Shown here in pieces: positions 1 to 60,245 of a stretch of 60,245 nucleotides of DNA; the stretch's first letter is position 1; every line of letters starts with the position of its first letter. The stretch is taken from assembly GCA_913045445.1 (NCBI GenBank), contig CAJWQP010000006.1:1-60245 (forward strand). Direction: 5' to 3'. This stretch comes from an uncultured Nitrospina sp. GTDB taxonomy: Bacteria; Nitrospinota; Nitrospinia; Nitrospinales; VA-1. A program made the position numbers and the translations under genes. The notes beneath the pieces were generated by a model that had not been told where the DNA came from, made no database searches, and saw nothing but the letters and a program-made list of their open reading frames with translations.

Positions 1-19
1 CTTTTTTCTTGGTTGCCAT
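1..19 (-). CDS. start of a CDS running off the left edge (MATKKK...)
   Basis: Reverse strand reads AGGAGATCTTG-ATG-GCAACCAAGAAAAAA: a good Shine-Dalgarno before an ATG; only about 6 codons visible. Confidence 0.4.
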
Positions 20-330
20 CAAGATCTCCTTTTAACAATATCGGGATTTCGTTTCAGCGCCCCAACATTGTTCAAATATTTTATTCCATACGTGTTTAAA
101 GTCAAGGAAATATTGGTCAAAATGCAATGTGGAACTCGCAGGCCGTCTTTGATGTTTCTGTGACGTATAGGTTTTATTCATATGTGGTTGCGCAAACCCT
201 TGCCAGAAGCACTTCATCGGGGTATGCTGGTTTGTGTTATGAATTTTAAGTTAGTTTTTTTTGGAGAAAAAAATGAATAATTTTTTTGTATAAATTCATA
301 TTTTAGAAATAATTTTAATGGCCCAAGGTT

Positions 331-1107
331 ATGATTGCATCATTTTTTGTTAAGTCGCTCCAAAACCAGCCTTCACTGGTTCATGGGACAAGTCCGAGAT
401 TTTACGAAATTGAGAAAGGGGAAAGGGAGTCTTTCTGTCCACCAGAAAATGATAACAGTGGATTATTTCGCGAACATCAAAAACTATTTTTACAGTCATT
501 AGGGATCGAAAAAGAAAATTTGTTTCGTGTTAAGCAGGTTCATGGCAATCGCGTTTATGTTTTGAAGGACTCCAAAGTTTTTGCTGATGAAGTGAGTCAT
601 CAGGAAGCAGATGCCATTGTGACTCACCTTCCGGATTGTCCGGTAATGATTTTAACTGCGGACTGCGTTCCTATCATTATTTATGATCCTGTAAAACACG
701 TGGTCGGCGTGGTCCATGCCGGGCGTGTGGGCACTCTAAAACGTATATTTTCCAATGCGATAGAGACTTTTTCGCGGGAGTATGGTTCCCGTCCTAGCGA
801 TATGGTGGTGAGCATGGGGCCTGCCATAGGGGGGTGTTGTTATGAGGTGGATGAACAGTGCGCCCTGCCTTTTATAGAGCGAAGCTCTGTTAACTCCAGG
901 TTTGTCAGGAAGGCGCGAGCTGGAAAGTTCTTTATCGATTTGCCTGAGGCTAATCGTCTGGAAGGGAGTGAGGCGGGAATATTAAAGGAAAATATCTACA
1001 CCGATGGACCATGCACCTCTTGCGAAAATCATCGATGGTATTCCTATCGTAAAGAAGGAAAGACGGGCAGGTTGATGACGCTGGCCATGCTCCGACAGAG
1101 AAAGTAG
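331..1107 (+). CDS. pgeF: PgeF/YfiH-family (multicopper polyphenol oxidase/laccase domain) protein
   Basis: Motifs VKQVHGNRV, ADAIVTHLPDCPVMILTADCVPIIIYDP, GVVHAGRVGTLKRI, GPAIGGCCYEV are characteristic of the YfiH family. Confidence 0.93.
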   Translation: MIASFFVKSLQNQPSLVHGTSPRFYEIEKGERESFCPPENDNSGLFREHQKLFLQSLGIEKENLFRVKQVHGNRVYVLKDSKVFADEVSHQEADAIVTHLPDCPVMILTADCVPIIIYDPVKHVVGVVHAGRVGTLKRIFSNAIETFSREYGSRPSDMVVSMGPAIGGCCYEVDEQCALPFIERSSVNSRFVRKARAGKFFIDLPEANRLEGSEAGILKENIYTDGPCTSCENHRWYSYRKEGKTGRLMTLAMLRQRK

Positions 1108-1214
1108 ATTCTCATTATCAGCGCAGGTTTCGTGCTTGCCCTTGGTTGAAAGCTCCTATATCCTTCCCGATATCATTATTTCCTCGGCAAAAACTATTTT
1201 AAGGCAAACCAAGT

Positions 1215-3011
1215 ATGAAAAATGTAACCGATTCTTCAAGTGAACTACCTGATGGTGTGTTGCCGTTTCCGGTCGAATGGATTCGTGAGCATCCAGATAA
1301 GGTGGAAGATGTTTTGTCAAAACTATCCGTTGAGGACCAGATTCGGTATGCAATGAGGTTGCGTGGACCGCAAATGCAGGATTTTATCAATCTTTCGCCT
1401 CGGGCCGAGAATCTGATCAGGGGATTGCCGCCCGAAGAGTTGTACCAAATGATCAAGGAAACGGGATTGGAGGAATCGCTTCCCGTGCTTGCGGTGATGT
1501 CTCAAAACCAGTTGCAATATAGTTTTGACCTCGAATGGTGGCAAAGGGATCGTTTTGTTCCCGAGCGTGCACTGGAATGGCTGGGGCTTTTGGACAAATG
1601 TGATGATTCTCGCATTATCGAATGGTTTCAGATGGAGGATTTTGATCAAAAGGTGGTTTTGTTTCAATCGCTCATGAAGGTGTGTAAGGATGATGAAATG
1701 ACCGATTCCTATGCAGGTGTGGAGGGTATGCCTCACCTGAGTCTGGATGGTGTTTACGATATTTATTTTAAAACTGAAGAGCATGCGGCTATAAAAAGAT
1801 TAATCGCTCTTTTGCGATCGGAAGACCAGGGTCTTTGTGAATCTCTTCTTGAGGCGGTCATCTGGTATCCGGTGACACAGACGGTTGAGAAGGCCTATCG
1901 CTGGCGTCTCACTCGAACCGCTGAGCGAGGAATACCCGACTTTGAAGAGGCTGTGGGAGTTTATAGTCGCCTGAGTCCAGAAGCATTAAAGATGTCCGTC
2001 CCCGAGCTGGAAGATTTCTCCTATCCGCAGGAATTTAATATCGCCCCGACTTATCCGCTTTCTTTGACCGGATCGGTCCCGTTTTTTAAAGACGTTATTT
2101 TGCTATTGGATAATCCTGAACGTATCAACACCATTTGTTGGGAACTTGTCTATCTGGCAAATAAAATTATGGTGGCCGATCAGATGGATCCTTCAAATCT
2201 GGAAATGAGGGAAGAATCCTTAAAGAAAGTATTGGGCTATGTGAATATAGGGTTGGAGCTGGGCGCTTCCAGTGATCCTGGAAAGGGAGGCAAACTGCTT
2301 GACCGTACACAGGTTCAGGCTTTATTTCAGGTTGGGTATCAACAGTTGATGAGTTTGAAGTGGAAGGCAGGAAGTTTTCTCAAGGAAAACGGGAGTTTTC
2401 TTCAATGGATATTTACTGAATTTCATAAGGATCAACTGGCCGCTCTGGTGGATCGTTTTCCAAAGATAGCCGAGGTGGATGGTGATAAAGAATCGTTAAA
2501 CTGGAGGCATTTTGCATCTGTTGAAGAGGTGCGAAAAGCCGAATCACTTCTTGGGCGATGGATGTTTTACCTCAGGTTTGCGCGCAAGGGTCTTAACCTG
2601 AATAATGAACTTATTAAGCAGTACATGGAAGCATGTGAAGTTCCGGAAAAGGACGAAGAGGTGGATTTGGTCGTGTGGACAATGATGGCGTTCGCGCGTT
2701 TTGTCCTTTTTAAGAAAATTTCTTGTGAGCCGTTACCTGATTTGGCCGCGAGAAGTTTTCTTAAAATCGTGTTCTTGCCGGGGATTTACCAGGACGAGGT
2801 CAGGCAACGTGACGATGCTCTGGTGGAGTCTTTTCATCAGGAACTCCTGAAGCTTCCTTTGGCCTGGGTCGAGTCGGATAGAAAATTCCTGTCTGAACTA
2901 TTGAATGAGTGTGTCTTACGGCTCCAGGGACAATTCGGTCGCCTCAATCCCAAAGCTGGGATTGACTGGCGGTTCACCCATGGCCTGTGTATTGCCAGGG
3001 AGAATGTTTGA
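1215..3011 (+). CDS. DUF6178-like conserved hypothetical protein
   Basis: 598-aa ORF; N-terminal LSVEDQIRYAMRLRGPQMQDFINLSPRAENLIRGLPPEELYQMIKETG resembles DUF6178 proteins. Confidence 0.65.
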   Translation: MKNVTDSSSELPDGVLPFPVEWIREHPDKVEDVLSKLSVEDQIRYAMRLRGPQMQDFINLSPRAENLIRGLPPEELYQMIKETGLEESLPVLAVMSQNQLQYSFDLEWWQRDRFVPERALEWLGLLDKCDDSRIIEWFQMEDFDQKVVLFQSLMKVCKDDEMTDSYAGVEGMPHLSLDGVYDIYFKTEEHAAIKRLIALLRSEDQGLCESLLEAVIWYPVTQTVEKAYRWRLTRTAERGIPDFEEAVGVYSRLSPEALKMSVPELEDFSYPQEFNIAPTYPLSLTGSVPFFKDVILLLDNPERINTICWELVYLANKIMVADQMDPSNLEMREESLKKVLGYVNIGLELGASSDPGKGGKLLDRTQVQALFQVGYQQLMSLKWKAGSFLKENGSFLQWIFTEFHKDQLAALVDRFPKIAEVDGDKESLNWRHFASVEEVRKAESLLGRWMFYLRFARKGLNLNNELIKQYMEACEVPEKDEEVDLVVWTMMAFARFVLFKKISCEPLPDLAARSFLKIVFLPGIYQDEVRQRDDALVESFHQELLKLPLAWVESDRKFLSELLNECVLRLQGQFGRLNPKAGIDWRFTHGLCIARENV

Positions 3012-3148
3012 TAGACGAGGCGCTGTTCAGGTAGAGTTTTGCCCCGATGTTGAATTTTTATTTTACAAAACCGGAAAAAGGTGCAATAGTTCGCTCTTCA
3101 ATCCTGTGTTTTATGCACGTTTCTCATATTTCAGAGGGCAGTTGTACA

Positions 3149-3310
3149 ATGGAAGAAAATCAAGATAACCAAAAGGCTCACGAGACACCAAGTAAGGAAG
3201 ACCCGGGGTTGTTTGAGTCGATAGGTTCTTTTCCTGTGTGGATGCTCAAGATAATCGATATCGTCACCCCTGATTTTCTGATTAAGAAAGTCCCGCCCCC
3301 AAAAAAATAA
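3149..3310 (+). CDS. small hypothetical protein
   Basis: 53-aa ORF (MEENQDNQKAHETPSKEDPGLFESIGSFPVWMLKIIDIVTPDFLIKKVPPPKK) located just upstream of purH. Confidence 0.45.
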   Translation: MEENQDNQKAHETPSKEDPGLFESIGSFPVWMLKIIDIVTPDFLIKKVPPPKK

Positions 3311-3325
3311 ACTATAAATTTTCAA

Positions 3326-4885
3326 TTGATGGCATCTGTAAAGAGAGCATTGATCAGTGTTTCGGATAAAACTGGTGTGGTGGAGTTTGCGCAAAAACTC
3401 CATGCGCTTGGCGTAGAAATCCTGTCTACAGGTGGAACCGCCAACCTGTTAACTCAGAATGGAGTTTCCGTAACTCAGGTTTCCGACTATACCGGGTTTC
3501 CGGAAATGATGGATGGTCGTATTAAAACCCTGCACCCAAAAGTACATGGTGGCATTTTAGGAAGGCGTGATACCGAGAGCCACATGCAGTCCATGAATGA
3601 GCATGGTATTCAACCCATCGATCTGGTGGCGATTAATCTGTATCCGTTCGAAAAAACCATTGCCGGTGAAAATTGTGTGTTAGCCGATGCTATCGAAAAT
3701 ATAGATATTGGCGGACCAGCCATGATCCGTTCGGCGGCAAAAAACTTCAATGATGTTTCTGTGGTGGTGAATTCGAGAGACTATCCTGTCGTTTTGAAGG
3801 AAATGGAGGAAAATGGCGGTTCTGTTAGCAAAAAAACCTGCATGCGCTTGAGCCGCGACGCGTACGCGCACACGGCTCGATACGATTCGTTGATAGCCAG
3901 GTATTTATCGAGTCAGTTGGAAGATGGGGAAGAATTCCTCCCTTTATTTCAGCTACCCTTTGAAAAAATTCAGGTATTGCGTTATGGGGAGAATCCTCAT
4001 CAGTCTGCCGCTTTTTATCGTGATCCTGACGCGGGACCGCAGGATGTTGTATCAACCATTCAAATTCAAGGGAAAGAGCTTTCCTTTAATAATATTATCG
4101 ATCTGGAGGCGGCCTGGCAGTTGGCGACAGACTTCGAAGCGGGTTCGGCGGTTGTTATCAAGCACACCAATCCAAGTGGTGTCGCCGTGGGCAACAATCA
4201 GTTGGAAACGTTTATCAAGGCACGCGAGACAGATCCAGTTTCTGCGTTTGGAGGGATCATAGGGTTCAATCGTAAGGTGAGCGCGGATACAGCGGAAGAA
4301 ATTTTGAAAAATTTCGTAGAAGCGGTGATAGCTCCCGATTATGAAGATGAAGCGTTGAAGTTGTTCGCTGGAAAAAAGAATATTCGTGTTATGAAAATGC
4401 CTGTGGAATCTTCTGTTGCGGGACAACGAATTTTTGATTTGAAGCGGGTGAGTGGCGGACTTTTGGTTCAGGACAAAGATATCATTTCGCATGACCCCTC
4501 CACATTAAAGGTAGTCACCAGGAAACAGCCCGATGCTAAGCAAATGGAAGATCTCTTGTTTGCCTGGGTGGTGGCAAAACACGTCAAGTCTAACGCAATT
4601 GTTTATGCTCGCAATGGGGAGGCGCTGGGTATTGGCGCGGGGCAGATGAGCCGGGTCGATTCGGCTCGGCTGGCAATCGAAAAAGCACGTCAGCCTTTGG
4701 AAGGATGTGTCATGGCTTCCGATGCATTTTTCCCGTTTCGTGATTCAGTAGATGCGGCGGCCAAAAGCGGAGTTTCGGCAATCATCCAGCCGGGTGGTTC
4801 AATAAGGGATGAAGAAGTAATTCAGGCCGCTGATGAAAACGGTATTTCAATGGTTTTCACTTCAATCAGACACTTCAAACACTAA
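3326..4885 (+). CDS. purH: bifunctional AICAR transformylase/IMP cyclohydrolase
   Basis: [94 protein letters not shown]. Confidence 0.98.
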
Positions 4886-4912
4886 CACCTCTTTGATATT
4901 TTTGGTCGATAG

Positions 4913-5158
4913 TTTCAGATATTTGTTGCCATTTTAATCCGACCTAAAAAAGCATCTTGGTCGATTCCTGAATATTGCCTGAGTCTGGTCCCTGCCACCC
5001 ATGACAACGAAATTGTTCTGGGCGCTGTGCGGCGTTTGAAGGGGGAGTTGAATTACTATTACTACCTAAGGATGTTTGAGGAGATTGGGGTTCCCAAGGA
5101 AGACCTTGAGTTCAATCAGCAGTTGAAGGGATTGTCCATGTGTTTTACGGATTCCTGA
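4913..5158 (+). pseudogene. open coding-like segment without a convincing start codon; possible gene remnant
   Basis: Frame open from a TAG at 4910-4912 to TGA 5156-5158; reads ...CLSLVPATHDNEIVLGAVRRLKGELNYYYYLRMFEEIGVPKEDLEFNQQLKGLSMCFTDS*. Confidence 0.35.
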
Positions 5159-5209
5159 TTTACTCTTCGCTAATTTCCGCTGGCTGGATTTATTAATTAC
5201 AATTTCCCG

Positions 5210-5686
5210 TTATTGTTTCATTTTTACAGAGGATTCTTCAAGCTTTACAGTCAGCGCTGTAATGGCTGTAGCGAGTTGTTTGATCTCATTGTTGGATTTG
5301 AATTCCGGGAGTGGTTCTGTCTGCCCTTCTTTATCCGCAAAATTGACCAGCTTGTTCAACGGACGGATGACCATATTGATCGTATAAATACCGCCAATAA
5401 TGGAAACGATCGAACCCAAGATGGCCAGTCCTAACATTTCACTTTGCCACTGTTCCACACTGCGAGTGACCCTGCCTTTTAGCAGGTTGACTTGTTCCGT
5501 CGTCATAGACTCTACGTTTATGGTATCAACGATGCGGCTAACTTGACCGAGTTGGATGTGCAGAAAAAATGCCATATAACCCAGACAGGATATGGTGACT
5601 ATGTGCCCCGTCATGAGCAGGTTGACAATACTTTTTTTTTCTCCGGGGAGTTCTTCTCTGAAAATAGAATTTTTTTTCTTACTCAT
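5210..5686 (-). CDS. HAMP-domain-like two-TM membrane protein without an obvious output domain
   Basis: Two hydrophobic segments flank a short extracytoplasmic region, then HAMP-like VIRPLNKLVNFADKEGQTEPLPEFKSNNEIKQLATAITAL. Confidence 0.55.
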   Translation of the reverse strand: MSKKKNSIFREELPGEKKSIVNLLMTGHIVTISCLGYMAFFLHIQLGQVSRIVDTINVESMTTEQVNLLKGRVTRSVEQWQSEMLGLAILGSIVSIIGGIYTINMVIRPLNKLVNFADKEGQTEPLPEFKSNNEIKQLATAITALTVKLEESSVKMKQ

Positions 5687-6716
5687 AGTTTACCTTTAAT
5701 GTAATGGCTGTTTTATATCTTTTCACGAGTACAGGGTAGAGGACTGCTGACTTGTAGCGGTTCATTTGTTTCGCAAGTATTTTATACCGTTCTATCGGGC
5801 TTGGATGTGTGGTCAGGAACAGTGACCCGCTATGGGAAGCAGTATTTTTGGCGAGGATTCGGATGAAGTCTCTGAGTCCACCAGGGAAATAACCCATGCG
5901 ATAAGCGAACTCGGTTCCGTATTTATCGGCCTCAAATTCAAGATTTTTATCCAGGCCTCGGGTGAATAAAACTTCTGATACTTCGTCAATAATTTTGTCA
6001 AATAAGCCGGGGTCTTTATCCATAACGGTCATGGTGAGCGAACTCAGGCCTTTCATAGTCTGGCTACTCTCCAATGTTTGCAAGGCGTGCTTATTGCTTA
6101 TGTGTGCTATTTCGTGACCCAGAACTCCTGCCAGTTGTGCCTCATTTTGAATGAGGCTCAGGAGTCCGATGCTTACAAAAACGTAACCCCCCGGCGCCGC
6201 GAACGCGTTAGGTGTGTCCGTGTTGAGAATGCCAAAATGGTATTCTATGTCAGGCCTGTTTGAAACATCGGCCAGCCCTCGCCCGACCAGGGTGAGGTAA
6301 CGTTGTAAATGTTCATTTTGATATGGCCCGCCAAATCGATTGAAAGCTTCTACCGCCAAGGCTCCGCCTATGGTTTTTTCTTCCTTAGGTCCTATGGGTT
6401 GCAGGGCTTTGAGGGTGTTGACGCTTTGTTTAAGAATTTTGGAGGTCTTTTTGTCGAACAGGCCGAGTGAATCACCGAGTCCGATCAAACCCCCTCCGCC
6501 TTGTTCGTTAGCAGGTTGTGTCGGCTCCCGCTGTGCGGGTTCCTGTTGTGCGGGTTCAGGAGTCGGTTCTGGTTGTTTTTTTTCTGGTGGGCGGGTTGAG
6601 CGTTCCAGGTCCTTTACGAAGTCGCCCAAGTCAAAAGAGTATGACGTTTGACTCCAGCCAAAACTCAGTACCGAAAGTAAAATGAGCACCGCAGTTGCTT
6701 TAAGTTTTTTGTTCAT
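5679..6716 (-). CDS. M48-family (BepA/YfgC-like) zinc metalloprotease
   Basis: HExxH in LAGVLGHEIAHISNKHAL; LEFEADKYGTEFAYRMGY; THPSPIERYKIL; N-terminal signal peptide. Confidence 0.9.
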   Translation of the reverse strand: MNKKLKATAVLILLSVLSFGWSQTSYSFDLGDFVKDLERSTRPPEKKQPEPTPEPAQQEPAQREPTQPANEQGGGGLIGLGDSLGLFDKKTSKILKQSVNTLKALQPIGPKEEKTIGGALAVEAFNRFGGPYQNEHLQRYLTLVGRGLADVSNRPDIEYHFGILNTDTPNAFAAPGGYVFVSIGLLSLIQNEAQLAGVLGHEIAHISNKHALQTLESSQTMKGLSSLTMTVMDKDPGLFDKIIDEVSEVLFTRGLDKNLEFEADKYGTEFAYRMGYFPGGLRDFIRILAKNTASHSGSLFLTTHPSPIERYKILAKQMNRYKSAVLYPVLVKRYKTAITLKVNYE

Positions 6717-6774
6717 TTGGATGTTCTCTGTCCGTCACTAAAAACCTTGACGGTGAATAAATTTATCATCCCGG

Positions 6775-7320
6775 TTATTGACCGTATTCTCCCAAGGCAC
6801 CTTCTTCAAGGAAACGGTCCAGTTCCTGATCGCTGACTTTGATTTTTTCCATTTGTTTCACACCGTCAATACTTTCTCTTGAGGTGCCTTTTTTACGAGC
6901 GTGTTTTTCGGCAGTGGGGCTCAGGCCTCTTATGCTGGACCCTGAGGCAGACTCCTTTGCGGCCATCCTTTGTTCTCCTCCCAGAGTATCAAGAAAATCT
7001 TCATCTTGAGATGATCCAGCAGGAGCCTTGGCAGTCAGCCGAAACTTGAATATCCAACCGGTCTTTCCGCCGGCAGAGACTTTAAAAAATTTCCTGGTTT
7101 TTTTTAATACTTTCACCGGGGTGCCTTTGCCCAGTATCTTGACCGTTCTGGATCGGGCAGATTGTTTCTCGGTCATTTTCGTTTTTGCCTTTTTCACATA
7201 CATCGTGGCTCCCCGGGCTGAGGCAGGGGACAGAAAATGACCAGCAACAAACAGGCAGACGAAAACCGAAATCAAAACGGCGGGAACGCTGAATGTGTTT
7301 GTTCTGTTATGAGAGGTCAT
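6775..7320 (-). CDS. exported SH3-domain protein
   Basis: Signal-peptide-like N-terminus; MYVKKAKTKM...VKILGKGTPVKVLKKTRKFFKVSAGGKTGWIFKFRL resembles a bacterial SH3 domain. Confidence 0.7.
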   Translation of the reverse strand: MTSHNRTNTFSVPAVLISVFVCLFVAGHFLSPASARGATMYVKKAKTKMTEKQSARSRTVKILGKGTPVKVLKKTRKFFKVSAGGKTGWIFKFRLTAKAPAGSSQDEDFLDTLGGEQRMAAKESASGSSIRGLSPTAEKHARKKGTSRESIDGVKQMEKIKVSDQELDRFLEEGALGEYGQ

Positions 7321-7503
7321 GTCTAAAAGCTACCTTGTATAGTCAGACAGGTCAACCTCATTTTTAAATCGAGTATTGCGTAACCATAGATTCTTCGTCA
7401 CCTGTGCCGCACTAAGCGGTAAAGCATCCCACCTTTAAGATTTTTGACTGACGCAAAGGCCTCATTTTTTCAGGGATTGCAAAGACTGCGTGGGGCGAGG
7501 AAT

Positions 7504-8427
7504 TCAGCGGGGGAAAGTCGGGTGGTCTGTTTCATGAGCTAAAGCCCGGCGCAGGCGCGACCAGTTGAACGCCGAACCCGGATCATATTTGCTGGAGACG
7601 CCTTCGATTCCGCCCTTTTGAACATGGGCATGACCGAGAATCCCTTCAAAGGTTGAATAGTTTCTAATTCGGTTAAGTGGTGTGCGTTTCTTTTTGTTAT
7701 CGTAAGGGACTCGCAGACGAATTTTAGGCAACAGTTGGTTGAGGCCTATGCTAAGACGAATCAGCGCATTATATTGTTCATCGGTAAAGTCCCACATACG
7801 GACCATTTTACCGTTGATTCGTCGACTGAAGTAACCTCGTTGTCCATACCCCCTGGCGGCATAAGTTTTGAAGCCCGGAGTCCGCAAGTTTTTTTTCCAG
7901 CGGTCCGGGAGCAGTAGTTCCCAACGATCTTTTTTCAGCCGGTATTGGTCTGACGTGACCTTATGCCATTCTGATTCTGATTGCAGGGCTTCCCACGACA
8001 AGTTTGACATTTCCACATGGATCGCCCGTTCGTTTCCTTTCCGGTCATCGGCGGGTGCGGTGTTGGTTTTCCAGTACAGGTCACATGTTTGATAGAGGGT
8101 GCCGTCGAGGTCCAGATAAAAATGGCTTCCTTTGAAGGTACTCTCAGTCATGATCTGGTGGCAATGCTGTGAAGAGTAGCAGACATCGTAATGGATGATG
8201 AGTTGGTAGACACTGTTTTTCAATTCATCATAGGCTTTATCGGGGTCGGTAATGGAGTATTCGGTCGCAGGTTCCAGAGGTTTGTTGTTGAGTTTAGAGT
8301 TGTGCTGGGTGCAGGCCGAGCGGCCTCTTCGATTTGGACAGGCTAAACCGCCTGCGGCATTCCAGAGAACCACAGGGGTACCAATCTCAACTGTTTTTTC
8401 GCAGGCAACAATTTTCTGATTCATCAA
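7504..8427 (-). CDS. N-acetylmuramoyl-L-alanine amidase-like (amidase_2/PGRP) protein
   Basis: YQLIIHYDVCYSSQHCHQIM...GSHFYLDLDGTLYQTCDLYWKTNTA pattern; late GILGHAHVQKG. Confidence 0.7.
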   Translation of the reverse strand: MMNQKIVACEKTVEIGTPVVLWNAAGGLACPNRRGRSACTQHNSKLNNKPLEPATEYSITDPDKAYDELKNSVYQLIIHYDVCYSSQHCHQIMTESTFKGSHFYLDLDGTLYQTCDLYWKTNTAPADDRKGNERAIHVEMSNLSWEALQSESEWHKVTSDQYRLKKDRWELLLPDRWKKNLRTPGFKTYAARGYGQRGYFSRRINGKMVRMWDFTDEQYNALIRLSIGLNQLLPKIRLRVPYDNKKKRTPLNRIRNYSTFEGILGHAHVQKGGIEGVSSKYDPGSAFNWSRLRRALAHETDHPTFPR

Positions 8428-8490
8428 GGCGTACGCTCTATTTCCAATCCGTCACTTTGACCAGCGATTGTTGCAAAGTATTGAGATGGA

Positions 8491-9369
8491 TTATTTTTCT
8501 GGAATATCTTTTTCATTCGGGGTACCCCAATGAAGTTTTTGCCGTAGTGTCTGGTAATAGTTTTTATTGGGTCCTGGTATCAGTTTAAGGGTGGTTTTTG
8601 TTTTTTGAATTTCAAGGATATCTTCTGAATTCATATCATAACCTTCCTGCCCATCCAGAGTAATTCTCACATCTTCGTATTCTCCTGCCAGCTTAACTTG
8701 AATGATGGACTGGTCGGGTATCAGTATGGAACGATTTGTTAATGTGAATGGACAAATAGGACTCAACACCAGTGTGTGCATGCTGGGGTGGATGATGGGT
8801 CCGCCAGCGGACAATGAATATGCGGTGGAACCTGTTGGGGTGGCTATGATAAGACCATCTGCCCGATAGGATGTCATGTATTGACCATTGACCAGCACCT
8901 GCAGGTTCAAGACGCGGGCAACAGCGCCCTTGTTTATTACGACATCGTTGAGAACGTTATGGTCTTCTACCTTTTTATCATTTCTCCAAATGCAGACGTT
9001 GAGTAGCATTCTGCATTCGACCTCAAACTTTCCTGCCAGAACATTTTCCAGCGAGGGATAAAGTTCGTCCAGTGAAACCTCTGTCAGGAATCCCAGATTA
9101 CCAAGATTTACCGCCAGGATAGGTACATTGTAGGGGTGTGCCTTTCGCGCGACTCCCAACAGGGTGCCATCGCCTCCAAGGACAATCAGCAAATCTGCCC
9201 GCCGGGCAATTTCTTCTCTGCTCTGGGAGGAGGATTCATTGACGAGCGTCGCCGTGTCACTATCCAGAAAAACCTGACAACTTCTTTCGCGGAGCCAGGG
9301 AACCAGCTTGCTAATGGTGGCGGCTCCGGCGAGGGCCTTGGGTTTGCAAAACACGCCTATTTTTTTCAC
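8491..9369 (-). CDS. nadK: NAD kinase
   Basis: ADLLIVLGGDGTLLGVAR; LAVNLGNLGFLTEVSLDEL; YRADGLIIATPTGSTAYSLSAGGPI. Confidence 0.97.
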   Translation of the reverse strand: MKKIGVFCKPKALAGAATISKLVPWLRERSCQVFLDSDTATLVNESSSQSREEIARRADLLIVLGGDGTLLGVARKAHPYNVPILAVNLGNLGFLTEVSLDELYPSLENVLAGKFEVECRMLLNVCIWRNDKKVEDHNVLNDVVINKGAVARVLNLQVLVNGQYMTSYRADGLIIATPTGSTAYSLSAGGPIIHPSMHTLVLSPICPFTLTNRSILIPDQSIIQVKLAGEYEDVRITLDGQEGYDMNSEDILEIQKTKTTLKLIPGPNKNYYQTLRQKLHWGTPNEKDIPEK

Positions 9370-9624
9370 GGTGTCACCTGTAGCATCAGATCAGATTTAT
9401 ACATTGACAGGGTTTCCAGATAGGTTGACTGTAGCTTTATTAATGAGATGAAACAACAGCCAGACGTGTTATTTGAAGCGATAATATCTGGGGAGGAGGA
9501 AAGCCTGTGCTCAGAGGCGTTCTTAAGGGGACCACCAGGGAATGTTTTTGGCCACGAGCGACTCTTCTGAAACAAGGGTCTGCGAGTTGCCTGAAAAAAG
9601 ATTATCGAATTCTTAGCGGCACTC

Positions 9625-10113
9625 TTAAAGTTTGCCAAAGTCTTGTGGTTTGATTTTCGTGATCCAGTCTTTCCATTGCTGTTTTTCGTCTTTCTGTATC
9701 TTGTCTGGATCGGGTAGGTCCAGGCTTTTGGCGGCTTCAATGACTTTTTCCTCGACGAAAATTGGGGCTTTGGTTCTTAAGGCCAGCGCGATTGCATCGC
9801 TGGGACGAGAATCAATTTTCATGTCACTTCCATTTTGAACGACTGAAATGACGGCAAAAAATGTATTGTCTTTGAGATCGTTTACCAGGATATGTTTAAC
9901 TTCTGCCTTCAGAGAAGAGATCATGTTCCTTAGGAGGTCGTGAGTCATGGGGCGCGGGGTGTTAATTTTCTCGATTTCCAACGCGATGGCGTTGGCCTCA
10001 AAATAACCTACCCAGATCGGCAGGGCTTTGCCACCCGACAAGTCTTTCAGAATAATAATAGGCATGTTTGTCAAGGGATCTAAAGTGAGCCCTTCAACTT
10101 CCATTTCCACCAT
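9625..10113 (-). CDS. bifunctional nuclease domain (DUF151) protein
   Basis: PIIILKDLSGGKALPIWVGYFEANAIALEIE; RPMTHDLLRNMI; DSRPSDAIALALRTKAPIFVEEKVIEAA. Confidence 0.93.
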   Translation of the reverse strand: MVEMEVEGLTLDPLTNMPIIILKDLSGGKALPIWVGYFEANAIALEIEKINTPRPMTHDLLRNMISSLKAEVKHILVNDLKDNTFFAVISVVQNGSDMKIDSRPSDAIALALRTKAPIFVEEKVIEAAKSLDLPDPDKIQKDEKQQWKDWITKIKPQDFGKL

Positions 10114-10309
10114 GTCGGGGACCTCAAAAAAATTAACTCTTGCAGTTTTCGGAACCCTGAAGACCGCATTCCATCAGACGCTGACTAACCTGCCGCATTA
10201 AATGGACCCGTCCCCAGAATATAATTAAACTACCCCTGTTTGTCAACGTTCGTTTGAACTGCGTTTCGGAAGCCTGAGATAAGGCTATTGCACGAGAGCC
10301 AGTGGGTTG

Positions 10310-10546
10310 TCAGCCCGATTTGTTTTTTTCCACAAATTCCTTGAGTCTTTCTTTGACAATCTCTGGAATTTCAGTGCTACTTAGGGTGGTTTTGCAGAGA
10401 TGTGAGGTCGATTTATAGGTGTTGACGAAGGCAATGCACGGGGGGCAATCTTCAAAGTGTTCCTCAAGGGAGGCACTTGTCTCCAGTTTAAGGGTGCCCT
10501 CAAGATAATCGTGCAACAATTCCAAACATTCCTTGCAACAAATCAT
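10310..10546 (-). CDS. anti-sigma factor, zf-HC2 type
   Basis: CKECLELLHDYLEGTLKLETSASLEEHFEDCPPC; overlaps the upstream sigma gene by 4 nt. Confidence 0.85.
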   Translation of the reverse strand: MICCKECLELLHDYLEGTLKLETSASLEEHFEDCPPCIAFVNTYKSTSHLCKTTLSSTEIPEIVKERLKEFVEKNKSG

Positions 10547-11172
10547 TTCGTCTCCTTGCGAACCTTGTATTCTTCAAAATAATTCGCCAGTTTCTTTCTC
10601 AAAAACAATCTAGCCCTGTGCAACCTCGATTTTACTGCCGGGATGGTCAACTCCAGAATCTCGCTCACTTTTTCTGTGGACAGACCTTCAACATCTCGAA
10701 GCAGGAAAACAACTTTTTCCTTGTCTGGTAACAGATCGACCGCTTTTTGAATTGTTTCTCGTGTTTCGTTATCAAAAAGAAGAGACTCTGTATTTTCAGA
10801 CCAGTCTTGTATTTTTTCCTGTTGAAAGCCTGACCCGTTGAATGAGGGGAGTAGTTCCTCAATCGAGATACTTTGATCTTTTTTTCGACTCCTCAGTTTC
10901 ATGTAAGTGGCGTTGAGGGTAATGCGGTACACCCAGCTTGAAAACGCCGACTTCCCCTGGAAGGTATGAATCTTTTTAAAAAGAGTCAGTAGCACTTCCT
11001 GAGTGACATCCTCTGAATCCATCGCGTTGCGCGTCAAATTAAAACTGAGAGCATATATCTTTTTCTGAAAAAGGGTCGCAAGCCGTTCGAATGACTCTGT
11101 TTTACCTGCTTGCAGGTCCTTTACCAGTTGCTCTTCCTCAGCTTTTGCTTCTTTGGGTTCAGAAAATCCCAT
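10543..11172 (-). CDS. ECF-type RNA polymerase sigma factor
   Basis: LSFNLTRNAMDSEDVTQEVLLTLFKKIHTFQGKSAFSSWVYRITLNATYM; GLSTEKVSEILELTIPAVKSRLHRARLFLRKKL. Confidence 0.95.
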   Translation of the reverse strand: MGFSEPKEAKAEEEQLVKDLQAGKTESFERLATLFQKKIYALSFNLTRNAMDSEDVTQEVLLTLFKKIHTFQGKSAFSSWVYRITLNATYMKLRSRKKDQSISIEELLPSFNGSGFQQEKIQDWSENTESLLFDNETRETIQKAVDLLPDKEKVVFLLRDVEGLSTEKVSEILELTIPAVKSRLHRARLFLRKKLANYFEEYKVRKETK

Positions 11173-11375
11173 GCCCTGTCAACCCCCTCCAACCTTTATG
11201 AAGTGTTGGAAATGGTGGGACACCTGCCGGGACTTAAGAAATGTCGATTTTTGATCCCACAAAGTTAGATGCCCACTCCATGGAAAGTGATTCAAAGATA
11301 TCGTCATTGTTCATTTCCTGGGGAGGGTGACAGGTTGCCTCAAAGTATGTGGCTTGTGCCGGTGAGGAATAAAAT

Positions 11376-11645
11376 CTACTTATCGCTGGTTTCCTGGGTC
11401 GCCGCTGTGCCTTCTGCCGCACCTTCGTCTGCTGGCTTGGCGTCAGGATCAACTTCGCCTTCTTCGATCGCAGAAGATTCCAGGTTCGCCGCTTCTTGAA
11501 TCTCTTCCGCTTCTTTCATCGATTTTTTGAAATTCTTAATGCTGTTGCCAAACGCACTACCGATTTCCGGGAGTTTTCCGGCACCAAAAATAATCATGAT
11601 TATGACCAAAATGATCATCAACTCAGGAAAACCAATGCCCATCAT
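11376..11645 (-). CDS. tatA: Sec-independent protein translocase TatA/E
   Basis: [43 protein letters not shown]. Confidence 0.93.
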
Positions 11646-11840
11646 AATGAGGAGTCCTTATAAAATGATAAATGTTAAATTTTGCGGATAAGATTGACAA
11701 GTCTAGCACTTAATCCTTGTAAAAACAAACTGAATTAAAGTATTTTGGGGTTCTGCATATTTATGATAAAGTTCCGAGGGACATTTTGCGTATGAAAAAG
11801 TACAAAAAACAATAACTAAACAGAAACTTTGAGAAACTAT

Positions 11841-12449
11841 ATGAAGCGCTCTGGCGGATTTTTAGCTTTGGTTTTGGTGGTGATTCTTGCGTGTCCTGCT
11901 TTCGTCGGAGCACAAAATTTTTCTGATCGATTTGCCAAGGGAAACACTACTTTTGGCGGGCAGTTGGGCATGGGCTATACTGTTCAAATTCCGCCGGGAA
12001 GAGACCGGACCGATCTTAGTTTTGCATGGATATTTCCAAACTGGCAGTACAATTTGACCGGAATTATGGCCGAGGATTCATTCCTGCGGGGTGCGTTATT
12101 CTGGCACGTTGAAGGGGGTTTGTCCCTACTGACCCATCGGGATCATGAATATCTGGTTAATTTTTCTCCTCTCATGGCGGAGTATAAATTCCTCAGCCCG
12201 AAAAGAAGGTGGGCACCCACCCTGTTAGCGGGTGCCGGATTTTCTATGACTAACTGGAAAGATCAGGCTGTACCTGAATTAGGTTCAGAGTTTGAGTTCT
12301 TGCTTCACCTTGGGGGAGGGGTGGAGGTGTTTCGCAAAACGGGGTCATATTCTTTTAACTACAGGTTTTTTCACGTTTCTAATGCAGGTATGCAACGTCC
12401 TAATATTGGTCTCAATGCCAATGTGTTCAGTTTGGGAATGAGCTTCTGA
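11841..12449 (+). CDS. acyloxyacyl hydrolase (lipid A deacylase PagL-like)
   Basis: Signal peptide; beta-barrel-like; C-terminal YSFNYRFFHVSNAGMQRPNIGLNANVFSLGMSF matches the PagL-type H.SN motif. Confidence 0.8.
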   Translation: MKRSGGFLALVLVVILACPAFVGAQNFSDRFAKGNTTFGGQLGMGYTVQIPPGRDRTDLSFAWIFPNWQYNLTGIMAEDSFLRGALFWHVEGGLSLLTHRDHEYLVNFSPLMAEYKFLSPKRRWAPTLLAGAGFSMTNWKDQAVPELGSEFEFLLHLGGGVEVFRKTGSYSFNYRFFHVSNAGMQRPNIGLNANVFSLGMSF

Positions 12450-12704
12450 TCTGGGTTGATTCGACATCGCTTTGAAACAGGACGGTGGTTTTTGCGACTA
12501 CATTTTCGGTATCCCCTCAGATATTTCTTCTAAATACTTCCCCCATTTCTTGTCAGCTTACGTTTTGTCGTTTGACCGTTGAGTTGGGACTGTCTCCGTT
12601 AGCAGACGAGCATGGAGTTTTTATTAACGGATAGATCAGGCCGATTCATGTCAAGCGGACCACCTGATTCCATATAGCATTTTTCTACCAGTCAGGCATC
12701 GAAT

Positions 12705-15449
12705 ATGACCGCTTCGGCCCAAGGCAAGAATTCTGATGCGCAAGCATCATCCTTCAGGGAAACTGGTTTTCTCGACCGTTTTTTCTTGAACGTTGAGCGG
12801 TTTGCCTACACTCACTCCATCGCTGTCATCCTCATTTCTTTACTGATCGCGGGCTTGTCAGTTTGGTTCACGGTCGAAAAACTCTCTTTTAAAAATAACC
12901 GGGGCGATCTGGTCGCAAAAAAACTCGCCTACGTGGAGATGTACGAAAAGTATCGCCATGAATTCGAAGATTTCGATGGCATGATGGTGGTCGTGGCCGA
13001 CAAGGACCCTGAAAACATGAAAGGGTTTACGGATTCCTTCGTTAACAAACTGAAGCAATACCCTCAGGACTTTTTGAAGATATTCCACCGAATCGATACC
13101 AAATATTTTCGGACCAAGGGTCTGCTATACCTTGACCATGAAGAACTGGTTGATCTTGGAAATAAAATTGAGTCGCATGAAAATTTTCTTGAAGATGTCA
13201 ATGCTTCTCCCGGACTCAACCAGCTTGTAAAAAGCATCAACGCTGAAATAAGCGCGGGAATGGTCGATTCGCTGTTGACCGGATTTATCGGTGGAGAGGA
13301 CAGCGAAGAGGAAAAGGATGAAACGGCTGACTTCAGTCTGCTCATCAATCTTGAACAACAAATGCTAGCACACCTGCAAGGTGAGACGACTTACCGTTCG
13401 CCCTGGAATTCTTTTCTGACGGATAGCGAAAAGTCCATTGCGGAGGAGGGGTATCTCGTATCGGAGGATGAAAAGCTTATGTTCATCCTCATTGTTCCAA
13501 ACAAAGATAACAAGGCCGCCACGGCGATTCCCGATTCTATCGAATTCCTCCGCGACCTGATTGAAGAGACGCGTGCTCAATTCCCCGGTATCGAGGTCGG
13601 ACTGACGGGGGAAGACGTTATTGCCGCCGATGAAATGGACACCACCCAGGTGGATGTCCAAAAGGCTTCTCAGATAGCTCTGGCGGGCATCGCCTTGCTG
13701 TTTATCCTCGCCTATCGCGGGGTGGTGAAACCACTTCTTGCTATATTTGCACTGGTTGTCGCCTTGTGCTGGTCGATGGGGTGGACCACGCTGGCGGTGG
13801 GCCATCTGAATATTCTCACCATCGTGTTCACTACCATCTTGATCGGACTGGGTATCGATTTTGGAATCCATATTCTGGAGAGATTCAAAGAGGAACGCAC
13901 GGCGGGAGATGATGTGCTTGAGGCACTTCAGAAAACGGTTCAGGGAACCGGGCGTGGAAATTTTGCTGGCGCGGTGACAACGGCGATGGCTTTCGGCGGC
14001 ATGATTTTGACCGATTTCGTTGGTATCGCAGAGCTGGGGAAAATTTCTGGCGGTGGAATTCTTTTGTGCATGATCTCGATGATTCTTCTTCTGCCCGCGC
14101 TGATCACGGTTGAGGAAAAAATAACCAAACCCCGATACCTGCCTAAACAGTCGGATCGGAAAGGCCGCTTGCTGGAAAAGTTTTTCAAAAATTACCGTGC
14201 GATAATTTTTGTCTCGATGGTTTTATTTGTTTTGTCCCTTTTATCCTTGAGGACGGTGGCGTTCGATTACAACCTTCTCAACCTGCAGGCACACGGAACC
14301 GAGGCGGTGAAGTATGAGATGAAAGTGATCGAAACGGCGGGTCGGTCAGCCTGGTCGGTCGCGGTGCTTGCCGACTCCCTGGAAGAAACTCGAAAAAAAC
14401 ATAAGGCGCTGGAAAAACTGTCCACTGTGGGAAATGTTGAAAGCATCATTTCTACCCTGCCGGAGGAGCAGGAAAAAAAGATTGAAACTATCAAAGAGCT
14501 GGCACCGCTCCTGAGTGATCTTGAAGTCGAACCTGATCTCGTTCCCGTTTCGTATGCGGGCCTGATAAAAACGATGAAGAGGGTGCGCTTCAAACTTCAG
14601 GGCAAGGAAGATAAGGGGGGCGTGACCAAAGCGCGGAAGCTGGCACAAAGCTTCCTCGATGAAAGTGAAAAAGTTGATGCGGAAGTTGCAGAAAAAAGAC
14701 TTAACAGTTTTTCCGAAAAACTTTTTGCCGATTACAGAGGCAAGATCGCCGACCTGAAAAAGAACGTTTCTGCTTCACCAGTAATTGTTGAAGACATGCC
14801 GGAAAATTTACGCGAACGGTATATCAGCCGGAACAGGGTATATTTGATCAACGTTTACCCAAGCGTGGATGTGTGGGATATCGACAAGAGAAATGAGTTT
14901 GTTAAGCAATTAAAGCAGGTGGACCCGAATGTTACAGGAAACGCCATACATATGTTTGAGTCGACCCGCTTGATGAAGGATGGATATGTCTATGGCGGCA
15001 TCTACGCGATGGTCGCTATTTTTATTTATCTTCTTTGTTCTTTCGGCAACCTTCGCGGGACGCTGGTTGTTTTGTTGCCAGTCGCTGTGGGTTCGGCCTG
15101 GACGGTGGGCATCATGGACCTGATAGACGTTTCATTCAATCTGGCCAATCTAGTCATCCTGCCATTGATCATTGGCATAGGGGTCGTTAATGGCGTCCAT
15201 ATCGTGCATCGTTACCGTGAGGAGACGGATAAGAGCATCAATGTTCTATCGCGGAGTACGGGGCAGGGAGTGGTCTTGAGTTCGCTCACCACAATGATCG
15301 GGTTTGGCAGTCTGATGGTCGCCGATCATCAGGGTGTGCACAGCCTGGGGCTGGTCCTGTCACTGGGCGTTGGCTGTTGCCTCATAGCAAGCATCACCGT
15401 ATTACCCTCAATACTAAAACTCTGCACCGAAAAAGACTGGGAACTTTGA
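12705..15449 (+). CDS. MMPL/RND-superfamily transporter
   Basis: 914 aa, two SSD-like halves: ILIGLGIDFGIHILERFKEER...GAVTTAMAFGGM and LPLIIGIGVVNGVHIVHRYREE...SSLTTMIGFGSLMVADHQGV. Confidence 0.92.
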   Translation: MTASAQGKNSDAQASSFRETGFLDRFFLNVERFAYTHSIAVILISLLIAGLSVWFTVEKLSFKNNRGDLVAKKLAYVEMYEKYRHEFEDFDGMMVVVADKDPENMKGFTDSFVNKLKQYPQDFLKIFHRIDTKYFRTKGLLYLDHEELVDLGNKIESHENFLEDVNASPGLNQLVKSINAEISAGMVDSLLTGFIGGEDSEEEKDETADFSLLINLEQQMLAHLQGETTYRSPWNSFLTDSEKSIAEEGYLVSEDEKLMFILIVPNKDNKAATAIPDSIEFLRDLIEETRAQFPGIEVGLTGEDVIAADEMDTTQVDVQKASQIALAGIALLFILAYRGVVKPLLAIFALVVALCWSMGWTTLAVGHLNILTIVFTTILIGLGIDFGIHILERFKEERTAGDDVLEALQKTVQGTGRGNFAGAVTTAMAFGGMILTDFVGIAELGKISGGGILLCMISMILLLPALITVEEKITKPRYLPKQSDRKGRLLEKFFKNYRAIIFVSMVLFVLSLLSLRTVAFDYNLLNLQAHGTEAVKYEMKVIETAGRSAWSVAVLADSLEETRKKHKALEKLSTVGNVESIISTLPEEQEKKIETIKELAPLLSDLEVEPDLVPVSYAGLIKTMKRVRFKLQGKEDKGGVTKARKLAQSFLDESEKVDAEVAEKRLNSFSEKLFADYRGKIADLKKNVSASPVIVEDMPENLRERYISRNRVYLINVYPSVDVWDIDKRNEFVKQLKQVDPNVTGNAIHMFESTRLMKDGYVYGGIYAMVAIFIYLLCSFGNLRGTLVVLLPVAVGSAWTVGIMDLIDVSFNLANLVILPLIIGIGVVNGVHIVHRYREETDKSINVLSRSTGQGVVLSSLTTMIGFGSLMVADHQGVHSLGLVLSLGVGCCLIASITVLPSILKLCTEKDWEL

Positions 15450-15505
15450 CTGAGAGCCAGGAACCCTGCACTGTGCCTGCGCCGCTTCAGCGGTAAGCTG
15501 TGTTT

Positions 15506-17563
15506 TTATCTTGGGCTGGCGGCGATGTTGCCGCCATCGATGGTGATGACACTGCCGGTGGTTTTTTCGGCGAGAGCGGATTCAAAAAATCCTTTGGCGA
15601 CATCGGTGTCGTAGACTTCTGTTGCCAGCAGGTTGCTCTTGAAATATTCATCGGGAGTCAATCCTCTGGCGGCGGACCTTTCGGCGACCACTTTTTCAGT
15701 GAACAGCCGGGTGCGTATGCGGTCGGCATTGATGGCGTTGGAGCGTATACCCTCGGCGCCATAATCCAGCGCGTATTGTTTCATGAGGGCGATCACGGTT
15801 GCTTTCGGCAGGGCGTAGGGTCCGAAATCTTTTCCCGGATTAAACGCTGCTTTCGATGCATTGAACAGCAGGACACCGCCTGTTTTTTGTTTTTGAAAAA
15901 GTTTTACCGCTTCGGATGCCAGTGTCTGGTGGGCGAAAAAATTCAATTCGAAACTTTGCCGCAACATTGCCGACTCCACATCACCTATTCTTCCCCTGAC
16001 GGCGTTGCCGGCGTTGGAGATCAGGATGTCCAGTCCGCCAAACTCTCTGGTGACATATGCGAAGGATTCCTTCACCGCTTTTTCATCAGTGACATCCATG
16101 ACCTGGGACACAATGCCGGTTTTGAATTGTGTACGTAGTTCTTCAACGGTGTCGCTCAATGTTTTCTCGTCCCGGTCGACCAGAAAAAGGCTGGCGCCAT
16201 TTTTCGCGAACAGTTCGGCGGTCGCGCGGCCTATCCCCGATGCGGCTCCTGTAATATAGACGATCTTCCCTTGTGTTAATGCGGGTTTGCTTTTGCCAAG
16301 TTTGGCCTGCTCCAGCGACCAGTATTCCATATCGAACAGGTCAAAATCTTTGAGTGGAGTAAACTGACCCACGTTGAATGCTTTGCTGATGATGTCCATT
16401 GTGTGCTGGTAAATGTCGGCGGCGATTTTCGTTTCTTTCACCGACTTTCCAATGGCGACCAATCCGAGCCCTGCCACTAGTATGATTCGCGGTAGTGGAT
16501 CGAGTTCGTTTTTGTCGACTCCTTTAGCGTGAACGTTGGTCTCGAAGTATCGGTGGTAGCTCCGTTTAAATTCTTCAAGTGCACTGGCGATTTCTTCACG
16601 AAGTTCTTCCGGATCGCCAATGTGTTTGGGGTTCAGCAGAAGCGGTTTTTGTTTGGTGCGAATCACGTGGTCCGGTGTGGCCGTGCCAATTTGCGACCAG
16701 TCGGCGCACTCCTTGCTGGAGGCAAAATCGCGGGCTATGGGGTCTTCCCGGTAGTGGATGACCCAACTCTGCCCGGTTTCTTCTGTGTACAATCCGCGCA
16801 GGCAGGGTGCGATTGCCGAAAGCATTTCGTCTTCGCTGGCAGGGGTTCCGGTAGCAACGGGAGATAGTGTTTTTGTATCATGGCTGGCGATGAAATCCTC
16901 GGCTTGCTGTACCGCTTCAATGTGCCGGTCGTAGCTTTCCTTTGCCGTGTCGCCAAAAGTGAACAGCCCGTGATTGACCAGGAACAGGCCTTTGACATCA
17001 GGGTTTTTCTCATAAACTTCCGCCGCTGCTTTGGCCAGATCAAATCCGGGCATGATGTAAGGCACGATTCCCATAGCGTCGCCGTAAATTTTCTTGCACA
17101 GGGCTTCAGAGTCGGGTTGATCGGCGATCACCAGGATAGCATCGGCGTGGGAATGGTCGATAAATTTATGCGGCAGGAAGGCGTGCAGTAAGGTTTCGAC
17201 CGATGGATTGGGAGATGAGGCATCGAGCAGATGAGTTCTTTGCTCGTTGACCATGTCCTCATCACTCAGGCTGTCCAATTGTCGTAATTTGATCAGATGA
17301 TCCAGTTGCACTCCCGGCAGGCCGGGAGGTTGTAGGGTATCCAGATCCCACCCGCTTCCCTTGACGTAGAGTACGTTGACTTCTTCTCCGAGGGCGTTTT
17401 TAGTGACGGATTTCACCGAGGTGTTGCCACCGCCATGAAGTACCAGCGAGAGGTCGGCTCCTATCAGCCGTGAGGTGTAGACGCGCAGAGCGATATCTTC
17501 TGAGACATCGTTATATAGTTGAATCGCCGCTTTGGCGTCAGAGTCATTCCACAAGTTCTTCAT
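15506..17563 (-). CDS. bifunctional class II aldolase / short-chain dehydrogenase
   Basis: N-terminal aldolase half (GGGNTSVKS, DHSHADAILVIAD, LVNHGLFTFG) fused to an SDR half (VYITGAASGIGRATAELFAKNGA, ISNAGNAVRG, YALPKATVIALMKQYALDYG). Confidence 0.93.
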   Translation of the reverse strand: MKNLWNDSDAKAAIQLYNDVSEDIALRVYTSRLIGADLSLVLHGGGNTSVKSVTKNALGEEVNVLYVKGSGWDLDTLQPPGLPGVQLDHLIKLRQLDSLSDEDMVNEQRTHLLDASSPNPSVETLLHAFLPHKFIDHSHADAILVIADQPDSEALCKKIYGDAMGIVPYIMPGFDLAKAAAEVYEKNPDVKGLFLVNHGLFTFGDTAKESYDRHIEAVQQAEDFIASHDTKTLSPVATGTPASEDEMLSAIAPCLRGLYTEETGQSWVIHYREDPIARDFASSKECADWSQIGTATPDHVIRTKQKPLLLNPKHIGDPEELREEIASALEEFKRSYHRYFETNVHAKGVDKNELDPLPRIILVAGLGLVAIGKSVKETKIAADIYQHTMDIISKAFNVGQFTPLKDFDLFDMEYWSLEQAKLGKSKPALTQGKIVYITGAASGIGRATAELFAKNGASLFLVDRDEKTLSDTVEELRTQFKTGIVSQVMDVTDEKAVKESFAYVTREFGGLDILISNAGNAVRGRIGDVESAMLRQSFELNFFAHQTLASEAVKLFQKQKTGGVLLFNASKAAFNPGKDFGPYALPKATVIALMKQYALDYGAEGIRSNAINADRIRTRLFTEKVVAERSAARGLTPDEYFKSNLLATEVYDTDVAKGFFESALAEKTTGSVITIDGGNIAASPR

Positions 17564-17846
17564 ATGGCCTTATTTCCAGGTTAAAATGATTAAAATCAAA
17601 TGAAAAAAATATAGCGGTTGGCTGGGGTGGATTCAAGGAAATTCGCACCGGACCTGGCACTTCGTACCGGGTTCAGCTCCACGTTTTTCTTAGGACAAGC
17701 ACTAAGACCTTATCGGCAGACGCAGTCAATCCGGGTAATAAAAACGGCAGGAAGATTCGTCATGAGGGGAGATTTGTATTTTTCTGTAAAAACCTCACTT
17801 AAAAGCATTGTGAAATGGATCAAGTTCTGTGATAATTCGCCCTGAA

Positions 17847-18089
17847 ATGCTCGCAAAAATTCACATTACATTCAAAAACGGCGTTCTGGACCCTCAGGGC
17901 AAGGCTGTGCATCATGCGCTCAAAGATCTGGGGTACGATGAGGTTTCCGGGATTCAAATGGGCAAGTATCTGGAGGTGCGCATGGAGGGTGTTTCCAGAG
18001 AAGAAGCAGAACCCAGAGTAAAAGAAATGTGCGAAAAACTCTTTGCCAATACGGTTATTGAATCCTACCGGTTCACTCTGGATTCTTAG
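17847..18089 (+). CDS. purS: phosphoribosylformylglycinamidine synthase subunit PurS
   Basis: AKIHITFKNGVLDPQGKAVHHALKDLGYDEVSGIQMGKYLEV; adjacent to purQ and purL. Confidence 0.95.
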   Translation: MLAKIHITFKNGVLDPQGKAVHHALKDLGYDEVSGIQMGKYLEVRMEGVSREEAEPRVKEMCEKLFANTVIESYRFTLDS

Positions 18090-18092
18090 AAT

Positions 18093-18162
18093 TGTCGCCC
18101 TGAGCTTGTCGAAGGGTATTCCAGCTAAATAAAGTATATGCTTCGACAGGCTCAGCACGACA
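18093..18162. repeat. REP-like imperfect inverted repeat
   Basis: TGTCGCCCTGAGCTTGTCGAAGG (18093-18115) and GCTTCGACAGGCTCAGCACGACA (18140-18162) are near reverse complements in the purS-purQ gap. Confidence 0.85.
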
Positions 18163-18200
18163 CTCAGATAGAATCTTATCGAATTGAACTTTACTGACTT

Positions 18201-18908
18201 ATGAATTGCGGCGTAGTTGTTTTTCCCGGTTCTAATTGCGATCACGATTGTTTCCATATCCTCAAGCACGTCTTCAAGTTGCATACGGAATGGATATGGC
18301 ACAAGGGTGATATGGACCTTTCCCGGTTCGATCTCATCGTTTTGCCGGGTGGGTTTTCCTATGGGGATTACCTGCGTGCGGGAGCCATTGCCCAGTTTTC
18401 CACGGTCATGAAAGATGTGATTCGATTCGCCGAGTCGGGCGGCAGAGTTCTTGGGATTTGTAACGGATTCCAAGTGCTTGTCGAGGCGAAGCTTCTTCCG
18501 GGCGCTCTTATCCAGAATAATACCCAGAAATTTATCTGCAAGACAGTACCTGTTCGAGTGGAAAACACTTCGACTGCGTTCACTGGAGAGTGTGCCGGGG
18601 AATCGGTATTGAATATTCCCATCGCCCACCATCAGGGAAGTTATTTTATTGATCCCGATGGACTGCGCCAGTTGGAAGAAAACCGACAGGTGGTTTTTCG
18701 TTATTGTGGTCCGTCAGGTGAAGTGACAGACGAATTCAATCCCAATGGTTCCGTTGGGAATATAGCGGGCATCATAAATGAAGCTGGCAATGTAATGGGT
18801 CTTATGCCGCACCCTGAACGCTGTGCCGATCCGGCCTGGCCCAACCTTGATGGACAACTCATTTTTAAATCCATAATTAAATCCTTACAAAGTGGAGTTT
18901 CAGCGTGA
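18201..18908 (+). CDS. purQ: phosphoribosylformylglycinamidine synthase subunit PurQ (glutamine amidotransferase)
   Basis: [67 protein letters not shown]. Confidence 0.98.
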
Positions 18909-21133
18909 AGCCAGTCACTCCAACGATCACTCCCGATATGGTTCGCCAGCATGGAATGACGCTGGAAGAATTCCGTCGCATACAGGACCTTTTAGGTCGA
19001 GCGCCGAATGTGACTGAGCTGGGAATATTCTCTGTGATGTGGAGCGAGCATTGCAGTTACAAAAGTTCCCGCTATTATCTGAAAAAACTTCCGACGGAGG
19101 GGCCGCGTGTGTTGCAGGGTCCGGGAGAAAACGCGGGGGTGGTTGATATAGGCGATGGCATGGCGGTGGTGTTTAAAATTGAAAGTCACAACCACCCTTC
19201 TTTCATAGAGCCACGTCAGGGAGCGGCCACAGGAGTTGGGGGAATCCTTCGTGATATTTTCACCATGGGCGCACGCCCCATAGCGTTGATGAACTCTTTA
19301 CGATTTGGCGCGGCGGACCATCCGCGTACCCGATTCCTGGTCAACGGCGTGGTCGATGGGATTTCCAATTACGGTAACTGCACGGGGGTGCCGACTGTCG
19401 GCGGGGAAATTTATTTCGATCCTTGTTACAACGGAAACATTCTGGTCAATGTCTTTTGCCTCGGACTGGTTCCATCGGATAAGATTTTTCTGGGGAATGC
19501 TTCTGGAGTAGGCAATCCGGTTATTTATTTTGGCTCCAAGACAGGACGCGATGGGATTCACGGTGCGAGTATGGCTTCATCGGAATTTGATGAGTCGTCC
19601 GAAGAAAAGCGTCCCACGGTTCAGGTGGGTGATCCTTTTGCAGAAAAACTTTTGATCGAAGCGTGTCTCGAACTCATGAATGAAGACTGGGTGGTGGGTA
19701 TTCAGGATATGGGGGCGGCTGGGCTCACCTGTTCTACTTTTGAAATGGCGGGCCGGGGCGGTACAGGAATTGATCTTGAGTTGTCCAGGGTGCCCAAGCG
19801 GGAAGAGGGGATGACTCCTTATGATATTCTTTTGTCGGAATCCCAGGAGCGGATGCTTGTGGTCGTCCACAAAGGAATGGAAGAGGAGGCACTGGCCCTG
19901 TTTCATAAATGGGACCTTGACGCGGCGATTGTTGGCGAGGTGACGGACAAGCCGGTAGTTCGTATTTTTGAAAATGGGAATGAGGTGGTTAATCTTCCGG
20001 TTGAACTGGTCGTTGACGGTGCTCTGGATCTGAAACGTCCTACGAAAAAACCAGGCTATCTACAAAAAGTTGATCATGTCAACCTCGCGGATGTTCCTGA
20101 CCTGGCGCGCGGGGACGAGACTTTGAAGAAGCTTCTTGCATCGCCCAACATAGCAAACAAACATTGGGTCTATGAGCAATATGACCATATGGTGCGACTG
20201 AACACGCTGGGTTTGCCGGGTTCCGATGCCGCTGTGCTCAGAGTAAAGGGGACTAAAAAAGCGTTGGCCCTGTCGGTTGATTGCAACAGCAGGTATTGTT
20301 ATTTGGACCCTTTTCATGGCGCACAGATAGCTGTAGCGGAATGCGTGCGTAATATTGTGTGCTCCGGCGGAGGGCCGATTGGTTTGACCAATTGCCTTAA
20401 CTTTGGGAATCCGGAAAAGCCGGAAATCATGTGGCAGTTTGAGCAGGCTGTGTCCGGGATGGGCGAAGCGTGCAAGTTTTTTAATATTCCGGTGGTCAGT
20501 GGTAATGTCAGTCTTTATAATGAAACTATTGGAGAAGCGATTTACCCAACGCCGACTGTGGCGGTGGTGGGGTTGCTGGAGGACCGCACGTATCACACCA
20601 CCCAATGGTTCAAAGAAGAAGGAGACCTCGTGGGTCTGATAGGACTCACCATGGAAGAGTTGGGGGGGAGCGAATACCTGAGTGTCATGTGTGAACGGGT
20701 TGAGGGCAAACCACCTTATTTGGATCTTCCGTTGGCCCGCACGATCAACAACCTGTGTTTGTCATTGATTAAAGACGGGCTAGCCGTTTCGGCACACGAT
20801 TGCTCAGAGGGAGGGCTGGGGGTCGCATTGGCGGAGTCATGCATCAGCCATCCCCATGCTCCAACAGGGGCGGTGCTGGATGTTGAATCGACGATCAGAA
20901 ATGATGCCTGTCTCTTTGGTGAATCGCAATCGCGGATACTGGTTTCCTTTTCTGCAGAGAGCAGGACAGCTGTGGAAGAAAAAGCGAAAGCCGTGGGGGT
21001 GCCTTTCAAAGTGATAGGCAAGGTGGGAGGTGACTCTCTGGTCGTGAACGTCAATGGAGAAGAATTTATAAACGAGGAAGTTTCCCATTTGAAAAAGCTA
21101 TGGATGGGGGCCCTGGAATCTTATGTTAGATAA
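18905..21133 (+). CDS. purL: phosphoribosylformylglycinamidine synthase subunit PurL
   Basis: [68 protein letters not shown]. Confidence 0.98.
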
Positions 21134-22523
21134 ATTTCATGACGAATGCGGGGTGGTCGGCGTCTTCGGTCATCCCGATGCCGCGAATCTGGTTTATCTG
21201 GGCCTTTATGCTTTACAGCATAGAGGTCAGGAGAGCGCAGGTATCGTTGCGTCTAACAATGGGAAGATGCATCTTGAAGTGGGGATGGGGTTGGTGGCGG
21301 ATGTGTTCAGCGATGCGCGTCTCAAGAAACTTCCTGGAAATTTGGCGATAGGGCATAACAGATATTCAACGACGGGTGTCAGCAGATTGAAAAATGCTCA
21401 GCCGTGTCTCATAGAATACGCAGGCGGAACGATGGCCATGGGCCACAATGGGAACCTGGTCAATGCCCCGAAGATTCGTAAAGAGTTGGGAGAGGAAGGC
21501 GCGATTTTTCAATCCACCAACGACAGCGAAGTGGTGGTCCACCTGATGGCGCAATCGCGCCGCAATACATTTATTGATCGTGCGGTCGCCGCTTTTTCCC
21601 AGGTACAAGGCGCCTATTCAATCGTGTTGATGAGCGAGAATGAGCTCGTTGCCGCACGAGACCCGAATGGATTCCGCCCGTTGTGTCTGGGTAAGATCGA
21701 TGGAGCTTATATTGTCGCTTCTGAATCCTGTGTGATGAATCTTGTCGAAGCAGAATATATTCGCGAGTTGGAACCGGGCGAATTGATTCTCATCAATAAA
21801 TTCGGAATAAAATCATTTTTTCCCTTCCAGAAAAGCCCCACCACGCAATGTGTGTTTGAGCACATTTATTTTTCGAGGCCGGATAGTCATTTGTTCGGTA
21901 AGCCTGTTTATTCTGCACGCAAGCTCATGGGACGGGCCTTGGCCGGAGGAAACCCGGTAGAGGCTGATGTGGTGGTTCCTGTCCCCGACTCCGGGGTGAT
22001 TTCTGCAATGGGTTATTCTGAAGAATCTGGAATTCCTTTTCAAATGGGATTGATTCGCAACCACTATGTAGGTCGAACTTTTATTGAGCCGCGTTCACAG
22101 ATTCGTAATTTTGGTGTGAAAATTAAATTGAATGCTGTCGAAAGTGTTATAAGGGACAAGCGGGTTATTATTATTGATGACTCCATTGTGCGGGGTACAA
22201 CGAGTAAAAAAATCGTCAAGATGTTACGCGAAGTTGGCGCTAAAGAGATTCATGTTCGAATCAGTTCACCGCCTACCACCTATTCCTGTTTTTACGGTAT
22301 CGACACACCCACCAAGGAGGAGTTGATTGCATCCAATATGGACCTTGAGCAGACTCGTGAATATCTTGGTGCCGATTCACTGCATTATCTGGGTTTGGAA
22401 AAAATGCTGGATGTGTTTGGTGATGATCGGGAGAAATTTTGTTCCGCCTGCTTCAACGGTTGTTATCCCATCAAAGTAGATGACCCTGATGAAGATTCCC
22501 CCCAGTTAGGTCTGTTTGAATAG
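21123..22523 (+). CDS. purF: amidophosphoribosyltransferase
   Basis: [92 protein letters not shown]. Confidence 0.98.
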
Positions 22524-22536
22524 AAAACCGCCTCGC

Positions 22537-25281
22537 CTACTCTTCGGTGCTTTTTTTCACAACGGTCGCGGAGTCCAGGGCCCTGCCGAGAGCTTCCATG
22601 TCCTCATTATGGTCGGATAACTTCTTGTTCATTTCTTCCTGCCGTTTCATGGCTCGCCCAAACAAATTTTTGATTGTCTGATAGTCAGACTGTTTCAGTA
22701 TGATATTTCCCGATGGTTTGGGGCTGGCGTCCACCAACTGGACGGCATCTTTTTCAGCAGTCATTGAGCTGGGAAGGGATTCCAGGGCACTCTCGCCAAA
22801 AATTTCAGCGAGCGCTTTTTCCAGAGTGCTTTCCATGGCTATCCTGTCTTCATAACCTACGATGACGCGTTTGAGTTCAGGAATTTTCCCGGCATCAGCT
22901 TTTAGGTACAGAGGCCGGACGTAGATCAACGATTCTTCGATGGGAATAACAAGCATGGTACCCTGAATAACTTTTGAGCCTCTTTGATCCCATAATGAGA
23001 TTTGCCGTGAGACTTCTGCGTCCTGATTGATTCTGGCAACGATCTGGTTGGGACCGTAAATCAGTTTTTGCTTTGGGAACGTGTAGGCAACTAATTGGCC
23101 ATAGTTCTCTCCATCGCTTTGTGCCACCATCCATGCAGAGAGATTGCTTTTCCCTCTGGGTGTGAATGGCAACATGAGGATGTATTCTTCCTTGGTATTT
23201 CCCGGAAGTTTCATGATTGTGTAATACGGTTCCATCATTTTATTGTCGATTTCCGGAATTTCCCATTGGTCCTCCTTGTTGTAAAACACCTGCGGCGTTT
23301 TCATGTGATAGGTCGCGTAGATAAATGCCTGAATCGTGAACAGATCTGACGGATACCGGATATGACTCCTTAAATCTTCCGGCATTTCGCTCAGGTCCTT
23401 GAACAATTTCGGGAAAATATTTTTCCATGTGAGAATGACAGGATCATTGGGGTCAGTAATGTAAAATTGCATTGAACCTTCGTAAGCATCAATAACGATT
23501 TTGACAGAGTTCCTCACATAATTGCCAAATCGCGGGATAGTTTGCGAGTAGGGAAACTGGTCGCTCACGGTGTAAGCGTCATAAATCCATTTCATTTTCC
23601 CTTCGGTCACCACAAGATAAGGGTCACTGTCCAACCTTAAAAACGGGACCACCTGGAGTACCCGCTCGGTTATGTTTCGGTACATCAGCACCCTGCTTTC
23701 ACTCTTAATATCCTGCGAAAAGAGAATTTTAAGTGTTTTAAAACGTGCTGCGAGAAGCAACTTCCGTATGAAGGAATCAACCGGGAACCCGCCGCTTCCT
23801 TCGTAATTTTTGTATACATTTTTCTCACCTTCAGGATAGTCAAATTCTTTGGTTCCGGTGTTAACAAAAACATGGTCGTTTGAAAGTTCGCCAAAGTAGA
23901 TTTCTGGTTGTTCCACTTTCAGGTCGACGTTGGATTGAGGTGGAATATCTTTTATGAAAAGTACGGGCATGCCCTGCGGGGTTATCTGATTTACAGGGCT
24001 GAGGGAAACTCCATAGCCATGAGTAAAAGTGAGGTGTTCGTTGATCCATGTGCGATTGGGCAGGTTTTCCGATTGCAATTCGCGAGGGGAAAGCAGGGTT
24101 TGTCTATATTTGCCATCAATGGTATAGCGGTCATTGTCGACCGAATTGAACTGGTAATAAGTTCGTATTTCCTGAATTTGCCCCAGAGTGTCGAGTAAAG
24201 GTTCCTGATCCCACAGGCGGATGTTTTCAATGGTCAGGCTGTTGGCTTGAATAGACTCAGCATTTAACGATTCGGCTCCGGTGAGTCTTTTTGACTCTGT
24301 GGTGTCCAGTCCGTAAGCCTTAAGCGATCCGGCAATGGTGTGTTCAATAAAAGGCGTTTCTTTGATAAGTTCATTTGGGTTGACTACAAAGTTTTGCAGG
24401 ATTTTCGGATAAAAACTTCCAGCAAAATAAATCACTCCAATCCCGGTCAGCGCAAGAACAACTTTTTTCACACCGCGTCCGGTGGCTATAAAGAAGCTGA
24501 GGCCGGCTCCAGCCAGCGACAACCAGGACATGGTGTTGAGTATTGGGAGTTGACCGTAGTAATCGGCGAACCCGATGCCCGTTACCACACCATTTCCCTC
24601 CAACAGCAGGTCATAGCGCTGGAGATGAAATTCCATGGCCATCAGGATAAGAAAATAAAAGACCAGTGAGGACAAGGGCCGCCTGGCTTCCACCTGCATA
24701 ACGATTCCATTGGGTCCCAGGTAAATAAACTGCTTCAGGAAAAAGATGATGCCCGTTCCAATACCAAGAACAACAAAAGCTTCCCATAAAATCGATTTGC
24801 CAAGATTAAGAAACGGTAGAGTGAACAGGTAAAAGGAATAGTCATTGCCAAAAATGGGGTCGGCACTGCCAAAGGGAACGGCTTTGGCATAGAGCTGAAC
24901 GATTTCCCATTTTTGTCCAATGATCAACCCGGTCATCACCGCCAGCACGAGCGGACCAAAAAACATAAGTTTTCTCAGGTTACTGGCTATCAAATCGAGC
25001 AGGGGTAACTCGCGGCGAACAGAATCGGACAGCAGGACAGGGATGTGCGAGCTGTGGTCATACATGCGTTTCAGCGGAAAACAGGTAAAAGTGAAAAAGA
25101 GAACTCCCGCAACCAAACCAAAACCCCATTGCGAAAATACAATAGTCCAGAAAACAGAATCGAATTCATGGTGAGCGAACCATATCCAGTTGAAATAGAA
25201 TCCAATGATTTTCTCGGCGAACATCGAGCCAACCGTAACGATGCCGAGCAGAATGAATAGCCATTTTCTCTGCGTGTTCAT
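22537..25281 (-). CDS. UPF0182 family membrane protein
   Basis: NTMSWLSLAGAGLSFFI, HLTFTHGYGVSLSPVNQITPQGMPVLFIKDIPP, LPFTPRGKSNLSAWMVAQSDGENYGQLVAYTFPKQKLIYGPNQI. Confidence 0.94.
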   Translation of the reverse strand: MNTQRKWLFILLGIVTVGSMFAEKIIGFYFNWIWFAHHEFDSVFWTIVFSQWGFGLVAGVLFFTFTCFPLKRMYDHSSHIPVLLSDSVRRELPLLDLIASNLRKLMFFGPLVLAVMTGLIIGQKWEIVQLYAKAVPFGSADPIFGNDYSFYLFTLPFLNLGKSILWEAFVVLGIGTGIIFFLKQFIYLGPNGIVMQVEARRPLSSLVFYFLILMAMEFHLQRYDLLLEGNGVVTGIGFADYYGQLPILNTMSWLSLAGAGLSFFIATGRGVKKVVLALTGIGVIYFAGSFYPKILQNFVVNPNELIKETPFIEHTIAGSLKAYGLDTTESKRLTGAESLNAESIQANSLTIENIRLWDQEPLLDTLGQIQEIRTYYQFNSVDNDRYTIDGKYRQTLLSPRELQSENLPNRTWINEHLTFTHGYGVSLSPVNQITPQGMPVLFIKDIPPQSNVDLKVEQPEIYFGELSNDHVFVNTGTKEFDYPEGEKNVYKNYEGSGGFPVDSFIRKLLLAARFKTLKILFSQDIKSESRVLMYRNITERVLQVVPFLRLDSDPYLVVTEGKMKWIYDAYTVSDQFPYSQTIPRFGNYVRNSVKIVIDAYEGSMQFYITDPNDPVILTWKNIFPKLFKDLSEMPEDLRSHIRYPSDLFTIQAFIYATYHMKTPQVFYNKEDQWEIPEIDNKMMEPYYTIMKLPGNTKEEYILMLPFTPRGKSNLSAWMVAQSDGENYGQLVAYTFPKQKLIYGPNQIVARINQDAEVSRQISLWDQRGSKVIQGTMLVIPIEESLIYVRPLYLKADAGKIPELKRVIVGYEDRIAMESTLEKALAEIFGESALESLPSSMTAEKDAVQLVDASPKPSGNIILKQSDYQTIKNLFGRAMKRQEEMNKKLSDHNEDMEALGRALDSATVVKKSTEE

Positions 25282-25377
25282 GAGTTTTCCTTCAATAAAT
25301 TTTCCGTTTTCTTTGTGAGTTCATGAGTGCTTCTTTGCAAAACTCTTCATTTCCTCTGAGCGTTTTCGAGTGCTTCT

Positions 25378-25932
25378 TTAAGATGTTATCCATTTGATCG
25401 AACAGCCCATGGAAGGGATCTGTTCGCTGGAAACCGGTTGTCCGGCGATTATATTTTCCAGGGCCGATTTTAAATCCTGCCGGGTCACCTTTTCCGGGTG
25501 TTCCCAGTTGTCATCGATTCGGCCACGGTAAAGTAGTTTTCGTTCTTTGCCGTAGACATACAAGTCGGGAGTACAAACGGCATCGTACGCCTTGGCTGTT
25601 TCCTGGCTGGGGTCCATCAGATAAGGGAAAGGAAATCCCTTTTCTTTTGCCAGCGCTTTCATGTTGTCCAGCGAATCGTCAGGATACCGAACTGTGTCAT
25701 TGGGATTGATTCCAACCAGCTGGACTCCGCGATCAGAGAATTCATTCTGCAGATCAATCAGTCGTTTTAGAACTGCTTTTACATAGGGGCAATGATTGCA
25801 CATGAATATGATGACCAGAACATCCCGGCCGGAGAAGCTGTCCAGCGAATATGTTTTGCCATCGGTTCCTTCAAGTGCAAAATCATAGGCGGGGGTTCCC
25901 AGAGAGGTCATAGTGGAATTAAGAAGTACCAT
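25378..25932 (-). CDS. thioredoxin-fold (redoxin/AhpC-TSA-like) protein
   Basis: PAYDFALEGTDGKTYSLDSFSGRDVLVIIFMCNHCPYVKAVLKRLIDLQNEF. Confidence 0.9.
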   Translation of the reverse strand: MVLLNSTMTSLGTPAYDFALEGTDGKTYSLDSFSGRDVLVIIFMCNHCPYVKAVLKRLIDLQNEFSDRGVQLVGINPNDTVRYPDDSLDNMKALAKEKGFPFPYLMDPSQETAKAYDAVCTPDLYVYGKERKLLYRGRIDDNWEHPEKVTRQDLKSALENIIAGQPVSSEQIPSMGCSIKWITS

Positions 25933-26057
25933 AATAAATAGTCTAAAACGTTTGAGAGACGAAAATTGAAAAGAAACGTTTGGAAAAATGATTATAAAGG
26001 AATGCTAACACGTTTGCGAGCAGGATAGATACTTGAATACGAGAATATAGCGCGCTC

Positions 26058-26954
26058 TTATTCGCTTTTACAGGTCATCCCGGTGACCCGGCAGGTATAG
26101 CAGGCAGAGTGGGCTAATGGAAATGGACGCAACGTTTCTTTGATCGTGCCCCCCATTCTAGCCTGATCGCTATCGACAAGGATTGGGCATACATAGACGC
26201 CCGTTTGTGTTGCCATTCGCGATGTGGAGCATTGCAGGTTGGTGATGTCATAATTTTCAAAACATTTTTCGGTGACATGCTCGTCGTCAGAGTAGTTGCG
26301 CAAGTTTTCCGCCAGGCGACCGATGAGAAACCCCGGAAGAATTTTGAGCCGGGGCTGAGGAACGTTGAGCGATTTCAAAAAACTATTCAGATTGTCTTCC
26401 ATTGCCGCGTCTTTATCTTCTTCCCAGTTTCGAGTCACCGTGAGAACAGGAGAAAACCCGGCGGCGCCCAGATTACGGATTCCTTCGCTCGCCTTTCTAA
26501 AAGCATTTTTGCCTCGGATTAGATTATTTACCTCTTCCTCATAACTTTCCATGCTCACACGAAATTGCAGACGATGCGAGGAACCGTTTTGTATTTCACG
26601 CAGGCGGATTGCTTTTTCGGGAGAGATGAGAGTGCCGTTGGTCAGTACGTCCAATGGACCGCATTCAAGAATGGCGGCAAGAATTTCGAAGATTTCCGGA
26701 TTCATAAACACTTCGCCGCCAGTGATGTAGTAGTCCTTGACCTCAAGCAGTTTGGATTCTTCCAGCCGCAGGCGGACTTGTCGCAGGCTCATCATTTCAT
26801 GCGTATGATTTTGTGGTCCGCAACTGATGAAACAATGCGTGCACTGCAGGTTGCACAAGGTTCCTCCAACCTGAAGCCATAAAGTCTCCAGGTTTGCCAA
26901 GGGCACTTCGGGAATATTTTTTACCGAAGTCGATTGTTTCTGAGTGGTGTTCAT
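26058..26954 (-). CDS. radical SAM protein
   Basis: CNLQCTHC cluster motif; YYITGGEVFMNPEIFEIL; C-terminal CYTCRVTGMTC cysteines. Confidence 0.9.
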   Translation of the reverse strand: MNTTQKQSTSVKNIPEVPLANLETLWLQVGGTLCNLQCTHCFISCGPQNHTHEMMSLRQVRLRLEESKLLEVKDYYITGGEVFMNPEIFEILAAILECGPLDVLTNGTLISPEKAIRLREIQNGSSHRLQFRVSMESYEEEVNNLIRGKNAFRKASEGIRNLGAAGFSPVLTVTRNWEEDKDAAMEDNLNSFLKSLNVPQPRLKILPGFLIGRLAENLRNYSDDEHVTEKCFENYDITNLQCSTSRMATQTGVYVCPILVDSDQARMGGTIKETLRPFPLAHSACYTCRVTGMTCKSE

Positions 26955-27113
26955 GAATTCAGCCTAGCAAAAGGGAAAGCAACATTTCAAGAAATACTGA
27001 CTAATTCTTTAAAGAGGGTAGCATTTTGAACAGGATGGTATCGGGTATTAAGTCGCGGGGTACAGGAAAACCTTACAACTGGACAAAACCAAAGGAAGCA
27101 CTATTAGGAAACC

Positions 27114-28235
27114 TTATAAGCCAGCCGATTCGTAAGAGTCGTTTACTTTTTTGATGCGCAGTTTCCTGCGCATTGCGGCGAATCCTTCCAGAGCTTTGCG
27201 TCCCAGGGGGGATTTATATACAGGCTTAACGTTCAGTTTGGCCTTGTCTGGCGAGTCAATAAAGAATCTTGTATCCAAAGGAGACATATACCGACAATGA
27301 GGGAAAAGCCACTTCATAGGAAGCCGGGCTTTCCGGACCGCCTCTTCCAGGTAGCTGGCGGCTTCGGCAACTTGTTTGCTTTCCTCTCCAGTGACGATGC
27401 TTGGAGCTATCAGTTTCAACAAAGGCACAACTCCCTTGCCAGTGAGATAATCAATTTTATCTTTCAGTGAATCCAGCGGGCCCGGCTCCAGAAACAGTTC
27501 AGTCCACACCGTTCCCGCCGGGAAAATTCCAGCGGCGTATTCCAGCGCTGTATAGACCAGTGGCGGTGATATGATGTCATCCTTTTTGGCGAAACCAACA
27601 AAACCTTCCAGTGGAAGATTCAGTAAATCGATCCCGGCCGCATAAACCTTGTCCAGGATTTGCTTGTCTTTGGGGGGGAATCCGCGTAATGCCACAAAAG
27701 TACTGAACTCTTTTTTAATGGCTTGCACCACAGGTGCCAGCCGAGTCAGGCCGCGGTCGGGTTCTCGGCAATAGTCCATATTAAGTTGGATGACATCTGC
27801 CGATCCCTCCTCAAAGGCCGATTTAATTACCGAAAGAATTGTTTCCTGTGTCAGGTTGAGGCGGTTCTTTTGTCCTACTGCGCGCAAAAATAAATTCAGG
27901 CAATAACCATCAATACAAGCGTTATCCGATACCGGGGAACGTTTCTGCATCTGTTCCCGCACAAAGTTTGGCAGGGGGACGATGCCCACTTCGACATCCG
28001 TGCCCATGGAATTGAGTTTTAACACACCATCACTCAGTTTAAGCTGAGGCATGCCATCGTCGGCTTCTTTGATCGGCACTTTGACGATGAAATTTTCCGC
28101 GAGGCTCAATGCGATTTCTTCGCCGGGTTGACCATCGCAATAACCACAGGTGACCTCGGAGACATCCCGCACTTCTTGAGGAATGACGAGTCCTTTGCGG
28201 ATCAATTCAAATTTTAGTTGGCCGTAACTTTCCAT
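27114..28235 (-). CDS. conserved protein, radical-SAM-like TIM barrel lacking the CX3CX2C motif (tentative)
   Basis: Likely start MESYGQLKFELIRKG; VTCGYCDGQPGEE; CIDGYCLNLFLRAVGQKNRLNLTQETILSVIKSAFEEGSADVIQLNMD. Confidence 0.45.
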   Translation of the reverse strand: MESYGQLKFELIRKGLVIPQEVRDVSEVTCGYCDGQPGEEIALSLAENFIVKVPIKEADDGMPQLKLSDGVLKLNSMGTDVEVGIVPLPNFVREQMQKRSPVSDNACIDGYCLNLFLRAVGQKNRLNLTQETILSVIKSAFEEGSADVIQLNMDYCREPDRGLTRLAPVVQAIKKEFSTFVALRGFPPKDKQILDKVYAAGIDLLNLPLEGFVGFAKKDDIISPPLVYTALEYAAGIFPAGTVWTELFLEPGPLDSLKDKIDYLTGKGVVPLLKLIAPSIVTGEESKQVAEAASYLEEAVRKARLPMKWLFPHCRYMSPLDTRFFIDSPDKAKLNVKPVYKSPLGRKALEGFAAMRRKLRIKKVNDSYESAGL

Positions 28236-28261
28236 AACATTATTAACGCGAACGCGCTCGA

Positions 28262-29668
28262 CTATAATCGGTCGAGCAGTTTTTGGTGGATTCCTGAGAA
28301 TCCGCCCGAGGACATGATAAGAAAAACGTCTTGAGGGCGGCATTCACCAGCCATTTTATCTACGAGAGCACCCACCTCCGGGATAAAAAATGCATTGCCT
28401 CCATTTTCGTTGATAGATTCGACAACCCGTTTAGGGTCCAGCCGGTCTTCCGGCGGTATTTTACCGGGTGCGAACAGATCAGCAATAATCACCCGGTCTG
28501 CCGTAGCGAAACTCTGCGGCAATTTGTCTTCAAAAATTTTTCTTCTGCAAGTCGCGGAACGAGGTTCGAACACCGCCCACAAACGTTGACCGGGATAAGC
28601 TTCCCGCACGGCTTCCAGAGTCAGCTTTACAGCTGTCGGGTGATGCGCAAAATCGTCTATTACCGTCACGCCATTTTTAACGCCGACAATTTCCTGCCGC
28701 CTTTTGATTCCCTCGAATGTTGCGAATCCTTTTTGCACTTCCTGGGCGGTGAGTCCCAACTTGATGCCCATAGCCGCAACCGCTATTGCATTTTCGACAT
28801 TGTGTCGCCCGATCATCGGCAGATGAAAGGTTGCGATTTTTGAGTCCTTGTGACTCAGAGTAAAATATCCTTCTCCGTTTTTGAATTTATAATCTTCGGC
28901 GACCCAGTCGGCAGAAGAAGAAAATCCATAGGTTTCGACTTCGCAAGAGCCTCCGGTCAGAACGTCTTTCGCATGCGCATCTGAAAAAGCGGTTAAGAGA
29001 AATCCATCCGGATGGATAATGTTTACAAATTTCCGAAATGAATCTTTTATGTGGTCAAGGTCGCGGAATATATCAGCGTGATCGAACTCGACTCCTGTCA
29101 GGATCGATGCAAACGGACTGTAGTGTAAAAACTTGGGCCCTTTATCGAAAAATGCGGTGTCATATTCATCTCCTTCGCTCACGAAGAATTCCCCTTCCGG
29201 GATGGCATGGTTACCGTCAAAATTTTTCATCCACCCACCGACCATGAAACCGGGTTTCCGTTCGGCAGAATGCAACACCCAACTCAGCATGGCTGTAGTG
29301 GTTGTCTTTCCGTGAGTTCCTGCAACGACCAGCGATTTTCGGTTTTGCAGGTAAAACTTTTGTATGGCCTCTGGAAACGAAATATAAGGGATGCCTTTTT
29401 CCAGAACAGCCAGAACCTCCTCATTATCTTTGGACACGGCGTTACCAATGACAACCTTGTCGATGCCATCAGTAATATTTTCACGCCGGTACCCAGGCTT
29501 GATGTCTATCCCGGCCGATTCCAGGAGCGTGCTCATGGGGGGATAGATATTGGAGTCTGACCCTGTGACCCGGTAGCCGGATTTTTGCAACAGTCCGGCA
29601 AGAGAGGCCATTCCGGTACCGCAAATGGCGATCAAATAGATCGATTTTATCTTTTCATTGGAGATCAT
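28262..29668 (-). CDS. mpl: UDP-N-acetylmuramate:L-alanyl-gamma-D-glutamyl-meso-diaminopimelate ligase
   Basis: IYLIAICGTGMASLAGLLQKSGYRVTGSDSNIYPPMSTLLESAGI; VAGTHGKTTTTAMLSWVL; DDFAHHPTAVKLTLEAVR. Confidence 0.96.
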   Translation of the reverse strand: MISNEKIKSIYLIAICGTGMASLAGLLQKSGYRVTGSDSNIYPPMSTLLESAGIDIKPGYRRENITDGIDKVVIGNAVSKDNEEVLAVLEKGIPYISFPEAIQKFYLQNRKSLVVAGTHGKTTTTAMLSWVLHSAERKPGFMVGGWMKNFDGNHAIPEGEFFVSEGDEYDTAFFDKGPKFLHYSPFASILTGVEFDHADIFRDLDHIKDSFRKFVNIIHPDGFLLTAFSDAHAKDVLTGGSCEVETYGFSSSADWVAEDYKFKNGEGYFTLSHKDSKIATFHLPMIGRHNVENAIAVAAMGIKLGLTAQEVQKGFATFEGIKRRQEIVGVKNGVTVIDDFAHHPTAVKLTLEAVREAYPGQRLWAVFEPRSATCRRKIFEDKLPQSFATADRVIIADLFAPGKIPPEDRLDPKRVVESINENGGNAFFIPEVGALVDKMAGECRPQDVFLIMSSGGFSGIHQKLLDRL

Positions 29669-29759
29669 TCCGGGGAATTGTAGGCCTCGTACCCTTTAAA
29701 GTCAAGTCATATCAATGGGTTTGGGGATATGTGGCGGTCTGGAGGAGATATTTGTTTAT

Positions 29760-30404
29760 TTAAATGAATAATAATTTTAATTGAGATAGATCGTCAATTA
29801 AATAATCTGGTTTGGAATTGCGAAGGGAACCAGGGTCGCCTAATCCGTAGGTAACGCCACAGGTCGTGACTCCAGCTTGCTTGCCGGTTTCAATATCAAC
29901 GGCACTATCTCCCACCATCAAGACCTTTTGAGCGGGACAGTTGAATTCGTTCATGAGAAGTTGCAGACCTCTGGGGTCGGGTTTTTGCACGTCCAGGCTG
30001 TCACCTCCCAGCACAGAGTCAAAAGGCTCCCGAAACTCAAGCGCTGAAAGAATTTTTTCTATGAACGCTACCGGTTTGTTGGACAGGATCGCGTTTGCTT
30101 TGTGTGAAAAGTGTTCAACAATTTGTCGCCCATTGGGGTAGAAAACGGTCTGATCCAGCAGATGATTATTGTAGTGTTTGCGAAAAAGAGAAACAGCGGT
30201 GTCGGTGTCGTTGCAACCGGAACCCTTCAGAGAGCGGGTCATGAGGTTGACCACGCCGCTCCCTACATTACCGCGAATGGTTTCCCGACTTAAGGTGGTC
30301 AATTCCATTTCCGCGAGAGCGAGATTGACCGAGTCGGCTATATCGGCCAGGGTATCGACTAGTGTGCCATCGAAATCGTAGACAATAAGGGAAATTTTTT
30401 TCAA
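29760..30404 (-). CDS. gph: HAD-family hydrolase, phosphoglycolate phosphatase-like
   Basis: LIVYDFDGTLVDTLADIADSVNLAL; AILSNKP; KPDPRGLQLLM; MVGDSAVDIETGKQAGVTTCGVTYG. Confidence 0.9.
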   Translation of the reverse strand: MKKISLIVYDFDGTLVDTLADIADSVNLALAEMELTTLSRETIRGNVGSGVVNLMTRSLKGSGCNDTDTAVSLFRKHYNNHLLDQTVFYPNGRQIVEHFSHKANAILSNKPVAFIEKILSALEFREPFDSVLGGDSLDVQKPDPRGLQLLMNEFNCPAQKVLMVGDSAVDIETGKQAGVTTCGVTYGLGDPGSLRNSKPDYLIDDLSQLKLLFI

Positions 30405-30417
30405 GGTGACAGAGTGG

Positions 30418-30732
30418 TTACTCAGGTTCGCTTGTGGTGTAGCGGTAGGCCCTTACAATATTATTTTCATCGAACAGAATAACCATGTCCTTCGATTTTG
30501 TTTGACTCAGCGCGTTCCACTGGTCGAACTGATAGGTCCACATGACCTTCCCGTTTTCCATGCCCTCTTTATATGGAGGGCCAAACTTATCAAGGATTTC
30601 AGTTTGACTGGTCACATTATTCTGAATACTGCTCACTTGTGAGCTGTCAAAATTTTTCCCGACGGTTCCACAACCTGCCAATAAGAATAAAAAGAGAACG
30701 CCTGCAATGTTAAATCCATTTATTTTCATCAT
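30418..30732 (-). CDS. lipoprotein with BamE/SmpA-like fold
   Basis: Lipobox LLAGC; VTSQTEILDKFGPPYKEGMENGKVMWTYQFDQWNA. Confidence 0.7.
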   Translation of the reverse strand: MMKINGFNIAGVLFLFLLAGCGTVGKNFDSSQVSSIQNNVTSQTEILDKFGPPYKEGMENGKVMWTYQFDQWNALSQTKSKDMVILFDENNIVRAYRYTTSEPE

Positions 30733-31007
30733 AATTCTCCTCGAAGGTCGTGTTGACAGGGGCCGGGCGGGCAGAAACCCAGTTGCTCAATGCTTATTTT
30801 TGAAAGTTGAAATTTAGTTTACCAGAATGGGTAAAAAAAGTATAACGTTTAGCAGAGAGTCGCAAACCGGAGATTTAAGATGGTGGCTTGTTAATTAACC
30901 CCACCCTTACCAAGGAGGCCTGTCCAGAACTTTGGTGTGGGAGGGTAGGAGAGGTTATTTGGGAAACTTGTAAGCTACCAGCCAGAGTGGGAGAATGGGA
31001 GAAAAAA

Positions 31008-32054
31008 ATGTTTTCTGTATCAGGAGTTTATAGCTCAAAGGTTTTAAAATTTTTTATTATTGCGGTTGCAACAGGGCTGCTTTCAGGCTGTACCACAACA
31101 CCCGAACCTTCTTCGCAGTCGGTAAATAAACAAAAGCCTGCATCGGTGACGGATGTAGTGTTGGATGGTTATTACGAGCCGCTTCCGTCTTCCGGTAAAA
31201 AAGGATATTTTGTGGAACAGCTAGCCCCGGAAATTTATTTTTTTTCAACAGGGGTATACAACAATTTGTTTGTCGTTACACAGGAAGGTGTGGTTATCAC
31301 CGACCCGATAAAAGGAAAGGGAAAGCTTCTCAAACAGGCTATCAGAGAGGTGACGACTCAACCCGTCAGGTTTATGATCTATTCGCATTCGCATATTGAT
31401 CACATCGGTGATGCGCACCTGTTCGCTGGTGAAGGAGTACAGATCATCGCTCAGGTGGAGACGGGCAAAGCGCTCAGGAAGTATAAGGACAGGAATCGTC
31501 CCGTACCGCATATTAATTTTGGAACAAATTACACACTTTCCATAGGCGGGATAACCATTGAATTGATTTATCCGGGGGAGGGTCATGGCAAAGGAAACTC
31601 CATCATATATATTCCTTCACGCAAGGTCCTGATGTATGTGGATATGGCGACCCCCAAGTCGGTCCCGTTTAAAAACTTTGCCTACACAATAGATATTGCC
31701 AGTCATGTCCGCGGAATTGAAAAGACACTTAAGCTTGATTTTGATGTGTACGTTGCCGGCCACCTTCATCGTACCGGGAAGAGGGAAGAGATGAAAGAAG
31801 TGTTGGCTTATCACTACGCATCGAAGAAAGCCAGTATCGAGGCGATAAAAAAAGTGTCGTTCCTTGACGTGCGTGTGAGGACAAAAACAAAGGATGTGGA
31901 AAATTTATTCGGGACGTATCTGGACGCAGTGGCGGAGGAGTGTTACCGGATTTTAAAACCTGAATGGAAACACAGGTTGATGGGATTCGAGGCTTTCGCT
32001 CGTGGTCATTGTGATGTATGGATTTCCTATCATCGTACTCACAAGGCACCCTAG
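31008..32054 (+). CDS. metallo-beta-lactamase-fold lipoprotein
   Basis: Lipobox TGLLSGC; MIYSHSHIDHIGDAHLFAGEGVQIIAQ; YPGEGHGKGNSIIYIPSRKVLMYVDM; VAGHLHRTG. Confidence 0.88.
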   Translation: MFSVSGVYSSKVLKFFIIAVATGLLSGCTTTPEPSSQSVNKQKPASVTDVVLDGYYEPLPSSGKKGYFVEQLAPEIYFFSTGVYNNLFVVTQEGVVITDPIKGKGKLLKQAIREVTTQPVRFMIYSHSHIDHIGDAHLFAGEGVQIIAQVETGKALRKYKDRNRPVPHINFGTNYTLSIGGITIELIYPGEGHGKGNSIIYIPSRKVLMYVDMATPKSVPFKNFAYTIDIASHVRGIEKTLKLDFDVYVAGHLHRTGKREEMKEVLAYHYASKKASIEAIKKVSFLDVRVRTKTKDVENLFGTYLDAVAEECYRILKPEWKHRLMGFEAFARGHCDVWISYHRTHKAP

Positions 32055-32074
32055 TAGCCAGCCAGGGCGAAAGG

Positions 32075-33079
32075 TTATTGCAGTTCCCGGTATTTTTTGA
32101 TGATTTCTTTTGCATCGGCATTCGAGTGGACTGGCATGCGTCCCCCCATATGGGAAACAACTTCGGACGCGCAGTACGAGCCGATGATAGCGGATTCTTC
32201 CAGACTGTATTCTTTAGTGATTCCAAAAAGTGTTCCAGCGGCAAATAAATCACCGGCGCCTGTGGTATCGACGGCTTGTGTTGGGAACACGCCCACTTCA
32301 ATTTTATCATCGGCGGGGCCGGAGGCCCATGACCCGTTTTTCCCCCGGGTGACGAACAATGTGTTGGCCATTCCCTTGAGAACATCAAACGCTTCTTGTA
32401 CATCGTCAGTTTCCGCCATAGCCAGGGCTTCCACATCGTTGCAGAACAGAATGTCAACATGCCATCGGATAAAGTCAATGAGTTGATCTCTAAAACTGTT
32501 GACCACGAAAGCATCGCTCAAGGTGAATGCGACGGGAATTTTATCTTTTCTGGCGAATTCAGCTAATCTAAGCGCGGCGTTACGCGTCTCTTCACCTGTC
32601 CAAAGATATCCTTCGATATACGCCACGCCCGCATCCCTGATGATGGTTTCATCAACATTATCGGGATGCAATGCGGCGGATACGCCAAGATGCGTGAGCA
32701 TGGTGCGTTCACTGTCAGGGGTGACGAGAACGACGCATGTCCCGGTGCCGCTGGCTCCGTCTCCAGGGCCTGGGAATCCTACGCCGCCGGAATGCATATC
32801 CTCGGTATAATGACGACCGTAAAGATCATTGGCGACTCTTCCCAGATAGTAGGCATTCCCTCCGAGAACACTTAACCCGTGGACCGTATTAGCCGCCGAG
32901 CCTCCCGATGATATTTTTGTGGAATGGCTCTGAAGAGCGTTTAGAATTTTTGTCTGGTCTTCCTCTGTAGACAGGGTCATGCCTCCCTTGGTCAGGGAGT
33001 TTTGTTTTATAAAATCGTCATCAACGCGAACTTCTATGTCAACCAGTGCGTTACCAATTCCTACCAGATCATATTTCAT
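32075..33079 (-). CDS. PfkB-family carbohydrate/adenosine kinase
   Basis: GIGNALVDIEVRVDDDFI; GGSAANTVHGLSVLGGNAYYLGRVANDLYG; VDTTGAGDLFAAGTLFGI. Confidence 0.95.
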   Translation of the reverse strand: MKYDLVGIGNALVDIEVRVDDDFIKQNSLTKGGMTLSTEEDQTKILNALQSHSTKISSGGSAANTVHGLSVLGGNAYYLGRVANDLYGRHYTEDMHSGGVGFPGPGDGASGTGTCVVLVTPDSERTMLTHLGVSAALHPDNVDETIIRDAGVAYIEGYLWTGEETRNAALRLAEFARKDKIPVAFTLSDAFVVNSFRDQLIDFIRWHVDILFCNDVEALAMAETDDVQEAFDVLKGMANTLFVTRGKNGSWASGPADDKIEVGVFPTQAVDTTGAGDLFAAGTLFGITKEYSLEESAIIGSYCASEVVSHMGGRMPVHSNADAKEIIKKYRELQ

Positions 33080-33149
33080 GGAAAAATTTCAGAATAAATT
33101 TGAGTTAGTAATCAGGGAATGGACTAAATATCTACGTATCGTATGTCAT

Positions 33150-33663
33150 TCAACTGGAAAACTTCCTGAGGTATAAAACCAATTGCCAGATCTATCAATC
33201 TTTCAATGTTTTAAAACCCATCATGCCGGTCCCTTTGGAGCCATATTGAATGATCCAGAATAATTGACCGTCAGGAGTATCTTTGATCATTTCTTGACAG
33301 GCAAAATTCCTTGGCCTTGGAGTCATCCCCTTGGCTATCTTCCCCAGCCCATCACCATTTTCTCCGTGGCACTCGACACAGGCAAGAGGTTTCACGCCTT
33401 TATATAAAGCTTTTCTCCTGTAGAGATTTTTCGGGAGTAGACTTTAATGGATTCTTTTTGTTGTAGGCGCTATCTGGAGCTTGTGGAGTCTTTCGTTTTT
33501 GTGAACAATCTGCCGAAAAAGCAGGCAAGGAAAAGCCAATCACAAAAAAGAACGCAACAAGAACAGCAACCGTTACTCTGCCGAATATTTTGACTGTTAT
33601 AACTTTATCTCCCTGGGAGTGAAGGTGACTAGTTGTTGGAATAGCACATATCCCATCAGGCAT
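33150..33663 (-). pseudogene. class I cytochrome c, disrupted by one frameshift and two tandem in-frame stops
   Basis: Signal peptide ORF 33400-33663; frame change at A5 (33427-33431) leads into NLYRRKALYKGVKPLACVECHGENGDGLGK...GFKTLKD, then TGA-TAG (33192-33197), then IWQLVLYLRKFSS* in the same frame. Confidence 0.8.
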
Positions 33664-34171
33664 CAGTTTGCGGCTTGATAAACATTTTATGAATCAGAAA
33701 CCCAATCAAGCCCAGGGTGGCAATATAAAATGATCCGGCTGATCCTTGCGCTATGAGTCCGACCGCTTCTTTAGCGGCTCCGGTGGAACCCAAACCCGGC
33801 GCCAGAAGAGCGGAAAATAACCAGAAAAATCCGTAGCCAAGGCTACCCAGTCCGCTCAAAAGAGATATCCCAAATTGGGCCTGTGATGGAAACTTGAGCC
33901 AGACAACGAGCAATGAAAACACAATCGCGATGACGCCCATGGCTTGAGAATGGAAGTGGGATCGCTTAACATAGATCCAGGACTTTTTGATAACCTTGTC
34001 CGCAAGTTCCTGCTTGCCTTCATATTTTTCTGTTAGAACATTAGCGGCTTTTTCTTTGAGCAGGGTTTTGATACTGTGTTCGCAGCAACCAAAGCCCAGG
34101 CCCAGCGATCCTCCGAAAAGGACAGCCATTAGCGCTAGAACCATTCCAATTTTAATATGAGTGAATTCCAT
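33656..34171 (-). CDS. conserved four-TM membrane protein with a HFH motif at a TM boundary
   Basis: Hydrophobic segments; KSWIYVKRSHFHSQAMGVIAIVFSLLVVW. Confidence 0.6.
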   Translation of the reverse strand: MEFTHIKIGMVLALMAVLFGGSLGLGFGCCEHSIKTLLKEKAANVLTEKYEGKQELADKVIKKSWIYVKRSHFHSQAMGVIAIVFSLLVVWLKFPSQAQFGISLLSGLGSLGYGFFWLFSALLAPGLGSTGAAKEAVGLIAQGSAGSFYIATLGLIGFLIHKMFIKPQTDA

Positions 34172-34319
34172 TTGTCATCGCTCCAGATTATTTGTTGCTA
34201 TTAGTATACAGTATAGGTTGCCATCTTCTCTCCGGTTTTTTTCGGAAATGGGGTCCCTGTTTAGTTCAGGAATAAAATGATATTTGTATTCCAGTAAGTT
34301 TGACGTTAAAATTTTTTCG

Positions 34320-35813
34320 ATGATGAGTGCATTTTTAAAGATAAAAAGAATTTTTCTTGCTGTTTCCCTCTTTGTAGTCTGGTTGTCTCCTGCAGTGGCC
34401 CATGCGCAGGAACCAGGGTTGGCTGAATCTAATTTTGCCAATGTTTTGGACGGCATATTGGCTCATTCCTGTCTACGCAAGCAAAACGTCGGGGTCAATA
34501 TATATTCTCTCGATAAAGATAAAACCCTGTACTCATTTCAAAGTAATCGCTTGTTTGCCCCGGCTTCAAACATGAAGCTGTTGACCACCGCGATGGCCCT
34601 CAAAAGAATGGGGCCGGACTACCGATTCAAAACCCGTTTGTTTGCCACAATGAGGGTCGTCGAGGAAACACTGAATGGCGATCTCTATATTAAAGGGTTT
34701 GGTGACCCCAATCTTGTGAGTGAGCAGATGTGGCTTCTGGCAAACGAACTGCGAAATCTCCCACTTCGTAAGATAGATGGGAACATCATCGCGGATGACT
34801 CGTTTTTTGATGATCAACAGCGTATCAAAACCTGGGAAAAAAAGGGTGGGGCAGAAGCCTATAATGCACCCTTAGGCGCTTTGTCATTCAATTTTAATAC
34901 GGTGACCGTTCATGTTTCTCCCGGAGAAAAACCGGGTGACCGTCCTGTTGTCGTTGTTGATCCGGACATAGATTTTATTCAAATTGAGAATCGGGCGAAA
35001 ACAGTTTCAAGATCAAGGCGCAGTCGGTTGATTGTCAATCGTGTGGATCGGGGGAGCCATAATCAGATCACCGTCTCGGGTGTCATATCAGTGAGCCACT
35101 CACGGGAGACTTACTACCTGAACATAACCCAGCCAACATATTACGCGGCAAAGGTCTTCAAGGAATATCTTCGCCGGGCCGGAGTCGAAGTAACAGGTGA
35201 GGCGCGAGTTGCCCCTGTCCCGGAAGATGCTTATGGCTTGTCAAATCATACATCCGTGCCGCTTTCTTTAATCTTGCGCGGACTGAATAAATTCAGTAAT
35301 AATTTCGTGGCAGAACAGATTTTGAAAACTATTGGCGCAGAGCTTTATGGTCAACCCGGCACCACCGAAAACGGGCTGCGCGCTATGGAGGAATACATGC
35401 TGTCGCTGGGGCATGAATCCGGACAATTCAGAGTTTTAGATGGTTCCGGTTTATCGAGACAAAACCGGTTGAGTCCGGACCAGATTGTTTCGGTGCTTCG
35501 GGACATGTATAGCAATTTGGGGGTGTACCCGGAATTTGTTTCCGCGTTGGGAGTGATGGGTCGGGATGGCAATGTTCATAAAAGAATGAACGGTCACAAC
35601 GGTTCCGAAAAAGCACGTGTGAAGACCGGGACGCTTAGTTTTATCAGCGCATTGTCAGGTTATTTTCAGTCCGCAGATGGCGAACGATTCGCCTTTTCTA
35701 TTTTGATGAACGATTTGAAGTGTTCTAACGGACGGGCGTGGAGCTTGCAGGATCGTATTGTTCGTGAGGGATTAAAATTTGAACGTGAAACCAAAGGAAC
35801 GGAACTTGACTGA
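34320..35813 (+). CDS. dacB: D-alanyl-D-alanine carboxypeptidase/endopeptidase (PBP4, S13)
   Basis: FAPASNMKLLTTAMAL (SxxK); NNFVAEQILKTIGAEL; VLDGSGLSRQNRLSPDQIV; RVKTGTLSFISALSGY. Confidence 0.95.
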   Translation: MMSAFLKIKRIFLAVSLFVVWLSPAVAHAQEPGLAESNFANVLDGILAHSCLRKQNVGVNIYSLDKDKTLYSFQSNRLFAPASNMKLLTTAMALKRMGPDYRFKTRLFATMRVVEETLNGDLYIKGFGDPNLVSEQMWLLANELRNLPLRKIDGNIIADDSFFDDQQRIKTWEKKGGAEAYNAPLGALSFNFNTVTVHVSPGEKPGDRPVVVVDPDIDFIQIENRAKTVSRSRRSRLIVNRVDRGSHNQITVSGVISVSHSRETYYLNITQPTYYAAKVFKEYLRRAGVEVTGEARVAPVPEDAYGLSNHTSVPLSLILRGLNKFSNNFVAEQILKTIGAELYGQPGTTENGLRAMEEYMLSLGHESGQFRVLDGSGLSRQNRLSPDQIVSVLRDMYSNLGVYPEFVSALGVMGRDGNVHKRMNGHNGSEKARVKTGTLSFISALSGYFQSADGERFAFSILMNDLKCSNGRAWSLQDRIVREGLKFERETKGTELD

Positions 35814-35836
35814 GATTTGATAATGGCAGTTTAAGT

Positions 35837-36688
35837 TTATCGGCCAAAAACTTTTGCGTTTTCCTTCCTGTCTTCTTCCAGAATCTTTTTCCAGTCCCGC
35901 TTCACTATTTGAGCTTCCAGAAAATCTTCGAAAATGCTCCGCCCCAGTTCCGTTCGGTTGATTCCTTCAGGAGCGACCTGGATATCCAGTTGTGCCAGTG
36001 CCATGTCAAAGTCCTTGTCAAGCAGAGATGCCGAGTCCATACCATATTCTTTTAAAATCTGTCGGATGGTTCCGGTATTCTGATTAAACCTTCTTGCCAC
36101 TTCATTAATGTTTGATGGGCGATACTGGTTGTCTGGTGCGATTCCCAAATGATAAGCACAAAACAGTTCAAACGGGTCTAACCCAAAAGTATTTGTTTTT
36201 GACTCAAGTTTATTGCTGGATCCAGATGTGCTTGGCTGAGTTGATTTTGCCGGAGCATTTTTAGGGTTGTTATGCGTCCTGTTTTGGGGTTTGTTGCTGT
36301 GACGTTTTTGGTCAGGTCGTCCTTGTTGAGTGCCGTTTCGGTTGTTTTCATTTTGCCGGGGAAATTTTCCTCTGGATTTATTGCCCGGTCGTCCAGTCCC
36401 GTTTTTACCGTTGGAGTTCTTGTTTGCCCCATCCTGATTTCGCTTGTTAACCATGGAGAGGTGAGAAGTCAATGTTGTCGCGGATGAAGAGGAAGACGCC
36501 CAGAGATGTGGCGTATGCGATCTTTTTCCATTGCCGCCCCCGGCATTCCGGTTCTGGCCGCTATTGGCGTTGCTTCGACCTTGACCATTGCCGTTTTGGC
36601 CTTGACCGCCTCTTGATGTATTCGAGTTATTGCGCCGTTGGCCATTGCCTCTGCCGGGAGGTCGTTGGTTGCTTCCGTTTTTTTTCAA
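35837..36688 (-). CDS. protein with long N/G/R/Q-rich disordered N-terminus and HTH-like C-terminal region
   Basis: Low-complexity GNGQRRNNSNTSRGGQGQNGNGQGRSNAN...; C-terminal NINEVARRFNQNTGTIRQILKEYGMD resembles a helix-turn-helix. Confidence 0.6.
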   Translation of the reverse strand: MKKNGSNQRPPGRGNGQRRNNSNTSRGGQGQNGNGQGRSNANSGQNRNAGGGNGKRSHTPHLWASSSSSATTLTSHLSMVNKRNQDGANKNSNGKNGTGRPGNKSRGKFPRQNENNRNGTQQGRPDQKRHSNKPQNRTHNNPKNAPAKSTQPSTSGSSNKLESKTNTFGLDPFELFCAYHLGIAPDNQYRPSNINEVARRFNQNTGTIRQILKEYGMDSASLLDKDFDMALAQLDIQVAPEGINRTELGRSIFEDFLEAQIVKRDWKKILEEDRKENAKVFGR

Positions 36689-36721
36689 AATCGTATTCCT
36701 TAATAAAAAATAATAAAAATA

Positions 36722-38530
36722 TCAGGCAGTCAGTGATTCAAGTTGATCCACCAGGGTAGAAAATTTTTCGAGGGCTGTACGGATAGGCGCCGGAGATGTC
36801 ATGTCCACTCCTGCGCCTTTCAGAAGGTCGATGGGATATTTTGATCCTCCGCCCTTTAAAAAATTTAAATAATCATTCAATTCAGCAGAGCCTCCCTCCA
36901 ATACCCTGTCTGCCAGTGCGTATGCGGCGGATATTCCGGTAGCATACTTGTAAACATAAAAACTGAAATAAAAATGCGGGATACGAAAACACTCAAGGGA
37001 CAGGCAGTCATCGAGAGTGGTTTCTTCACCAAAATATTTTTCAAGGAGCTTTCGGTAAATTTCCTTGAACGCATCGAGAGTCATCGGTTGATCGTTTTCT
37101 GCGGCAGAGTAAATCAGGTGCTCGAATTCGGCGAACATGGTTTGTCTGTACAGTGTTCCGCGCAAATTGTCAATCTCTCTGCAGACCAGATAGATTTTCA
37201 TACTTTGATCAATATCCTGCGAAAGCAGATATTTAGTGAGCAGGGCTTCGTTGAATGTTGAGGCTACCTCGGCAACGAAGATCGTGTAATCGGCGTAAAG
37301 GTACGGTTGGTTTCGACGCGAGAGAAAAGAATGCATCGAGTGCCCTGCCTCATGTGCCAAAGTATACATGCTATTGATATTGTCTTCCCGGTAATTCATG
37401 AGGATAAATGGATTGGAATCATAACATCCAGATGAATAAGCGCCGTTTCGCTTGCCTTGCGATTCATAACGGTCCACCCAGCGGCTTTCGGTAAGCCCTT
37501 TTTGCAGTACTTTGGTGTAGCCCGGTCCCAGGAGCTGGAGGGATGTAAGAATCTTTGCGACAGAGTCATTGTATCCAACATGCCAATGAACATCTTTGAC
37601 CAGCGGCACGCTGGTGTCGTAGATGTGAAGTTCATCAAGTTTCAGAATGCGTTTTCTCAGTGCGAAATATTTGTGCAGGGGTGCCAGGTTTTCGTGAACG
37701 GTGGTGACGAGGTTGTCGTAGACCTCAACCGGGATATTTTCACTGAACATGGCCTTTTCTCTGACCGATGCATATTTTTTTTCGCGGGTATAGAAAATAT
37801 CTTTTTTGATGCTACTGGCAAGAAGTGACGAGTATGTGTATTGGTGGTCTGCATAGGCATCATAGAAAGTCTCGAATGCTTCTTTACGAATCCGTCGGTC
37901 ATGGTTTTGCATGAGGCTTTGAAAATTGCCCTGAGTGATGATTATTTCGTTTTCGTGTTCATCGACCACGGTCCCGAGTTTCAGGTCTGCGTTGTCGAGC
38001 ATTTCAAAAGCATCACGTGCCGCTCTGGCCATCTCCGCCGACGAGGCGAGAAGCTTTTCTTCCGGTTCAGAGAGCGTGTGTTTTCTAAATCTCAGTATCC
38101 GTTCCAGATGCAGTTTGTAAAACTCCAGTTCTTTATCCTGCAAGAATTCATTCATCCGGTCTTCCGGAATGGCCATGAGTTCGGATGGTATATAACTGCT
38201 GGCTTGCGCAATTCGTGTGTGCAGGCGAACTACCTTTTCAAAAGTGCTTTGGTTCGGTGCGTTGGTTTTGTCTTCGTCATTGCGAAGGTGGGCATAGGTA
38301 TATAGCTTTTCTATCTTGCGGGAGATATCCATGTCAAACTCAAGGCAAGCCTTGATTCTTCTCACCGAATCCGCAAGGGCTCCCTTGAAAGACTCGTAAC
38401 CGGCAATGTCTTTTTCCAGTTGATCGAAGTCTTCCTGCCAAACAGATCCCTGTGGGTATAAACCGTTTAGGTCCCATTTGGATTCGTCAGAAATATCTTT
38501 CCGAGTTACGGGTTTTGTTGTGGCTTCCAT
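36722..38530 (-). CDS. pepF: oligoendopeptidase F (M3 family)
   Basis: LAHEAGHSMHSFLSRRNQPYLYADYTIFVAEVASTFNEALL; RQTMFAEFEHLIYSAAENDQPMTLDAFKEIYRKLLEKYFG. Confidence 0.96.
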   Translation of the reverse strand: MEATTKPVTRKDISDESKWDLNGLYPQGSVWQEDFDQLEKDIAGYESFKGALADSVRRIKACLEFDMDISRKIEKLYTYAHLRNDEDKTNAPNQSTFEKVVRLHTRIAQASSYIPSELMAIPEDRMNEFLQDKELEFYKLHLERILRFRKHTLSEPEEKLLASSAEMARAARDAFEMLDNADLKLGTVVDEHENEIIITQGNFQSLMQNHDRRIRKEAFETFYDAYADHQYTYSSLLASSIKKDIFYTREKKYASVREKAMFSENIPVEVYDNLVTTVHENLAPLHKYFALRKRILKLDELHIYDTSVPLVKDVHWHVGYNDSVAKILTSLQLLGPGYTKVLQKGLTESRWVDRYESQGKRNGAYSSGCYDSNPFILMNYREDNINSMYTLAHEAGHSMHSFLSRRNQPYLYADYTIFVAEVASTFNEALLTKYLLSQDIDQSMKIYLVCREIDNLRGTLYRQTMFAEFEHLIYSAAENDQPMTLDAFKEIYRKLLEKYFGEETTLDDCLSLECFRIPHFYFSFYVYKYATGISAAYALADRVLEGGSAELNDYLNFLKGGGSKYPIDLLKGAGVDMTSPAPIRTALEKFSTLVDQLESLTA

Positions 38531-38580
38531 AAATAAATTAATCAAAATTTCGGGTCGTTACCCGATCTTACCGGCTGATG

Positions 38581-41229
38581 TCAGGAGAGTGCCTGATCAA
38601 TAGTTTCCAAGTGGACATTGAGCCGGGTTTGTTTTTCAGAGAGATTTTGTTTTCTCTGGTTGTCTTTCTCGATAACCTCAGGAGGCGCTTTATCGATGAA
38701 GTTCTTGTTGGAGAGTTTCTTAACTAGAACTATGATATCTTTTTCAATTTTTTTCAACTCTTTTTCTATGCGTTTCTTTTCTTCAGCAAAATCCATCTTG
38801 CCTTCCAGTGAGACAAAGATGTCCATTCCATCGGAAACGGATGAGGCAGAAACCTTCGGTTTCTCCACTTCAGGACCTGATTCAATGAGGTTCACTCGCG
38901 CCAGAGTGTTGATGTAGAGAGAATGAGTCTCCAATATTTCAGCATGTTGAGATTGTTCGGTTCGGATCAGTAGATCGAGATTGAGACCGGGATTCAAATT
39001 CATCTCACCGCGAATATTGCGTACGCAAGTGATGACGTTGATGATTGTGGAAAAAGTTTTTTCCACTTTTTTGTCAGACTTATTTTTTTCGTACTGCGGA
39101 AAATGGGACTCCATGATGCTTCCAGACGCTGAAGGAAGTTTGCTTCGGATTTCTTCTGTTATGAACGGCATGAAAGGATGAAGCAGACGCAAGCTGGCTT
39201 CCAGCACATGGACAAGAATATTCTGGGTTGCTTCCTTATCTCTTTCTCCATACAAATGCGGTTTGGACAGTTCTATAAACCAGTCGCAGTATTCGTTCCA
39301 GATAAATTTGTAGATAGCGGAAGCCGCATCGTTGAATTTGAATTCTTCAAGCGCGTGGTTAACTTCCTTGCAAGCTTCGTTGAAGCGACTGAGAATCCAC
39401 CGATGCGCGGCAGGACGTTCTGTGTTGGAATCCAACTCGCAGGTCCCCTTGTAGTCTTCCAGATTCATCAGAACGAATCGCGAGGCATTCCACAGTTTGT
39501 TGCAAAAGTTTCGGTAACCTTCGATACGTTCTTCGGCCAGTTTGATATCCCGGCCCTGGGCCGCGAATGCCGCCAATGTGAAGCGAAGGGCATCGGTGCC
39601 ATATTTATCCATCATGACCAGTGGGTTGATTACGTTTCCCTTGGTCTTGCTCATCTTCTGGCCTTCGGCATCCCGGATCAGCGCATGGATGTAGACGTCA
39701 CGGAAGGGGACCTCATCCATAAACTTGATTCCCATCATAATCATTCTCGCGACCCAGAAGAAGATGATGTCGAATCCGGTACAAAGCACAGAAGTGGGAT
39801 AAAACTTTTTCAAGGTTTGGGTTTGCTCGGGCCAGCCCAGAGTTGAAAAAGGCCACAGAGCGGAACTGAACCAGGTGTCGAGCACGTCACTTTCCTGAAT
39901 GAGATCACCCGCGCCGCAATGAGAACAAGTAGCAGGGATTTCTCGAGCCACGGTCATTTTCTGACAGGCTTGACAATTCCACGCCGGAATCTGGTGTCCC
40001 CACCAGATCTGTCTCGATATACACCAGTCGCGGATATTTTCCATCCAATCGAAATAGGTGTTTTCCCAGAACTTTGGAGTGATGCGGATGGAACCATTTT
40101 TAACAGCCTCAACCGCCGGTTCGGCCAGCGGCCTGGCTTTGACAAACCATTGTTTGGACACATAAGGCTCAACCACGGTGTGACATCGGTAACAATGGCC
40201 TACCGAATGCATGTGATTGTCGACTTTTGCCAGCAGATCCTGCTCCTTAAGATCTTCGATCAGTTGCTTTCGGCAGACAAAACGGTCCATTCCTTTATAG
40301 GCGGAACCTGCTTCATCGTTCATGGTGCCATCTGGGTTCATCACATTAATTAAATCGAGGTTGTGACGGCGTCCCAGTTCAAAATCGTTAGGGTCATGTG
40401 CGGGCGTAACTTTCAGCGCTCCTGACCCGAAAGAGGTATCGACATAATTATCGCCAATGAGCGGAAGTTCACGGCCCAGGATGGGAAGGATGAGTGTTTC
40501 TCCAATTTTGTTTTTATAGCGTTCATCTTCAGGATTCACCGCGATGGCGGTATCGCCCAGCAAAGTTTCAGGACGAGTTGTCGCGATGGTCAATGAGTCT
40601 TCGCTGTTTTTAAATTGATATTTGATGTTGTACAGATGTCCCTGAGTGTCCTTATGCTCTACTTCCAGATCGGAGAGGGCGGTATGACAGCGAGGACACC
40701 AGTTGATGATGTAATCCCCCTTATAGATTAAACCTTCGTCGTAAAGAGAAACAAAAACCTCTCGCACGGCTTTGGAAAGCCCGTCATCCATCGTGAAACG
40801 ATCCCGTTCCCAGTCGAGGGATGCGCCCAGTTTGCCCAGTTGGTGGTTGATAGCACCGCCCGATTCATCACGCCATTTCCAGACGCGCTTGACAAACTCT
40901 TCACGTCCCAACTCTTGTCGGGTCGTATTCTCACCGTGCAGTTGACGTTCGACCACGTTTTGAGTGGCGATGCCCGCATGGTCGGTTCCCGGCTGCCATA
41001 AAGCGGCGAAACCCTGCATACGTTTCCAGCGGATCAGGATATCCTGAAGCGTGCTGTTGAAAGCATGTCCGATGTGCAGTGTTCCCGTAATATTTGGCGG
41101 CGGGATGACTATTGAAAACGGGACTTTGGTTGACGTTTCATCGCCGTGATGCAAGCGGTTGTCTTCCCAGTATTTGCCCCAGCGCTCTTCAACTTCTTTC
41201 GGGCTGTAAATTTTTTCTAATTGATCCAC
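38581..41229 (-). CDS. valS: valyl-tRNA synthetase
   Basis: PPPNITGTLHIGHAFNSTLQDILIRWKRMQGFAALWQPGTDHAGIATQ; KMSKTKGNVINPLVMMDKYGTDALRFTLA; C-terminal coiled coil. Confidence 0.98.
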   Translation of the reverse strand: MDQLEKIYSPKEVEERWGKYWEDNRLHHGDETSTKVPFSIVIPPPNITGTLHIGHAFNSTLQDILIRWKRMQGFAALWQPGTDHAGIATQNVVERQLHGENTTRQELGREEFVKRVWKWRDESGGAINHQLGKLGASLDWERDRFTMDDGLSKAVREVFVSLYDEGLIYKGDYIINWCPRCHTALSDLEVEHKDTQGHLYNIKYQFKNSEDSLTIATTRPETLLGDTAIAVNPEDERYKNKIGETLILPILGRELPLIGDNYVDTSFGSGALKVTPAHDPNDFELGRRHNLDLINVMNPDGTMNDEAGSAYKGMDRFVCRKQLIEDLKEQDLLAKVDNHMHSVGHCYRCHTVVEPYVSKQWFVKARPLAEPAVEAVKNGSIRITPKFWENTYFDWMENIRDWCISRQIWWGHQIPAWNCQACQKMTVAREIPATCSHCGAGDLIQESDVLDTWFSSALWPFSTLGWPEQTQTLKKFYPTSVLCTGFDIIFFWVARMIMMGIKFMDEVPFRDVYIHALIRDAEGQKMSKTKGNVINPLVMMDKYGTDALRFTLAAFAAQGRDIKLAEERIEGYRNFCNKLWNASRFVLMNLEDYKGTCELDSNTERPAAHRWILSRFNEACKEVNHALEEFKFNDAASAIYKFIWNEYCDWFIELSKPHLYGERDKEATQNILVHVLEASLRLLHPFMPFITEEIRSKLPSASGSIMESHFPQYEKNKSDKKVEKTFSTIINVITCVRNIRGEMNLNPGLNLDLLIRTEQSQHAEILETHSLYINTLARVNLIESGPEVEKPKVSASSVSDGMDIFVSLEGKMDFAEEKKRIEKELKKIEKDIIVLVKKLSNKNFIDKAPPEVIEKDNQRKQNLSEKQTRLNVHLETIDQALS

Positions 41230-41382
41230 GATTGATTAAAAATTCCATGGAAACCCCTTTCCAAAAAGGAATCGGGAAATAATAAAACAGTACGCGGTGG
41301 CCTCCACCGTGCAGGATATATAAAAATAAAATGAATTTCGATTTTTAGAAAGAGACTGGATCGGAGGAACGGCTGGCGTTTC

Positions 41383-42699
41383 TCATACTTTTTTGATCTT
41401 GTCGATTTCTTCTTTAATGATCTCTCGCGCAATCTGTGGAGTGATTTCTCGAACTACCTCCCGCACTGACTGGGTGATGCTTTCGGAGAGTCCTGCAATT
41501 TCCTCTTCAATGGAAGTATGAAGTGAGTTTTCCAGAATGTGTTTGACGTGTTCGCCAACGACCCTGACGAAGTGCTCATCTTCCGTATCCACAGATCCGG
41601 AAAAACTTTTTAAGTGTTCATTTCTATGCGATGCCATAGCTCGGTGACTTTTCGGTTCCAGAGATGCTTGCGATAGATAAGAGAGACTTTCCTGAATCAG
41701 GTTCGGACCTGATATGCCCTTCTTTCGGGCCAGCGCCGAGGGAGTCATTTTTTCCAATAAATCCTCCGGCTCGGGAATGATGTTGTCCACCACAACCGAG
41801 GGGTCAGCTATTGGCTCTTGCCTGATACCTGGAGCCTCTACGGATTCTTCTCCCGATCCAAAGTTTACTATTTCTTGAAAGACTGTGTCCAGTTCTTCAC
41901 CGATTTCATCTTCTTCCGTGGGAGCCACTTCGCTCAACTCCTCGTACTCTGAATGGACGTCTACAGGTTCGGTCATGTCTTTGAGCGATTCGACACCTTT
42001 GATCATTTCATCAAGGGCATCTTCTTCCTTTGGCGGTGATATATCATCATCCTGCGTCAACTCGGTTGCCGGGGCCGACTTAACGATTTCGTCTGCGGCT
42101 GGCTCGATAACTTCGGTGACTTCATTTTTTTGTCCAATCACATCGTCAGCCGAAAGTTCAACAGTGGCTTCAGCTGGTTCAACGGCTTCAATCATGTCCG
42201 CCTCGGAGAGATCGAAGACAGGGTCTCCTTCCTCAACCACGCTGTCAGCCGAAAGTTCAACAGCGGCTTCGGCAGGTTCAATAGCTTCATCCATGTCCGC
42301 CGGAGAAAGTTCTACCGCCGTTTCTGCGGAGTCCTTCGAAATCAAATCAACGACCTTTTTTACGATATCGTCCGATTTGAAAGGTTTTAAAATATGATCG
42401 TCCGCGCCAGACTCATTAAACAAACTTTCGTTGAAATCTTCAAAGTCACTGGCGAGCAAAAGCACCTTGACAGAATCAAATTCAGGATCGGCTTTAATTT
42501 TTTTGGACAACTCAAACCCTGTCAGGCCAGGCATATCGACATCTGCCAGCACGATATCAGGATTGAAATCGCCTATTCTCTCGAACGCCTCTTTCCCATT
42601 ACTGATGCCCTCTACTACAGTACCTTCTTTTTCAAAGGCCATAGCGACGATATTCTGGATAGTGATGCTGTCATCTGCGACCAGGATTTTTTTTGCCAT
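41383..42699 (-). CDS. response regulator (REC) with long acidic repeat-containing linker
   Basis: KKILVADDSITIQNIVAMAFEKEGTVVEGISNGKEAFERIGDFNPDIVLADVDMPGLTGFELSKKIK; acidic repeats AEAAVELSAD; C-terminal helical tail. Confidence 0.9.
   Translation of the reverse strand: MAKKILVADDSITIQNIVAMAFEKEGTVVEGISNGKEAFERIGDFNPDIVLADVDMPGLTGFELSKKIKADPEFDSVKVLLLASDFEDFNESLFNESGADDHILKPFKSDDIVKKVVDLISKDSAETAVELSPADMDEAIEPAEAAVELSADSVVEEGDPVFDLSEADMIEAVEPAEATVELSADDVIGQKNEVTEVIEPAADEIVKSAPATELTQDDDISPPKEEDALDEMIKGVESLKDMTEPVDVHSEYEELSEVAPTEEDEIGEELDTVFQEIVNFGSGEESVEAPGIRQEPIADPSVVVDNIIPEPEDLLEKMTPSALARKKGISGPNLIQESLSYLSQASLEPKSHRAMASHRNEHLKSFSGSVDTEDEHFVRVVGEHVKHILENSLHTSIEEEIAGLSESITQSVREVVREITPQIAREIIKEEIDKIKKV
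42145..42301. repeat. 99-nt period direct repeat inside the response-regulator gene
   Basis: GTCAGCCGAAAGTTCAACAGYGGCTTC... at 42145 and again at 42244, encoding EPAEAxVELSAD. Confidence 0.8.
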
Positions 42700-42988
42700 T
42701 GGAGGTTTTCCTTCACGAAGCCTGTGGAATGAAAAACAGGTTTTGCACTTGGCTTATCGACTGTGGAACATGCGGAAGGGGACTCGTTTATAAAAATTCC
42801 TCATCAAGTATAGCATAGTTCCAAAAACCAAATCAAACATTGAGGTCTGGTGAGTTTCCTCAAACGAGCAAAGGGTTCCAGTTATGGACAGTTTTCATAA
42901 GCTGCCTCCCCTATGCCTCTGTATGAATAAATGATACCATGTTTTCAGAGTCCATTATGAGATTCTGGGTAACTATAACCTGGAGCAA

Positions 42989-44953
42989 GTGGATCATGAG
43001 GAATTGAGAGTGAATTATCATTCAGCACATGAGTCTCTCCAGAAGACGAAGCCTGTAATTTGGGTCGGGGCATTGGTGTTTCTGTTGACGACGGCAGGCA
43101 CGGCGTTCGCCGGATTCATACAACTGGACGGGGTTGCCGACGTTAAAACCCGATTCAGCCGCGGGTGTTCTACTATGCAGGAAGTAACCGAGCTGGCTCG
43201 TGCTAGGTCAATAGATGTGGTTGTTTTCGGCGATCAGGCTCGCGATGCTCTGGAATACGGGTTGGTTCCATTCGAACATATTATCAAGATACGAAATGAA
43301 AACTCATCTGTGCTTACTGTGGGCGCACCGGCCTACGTCTCGGAAGTTAATGACAACGACAAACAGTTTGAAGAGACCCTTCTCATTCCCGGAACAGAGG
43401 TCGCTCCATTTTACTATTGGACTGGAAATGTTTTCAAAGGCGACCTTGTCGCTAATAATTTAGACAAACATCTCTTTGTCGTTGGATTCGAGGCACCTGA
43501 AGTTTATGAGCAGCTACCTATCCTGGACAGTAATTTTTCTCAGCGTTACCTGAAGCGACACCAGTATTTTTTCGGTGGATGTGTCGCGCTTTTTCTATTG
43601 TCCCTCGTTCCGGTGGTTAAAGGATATAAGAGAAAAATCACAGGGGTGGTGGCAGGCATTATGTTTCTTCTTGTCGTCAGCAACCAGCCATTGCGAAGTT
43701 CTCCTTTTAGCCAGTATGGCGGCGATCTGGGTGCCCAACCTTATCAGGAATTGATTGATTATGTAAATGAGAATGGCGGACTGGTTTTCTGGAATCATAT
43801 GGAAGCGGATGATGGAGCAAGGCAGGAAGGACGAGTGGGTTACAACACGATGCCGCATCCCGAAGACCTCGTGCTGACTTCCGGGTATACCGGTTTTCAG
43901 TCAGTCGCAGATTTTCCGATCATGCAAATCGAACCTGGCAACGAGTGGGATCATGTATTGGGTGAGTATCTTCAAGGCCAGCGGGAAAAGCCGGCGTGGG
44001 GGTATGGCGGGAATAATTATTTATGCGAGGATGGCGAAACCAAGCTCGGTGACATTCGAACTGTATTCCTGGTCCGGGAAAAATCACGGGACAATGTACT
44101 CGATGCCCTGGCAAGCGGACGGATGTACGCTGTGCGCCAGAAGGGTGACGAACGACTCTCTCTCGATGATTTCACCGTGACCGATGTTAAGTCGGGGCAG
44201 ATGGCGGCCATGGGTGAGGAACTAACCTCAAGCGATTTTCCTGAGTTGAAGGCCAGGCTCCGCTTCACAAAAGGAACCGCACAAACCGTTCGTCTGTCCA
44301 TCATTCGTAATGGAGTGGAAGTAAAGCAAGAGACAGCGGCGCTTCCTTATGAACTGACCTGGCGGGATGTGGGTGTGAACAGGGAAGAAGGGCCCGTGTT
44401 TTACCGACTCAAGGTGGAAGCGGATGAAGCAAACTATCTGGTGTCTAATCCGATCTTTGTCCGCTTTGGTAAAGGAATGTCCGATCAGGTAGCGTCACTT
44501 CCGCAAAGCACGACCAAGAAATTGAGTATGGTCGAGCCTGTTAAACCCAAAGTGCAATCGTCGCAAAGACCCGATGCTCCATCGGCAAAACCTCCCGGCA
44601 AACCGGATCAGGATAAAGTGGCTCGTCCATTGGCAAGTCCGTCCAAACCTGAAATCAGGATACAGCCTCCCAGTTTAAGTCCACCAGCAGTAAAACAGCC
44701 CACCGCTCCTGCAGTGAAGGTGCCATCGGTTCCGGAAATAGCCGGTCAGCAATCGGTGGTCGCGAAAATAAATGGGGTTTCCTTGAAGACGGGTCCCGGT
44801 CCTAAATTTCCCGAGGTGGGGAAATTGAAAAAAGGTGATCGCTTGCCCCTGATCCGAAGCACCACCGTCAAATTTAACGGCAAGCCCTGGCTCGCGGTCG
44901 ATGCGGGTGGGCGCAAAGCCTACGTCTGGAGTGGACTGGTCACTACCGAGTAA
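42989..44953 (+). CDS. membrane PHP-like domain protein with C-terminal SH3 domain
   Basis: RGCSTMQEVTELARARSIDVVVFGDQ, LLIPGTEV, GGLVFWNHMEADDGA resemble PHP motifs; TM segment inserted; Pro/Lys-rich linker; SH3 tail NGVSLKTGPGPKFPEVGKLKKGDRLPL. Confidence 0.65.
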   Translation: MDHEELRVNYHSAHESLQKTKPVIWVGALVFLLTTAGTAFAGFIQLDGVADVKTRFSRGCSTMQEVTELARARSIDVVVFGDQARDALEYGLVPFEHIIKIRNENSSVLTVGAPAYVSEVNDNDKQFEETLLIPGTEVAPFYYWTGNVFKGDLVANNLDKHLFVVGFEAPEVYEQLPILDSNFSQRYLKRHQYFFGGCVALFLLSLVPVVKGYKRKITGVVAGIMFLLVVSNQPLRSSPFSQYGGDLGAQPYQELIDYVNENGGLVFWNHMEADDGARQEGRVGYNTMPHPEDLVLTSGYTGFQSVADFPIMQIEPGNEWDHVLGEYLQGQREKPAWGYGGNNYLCEDGETKLGDIRTVFLVREKSRDNVLDALASGRMYAVRQKGDERLSLDDFTVTDVKSGQMAAMGEELTSSDFPELKARLRFTKGTAQTVRLSIIRNGVEVKQETAALPYELTWRDVGVNREEGPVFYRLKVEADEANYLVSNPIFVRFGKGMSDQVASLPQSTTKKLSMVEPVKPKVQSSQRPDAPSAKPPGKPDQDKVARPLASPSKPEIRIQPPSLSPPAVKQPTAPAVKVPSVPEIAGQQSVVAKINGVSLKTGPGPKFPEVGKLKKGDRLPLIRSTTVKFNGKPWLAVDAGGRKAYVWSGLVTTE

Positions 44954-44981
44954 ATTTCACGAGTTCCCACGCCATACGCAT

Positions 44982-45527
44982 TCAGGAATATTCATTAACG
45001 GATCGGCCCTTGTCCACCCGGTATAGAAACAGGTTTTTATCCTCATTGACTTTGATGGGTTCCATGTTGCGGATGCAGAACCGGTAACAGACGATCCGCG
45101 CCGAAGGCTTCATCCGGTCCAGAATTTCCGGGAACAGCTGGTCCAGTGCCTGATGGGTGAGATAGAGGTAGATGATGTCTGCTTCGCTTACATCGAAATC
45201 GTATATATTCCCCCGATGAATTTGCACCTTGTCTGTCAGCTCCGCCGCTGTTACAAAAATTCTTGAAAGCCAGACTTTGATCGGGTCAATCTCCACCCCA
45301 GTGCCCCGCACACATTTTTCGCGTGTGGCGCCGATCAGGACGCGCCCGTCTCCCGATCCAAGATCATAGAACTTCTCACCGGGTTGAAGGTCGGCAAAAT
45401 TTATAATCCGCTCAATATTTTCGTCCGACAAAGGGTGCCAGGGCGCACCAAAAAATACCGGCAAAATAACCATCGCCGCCAGTAAAAGGACAAATGCGAT
45501 AAATAAAATGCTAACAACGGAAAGCAT
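44982..45527 (-). CDS. class I SAM-dependent methyltransferase, membrane-anchored
   Basis: N-terminal TM; PGEKFYDLGSGDGRVLIGATREKCVRGTGVEIDPIKV. Confidence 0.85.
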   Translation of the reverse strand: MLSVVSILFIAFVLLLAAMVILPVFFGAPWHPLSDENIERIINFADLQPGEKFYDLGSGDGRVLIGATREKCVRGTGVEIDPIKVWLSRIFVTAAELTDKVQIHRGNIYDFDVSEADIIYLYLTHQALDQLFPEILDRMKPSARIVCYRFCIRNMEPIKVNEDKNLFLYRVDKGRSVNEYS

Positions 45528-45539
45528 TAATATAAACCT

Positions 45540-45692
45540 TCAAAAAGAAAGGGTGTCTTGTGGATGGTTTTCAAATTTTGGGAAGAAAACTCCAATAATT
45601 AAGAATGATAAGGGGCCTGTCAATTGGTTGCCAACAATAAAAAAAGTTTCTTTGTCTTTTCCGCACAATTCCATTAAATACTTTTCTTTCAT
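45540..45692 (-). CDS. possible small hydrophobic protein (50 aa)
   Basis: ATG at 45692; MKEKYLMELCGKDKETFFIVGNQLTGPLSFLIIGVFFPKFENHPQDTLSF*; ends 13 nt before the methyltransferase gene; no strong RBS. Confidence 0.25.
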   Translation of the reverse strand: MKEKYLMELCGKDKETFFIVGNQLTGPLSFLIIGVFFPKFENHPQDTLSF

Positions 45693-45846
45693 CACCGGCA
45701 GTATACAGAACTGTTTTTTTCATTGGATTTGCCTCGTTGGCGACATATAAGACCATAATAATCAAAGTGTTAATGCCTAGGTCATGCTCTATCACTTAAA
45801 TGGTGAAATGACACCAAAAATTTTGTAACTTCATCAAATTATTGGC

Positions 45847-47793
45847 TTATTTATAGGTTTCAGCCTGATCGATTTTGGTTGAGAGCTTGTCCCACTCTTC
45901 TGTCAGTGATTTTTCTTCATTGGCTAACTCTGTTTGCTGGCTCAGAGCTTCCATGAGTTGAGGTTTGTTCACCGATTCGTAGATAGCGGATTCGGCGAGT
46001 TTCTCTTCCACTGCCGCTTTTTCCGCCAGCACTTCTTCCAATCGCGCTTCGACTTTTTGCAGACGCGATTTCAGCGGTTTAATAATTTTATGTTTCCTGT
46101 TTCTGTCCTCGGCTTCACGGCGTTTGCGGTCACGCTCCAACTGATTCGTGGATATTGAAGTTTCCTGAGTTACTTTAGTCGGATTCAACAACGCGGCCTC
46201 TGCCTCCTTGCTTTTGGCCATTTCATATTCGCTGTAGTTGCCGATATATTGGAGTACCTTGCCTTCGTTGACCTCCCATACCCGATTGATGAATCCATCA
46301 AGAAAATATCTGTCGTGAGAAATAACGCAAAGTGTGCCCTCGTAATCAGACAGCGCGGCGGCGAGCACTTCACAGGATCGCATGTCAAGATGATTGGTGG
46401 GTTCGTCTAATAGTAATAATGATGCGGGTGATGCCAGCATGCGGGCAAGAGACAGCCGGGACCGCTCACCGCCGGACAAGACACTTACCTTTTTGTCCAC
46501 ATCATCACCAGAAAACAAAAAGGATCCCAGGATCGTACGCACCTGAGTTCGCAAAAGATTTTGCGGCAGTCCGTCCATCGATTCGAGAACTGTTTTGTGA
46601 GAATCGAGTGAGTCCGATTGATGTTGAGCGTAATAGGCGCGGGATACGTTATGGCCCGGATGGATTTCTCCGGCATCGTGATCGATGATTCCCGCCAGCA
46701 GTTTCATGAGTGTTGATTTCCCCGCGCCATTTTCACCCACAAGAGCGATTTTCCATCCACGTTCAATCGTGATGGAAAAGTTCTGATAGACATCAACATC
46801 GCCATAACTTTTAGCTACATTTTTCAATTCCATGGAAATACGCCCGGTGCGAGCGGGTTGGGGAAATCGGAAGCTCACTGTTTTGGTGCGGGACATTGTT
46901 TCAACACGTTCCATTTTGTCGAGCATCTTGATTCGGCTTTGCACTTGCGTTGCTTTGGTGTTCTTGGCGCGGAAGCGTTCGACAAAGCGTTCAATTTCGC
47001 TGATCCGCCGTTGCTGGTTCGCCGCTTCCGATTCGAGCTGAACTTCCCGGTCCTGTTTCAGCCGTTCGTAGTCATCGTAATTCCCTGAGTAACAAGTCAG
47101 CGTCCCCCGGTCGAGTTCAGCGATGCGTGTGACGAGACTATTGAGGAATCTGCGGTCATGAGAGATGAGGAGGAGACTGCCGCCGTAGCTTTTTAAAAAT
47201 CCTTCCAGCCATTCGACCGACTTAAGATCGAAATGATTGGTCGGTTCATCGAGTAAAAGGACATCCGGATTTCTAAGTAGTAGCCGCGCCATTTCAACCC
47301 GCATGCGCCATCCACCGGAAAATTCCTTGAGAGGTTTTCTGATTTTGTCTTCACTGAATCCTAGCCCTGAAAGAATGGCGCAGGCTTTGGGCTCGCGTTC
47401 GTAGCCGTTCATACGCTCGAAAGCATGTTGGAGAACTCCATAACGTGAAAGCGTTTCCTCGTCATGAGAATCGGAGCGCATTTTTTCTTCCACTTCATCC
47501 AATTCCTTACGGATGGCTTGCAAGTGATCGTCTCCTGAAACCACCCGTTCCAGAACCGATCCGCCGAAATCATCCAGTTCCTGTTCGAGGGTTGCCGCTT
47601 GCGCTCCTTTTCGAAGTACGACTTGTCCGGAGTCCGCCGACTGGTTTTGCGTTATGATGCGGAACAAAGTGGTTTTGCCCATGCCGTTTTCACCAACGAG
47701 TCCCACACGCTCGTTAGGACGCAAGTGAAAGTTGGCGTCTTTCAGGATTATTTTAGGGCCAAATTGTTTGTTCAGATTTTGTAAATAAATCAT
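45847..47793 (-). CDS. ABC-F family ATPase
   Basis: Two ABC domains: GLVGENGMGKTTLFRII...LKEFSGGWRMRVEMARLLLRNPDVLLLDEPTNHFDL and ALVGENGAGKSTLMKLLAG...VLSGGERSRLSLARML...LLLLDEPTNHLDM. Confidence 0.97.
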   Translation of the reverse strand: MIYLQNLNKQFGPKIILKDANFHLRPNERVGLVGENGMGKTTLFRIITQNQSADSGQVVLRKGAQAATLEQELDDFGGSVLERVVSGDDHLQAIRKELDEVEEKMRSDSHDEETLSRYGVLQHAFERMNGYEREPKACAILSGLGFSEDKIRKPLKEFSGGWRMRVEMARLLLRNPDVLLLDEPTNHFDLKSVEWLEGFLKSYGGSLLLISHDRRFLNSLVTRIAELDRGTLTCYSGNYDDYERLKQDREVQLESEAANQQRRISEIERFVERFRAKNTKATQVQSRIKMLDKMERVETMSRTKTVSFRFPQPARTGRISMELKNVAKSYGDVDVYQNFSITIERGWKIALVGENGAGKSTLMKLLAGIIDHDAGEIHPGHNVSRAYYAQHQSDSLDSHKTVLESMDGLPQNLLRTQVRTILGSFLFSGDDVDKKVSVLSGGERSRLSLARMLASPASLLLLDEPTNHLDMRSCEVLAAALSDYEGTLCVISHDRYFLDGFINRVWEVNEGKVLQYIGNYSEYEMAKSKEAEAALLNPTKVTQETSISTNQLERDRKRREAEDRNRKHKIIKPLKSRLQKVEARLEEVLAEKAAVEEKLAESAIYESVNKPQLMEALSQQTELANEEKSLTEEWDKLSTKIDQAETYK

Positions 47794-47816
47794 AACGAAT
47801 TTTCAGTGAAAAAAAC

Positions 47817-47887
47817 TATGCCCCGGTTTTTAGTTTTGGGTTAAACGCTTCGCGCAGTCCCTCACCACATAAGTTGAATGCTCGTGC
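47817..47887 (-). pseudogene. 3' remnant of a second OppC-like permease gene
   Basis: Reverse strand reads ARAFNLCGEGLREAFNPKLKTGA*, paralogous to the C-terminus LAFNLCGEGLREAFNPKLQEGK* of the adjacent permease. Confidence 0.7.
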
Positions 47888-47911
47888 CACACGGATTTGC
47901 GCTGGCAAGGA

Positions 47912-48883
47912 TCATTTCCCTTCCTGAAGTTTTGGATTGAATGCTTCGCGCAAACCTTCGCCGCATAAGTTAAATGCGAGTACAACAAATAGAATGGAGA
48001 ATCCGGGAATGAAAGTGATCCACGGAGCATCAAAAATAAATTGTTTTCCGTCAGCGAGAATATTTCCCCATGTGGCATCGGGCGGCTGGACTCCGAATCC
48101 GAGAAAACTGAGGCTCGATTCAATGAGGATGGCCGAGGCAACGCCTATGGTTGCCGATACCAGAACCGGCGCGATAGCGTTGGGAGTCATATGAATGAAT
48201 ATGATTCGCCACTCAGGGATGGCCTGACTGCGGGCGGCGGCAACGAAGTCCAGTTCTCTCAGCGTGAGAAACTCGGCACGGACAAATCGGGCGGTGCCCA
48301 TCCAGCTGGTTAGCCCGATCACGATCATGATGTTGTAGATGCTTGGGGGTAATAGGGCAACAACAGTCAAGATAAGAAAAAATGTGGGGAAGCACAGCAT
48401 GATGTCCACAAAACGCATGATGATCGTATCGACCGTCAGGAATCCGAATTTTTTATTTCCGTAATAACCCGAGATTCCTCCAAAAATTATTCCCAAAGCC
48501 ACCGAGATGCCAACAGCGACAAAGCCAACCGTGAGTGAAACAGAGGTTCCTTCCAGCATGCGTGCAAATACATCGCGGCCGAGTTCGTCGGTGCCCATTA
48601 AGTATATGTTGAATGCGGGAGCGTCTTCGGCCGGGGTGATTTTGCCGGTGAAGGATGTCAGTGGTGGAAGAAACTTTTCCGGCAGACGCACTTGCTGAGG
48701 ATCGAATACAACAAACCAGCGAGTGAGCGCTTTGCCTACGAAAGCGATTGCCAGAAGGACGATCAGGAATATAAAACTGGAATAAGCAGTGCGGTTGCGC
48801 TTGAAGATATCCCAGCGTTCCCTGAATAAACTGACTGCCGGTTTTAATCCTTCCGCGTCCTGCATTTCTGTAATCGTGTTCAT
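47912..48883 (-). CDS. oppC: ABC transporter permease (OppC/DppC-like)
   Basis: HLMGTDELGRD-like YLMGTDELGRDVFARMLEGTSVSLTVGFVAVGISVALGIIFGGISGYYG; EFLTLRELDFVAAARSQA; C-terminal NLCGEGLREAFNPKL. Confidence 0.93.
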   Translation of the reverse strand: MNTITEMQDAEGLKPAVSLFRERWDIFKRNRTAYSSFIFLIVLLAIAFVGKALTRWFVVFDPQQVRLPEKFLPPLTSFTGKITPAEDAPAFNIYLMGTDELGRDVFARMLEGTSVSLTVGFVAVGISVALGIIFGGISGYYGNKKFGFLTVDTIIMRFVDIMLCFPTFFLILTVVALLPPSIYNIMIVIGLTSWMGTARFVRAEFLTLRELDFVAAARSQAIPEWRIIFIHMTPNAIAPVLVSATIGVASAILIESSLSFLGFGVQPPDATWGNILADGKQFIFDAPWITFIPGFSILFVVLAFNLCGEGLREAFNPKLQEGK

Positions 48884-48899
48884 CCCTGACTCCACTATG

Positions 48900-49859
48900 C
48901 TAAAACTTGATACGCGGATCGACCACCGCATAAAGAATGTCAGATATTAAAGTCCCTACAAGTACTAGGATGGCTGAAATAAAATTGAGCGTGAGTATCA
49001 CCGGGAAGTCCCGCGCAAGAATCGCTTCGAATCCCAGCCGCCCCATTCCCGGCCAGGCGAAGATGGTTTCAAAAATGACCGAGCCACCGATCAACCCCGG
49101 AATGATCAGGCCAAACATGGTGATGAACGGGAGCAGGGCATTGCGGAGTCCATGCCGGTAAATGACAGCATCTTCCGACAGCCCCTTGGCGCGGGCCGTG
49201 CGGATGTAATCCTGATTAATGACTTCCAGCATTTGCGAACGGACATAGCGGGAAAGAATTGCCACACCCGCCACCGCTGACATTAAAGAGGGAATCGTCC
49301 AATGCCACACCCGGTCCATCGAACGGAACAGAAGGCCAGCGTCTTCCAGCCCGAAGGTGCGCATTCCAATCACGGGAACATTGAATGTCTTCACCATAAA
49401 AATAATGCAGATATAGGACAGGAAAAATCCGGGAATGGAAATCAATGCGTAAGCAAGAAAAGTTCCCGTCTTGTCGAACGTAGAGCCACGATTGATCGCC
49501 GCCTTGATTCCTACCGGGAATGCCAGGAACCAGGTGATGAGTGTTCCCACGATGAACAGTGGAAGCGAATTGAGAAAACGATCCCATATTTTTTTTAGTA
49601 CGGGTTGGTTGTCCTTGAACGACTTCAGTTCGTCGGTGAATAAATCCTTCATCCAGTAAACGTACTGAACGTGGAGCGGTTCGTCCAAATGGAAGGCGGC
49701 GCGGATGCGCTGGATGTCCTCAGCTTTCATCCTGGGATTGGACGGGTCCACCAGACTGGGTTCTCCCGGTGCCAGGTGAACGATCGAATGCGAAATAATC
49801 GAGATAAAAAACAGCAGGACAATGCGCTGGCCGATACTTTTAATTATGAACTGGGTCAT
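48900..49859 (-). CDS. oppB: ABC transporter permease (OppB/DppB-like)
   Basis: RSQMLEVINQDYIRTARAKGLSEDAVIYRHGLRNALLPFITMFGLIIPGLIGGSVIFETIFAWPGMGRLGFEAI. Confidence 0.95.
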   Translation of the reverse strand: MTQFIIKSIGQRIVLLFFISIISHSIVHLAPGEPSLVDPSNPRMKAEDIQRIRAAFHLDEPLHVQYVYWMKDLFTDELKSFKDNQPVLKKIWDRFLNSLPLFIVGTLITWFLAFPVGIKAAINRGSTFDKTGTFLAYALISIPGFFLSYICIIFMVKTFNVPVIGMRTFGLEDAGLLFRSMDRVWHWTIPSLMSAVAGVAILSRYVRSQMLEVINQDYIRTARAKGLSEDAVIYRHGLRNALLPFITMFGLIIPGLIGGSVIFETIFAWPGMGRLGFEAILARDFPVILTLNFISAILVLVGTLISDILYAVVDPRIKF

Positions 49860-49879
49860 GGTTAACTTATAATTTGTGT

Positions 49880-50629
49880 ATGGACATTTTACAGATCAGC
49901 CATTATCTCGACGACCTGCTTGATATTAAAGATATCAAGGATTCGCCTAACGCGATGAACGGATTGCAGGTTCAAAACACCGGCGATATTAAAAAAATCG
50001 GGCTGGCGGTTGATTTGTGCATGGCAACAATTGAAAAGGCCGTCGCCGCAGAGTGTAACATGATGTTTGTCCATCACGGAATGCTTTGGGGGGGTGTGCA
50101 ACCGATCCGAGGGAATTTTTACGAAAAACTCTCCACGATGATGCGCGACAATCTGGGGTTGTATTCGGCGCATCTGCCCTTGGACATGCACCCGGTATTG
50201 GGGAACAATAAAGCGTTGGCGGGTTTGTCCGGACTTTCCGAGATCGAGCCGTTCGGCGAATACGAAGGGCAGAAGATTGGATTCAAAGGTCGGCTGGAGC
50301 CGATTTCGGCAACTGCCCTGGGAGCAAAACTGGAAGCGGGCATGGGGTCAACCGTCAAAGTGATCGGGTCGGGAGAGGTGAAAACATTGGGCCTGGTTTC
50401 CGGCGGCGCGGCGGATATTCTCAGACAGGCTTCAGCGGAAGGTCTCGATGCCTACCTCACCGGAGAAGGGGCCAACCATCATTTCCACGAAGCCGTGGAA
50501 AACGATTGTGTTTTAATATTGGCGGGTCATTACGCGACCGAGACTGGAGGCGTTAAGGCCGTGGGAAAACATCTTCAAGAAAAATTCGGTATCGAATCCG
50601 AATTCCTCGATTACCCCACAGGGATGTAA
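49880..50629 (+). CDS. Nif3-like dinuclear metal centre hexameric protein
   Basis: DSPNAMNGLQVQNTGDIKKIGLAVDLCMATIEKAVAAECNMMFVHHGMLWGG; YLTGEGANHHFHEAVENDCVLILAGHYATETGGVKAV. Confidence 0.95.
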   Translation: MDILQISHYLDDLLDIKDIKDSPNAMNGLQVQNTGDIKKIGLAVDLCMATIEKAVAAECNMMFVHHGMLWGGVQPIRGNFYEKLSTMMRDNLGLYSAHLPLDMHPVLGNNKALAGLSGLSEIEPFGEYEGQKIGFKGRLEPISATALGAKLEAGMGSTVKVIGSGEVKTLGLVSGGAADILRQASAEGLDAYLTGEGANHHFHEAVENDCVLILAGHYATETGGVKAVGKHLQEKFGIESEFLDYPTGM

Positions 50630-50654
50630 CCGGGCAAGGCCCGGAGCCAATTTC

Positions 50655-50673
50655 CCGTAGGTTGTTCCTACGG
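50655..50673. other. perfect 7-bp stem hairpin CCGTAGG-TTGTT-CCTACGG
   Basis: Inverted repeat just downstream of the Nif3-like gene; no following T-tract. Confidence 0.5.
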
Positions 50674-50797
50674 CTAGCGGCAGATCTTTGTATGAGTTTT
50701 GTAGTTGCTCAATTCCCAGCCCTCCACTCATTTGAGCTTTAAGGTAAGCTGGACGGGCATTGAGCGCTTTTAAAACAGCTCGATGAATCGGGCACAG

Positions 50798-50923
50798 CTA
50801 GTGGTGGCGATTTTGTTTCTTGGTTTTTACCGGGGCGGTTTTGGCGTTCCAGTTAAAAAGCACAATTAAGGTGCCCAGAATTCCTAATCCAACCGGAAAT
50901 ATCCAATCTGCCGTGATGTTCAT
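50798..50923 (-). CDS. single-TM microprotein (41 aa)
   Basis: GAGGAG Shine-Dalgarno then ATG at 50923: MNITADWIFPVGLGILGTLIVLFNWNAKTAPVKTKKQNRHH*; starts 18 nt after the stop of the upstream gene. Confidence 0.65.
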   Translation of the reverse strand: MNITADWIFPVGLGILGTLIVLFNWNAKTAPVKTKKQNRHH

Positions 50924-50940
50924 ATGTACGCTCCTCTCTA

Positions 50941-51771
50941 TTAAAAACTGAATCGGTATTTCTCAAACAGTTCCATTGTAACTTCGTCTATTCCTTCTTT
51001 TCTGACTTCCTGCTCGATGCGCTTGACGGCCATATCCCGAATGAATGAAATCGGAATCTTCATTACTTTCTGTGCCGCGTCGTCGTGCCACTTGAGTTCG
51101 AAGCTTGGCATATCCTGAGGCGCATCAGACTTGTTTTGTTCTTCGTTCAGTTCCTCTTCGGTCACCTCCATGCCCATGGCTTGTTTGGCTGAGGCTGGCA
51201 TGATGTTGGTGAATACTTCTTCAATGATACCAGGATTGACCATCTTGTCACCACGTTCCCTGGCACGCGCTTCAATGGTTTGCTTGGCCATTCCCAGTAC
51301 AAACGGAGGAACCTTTTCCATCTTGGCCAAAGCCTCTTTACTCCAGGGCATTCCGCTGGCGGGCGTGACCTCCATGTAGTTTTTAAACTTTTCGATGATG
51401 TCGTCTTTCTTCTCCGTCCGCATGGAGAGAAAGTCTTCGATTTCTTCAATCACTTCAATTTTGCGCGGACTCTGCTTCATCTTGTCCTTGGCGACATCAA
51501 ACGCGCCCATGGACAACTCTTCGAATCCGAACTGTTTCACCCGCTTGGAAACCAGCATCATGGATTCATTGCGGATTTCAGTGAGGAAATCGGATTTAAT
51601 ATGTTTAAATCCTCTTTTAACGGCCCTTTGCACCATGAGCTTGCGAATTCCGGGGCGGACGAATTCCGGGGCGTGTTTCACTCTCTCCCAGGCATCGGCA
51701 TCCCATTCAACATTGTTTTCACGGGCGTAGGGATGGTCTATACTCTCTGTTGGTGGTGTTTCATCAGTCAT
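50941..51771 (-). CDS. protein with three PCP_red-like (proto-chlorophyllide reductase 57 kDa subunit) domains
   Basis: Three copies: WDADAWERVKHAPEFVRPGIRKLMVQRAVKRG; WSKEALAKMEKVPPFVLGMAKQTIEARARERG; WHDDAAQKVMKIPISFIRDMAVKRIEQEVRKEG. Confidence 0.85.
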   Translation of the reverse strand: MTDETPPTESIDHPYARENNVEWDADAWERVKHAPEFVRPGIRKLMVQRAVKRGFKHIKSDFLTEIRNESMMLVSKRVKQFGFEELSMGAFDVAKDKMKQSPRKIEVIEEIEDFLSMRTEKKDDIIEKFKNYMEVTPASGMPWSKEALAKMEKVPPFVLGMAKQTIEARARERGDKMVNPGIIEEVFTNIMPASAKQAMGMEVTEEELNEEQNKSDAPQDMPSFELKWHDDAAQKVMKIPISFIRDMAVKRIEQEVRKEGIDEVTMELFEKYRFSF

Positions 51772-51919
51772 AATTATTTTACAGGCGATGACGCCCGTTT
51801 CACGGAGTTCTGAAATGAAATTAAACCTATACTTAAAAACTACTTGAAGCAGAATTGAATGTCAATTATTTTGGGTGGTTTCCAAACTCGGTTTCCTGAG
51901 ATATAACCTTACTACTATA

Positions 51920-54900
51920 ATGAACCGTTCCCCGATCGTATACTTTCTATTCTTATTTTCCGGAATCACAGCATTGATTTACGAGGTGGTCTGGACTCGC
52001 ATGCTCTCTCTCGTGTTCGGACACACCGTGTTCTCCGTATCCGTGGTTCTGGCGGCATTTATGGCCGGACTGGGTTTCGGGAGCTATTATTTTGGCTGTG
52101 CCATTGACCGTATTTGGGAGGGAAATAAGGCGTTCAGCGAGGAGAATTGGGATGAAAACCTGCCCGAAGACTGGAAGGCACTCACTCCGCTGTTAATCTA
52201 TGGCTGGATTGAGATATTGATATTTGTGTTTTGTGCCATAGTTTCACTGATTCTGTTCGAATTTTCTGTGGTCTATTCCTGGCTGAGCGCTTTTATTCCT
52301 GAATCGCTTGTGGTGCAAAACATCGTCAAGGCCGTGACGGCTTTCGGATTGATGTTTATTCCCGCATCCCTGATGGGCGCGACTCTGCCCATCATCAGCA
52401 AATATTACATTACAGATAACACCAGGTTGGGGACTCAGATGGGGATTCTATACGGTATCAACACACTGGGTGCCGCATCCGGGTGTCTGCTGGCCGGATT
52501 CTTTCTGATCGGAACCTTTGGGGTTTTGCAAACGGTATTGGGTGCCGCGGTGATGAACCTGTTCGTCGGAGTGTGCGCCATTCGGATATATCAGGAATCG
52601 AGGGGAAGCAGTTCGAGTTTACGTTTGCCGCGTTTTAAACTGCCATCATTTAAATGGACGAAGGAGCAGAAGGAGTGGATGGCAATCAGTTTTGCATGTG
52701 GTTTCACCGCGCTGGCTTATGAAGTGTTGTGGACCCGGTTGCTGGTCTTCAGCATTTCCAGCACAGTTTATTCTTTCAGCATGATGCTGGCAGTTTTTCT
52801 CTTGGGAATTACGCTGGGAAGTTTGCTCATGGTGCCTGTGTTCAGGTCAAGCCTGAATTTGCGGACGGTCCTGATATGTCTTCAGGCGGGCATCGGATTT
52901 TACGTGATCGGTTCTTTATACAACATGGAGCAATTACTTTCATCGCCATGGAATAGTTATAGCCTGCAGAACCCGGGAGTCGTGTTTGGTCGGTATTTTA
53001 TGGATTCAGCGGCGCTCATATTATTACCCACAGTTGCTTTGGGTATGAGTTTCCCCATTCTCATTAAGATGATTTCCGGAGGTCACGAACATGTGGGAAG
53101 AGGAACCGGGCAAATCTATGGAGCGAATACCCTGGGCGCAATTTTTGGATCGCTTGTTGCTGGTTTTTTATTTTTGCCCGGACTGGGGTCTGAGCGGAGT
53201 TTGCTTCTTGTCGCGACATTGAACCTGATAATGGTGATGTATCTGTTTCGCACTGGAAGTTACCTGACAACAACGTTACGGAAAATGTTGACAGTGGTTT
53301 TGGCGGCGATAATTGTTGTAGTGAATATGGGCGTGCCTTCGAATTTGCTCGACCAATTTTTTATGCGTGACAGTACAGGTCGGAAAGATATCAGCAAGTT
53401 GTTGTACTTCGAAGAAGGTCTCACTGATACCGTAGCTGTTTTCGAGGACGATTACGGTATTCTGGACCCGGAAGCAAAGCGGCTGGTCACCAATGGTATT
53501 TCCATGTCCGCAGTTAATTTTATTGCTTCGCGGTATATGAAACTGCTGGCGCATATACCCATCCTGTTGGTAGAAAATCCGGAAGATGTTCTGGTCGTTT
53601 GTTTTGGCACGGGGCAAACGACGGGAGCCGCAGGGGTGCATCCGCACGTGAAATCGGTCGACAGCGTGGATTTATCAGAAAGTGTTTTCAAAGCTGGTCA
53701 TGTTTTTGCGTCACACAACTATTCCGCTCTCGATAATGAGAAGATCAACCTTATCCTTCAAGATGGAAGGAACCATTTGCTGACCTCTCGAAAAATGTAT
53801 GACGTTATAACCTCCGAGCCGCCGCCGCCGCGTACCGCGTTCACTGTTAATCTTTACACCCGTGAATATTATGAGTTGGCGCAAAACCATCTGAAGTCCG
53901 GCGGCATTATGACGCAATGGATTCCACTGCACAGTCAGGGAAAGGATGAAGTGTTTATGCATTTTAAAACTTTTCTTTCCGTGTTCCCCCATGCCATGGC
54001 CTGGATGCCGGTTGCCAACGAAATAATCCTCATCGGATCGAATAGCCCGATTGAGATGGACCTTGAAAAGCTGAAGGGGCGTTTTTCTGATCCAATTGTG
54101 AGCCGCGCCATGAAGGAAATACAGGTTCCGGATGCTCTTTCATTTCTCGGCAATATTTGGTTTTTGGAAGACCAGATGAATGATTTGTCTCTGGGACAAC
54201 CCGTGATAACCGACAATCGGCCCGCGATTGAATTCTATCTCGACCTGGGGAAAGTGATAGGCGTGTATGGACGCGAAGACTTTGTGTTTACGCGGGCACC
54301 CTTCAGGAAGATTGTGGGCCGCATTTCTGGCATGACTTACGATGACCAAAAAAACCTGGAAACCATTTACGATGCGATGGATCTGTACCAACGCGGGGTC
54401 ATGTATGGTAATCGTGAACAGCTTCTGGAGGCCTTGGTCAAATTGGGAGACAATGATCTGGTGCGCTACCATTTGCAGGCCGGGACGAAACAGGTTTCTG
54501 CGTTGATTAAGGAGGTGAGTACCAATCCTGCTAATTTAGAAGCTTTACTTAATCTGGGTCATGCGTATTATCAGATTGGTGAATATGAAAAAAGTTTTGG
54601 AATCCTCCAGATTGTTTTAGAAAAAGAAGCCGCAAACTCATTTGCCAACCTGTACTCGGCTTTAAACCTGATGGAACTGGGAAGGCGGGAGGAAGCGAAA
54701 GCTTTTTTTAAAACTGCCAGCAAGAATAACCGTGGTCAGTTTGGCTCTGTCATGCAGGAATTCGCACTGGTTGATTTGCATGCCAAGTTGGATGCCGACC
54801 CTAAAAATCCGGGTCTGCTCAATGCGGTGGCACGGTTTTACAATATTAAAAAGGAATACCAGAAATCGCTGGATTATTCTTTTCAAGTTTTAGAGAAGGA

Positions 54901-55183
54901 ACCTCTGAACAAGCAGGCACTGCAAAATATTGTTTTTGGTTATCGCGGCAGGGGAGAGCCTGCGGAAGTGTTGGACTACGGCAATCGCTACGCTATGGTG
55001 GACCCTGAAGACATCAATTTGCAATATATGATGGGGGAAACTTTTGCGAAGACCCTTCGTTGCGGACAGGCGGTTCCCTATTTACAGCAGGTATTGAAGA
55101 AGGACGATACCTACCGTAATACCCAGTCTCTATTGAATGAATGTCTATCCCGAGAAGTGCAAGAAGAGGGCGCAGGTAACTAG
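51920..55183 (+). CDS. polytopic membrane protein with spermidine-synthase-like domain and C-terminal TPRs
   Basis: FLFSGITALIYEVVWTRMLSLVFGHTVFSVSVVLAAFMAGLGFGS; DVLVVCFGTGQTTGAAGVHPHVKSVDSVDLSESVFKAG; LEALLNLGHAYYQIGEYEKSFGIL. Confidence 0.9.
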   Translation: MNRSPIVYFLFLFSGITALIYEVVWTRMLSLVFGHTVFSVSVVLAAFMAGLGFGSYYFGCAIDRIWEGNKAFSEENWDENLPEDWKALTPLLIYGWIEILIFVFCAIVSLILFEFSVVYSWLSAFIPESLVVQNIVKAVTAFGLMFIPASLMGATLPIISKYYITDNTRLGTQMGILYGINTLGAASGCLLAGFFLIGTFGVLQTVLGAAVMNLFVGVCAIRIYQESRGSSSSLRLPRFKLPSFKWTKEQKEWMAISFACGFTALAYEVLWTRLLVFSISSTVYSFSMMLAVFLLGITLGSLLMVPVFRSSLNLRTVLICLQAGIGFYVIGSLYNMEQLLSSPWNSYSLQNPGVVFGRYFMDSAALILLPTVALGMSFPILIKMISGGHEHVGRGTGQIYGANTLGAIFGSLVAGFLFLPGLGSERSLLLVATLNLIMVMYLFRTGSYLTTTLRKMLTVVLAAIIVVVNMGVPSNLLDQFFMRDSTGRKDISKLLYFEEGLTDTVAVFEDDYGILDPEAKRLVTNGISMSAVNFIASRYMKLLAHIPILLVENPEDVLVVCFGTGQTTGAAGVHPHVKSVDSVDLSESVFKAGHVFASHNYSALDNEKINLILQDGRNHLLTSRKMYDVITSEPPPPRTAFTVNLYTREYYELAQNHLKSGGIMTQWIPLHSQGKDEVFMHFKTFLSVFPHAMAWMPVANEIILIGSNSPIEMDLEKLKGRFSDPIVSRAMKEIQVPDALSFLGNIWFLEDQMNDLSLGQPVITDNRPAIEFYLDLGKVIGVYGREDFVFTRAPFRKIVGRISGMTYDDQKNLETIYDAMDLYQRGVMYGNREQLLEALVKLGDNDLVRYHLQAGTKQVSALIKEVSTNPANLEALLNLGHAYYQIGEYEKSFGILQIVLEKEAANSFANLYSALNLMELGRREEAKAFFKTASKNNRGQFGSVMQEFALVDLHAKLDADPKNPGLLNAVARFYNIKKEYQKSLDYSFQVLEKEPLNKQALQNIVFGYRGRGEPAEVLDYGNRYAMVDPEDINLQYMMGETFAKTLRCGQAVPYLQQVLKKDDTYRNTQSLLNECLSREVQEEGAGN

Positions 55184-55643
55184 GAGGCCAGTTTTGCCGA
55201 TTCAAGGGGAGATTTAAGAGGAGAGTCGATGTGTTTTTCGCTTGCGGTGCGGAATATTTTAAGTAAATGTTCTTCTCCGTCAGTTTCTGTGGAGTCGGCG
55301 AGACGGTTTACGATTTTAACCATTTCCGGTAATACTTTTTTGAACGCATCGACCAGACGTGGTTCGAAGCCTGTTCCTTTTTTCTCCTTCAACGATTTCT
55401 ATTTTGGGCCTTTTTTAACTGATCGATGACCTCGGACCCGTTTACATGCGGTATATTCAAATCCAGTAAAACCAGATCCGGGCGATATTCATCGTAGGTC
55501 GTTACCGCCAAACGGGAATTGCTGATACTCTTTATATTATTGAATCCGCTTCCTTTTAAAACACGTTCCAGGATAGCAATATTCCCTGACTCGTCATCAA
55601 TGATCAGAATCCTTCCGTCGGCCACTTCCCTTTTTGCCATCAT
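55180..55643 (-). pseudogene. response regulator with internal deletion (REC N-terminus plus HD-GYP C-terminal remnant)
   Basis: ORF 55389-55643 is a REC domain cut after LNIPHVNGSEVIDQLKKAQNRNR*; ORF 55180-55392 carries HD-GYP-end-like GTGFEPRLVDAFKKVLPEMVKIVNRL. Confidence 0.65.
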
Positions 55644-55813
55644 AAGAATTCATATTCTGACCCATTGTTTCTATTGGCTAAGCCATATTTACATTTACAG
55701 GCAATACCATTATATTAAATATAGTCCATTGCTTAAATTGTCAATATCTAAAGGTGTTTTCAGTAAAAAAATGACAGACAGTGATGGGGGGGGGTAGATG
55801 CTTTTACTTAAAG

Positions 55814-57034
55814 TCATTTCCAGAGCTTTAAACGCTTGAGTATTGAACCCAAAGCATTTGTAATTTTTCCCATCAAGTATTTCGGCCGGGCAAATAATTT
55901 GTCGTGAGTTTCAAATAATAATTTCGGGATATTCAAATTCTCAGGACAGCGGGGGAGGCAGTCTCCGCATTCTGTGCAATGGAAAGAAAAAGTACCGGGA
56001 AACCAATGTCCCTGTCCTTCAAGCATGTTATAGCGGAAGCGCCCGTAATCTATCATGTCATAACCTTCGAGGAGGTTTCTGAAGCGGAGGATTTCTGGAA
56101 TATTTATATTTTCCGGACAGGGCATGCACTTATCGCAAAGAGTGCATAGGCCATGGACTCTTTCCAGTTGAGAATCCATTTTTTGTTTGATCCCTGAAAA
56201 CTGCCGATTGGAGTCTTTTCCCTGAACCAACAGAGCCAGATTCTGGGAGAAATGTTCTGGCTCGTGCATGCCCATGCTCAATGTCGTGATCTGGGGATGA
56301 GACAGACAAAATTTACCGTTGAACTGGACCGGGGTATCAGGCTGGCAAAGCTGTTCGACTTTTGCCGAAGGCTTCCATAGCATCCCCCCTTTCTCATTGG
56401 GAGAAATGATAAAAACGCCCATATCCATTGCATCGGCTAATTGCACGGCTGGGAAATTACGCTGGAAAAAATAGTAATAATGAAGATTGAGGAAACTGAA
56501 TAAATCCGTTCGCATAGCTTCTAATATGATGTCAAGCGGACCATGTGTTGAAAATCCTATATGACGAATCAAACCTTCATCCTTCAGTTTGTGTAATGTT
56601 TCCACTGGTCCATTTTTTTGCACCGCGGCGTTAAGCAGGTCTTTGTTGTTGATGCCGTGCCACCCGTAAAAATCTACATATTCCAGTTGGAGCGCATTGA
56701 GCTGTTCTTCGACCAGTTTACGGGTATCGTCACCGGTCATAGGCGCCCCCTTGGTCATCATCTTGTACGTTGTTCGGGGAACGTCCATTTCCTTCAGGGC
56801 GCGACCGAATAGATGCTCGCTTTTCATGTAGCCGTGGGCAGTTTCAATATGATTGATCCCTAAATCCAACGCCATGCGCGTTGTGGAAATACAATGTTGA
56901 ATGGACTCTTTGGGCAGGTGATTTCGTGGCGGACTCCATCCGTATTTAAATCTCATTCCCCCAAGTGTGATGACGGAAATTTGTTCTTCGGTTTTTCCAA
57001 ATCGCCTGTATTCCATGGGAGGGTAAGAGTTCAT
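55814..57034 (-). CDS. aldo/keto reductase with C-terminal 4Fe-4S motifs
   Basis: YRRFGKTEEQISVITLGGMRF; GINHIETAHGYMKSEHLFGRAL; CTLCDKCMPCPENINIPEIL; CTECGDCLPRCPENLNIPKLL. Confidence 0.95.
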   Translation of the reverse strand: MNSYPPMEYRRFGKTEEQISVITLGGMRFKYGWSPPRNHLPKESIQHCISTTRMALDLGINHIETAHGYMKSEHLFGRALKEMDVPRTTYKMMTKGAPMTGDDTRKLVEEQLNALQLEYVDFYGWHGINNKDLLNAAVQKNGPVETLHKLKDEGLIRHIGFSTHGPLDIILEAMRTDLFSFLNLHYYYFFQRNFPAVQLADAMDMGVFIISPNEKGGMLWKPSAKVEQLCQPDTPVQFNGKFCLSHPQITTLSMGMHEPEHFSQNLALLVQGKDSNRQFSGIKQKMDSQLERVHGLCTLCDKCMPCPENINIPEILRFRNLLEGYDMIDYGRFRYNMLEGQGHWFPGTFSFHCTECGDCLPRCPENLNIPKLLFETHDKLFARPKYLMGKITNALGSILKRLKLWK

Positions 57035-57206
57035 GGGTTCTCTGTGTATGATTACTTTTGTTTAAGATGAACTTCGGATTCGAATGGCCCACTAAAATGC
57101 TATTGCTTCAATATCATAGGAAAAATGAAAGGTATCGTATACAATAATAAAGTTGGCACGAGAATTTGCCATGTGTTATTTCCCCTGATATTTTATTTGT
57201 TGTTTT

Positions 57207-57512
57207 ATGTCGACTTTTAAATTCCTGCATTGTTCTGATTTACACATTGATAGTCCTTTCAAAGGATTATCCTCGGTGTGCTCTTCTCAGGCTGAACGAT
57301 TTCGCAACTCGACCCATCTCGCCTTTCAAAATGTTATCAAGCTTGCTCTCAAGGATGATGTTTTTGTGAATTTTGATGATGACCGTAACGATCAGATGAT
57401 TGGTCTGGTACAGCATTTTGCCAAATCACGACAAGTTGTGGTTCTCACTTGTCATAGACGTATTTTTGAAGAGTATTCCTCCAAAGGGGCCAACCCCGTA
57501 ACTGTGGGATGA
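57207..57512 (+). pseudogene. in-frame fusion of a YhaO/SbcD-like N-terminus to a YhaN/SbcC-like C-terminus
   Basis: KFLHCSDLHIDSPFKGLS...RFRNSTHLAFQNVIKLAL joined to DDVFVNFDDDRNDQMIGLVQHFAKSRQVVVLTCHRRI. Confidence 0.7.
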
Positions 57513-57523
57513 TGGTGCCCTGA

Positions 57524-58840
57524 ATGGAAATTTTCATGAAATATATACGGGTATTTCTATTCGCAGGTATTATTGCTTTTCTTTCCCCATATAAATCCTT
57601 TGCAAATTCTCAGAACACTTTTAACCAACTGATTCTCGCTAAGAGTTCTTTGGAGTCCAGATTTAATGTGCAGTCTGTTGAATGTTTTCCGTTCAAAGAG
57701 AACATTGGTTTTACTGAGGACCAGATTCCGCTCATTAAGAACTGCCTTGCGGGAGTTCGACTCCTAACATCGGCGTTGGATAGTGTGGTAGACCCAGAAA
57801 TTCATACCGTGGGTATCAGTACGCGTTTCCTGAGGACTGGTGGATTCAACACCGTGTTGATTCCGTGGAACGCCTCATTGCCGGAGACAGTCGCTTTTCT
57901 GGAAAATAGATTATCAAAAGAAAAGCAGGGTCTTTTCCTCGCCAAAATTTCTACGCTGAAAAGAAAAATAAATTTAAAACTAAGGATCCCTTCCCTTTAT
58001 TGTTCACAGCGTATTTCTAACGAGCAGTGCATGGCGGGGTACGAGAGTTTGTCGTCAGTTGAGATGCCTCCCGGCGCTAAACCTGTCCGGTGGAAGGAAA
58101 TTGTGTTGGATAATGAACGAGGGCTGGGTGAAAATTCGCATTCATATCGGATTAATTACCATGCTTCCTCGGAAGAAATGTTTGCAATTCTTCTGATGGA
58201 TCCGCAAAAGGAATGGTCATTTCGCAAGAGAATGTATGATGATATCAAGTCAAAGTTTAAGGGAGCCTTTGAGAAGCGACTTCAGGTTGCTACTTATTTT
58301 TGCTCAACGGAATTAACGGTTAAAAATTGTCTGGAGGGAATAGCCAGTTTGTCTCAGGCCAGCGAAAGGCAGGTTATGCGAATGAAGGCCTGGGGTGAGG
58401 TGGTCATCGATGAATACAATACATTTATCAAAGACGATTTCGACGTTTCGATCAGGTTTGATTTGCCAACGGATGAATTGGTGAGTTATTTTTCATCTAA
58501 GGAGAACCGGGCAGAAGCAACCGAAAATGCGGTGCTTGTGGAAAAACTTGAAAAGCGCACGTTGAATAATCCGAGCGGACTCCGTGCCGTTTGTGACTTG
58601 GATGGGATGCGCTCAAGATTGTGCGTGGGAGCTTTTAAAGATTTTATCAGTTTTGTGTCAAGTCATAGAGACTACAGGGTAAAAGAGCCGTGGGAGAGTG
58701 TGATGTTTATTGATGGAACACAGCTTGCCCGGGTTAACTTCGCTTTGAATTCACCGCCCCGTCATTCATATATCTATATCGATGCCGCGAGTGGTGCCGA
58801 GGAACTGCAAACTCACCTGATGAGGTTTGGGAAACAATAG
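57524..58840 (+). CDS. exported protein with four Cys-pair repeats, family unknown
   Basis: Signal peptide YIRVFLFAGIIAFLSPYKSFA; Cys pairs 54/74, 160/169, 260/269, 357/367; Trp at 190, 290, 390. Confidence 0.85.
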   Translation: MEIFMKYIRVFLFAGIIAFLSPYKSFANSQNTFNQLILAKSSLESRFNVQSVECFPFKENIGFTEDQIPLIKNCLAGVRLLTSALDSVVDPEIHTVGISTRFLRTGGFNTVLIPWNASLPETVAFLENRLSKEKQGLFLAKISTLKRKINLKLRIPSLYCSQRISNEQCMAGYESLSSVEMPPGAKPVRWKEIVLDNERGLGENSHSYRINYHASSEEMFAILLMDPQKEWSFRKRMYDDIKSKFKGAFEKRLQVATYFCSTELTVKNCLEGIASLSQASERQVMRMKAWGEVVIDEYNTFIKDDFDVSIRFDLPTDELVSYFSSKENRAEATENAVLVEKLEKRTLNNPSGLRAVCDLDGMRSRLCVGAFKDFISFVSSHRDYRVKEPWESVMFIDGTQLARVNFALNSPPRHSYIYIDAASGAEELQTHLMRFGKQ

Positions 58841-58980
58841 GGTTTGAAGTATATGGACAAGCCCTCTCGCTTAAGGCTGAGAACCGTTGTGTATGGAAGA
58901 ATTCTAGGGTTTTTTAGGGTTTCTTATAAATCTTTACTAAAAAGTAAGTTTTTTAATTCAAGGAGGAAGGTGAGTAACAG

Positions 58981-60009
58981 ATGATGGAAGACTCAATTTA
59001 TATAGGAGTTGCTTTTATTATTGGGGGAGTCCTTGTGTGGCTCTTGTTTAAACTAAAAGGTGGTGAGGGTAATATCCTAATCCAAAACCAACTAAAAGAT
59101 ATTAGAGATGTTCTTGACCGAAAACTTGGTGAATCCCATGAATCAATGAGAACACAGATCGGTGAATCAAACAAATTAATCCGTGATATTACTTCCAAAA
59201 TGACCCATTTAGAAGGTACTAATGAAAAAGTCCTAAACATAGCGGATCAGTTAAAGGTCCTTCAAAATACTCTATTAAATCCTAAACAACGTGGTGTGTT
59301 GGGTGAAGTTATTCTTGAATCTGTTCTAAACAACGTTCTTCCCAGTAAGCATTTTGAAATGCAATATAAATTCAATGATGGTGAAATCGTTGATGCTGCT
59401 ATTTTTATGGGTGACGTCAATTCGAGAAAGATTTTGCCTGTAGATTCCAAATTTCCTCTCGAAAATTATAACCGGTTTGTTAAGGCATCCGACAAAGTCG
59501 AGAAAGCAAGTCTAGAAAATGAATTTGCAAAGGATGTTAAAAACCGAATCAATGAAACGTCGAAGTATGTCCGCCCGAATGAAGGTACCTTCGATTTTGC
59601 GTTCATGTTTATTCCCTCTGAAGCCATTTATTACGACCTTCTAATTAACGATGTTGGTTCAGGAAGTTCTAGTCGTGATCTGATTAATTATGCTTTTGAA
59701 AAGCAAGTTATTATTGTGGCTTCTACCTCTATGATGGCATACCTCCAAACCATTCTGCACGGACTAAGGGCATTACAAATTGAGGAGTCAGCCAAAGAAA
59801 TTCGTTCTCGTGTAGAAGAACTCGGGAGACATATAGGCAGTTATGATGAGTATATGCAAAAACTAGGAAAATCTTTAGGAACAACTGTTAACCACTACAA
59901 CCATGCTTATAAAGAACTAAACAAGATTGACAAGGATGTCCTGCGAATAACCGATGATTCAATTGGTATTGAACCTGAAATTGTCGACAAACCTCATTTA
60001 GATGAATAG
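58981..60009 (+). CDS. rmuC: RmuC-family DNA recombination protein
   Basis: N-terminal TM; coiled coil; KQRGVLGEVILESVLNNVLPSKHFEMQYKFNDGEIVDAAIF; LPVDSKFPLENYNRF; FMFIPSEAIYYDLL. Confidence 0.95.
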   Translation: MMEDSIYIGVAFIIGGVLVWLLFKLKGGEGNILIQNQLKDIRDVLDRKLGESHESMRTQIGESNKLIRDITSKMTHLEGTNEKVLNIADQLKVLQNTLLNPKQRGVLGEVILESVLNNVLPSKHFEMQYKFNDGEIVDAAIFMGDVNSRKILPVDSKFPLENYNRFVKASDKVEKASLENEFAKDVKNRINETSKYVRPNEGTFDFAFMFIPSEAIYYDLLINDVGSGSSSRDLINYAFEKQVIIVASTSMMAYLQTILHGLRALQIEESAKEIRSRVEELGRHIGSYDEYMQKLGKSLGTTVNHYNHAYKELNKIDKDVLRITDDSIGIEPEIVDKPHLDE

Positions 60010-60028
60010 ACGATAAGAGGTAGAAATA

Positions 60029-60181
60029 TTGCTAAAAATAATAAAAGTTCTAAAAAAAATATTTTTGATTATCTTTTTAATTATAACCGGTGCGGCGTTA
60101 GTAGGGCTGATAAATCGTTCTCCAAATGCGGGTGGGGGTGTTTTTGCAACTATATTATCTAGTATACCCTTTGATGGTTAG
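60029..60181 (+). CDS. possible small membrane protein (50 aa, TTG start)
   Basis: GAGG upstream of TTG at 60029; LLKIIKVLKKIFLIIFLIITGAALVGLINRSPNAGGGVFATILSSIPFDG*; 19 nt after rmuC. Confidence 0.4.
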   Translation: MLKIIKVLKKIFLIIFLIITGAALVGLINRSPNAGGGVFATILSSIPFDG

Positions 60182-60191
60182 ACAATTAAAG

Positions 60192-60245
60192 TGGTGGGAC
60201 GGGACGGAATCGAACCGCCGACACGAGGATTTTCAGTCCTCTGCT
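60192..60245 (-). tRNA. tRNA-Phe (GAA), partial, 5' part beyond the window
   Basis: Reverse strand: anticodon arm GAGGA-CTGAAAA-TCCTC, T arm GGCGG-TTCGATT-CCGTC, acceptor CCGTCCC-A-CCA encoded. Confidence 0.92.

Follow-up and report, generated by a model that had tools for sequence, protein, structure and literature searches.

The window, a stretch of 60,245 nucleotides from an uncultured Nitrospina sp., carries a gene for a putatively exported protein with four repeats, and directly before it lies the fused remnant of an sbcD-yhaN pair. The open reading frame was found intact where the original prediction had placed it and encodes 438 amino acids (Table 1); its true start may differ from the first ATG. 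The codon-position differences between this gene and its nearest named orthologue are 57/29/141, which argues for a real gene that is under selection at the protein level.

Table 1 Features of the locus, in window coordinates
Feature	Positions	Strand	Basis
sbcD-yhaN fusion remnant, 101 aa, separate from the four-repeat protein	57207..57512	+	ends 11 nt before the four-repeat gene
Whole gene, four-repeat putatively exported protein, 438 aa	57524..58840	+	intact ORF, orthologues, AF2 pLDDT 91.3
Putative signal peptide, ~residues 1–28, cleavage near SFA/NS, variable sequence	57524..57607	+	sequence reading, low conservation, low pLDDT
Repeat 1, residues 31–128, Cys 54/74, conserved RFLRTxGFxTxxxPW hairpin	57614..57907	+	profile comparison, AF2, held-out test, conservation
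Repeat 2, residues 132–226, Cys 160/169, Trp190	57917..58201	+	profile comparison, AF2, held-out test, alignment
Repeat 3, residues 229–328, Cys 260/269, Trp290	58208..58507	+	profile comparison, AF2, held-out test, alignment
Repeat 4, residues 331–436, Cys 357/367, Trp390, PWxxxMFxDGxxxxRxNFALNS	58514..58831	+	conservation, AF2

Distribution and gene neighborhood

A first search found orthologues at 36–83% identity in 46 of 59 other genomes (47 of 60 when its own genome is counted). Of the 77 class genomes searched by profile, 53 contain the family; all 53 belong to one order, and five families outside that order gave no match. Each genome holds at most one full-length copy, and G007 alone has an additional fragment. 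When the phylum was scanned with a single-repeat profile, the significant E-values listed belonged to the orthologues alone; one isolated, weaker match in G061 (E 1.8e-5) is probably a fragment. Across 85,462 species genomes, a further scan returned 37 loci, nearly all labeled Nitrospinota or Nitrospina; its query consisted of only two motifs, from repeats 3 and 4, and it would therefore miss distant relatives. One contig, L039, is filed under an Emcibacteraceae MAG and has a gene order identical to that of the Nitrospinaceae contig L041, so binning contamination is probable.

Two arrangements recur immediately upstream of the gene. In 14 loci the neighbor encodes a YhaN-like AAA protein that is paired with SbcD, and in 15 it encodes a 404-aa exported-looking protein at the end of an MMPL/LolA_like block. 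FliW and CsrA are often encoded downstream, mostly on the opposite strand. The remnant in the window is an in-frame fusion of codons 1–52 of sbcD and codons 847–900 of yhaN, as numbered in the nearest relative (L031), and ~3.7 kb that L031 contains is missing from the window assembly, in which no second copy of yhaN was found. The missing sequence may reflect an assembly error instead of a real deletion. The YhaN-like protein encoded beside SbcD in the relative (L031:5287-7986) scores against LmuB (Lamassu) models (PADLOC E 1.3e-14), and the SbcD and YhaN-like pair may be a DNA-repair or defense complex.

The exported-looking protein of the second arrangement (~404 aa; L048:6654-7865 and relatives, cluster 5) follows the MMPL and LolA_like genes and gave no Pfam or NCBIfam match. 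At L040, L041, L043, L048, L049, L054 and L067, a TATAAT-like box ends ~6 bases before the ATG of the four-repeat gene, which suggests a leaderless message in several genera; several of these loci also have a TTGCC stretch ~18 bases further upstream. Elsewhere in the window, positions 51875-55183 of the forward strand encode a 1102-aa fusion protein in which a multi-pass membrane part, as read from the sequence, is joined to a spermine-synthase-like domain and C-terminal TPR repeats.

Cysteine pairs and internal repeats

For the analysis of the protein itself we used an alignment of 38 rows, the window protein and 37 orthologues. Judged from the sequence, the protein is probably exported to the periplasm. 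Conservation in the signal-peptide region is low (majority fraction 0.32), pLDDT is low at residues 18–28, and most orthologues combine a hydrophobic N-terminus with a cleavage site that appears plausible when read by eye. The four cysteine pairs of the original prediction, 54/74, 160/169, 260/269 and 357/367, proved exact. These eight are the only cysteines of the window protein. All are invariant in the alignment, and 37 of the 38 rows have no further one from residue 31 onward, where the mature part lies. Because eight invariant, paired cysteines occur in a putatively exported protein, a single disulfide probably ties the end of the first strand to the following helix in each module. DsbA-like genes are present in the window genome; VKOR was also looked for as the oxidase and was not found there.

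The original prediction suggested that the protein arose by duplication of a ~100-aa domain with one cysteine pair per unit, and the duplication is supported by profile comparison, by a held-out test and by the predicted fold. Repeats 1–3 are related by sequence. The hhalign probabilities are 97% for repeats 2 and 3, 92% for repeats 1 and 2 and 75% for repeats 1 and 3, while repeat 4 reaches less than 4% with any partner. Profiles from which one repeat had been held out recovered repeats 2 and 3 in 38 of 38 orthologues (E<1e-3), and repeat 1 in 19 of 38 at E<0.05 and in 5 of 38 at <1e-3. Repeat 4 was not recovered from any of the 38. At E<0.05 the controls gave no hit among background proteins and one in the shuffled set. 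These profiles were derived from an alignment that had contained the tested repeat and are consequently not wholly independent of it. A profile comparison of repeat 4 with a stack of repeats 1–3 was likewise not significant. The count of four therefore stands on the four units of the model and not on sequence kinship of repeat 4, which appears to be a member with a diverged sequence, as judged from the predicted structure and the layout.

An exact 100-residue register, also proposed at the outset, describes part of the protein. The recurring tryptophans W190, W290 and W390 are invariant in the 38 rows and lie 100 residues apart as claimed (W290–W390 in 38 of 38 rows, W190–W290 in 32 of 38); the corresponding site in repeat 1 is not a Trp. 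The cysteines of repeats 2 and 3 keep the same spacing of 100 (33 of 38 rows), whereas the spacing is 106 between repeats 1 and 2 (C54–C160) and 97/98 between repeats 3 and 4, so that the register does not extend to the cysteines of repeats 1 and 4. The [LMV]xGxxx[LF] helix motif likewise holds for repeats 1–3 and is replaced in repeat 4 by a CxxxFxxF version.

Predicted fold and structural matches

AlphaFold2, run on the 38-sequence alignment, gave a full-length model with a pLDDT of 91.3 and a pTM of 0.86. The elements follow one order in each of the four units of the model: a long helix, a strand ending at the first Cys, a helix with the second Cys, two further strands and a closing helix. 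The cysteines occupy equivalent places in all four. Repeat 4 has, in addition, a helical stretch (residues 401–414) between its last two strands. Four modules are thus predicted, the fourth diverged in sequence. Repeats 2 and 3, folded as a separate two-repeat fragment, reached a pLDDT of 92. Surface conservation is highest at the hairpins in repeats 1, 3 and 4, foremost at the signature hairpin of repeat 4 given in Table 1.

Searches of Pfam, NCBIfam, PHROG and PADLOC gave no credible match to the protein, and no enzyme was matched in any sequence or structure library searched. Matches to ChaN, VapD, CapR, TssO and GtgE were weak, below cut-off or scattered over few members, and we regard them as chance. 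A viral or mobile origin found no support in the structure search of BFVD, which gave no significant match, or in tblastn against phages and plasmids, which gave none.

The initial impression of a protein outside any known family is right for sequence families, whereas the fold has some precedent. When the full model was compared by Foldseek with 350,542 PDB chains, five of them matched at E<=1e-3, each with prob 1.00, and these represent three mitochondrial proteins: mt-SAF6 (E 2e-7), TCAIM (E 5e-6) and chain E3 of the Trypanosoma brucei mitoribosomal large-subunit assembly intermediate (6yxx; E 6e-4). The next PDB match had an E of 0.27 and a prob of 0.03. With the two-repeat fragment, only mt-SAF6 (2.5e-7) and TCAIM (9.5e-4) were significant; chain E3 was not (E 0.15). 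TM-scores of the Foldseek matches are 0.22–0.40 by query length with rmsd values of 7–16 Å, which indicates that the match is local and that the modules are placed differently.

The best structural match, T. brucei mt-SAF6, is chain F6 of 6sga, 7pub and 7pua and was deposited as a DUF4460 domain-containing protein. It shares 15–16% identity with the window protein over 207–330 columns and differs in being a 676-aa assembly factor of the mitoribosomal small subunit; at TM 0.2–0.4, its module arrangement differs as well. TCAIM (PDB 8i0k, chain C) is a human mitochondrial DNAJC co-chaperone that lowers OGDH levels. It reportedly binds native, folded OGDH E1 through β-repeat motifs (review PMC13311838). 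Its likeness to the window protein lies in the significant Foldseek matches with both models, at a TM of only 0.31–0.46 and ~10% identity; the window protein, by contrast, is bacterial, begins with a stretch that resembles a signal peptide and has four Cys pairs that are conserved.

At the sequence level, mt-SAF6 was the sole PDB sequence that one stacked-repeat profile picked up at E<=10 (E 0.62, not significant alone). Three other repeat profiles did not find it, and we therefore count this match as supporting only. The Pfam DUF4460 profile (PF14687) did not match the protein; its sole match in the genome scored 18 bits, below cut-off, and was dismissed as noise, since the matched protein is YicC-like and encoded on a different contig. 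At E<=10, DUF4461 (PF14688) matched nothing in the genome, and the control genomes were equally silent. It was also absent from the families listed (25 of 29) in a Pfam scan of the 38 aligned proteins at E<=1 and from a scan of 40 single repeats at E<=10. Given the result with the DUF4460 profile, we do not file the protein as a TCAIM/DUF4460-DUF4461 member, and our claim is that it would work like a TCAIM-type repeat scaffold. In the literature searched we found no mention of DUF4460 or mt-SAF6, and no bacterial relative of these mitochondrial binding proteins.

Proposed role and competing explanations

We propose, with moderate confidence, that the protein is a non-enzymatic periplasmic protein-binding scaffold whose TCAIM-like repeats each contain one disulfide. 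The exported protein would be a tandem array of four modules, each running strand, helix, strand, strand, helix, with long helices as connectors and a disulfide in every module fastening the end of the first strand to the helix that follows. Without acting as an enzyme, the array would grip a folded partner protein, probably by the strand-2/strand-3 hairpins that are conserved in repeats 1, 3 and 4, as TCAIM reportedly holds OGDH with its β-repeats. Both the role in binding and the surface proposed for it are inferred. Since the protein is putatively exported, a cytoplasmic OGDH partner is unlikely for it, and the gene neighborhood, which names no partner, counts against the scaffold reading. 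So does the strong conservation of repeat 4, the most conserved part of the protein with 25 invariant residues (D397, G398, R403, N405, N409, S410, Y416 and Y418 among them), which would also fit a small-ligand or catalytic site. That the protein is an enzyme or small-ligand binder with its site in repeat 4 and the other repeats structural is nevertheless very improbable in our view, as the searches by sequence and structure matched it to no enzyme and no catalytic motif was recognized. We also consider it unlikely, if somewhat less so, that the protein serves outer-membrane traffic of lipids or lipoproteins as a periplasmic accessory, together with the MMPL (HAE3-like) exporter and the LolA-like protein whose genes lie upstream in many relatives. 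The 15 loci in which the gene directly follows the MMPL/LolA_like block speak for such a role; against it, 14 loci, the window with its remnant included, have the sbcD-yhaN pair in that place, and in several genera the gene has a promoter-like TATAAT box of its own close to the ATG.

The main rival to homology with TCAIM is convergence. The repeats and the fold would then be as described, the likeness to TCAIM and mt-SAF6 would have arisen independently on a simple α/β module, and the protein would be a lineage-specific periplasmic one with a function unrelated to that of TCAIM. The low TM-scores, the lack of a robust sequence link, the difference in compartment and the restriction of the family to one order are all consistent with this. 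A commonplace fold, however, should yield many unrelated matches, whereas only three proteins were significant among all PDB chains searched, with the best match separated from the next by several orders of magnitude, and both mt-SAF6 and TCAIM recur with the independently folded fragment. We regard convergence as a serious but rather unlikely explanation. Common ancestry of the repeats with those of TCAIM is plausible, though unproven. Tentatively, and with somewhat more doubt than confidence, we suggest that the mitochondrial repeat of TCAIM and mt-SAF6 has a true bacterial relative in this exported, disulfide-stapled four-repeat scaffold of the Nitrospinales.

The four-repeat protein is undescribed and is conserved throughout a bacterial order that includes the marine nitrite oxidizer Nitrospina, and its predicted fold ties it to a handful of mitochondrial binding proteins that are poorly understood. 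If the link to these proteins is true, it would provide a case, amenable to testing, in which two very dissimilar compartments use one repeat module as a binding scaffold. Should the protein be a true bacterial relative, it would point to a bacterial origin of the mitochondrial binding module and would make a compact system available for studying that module.
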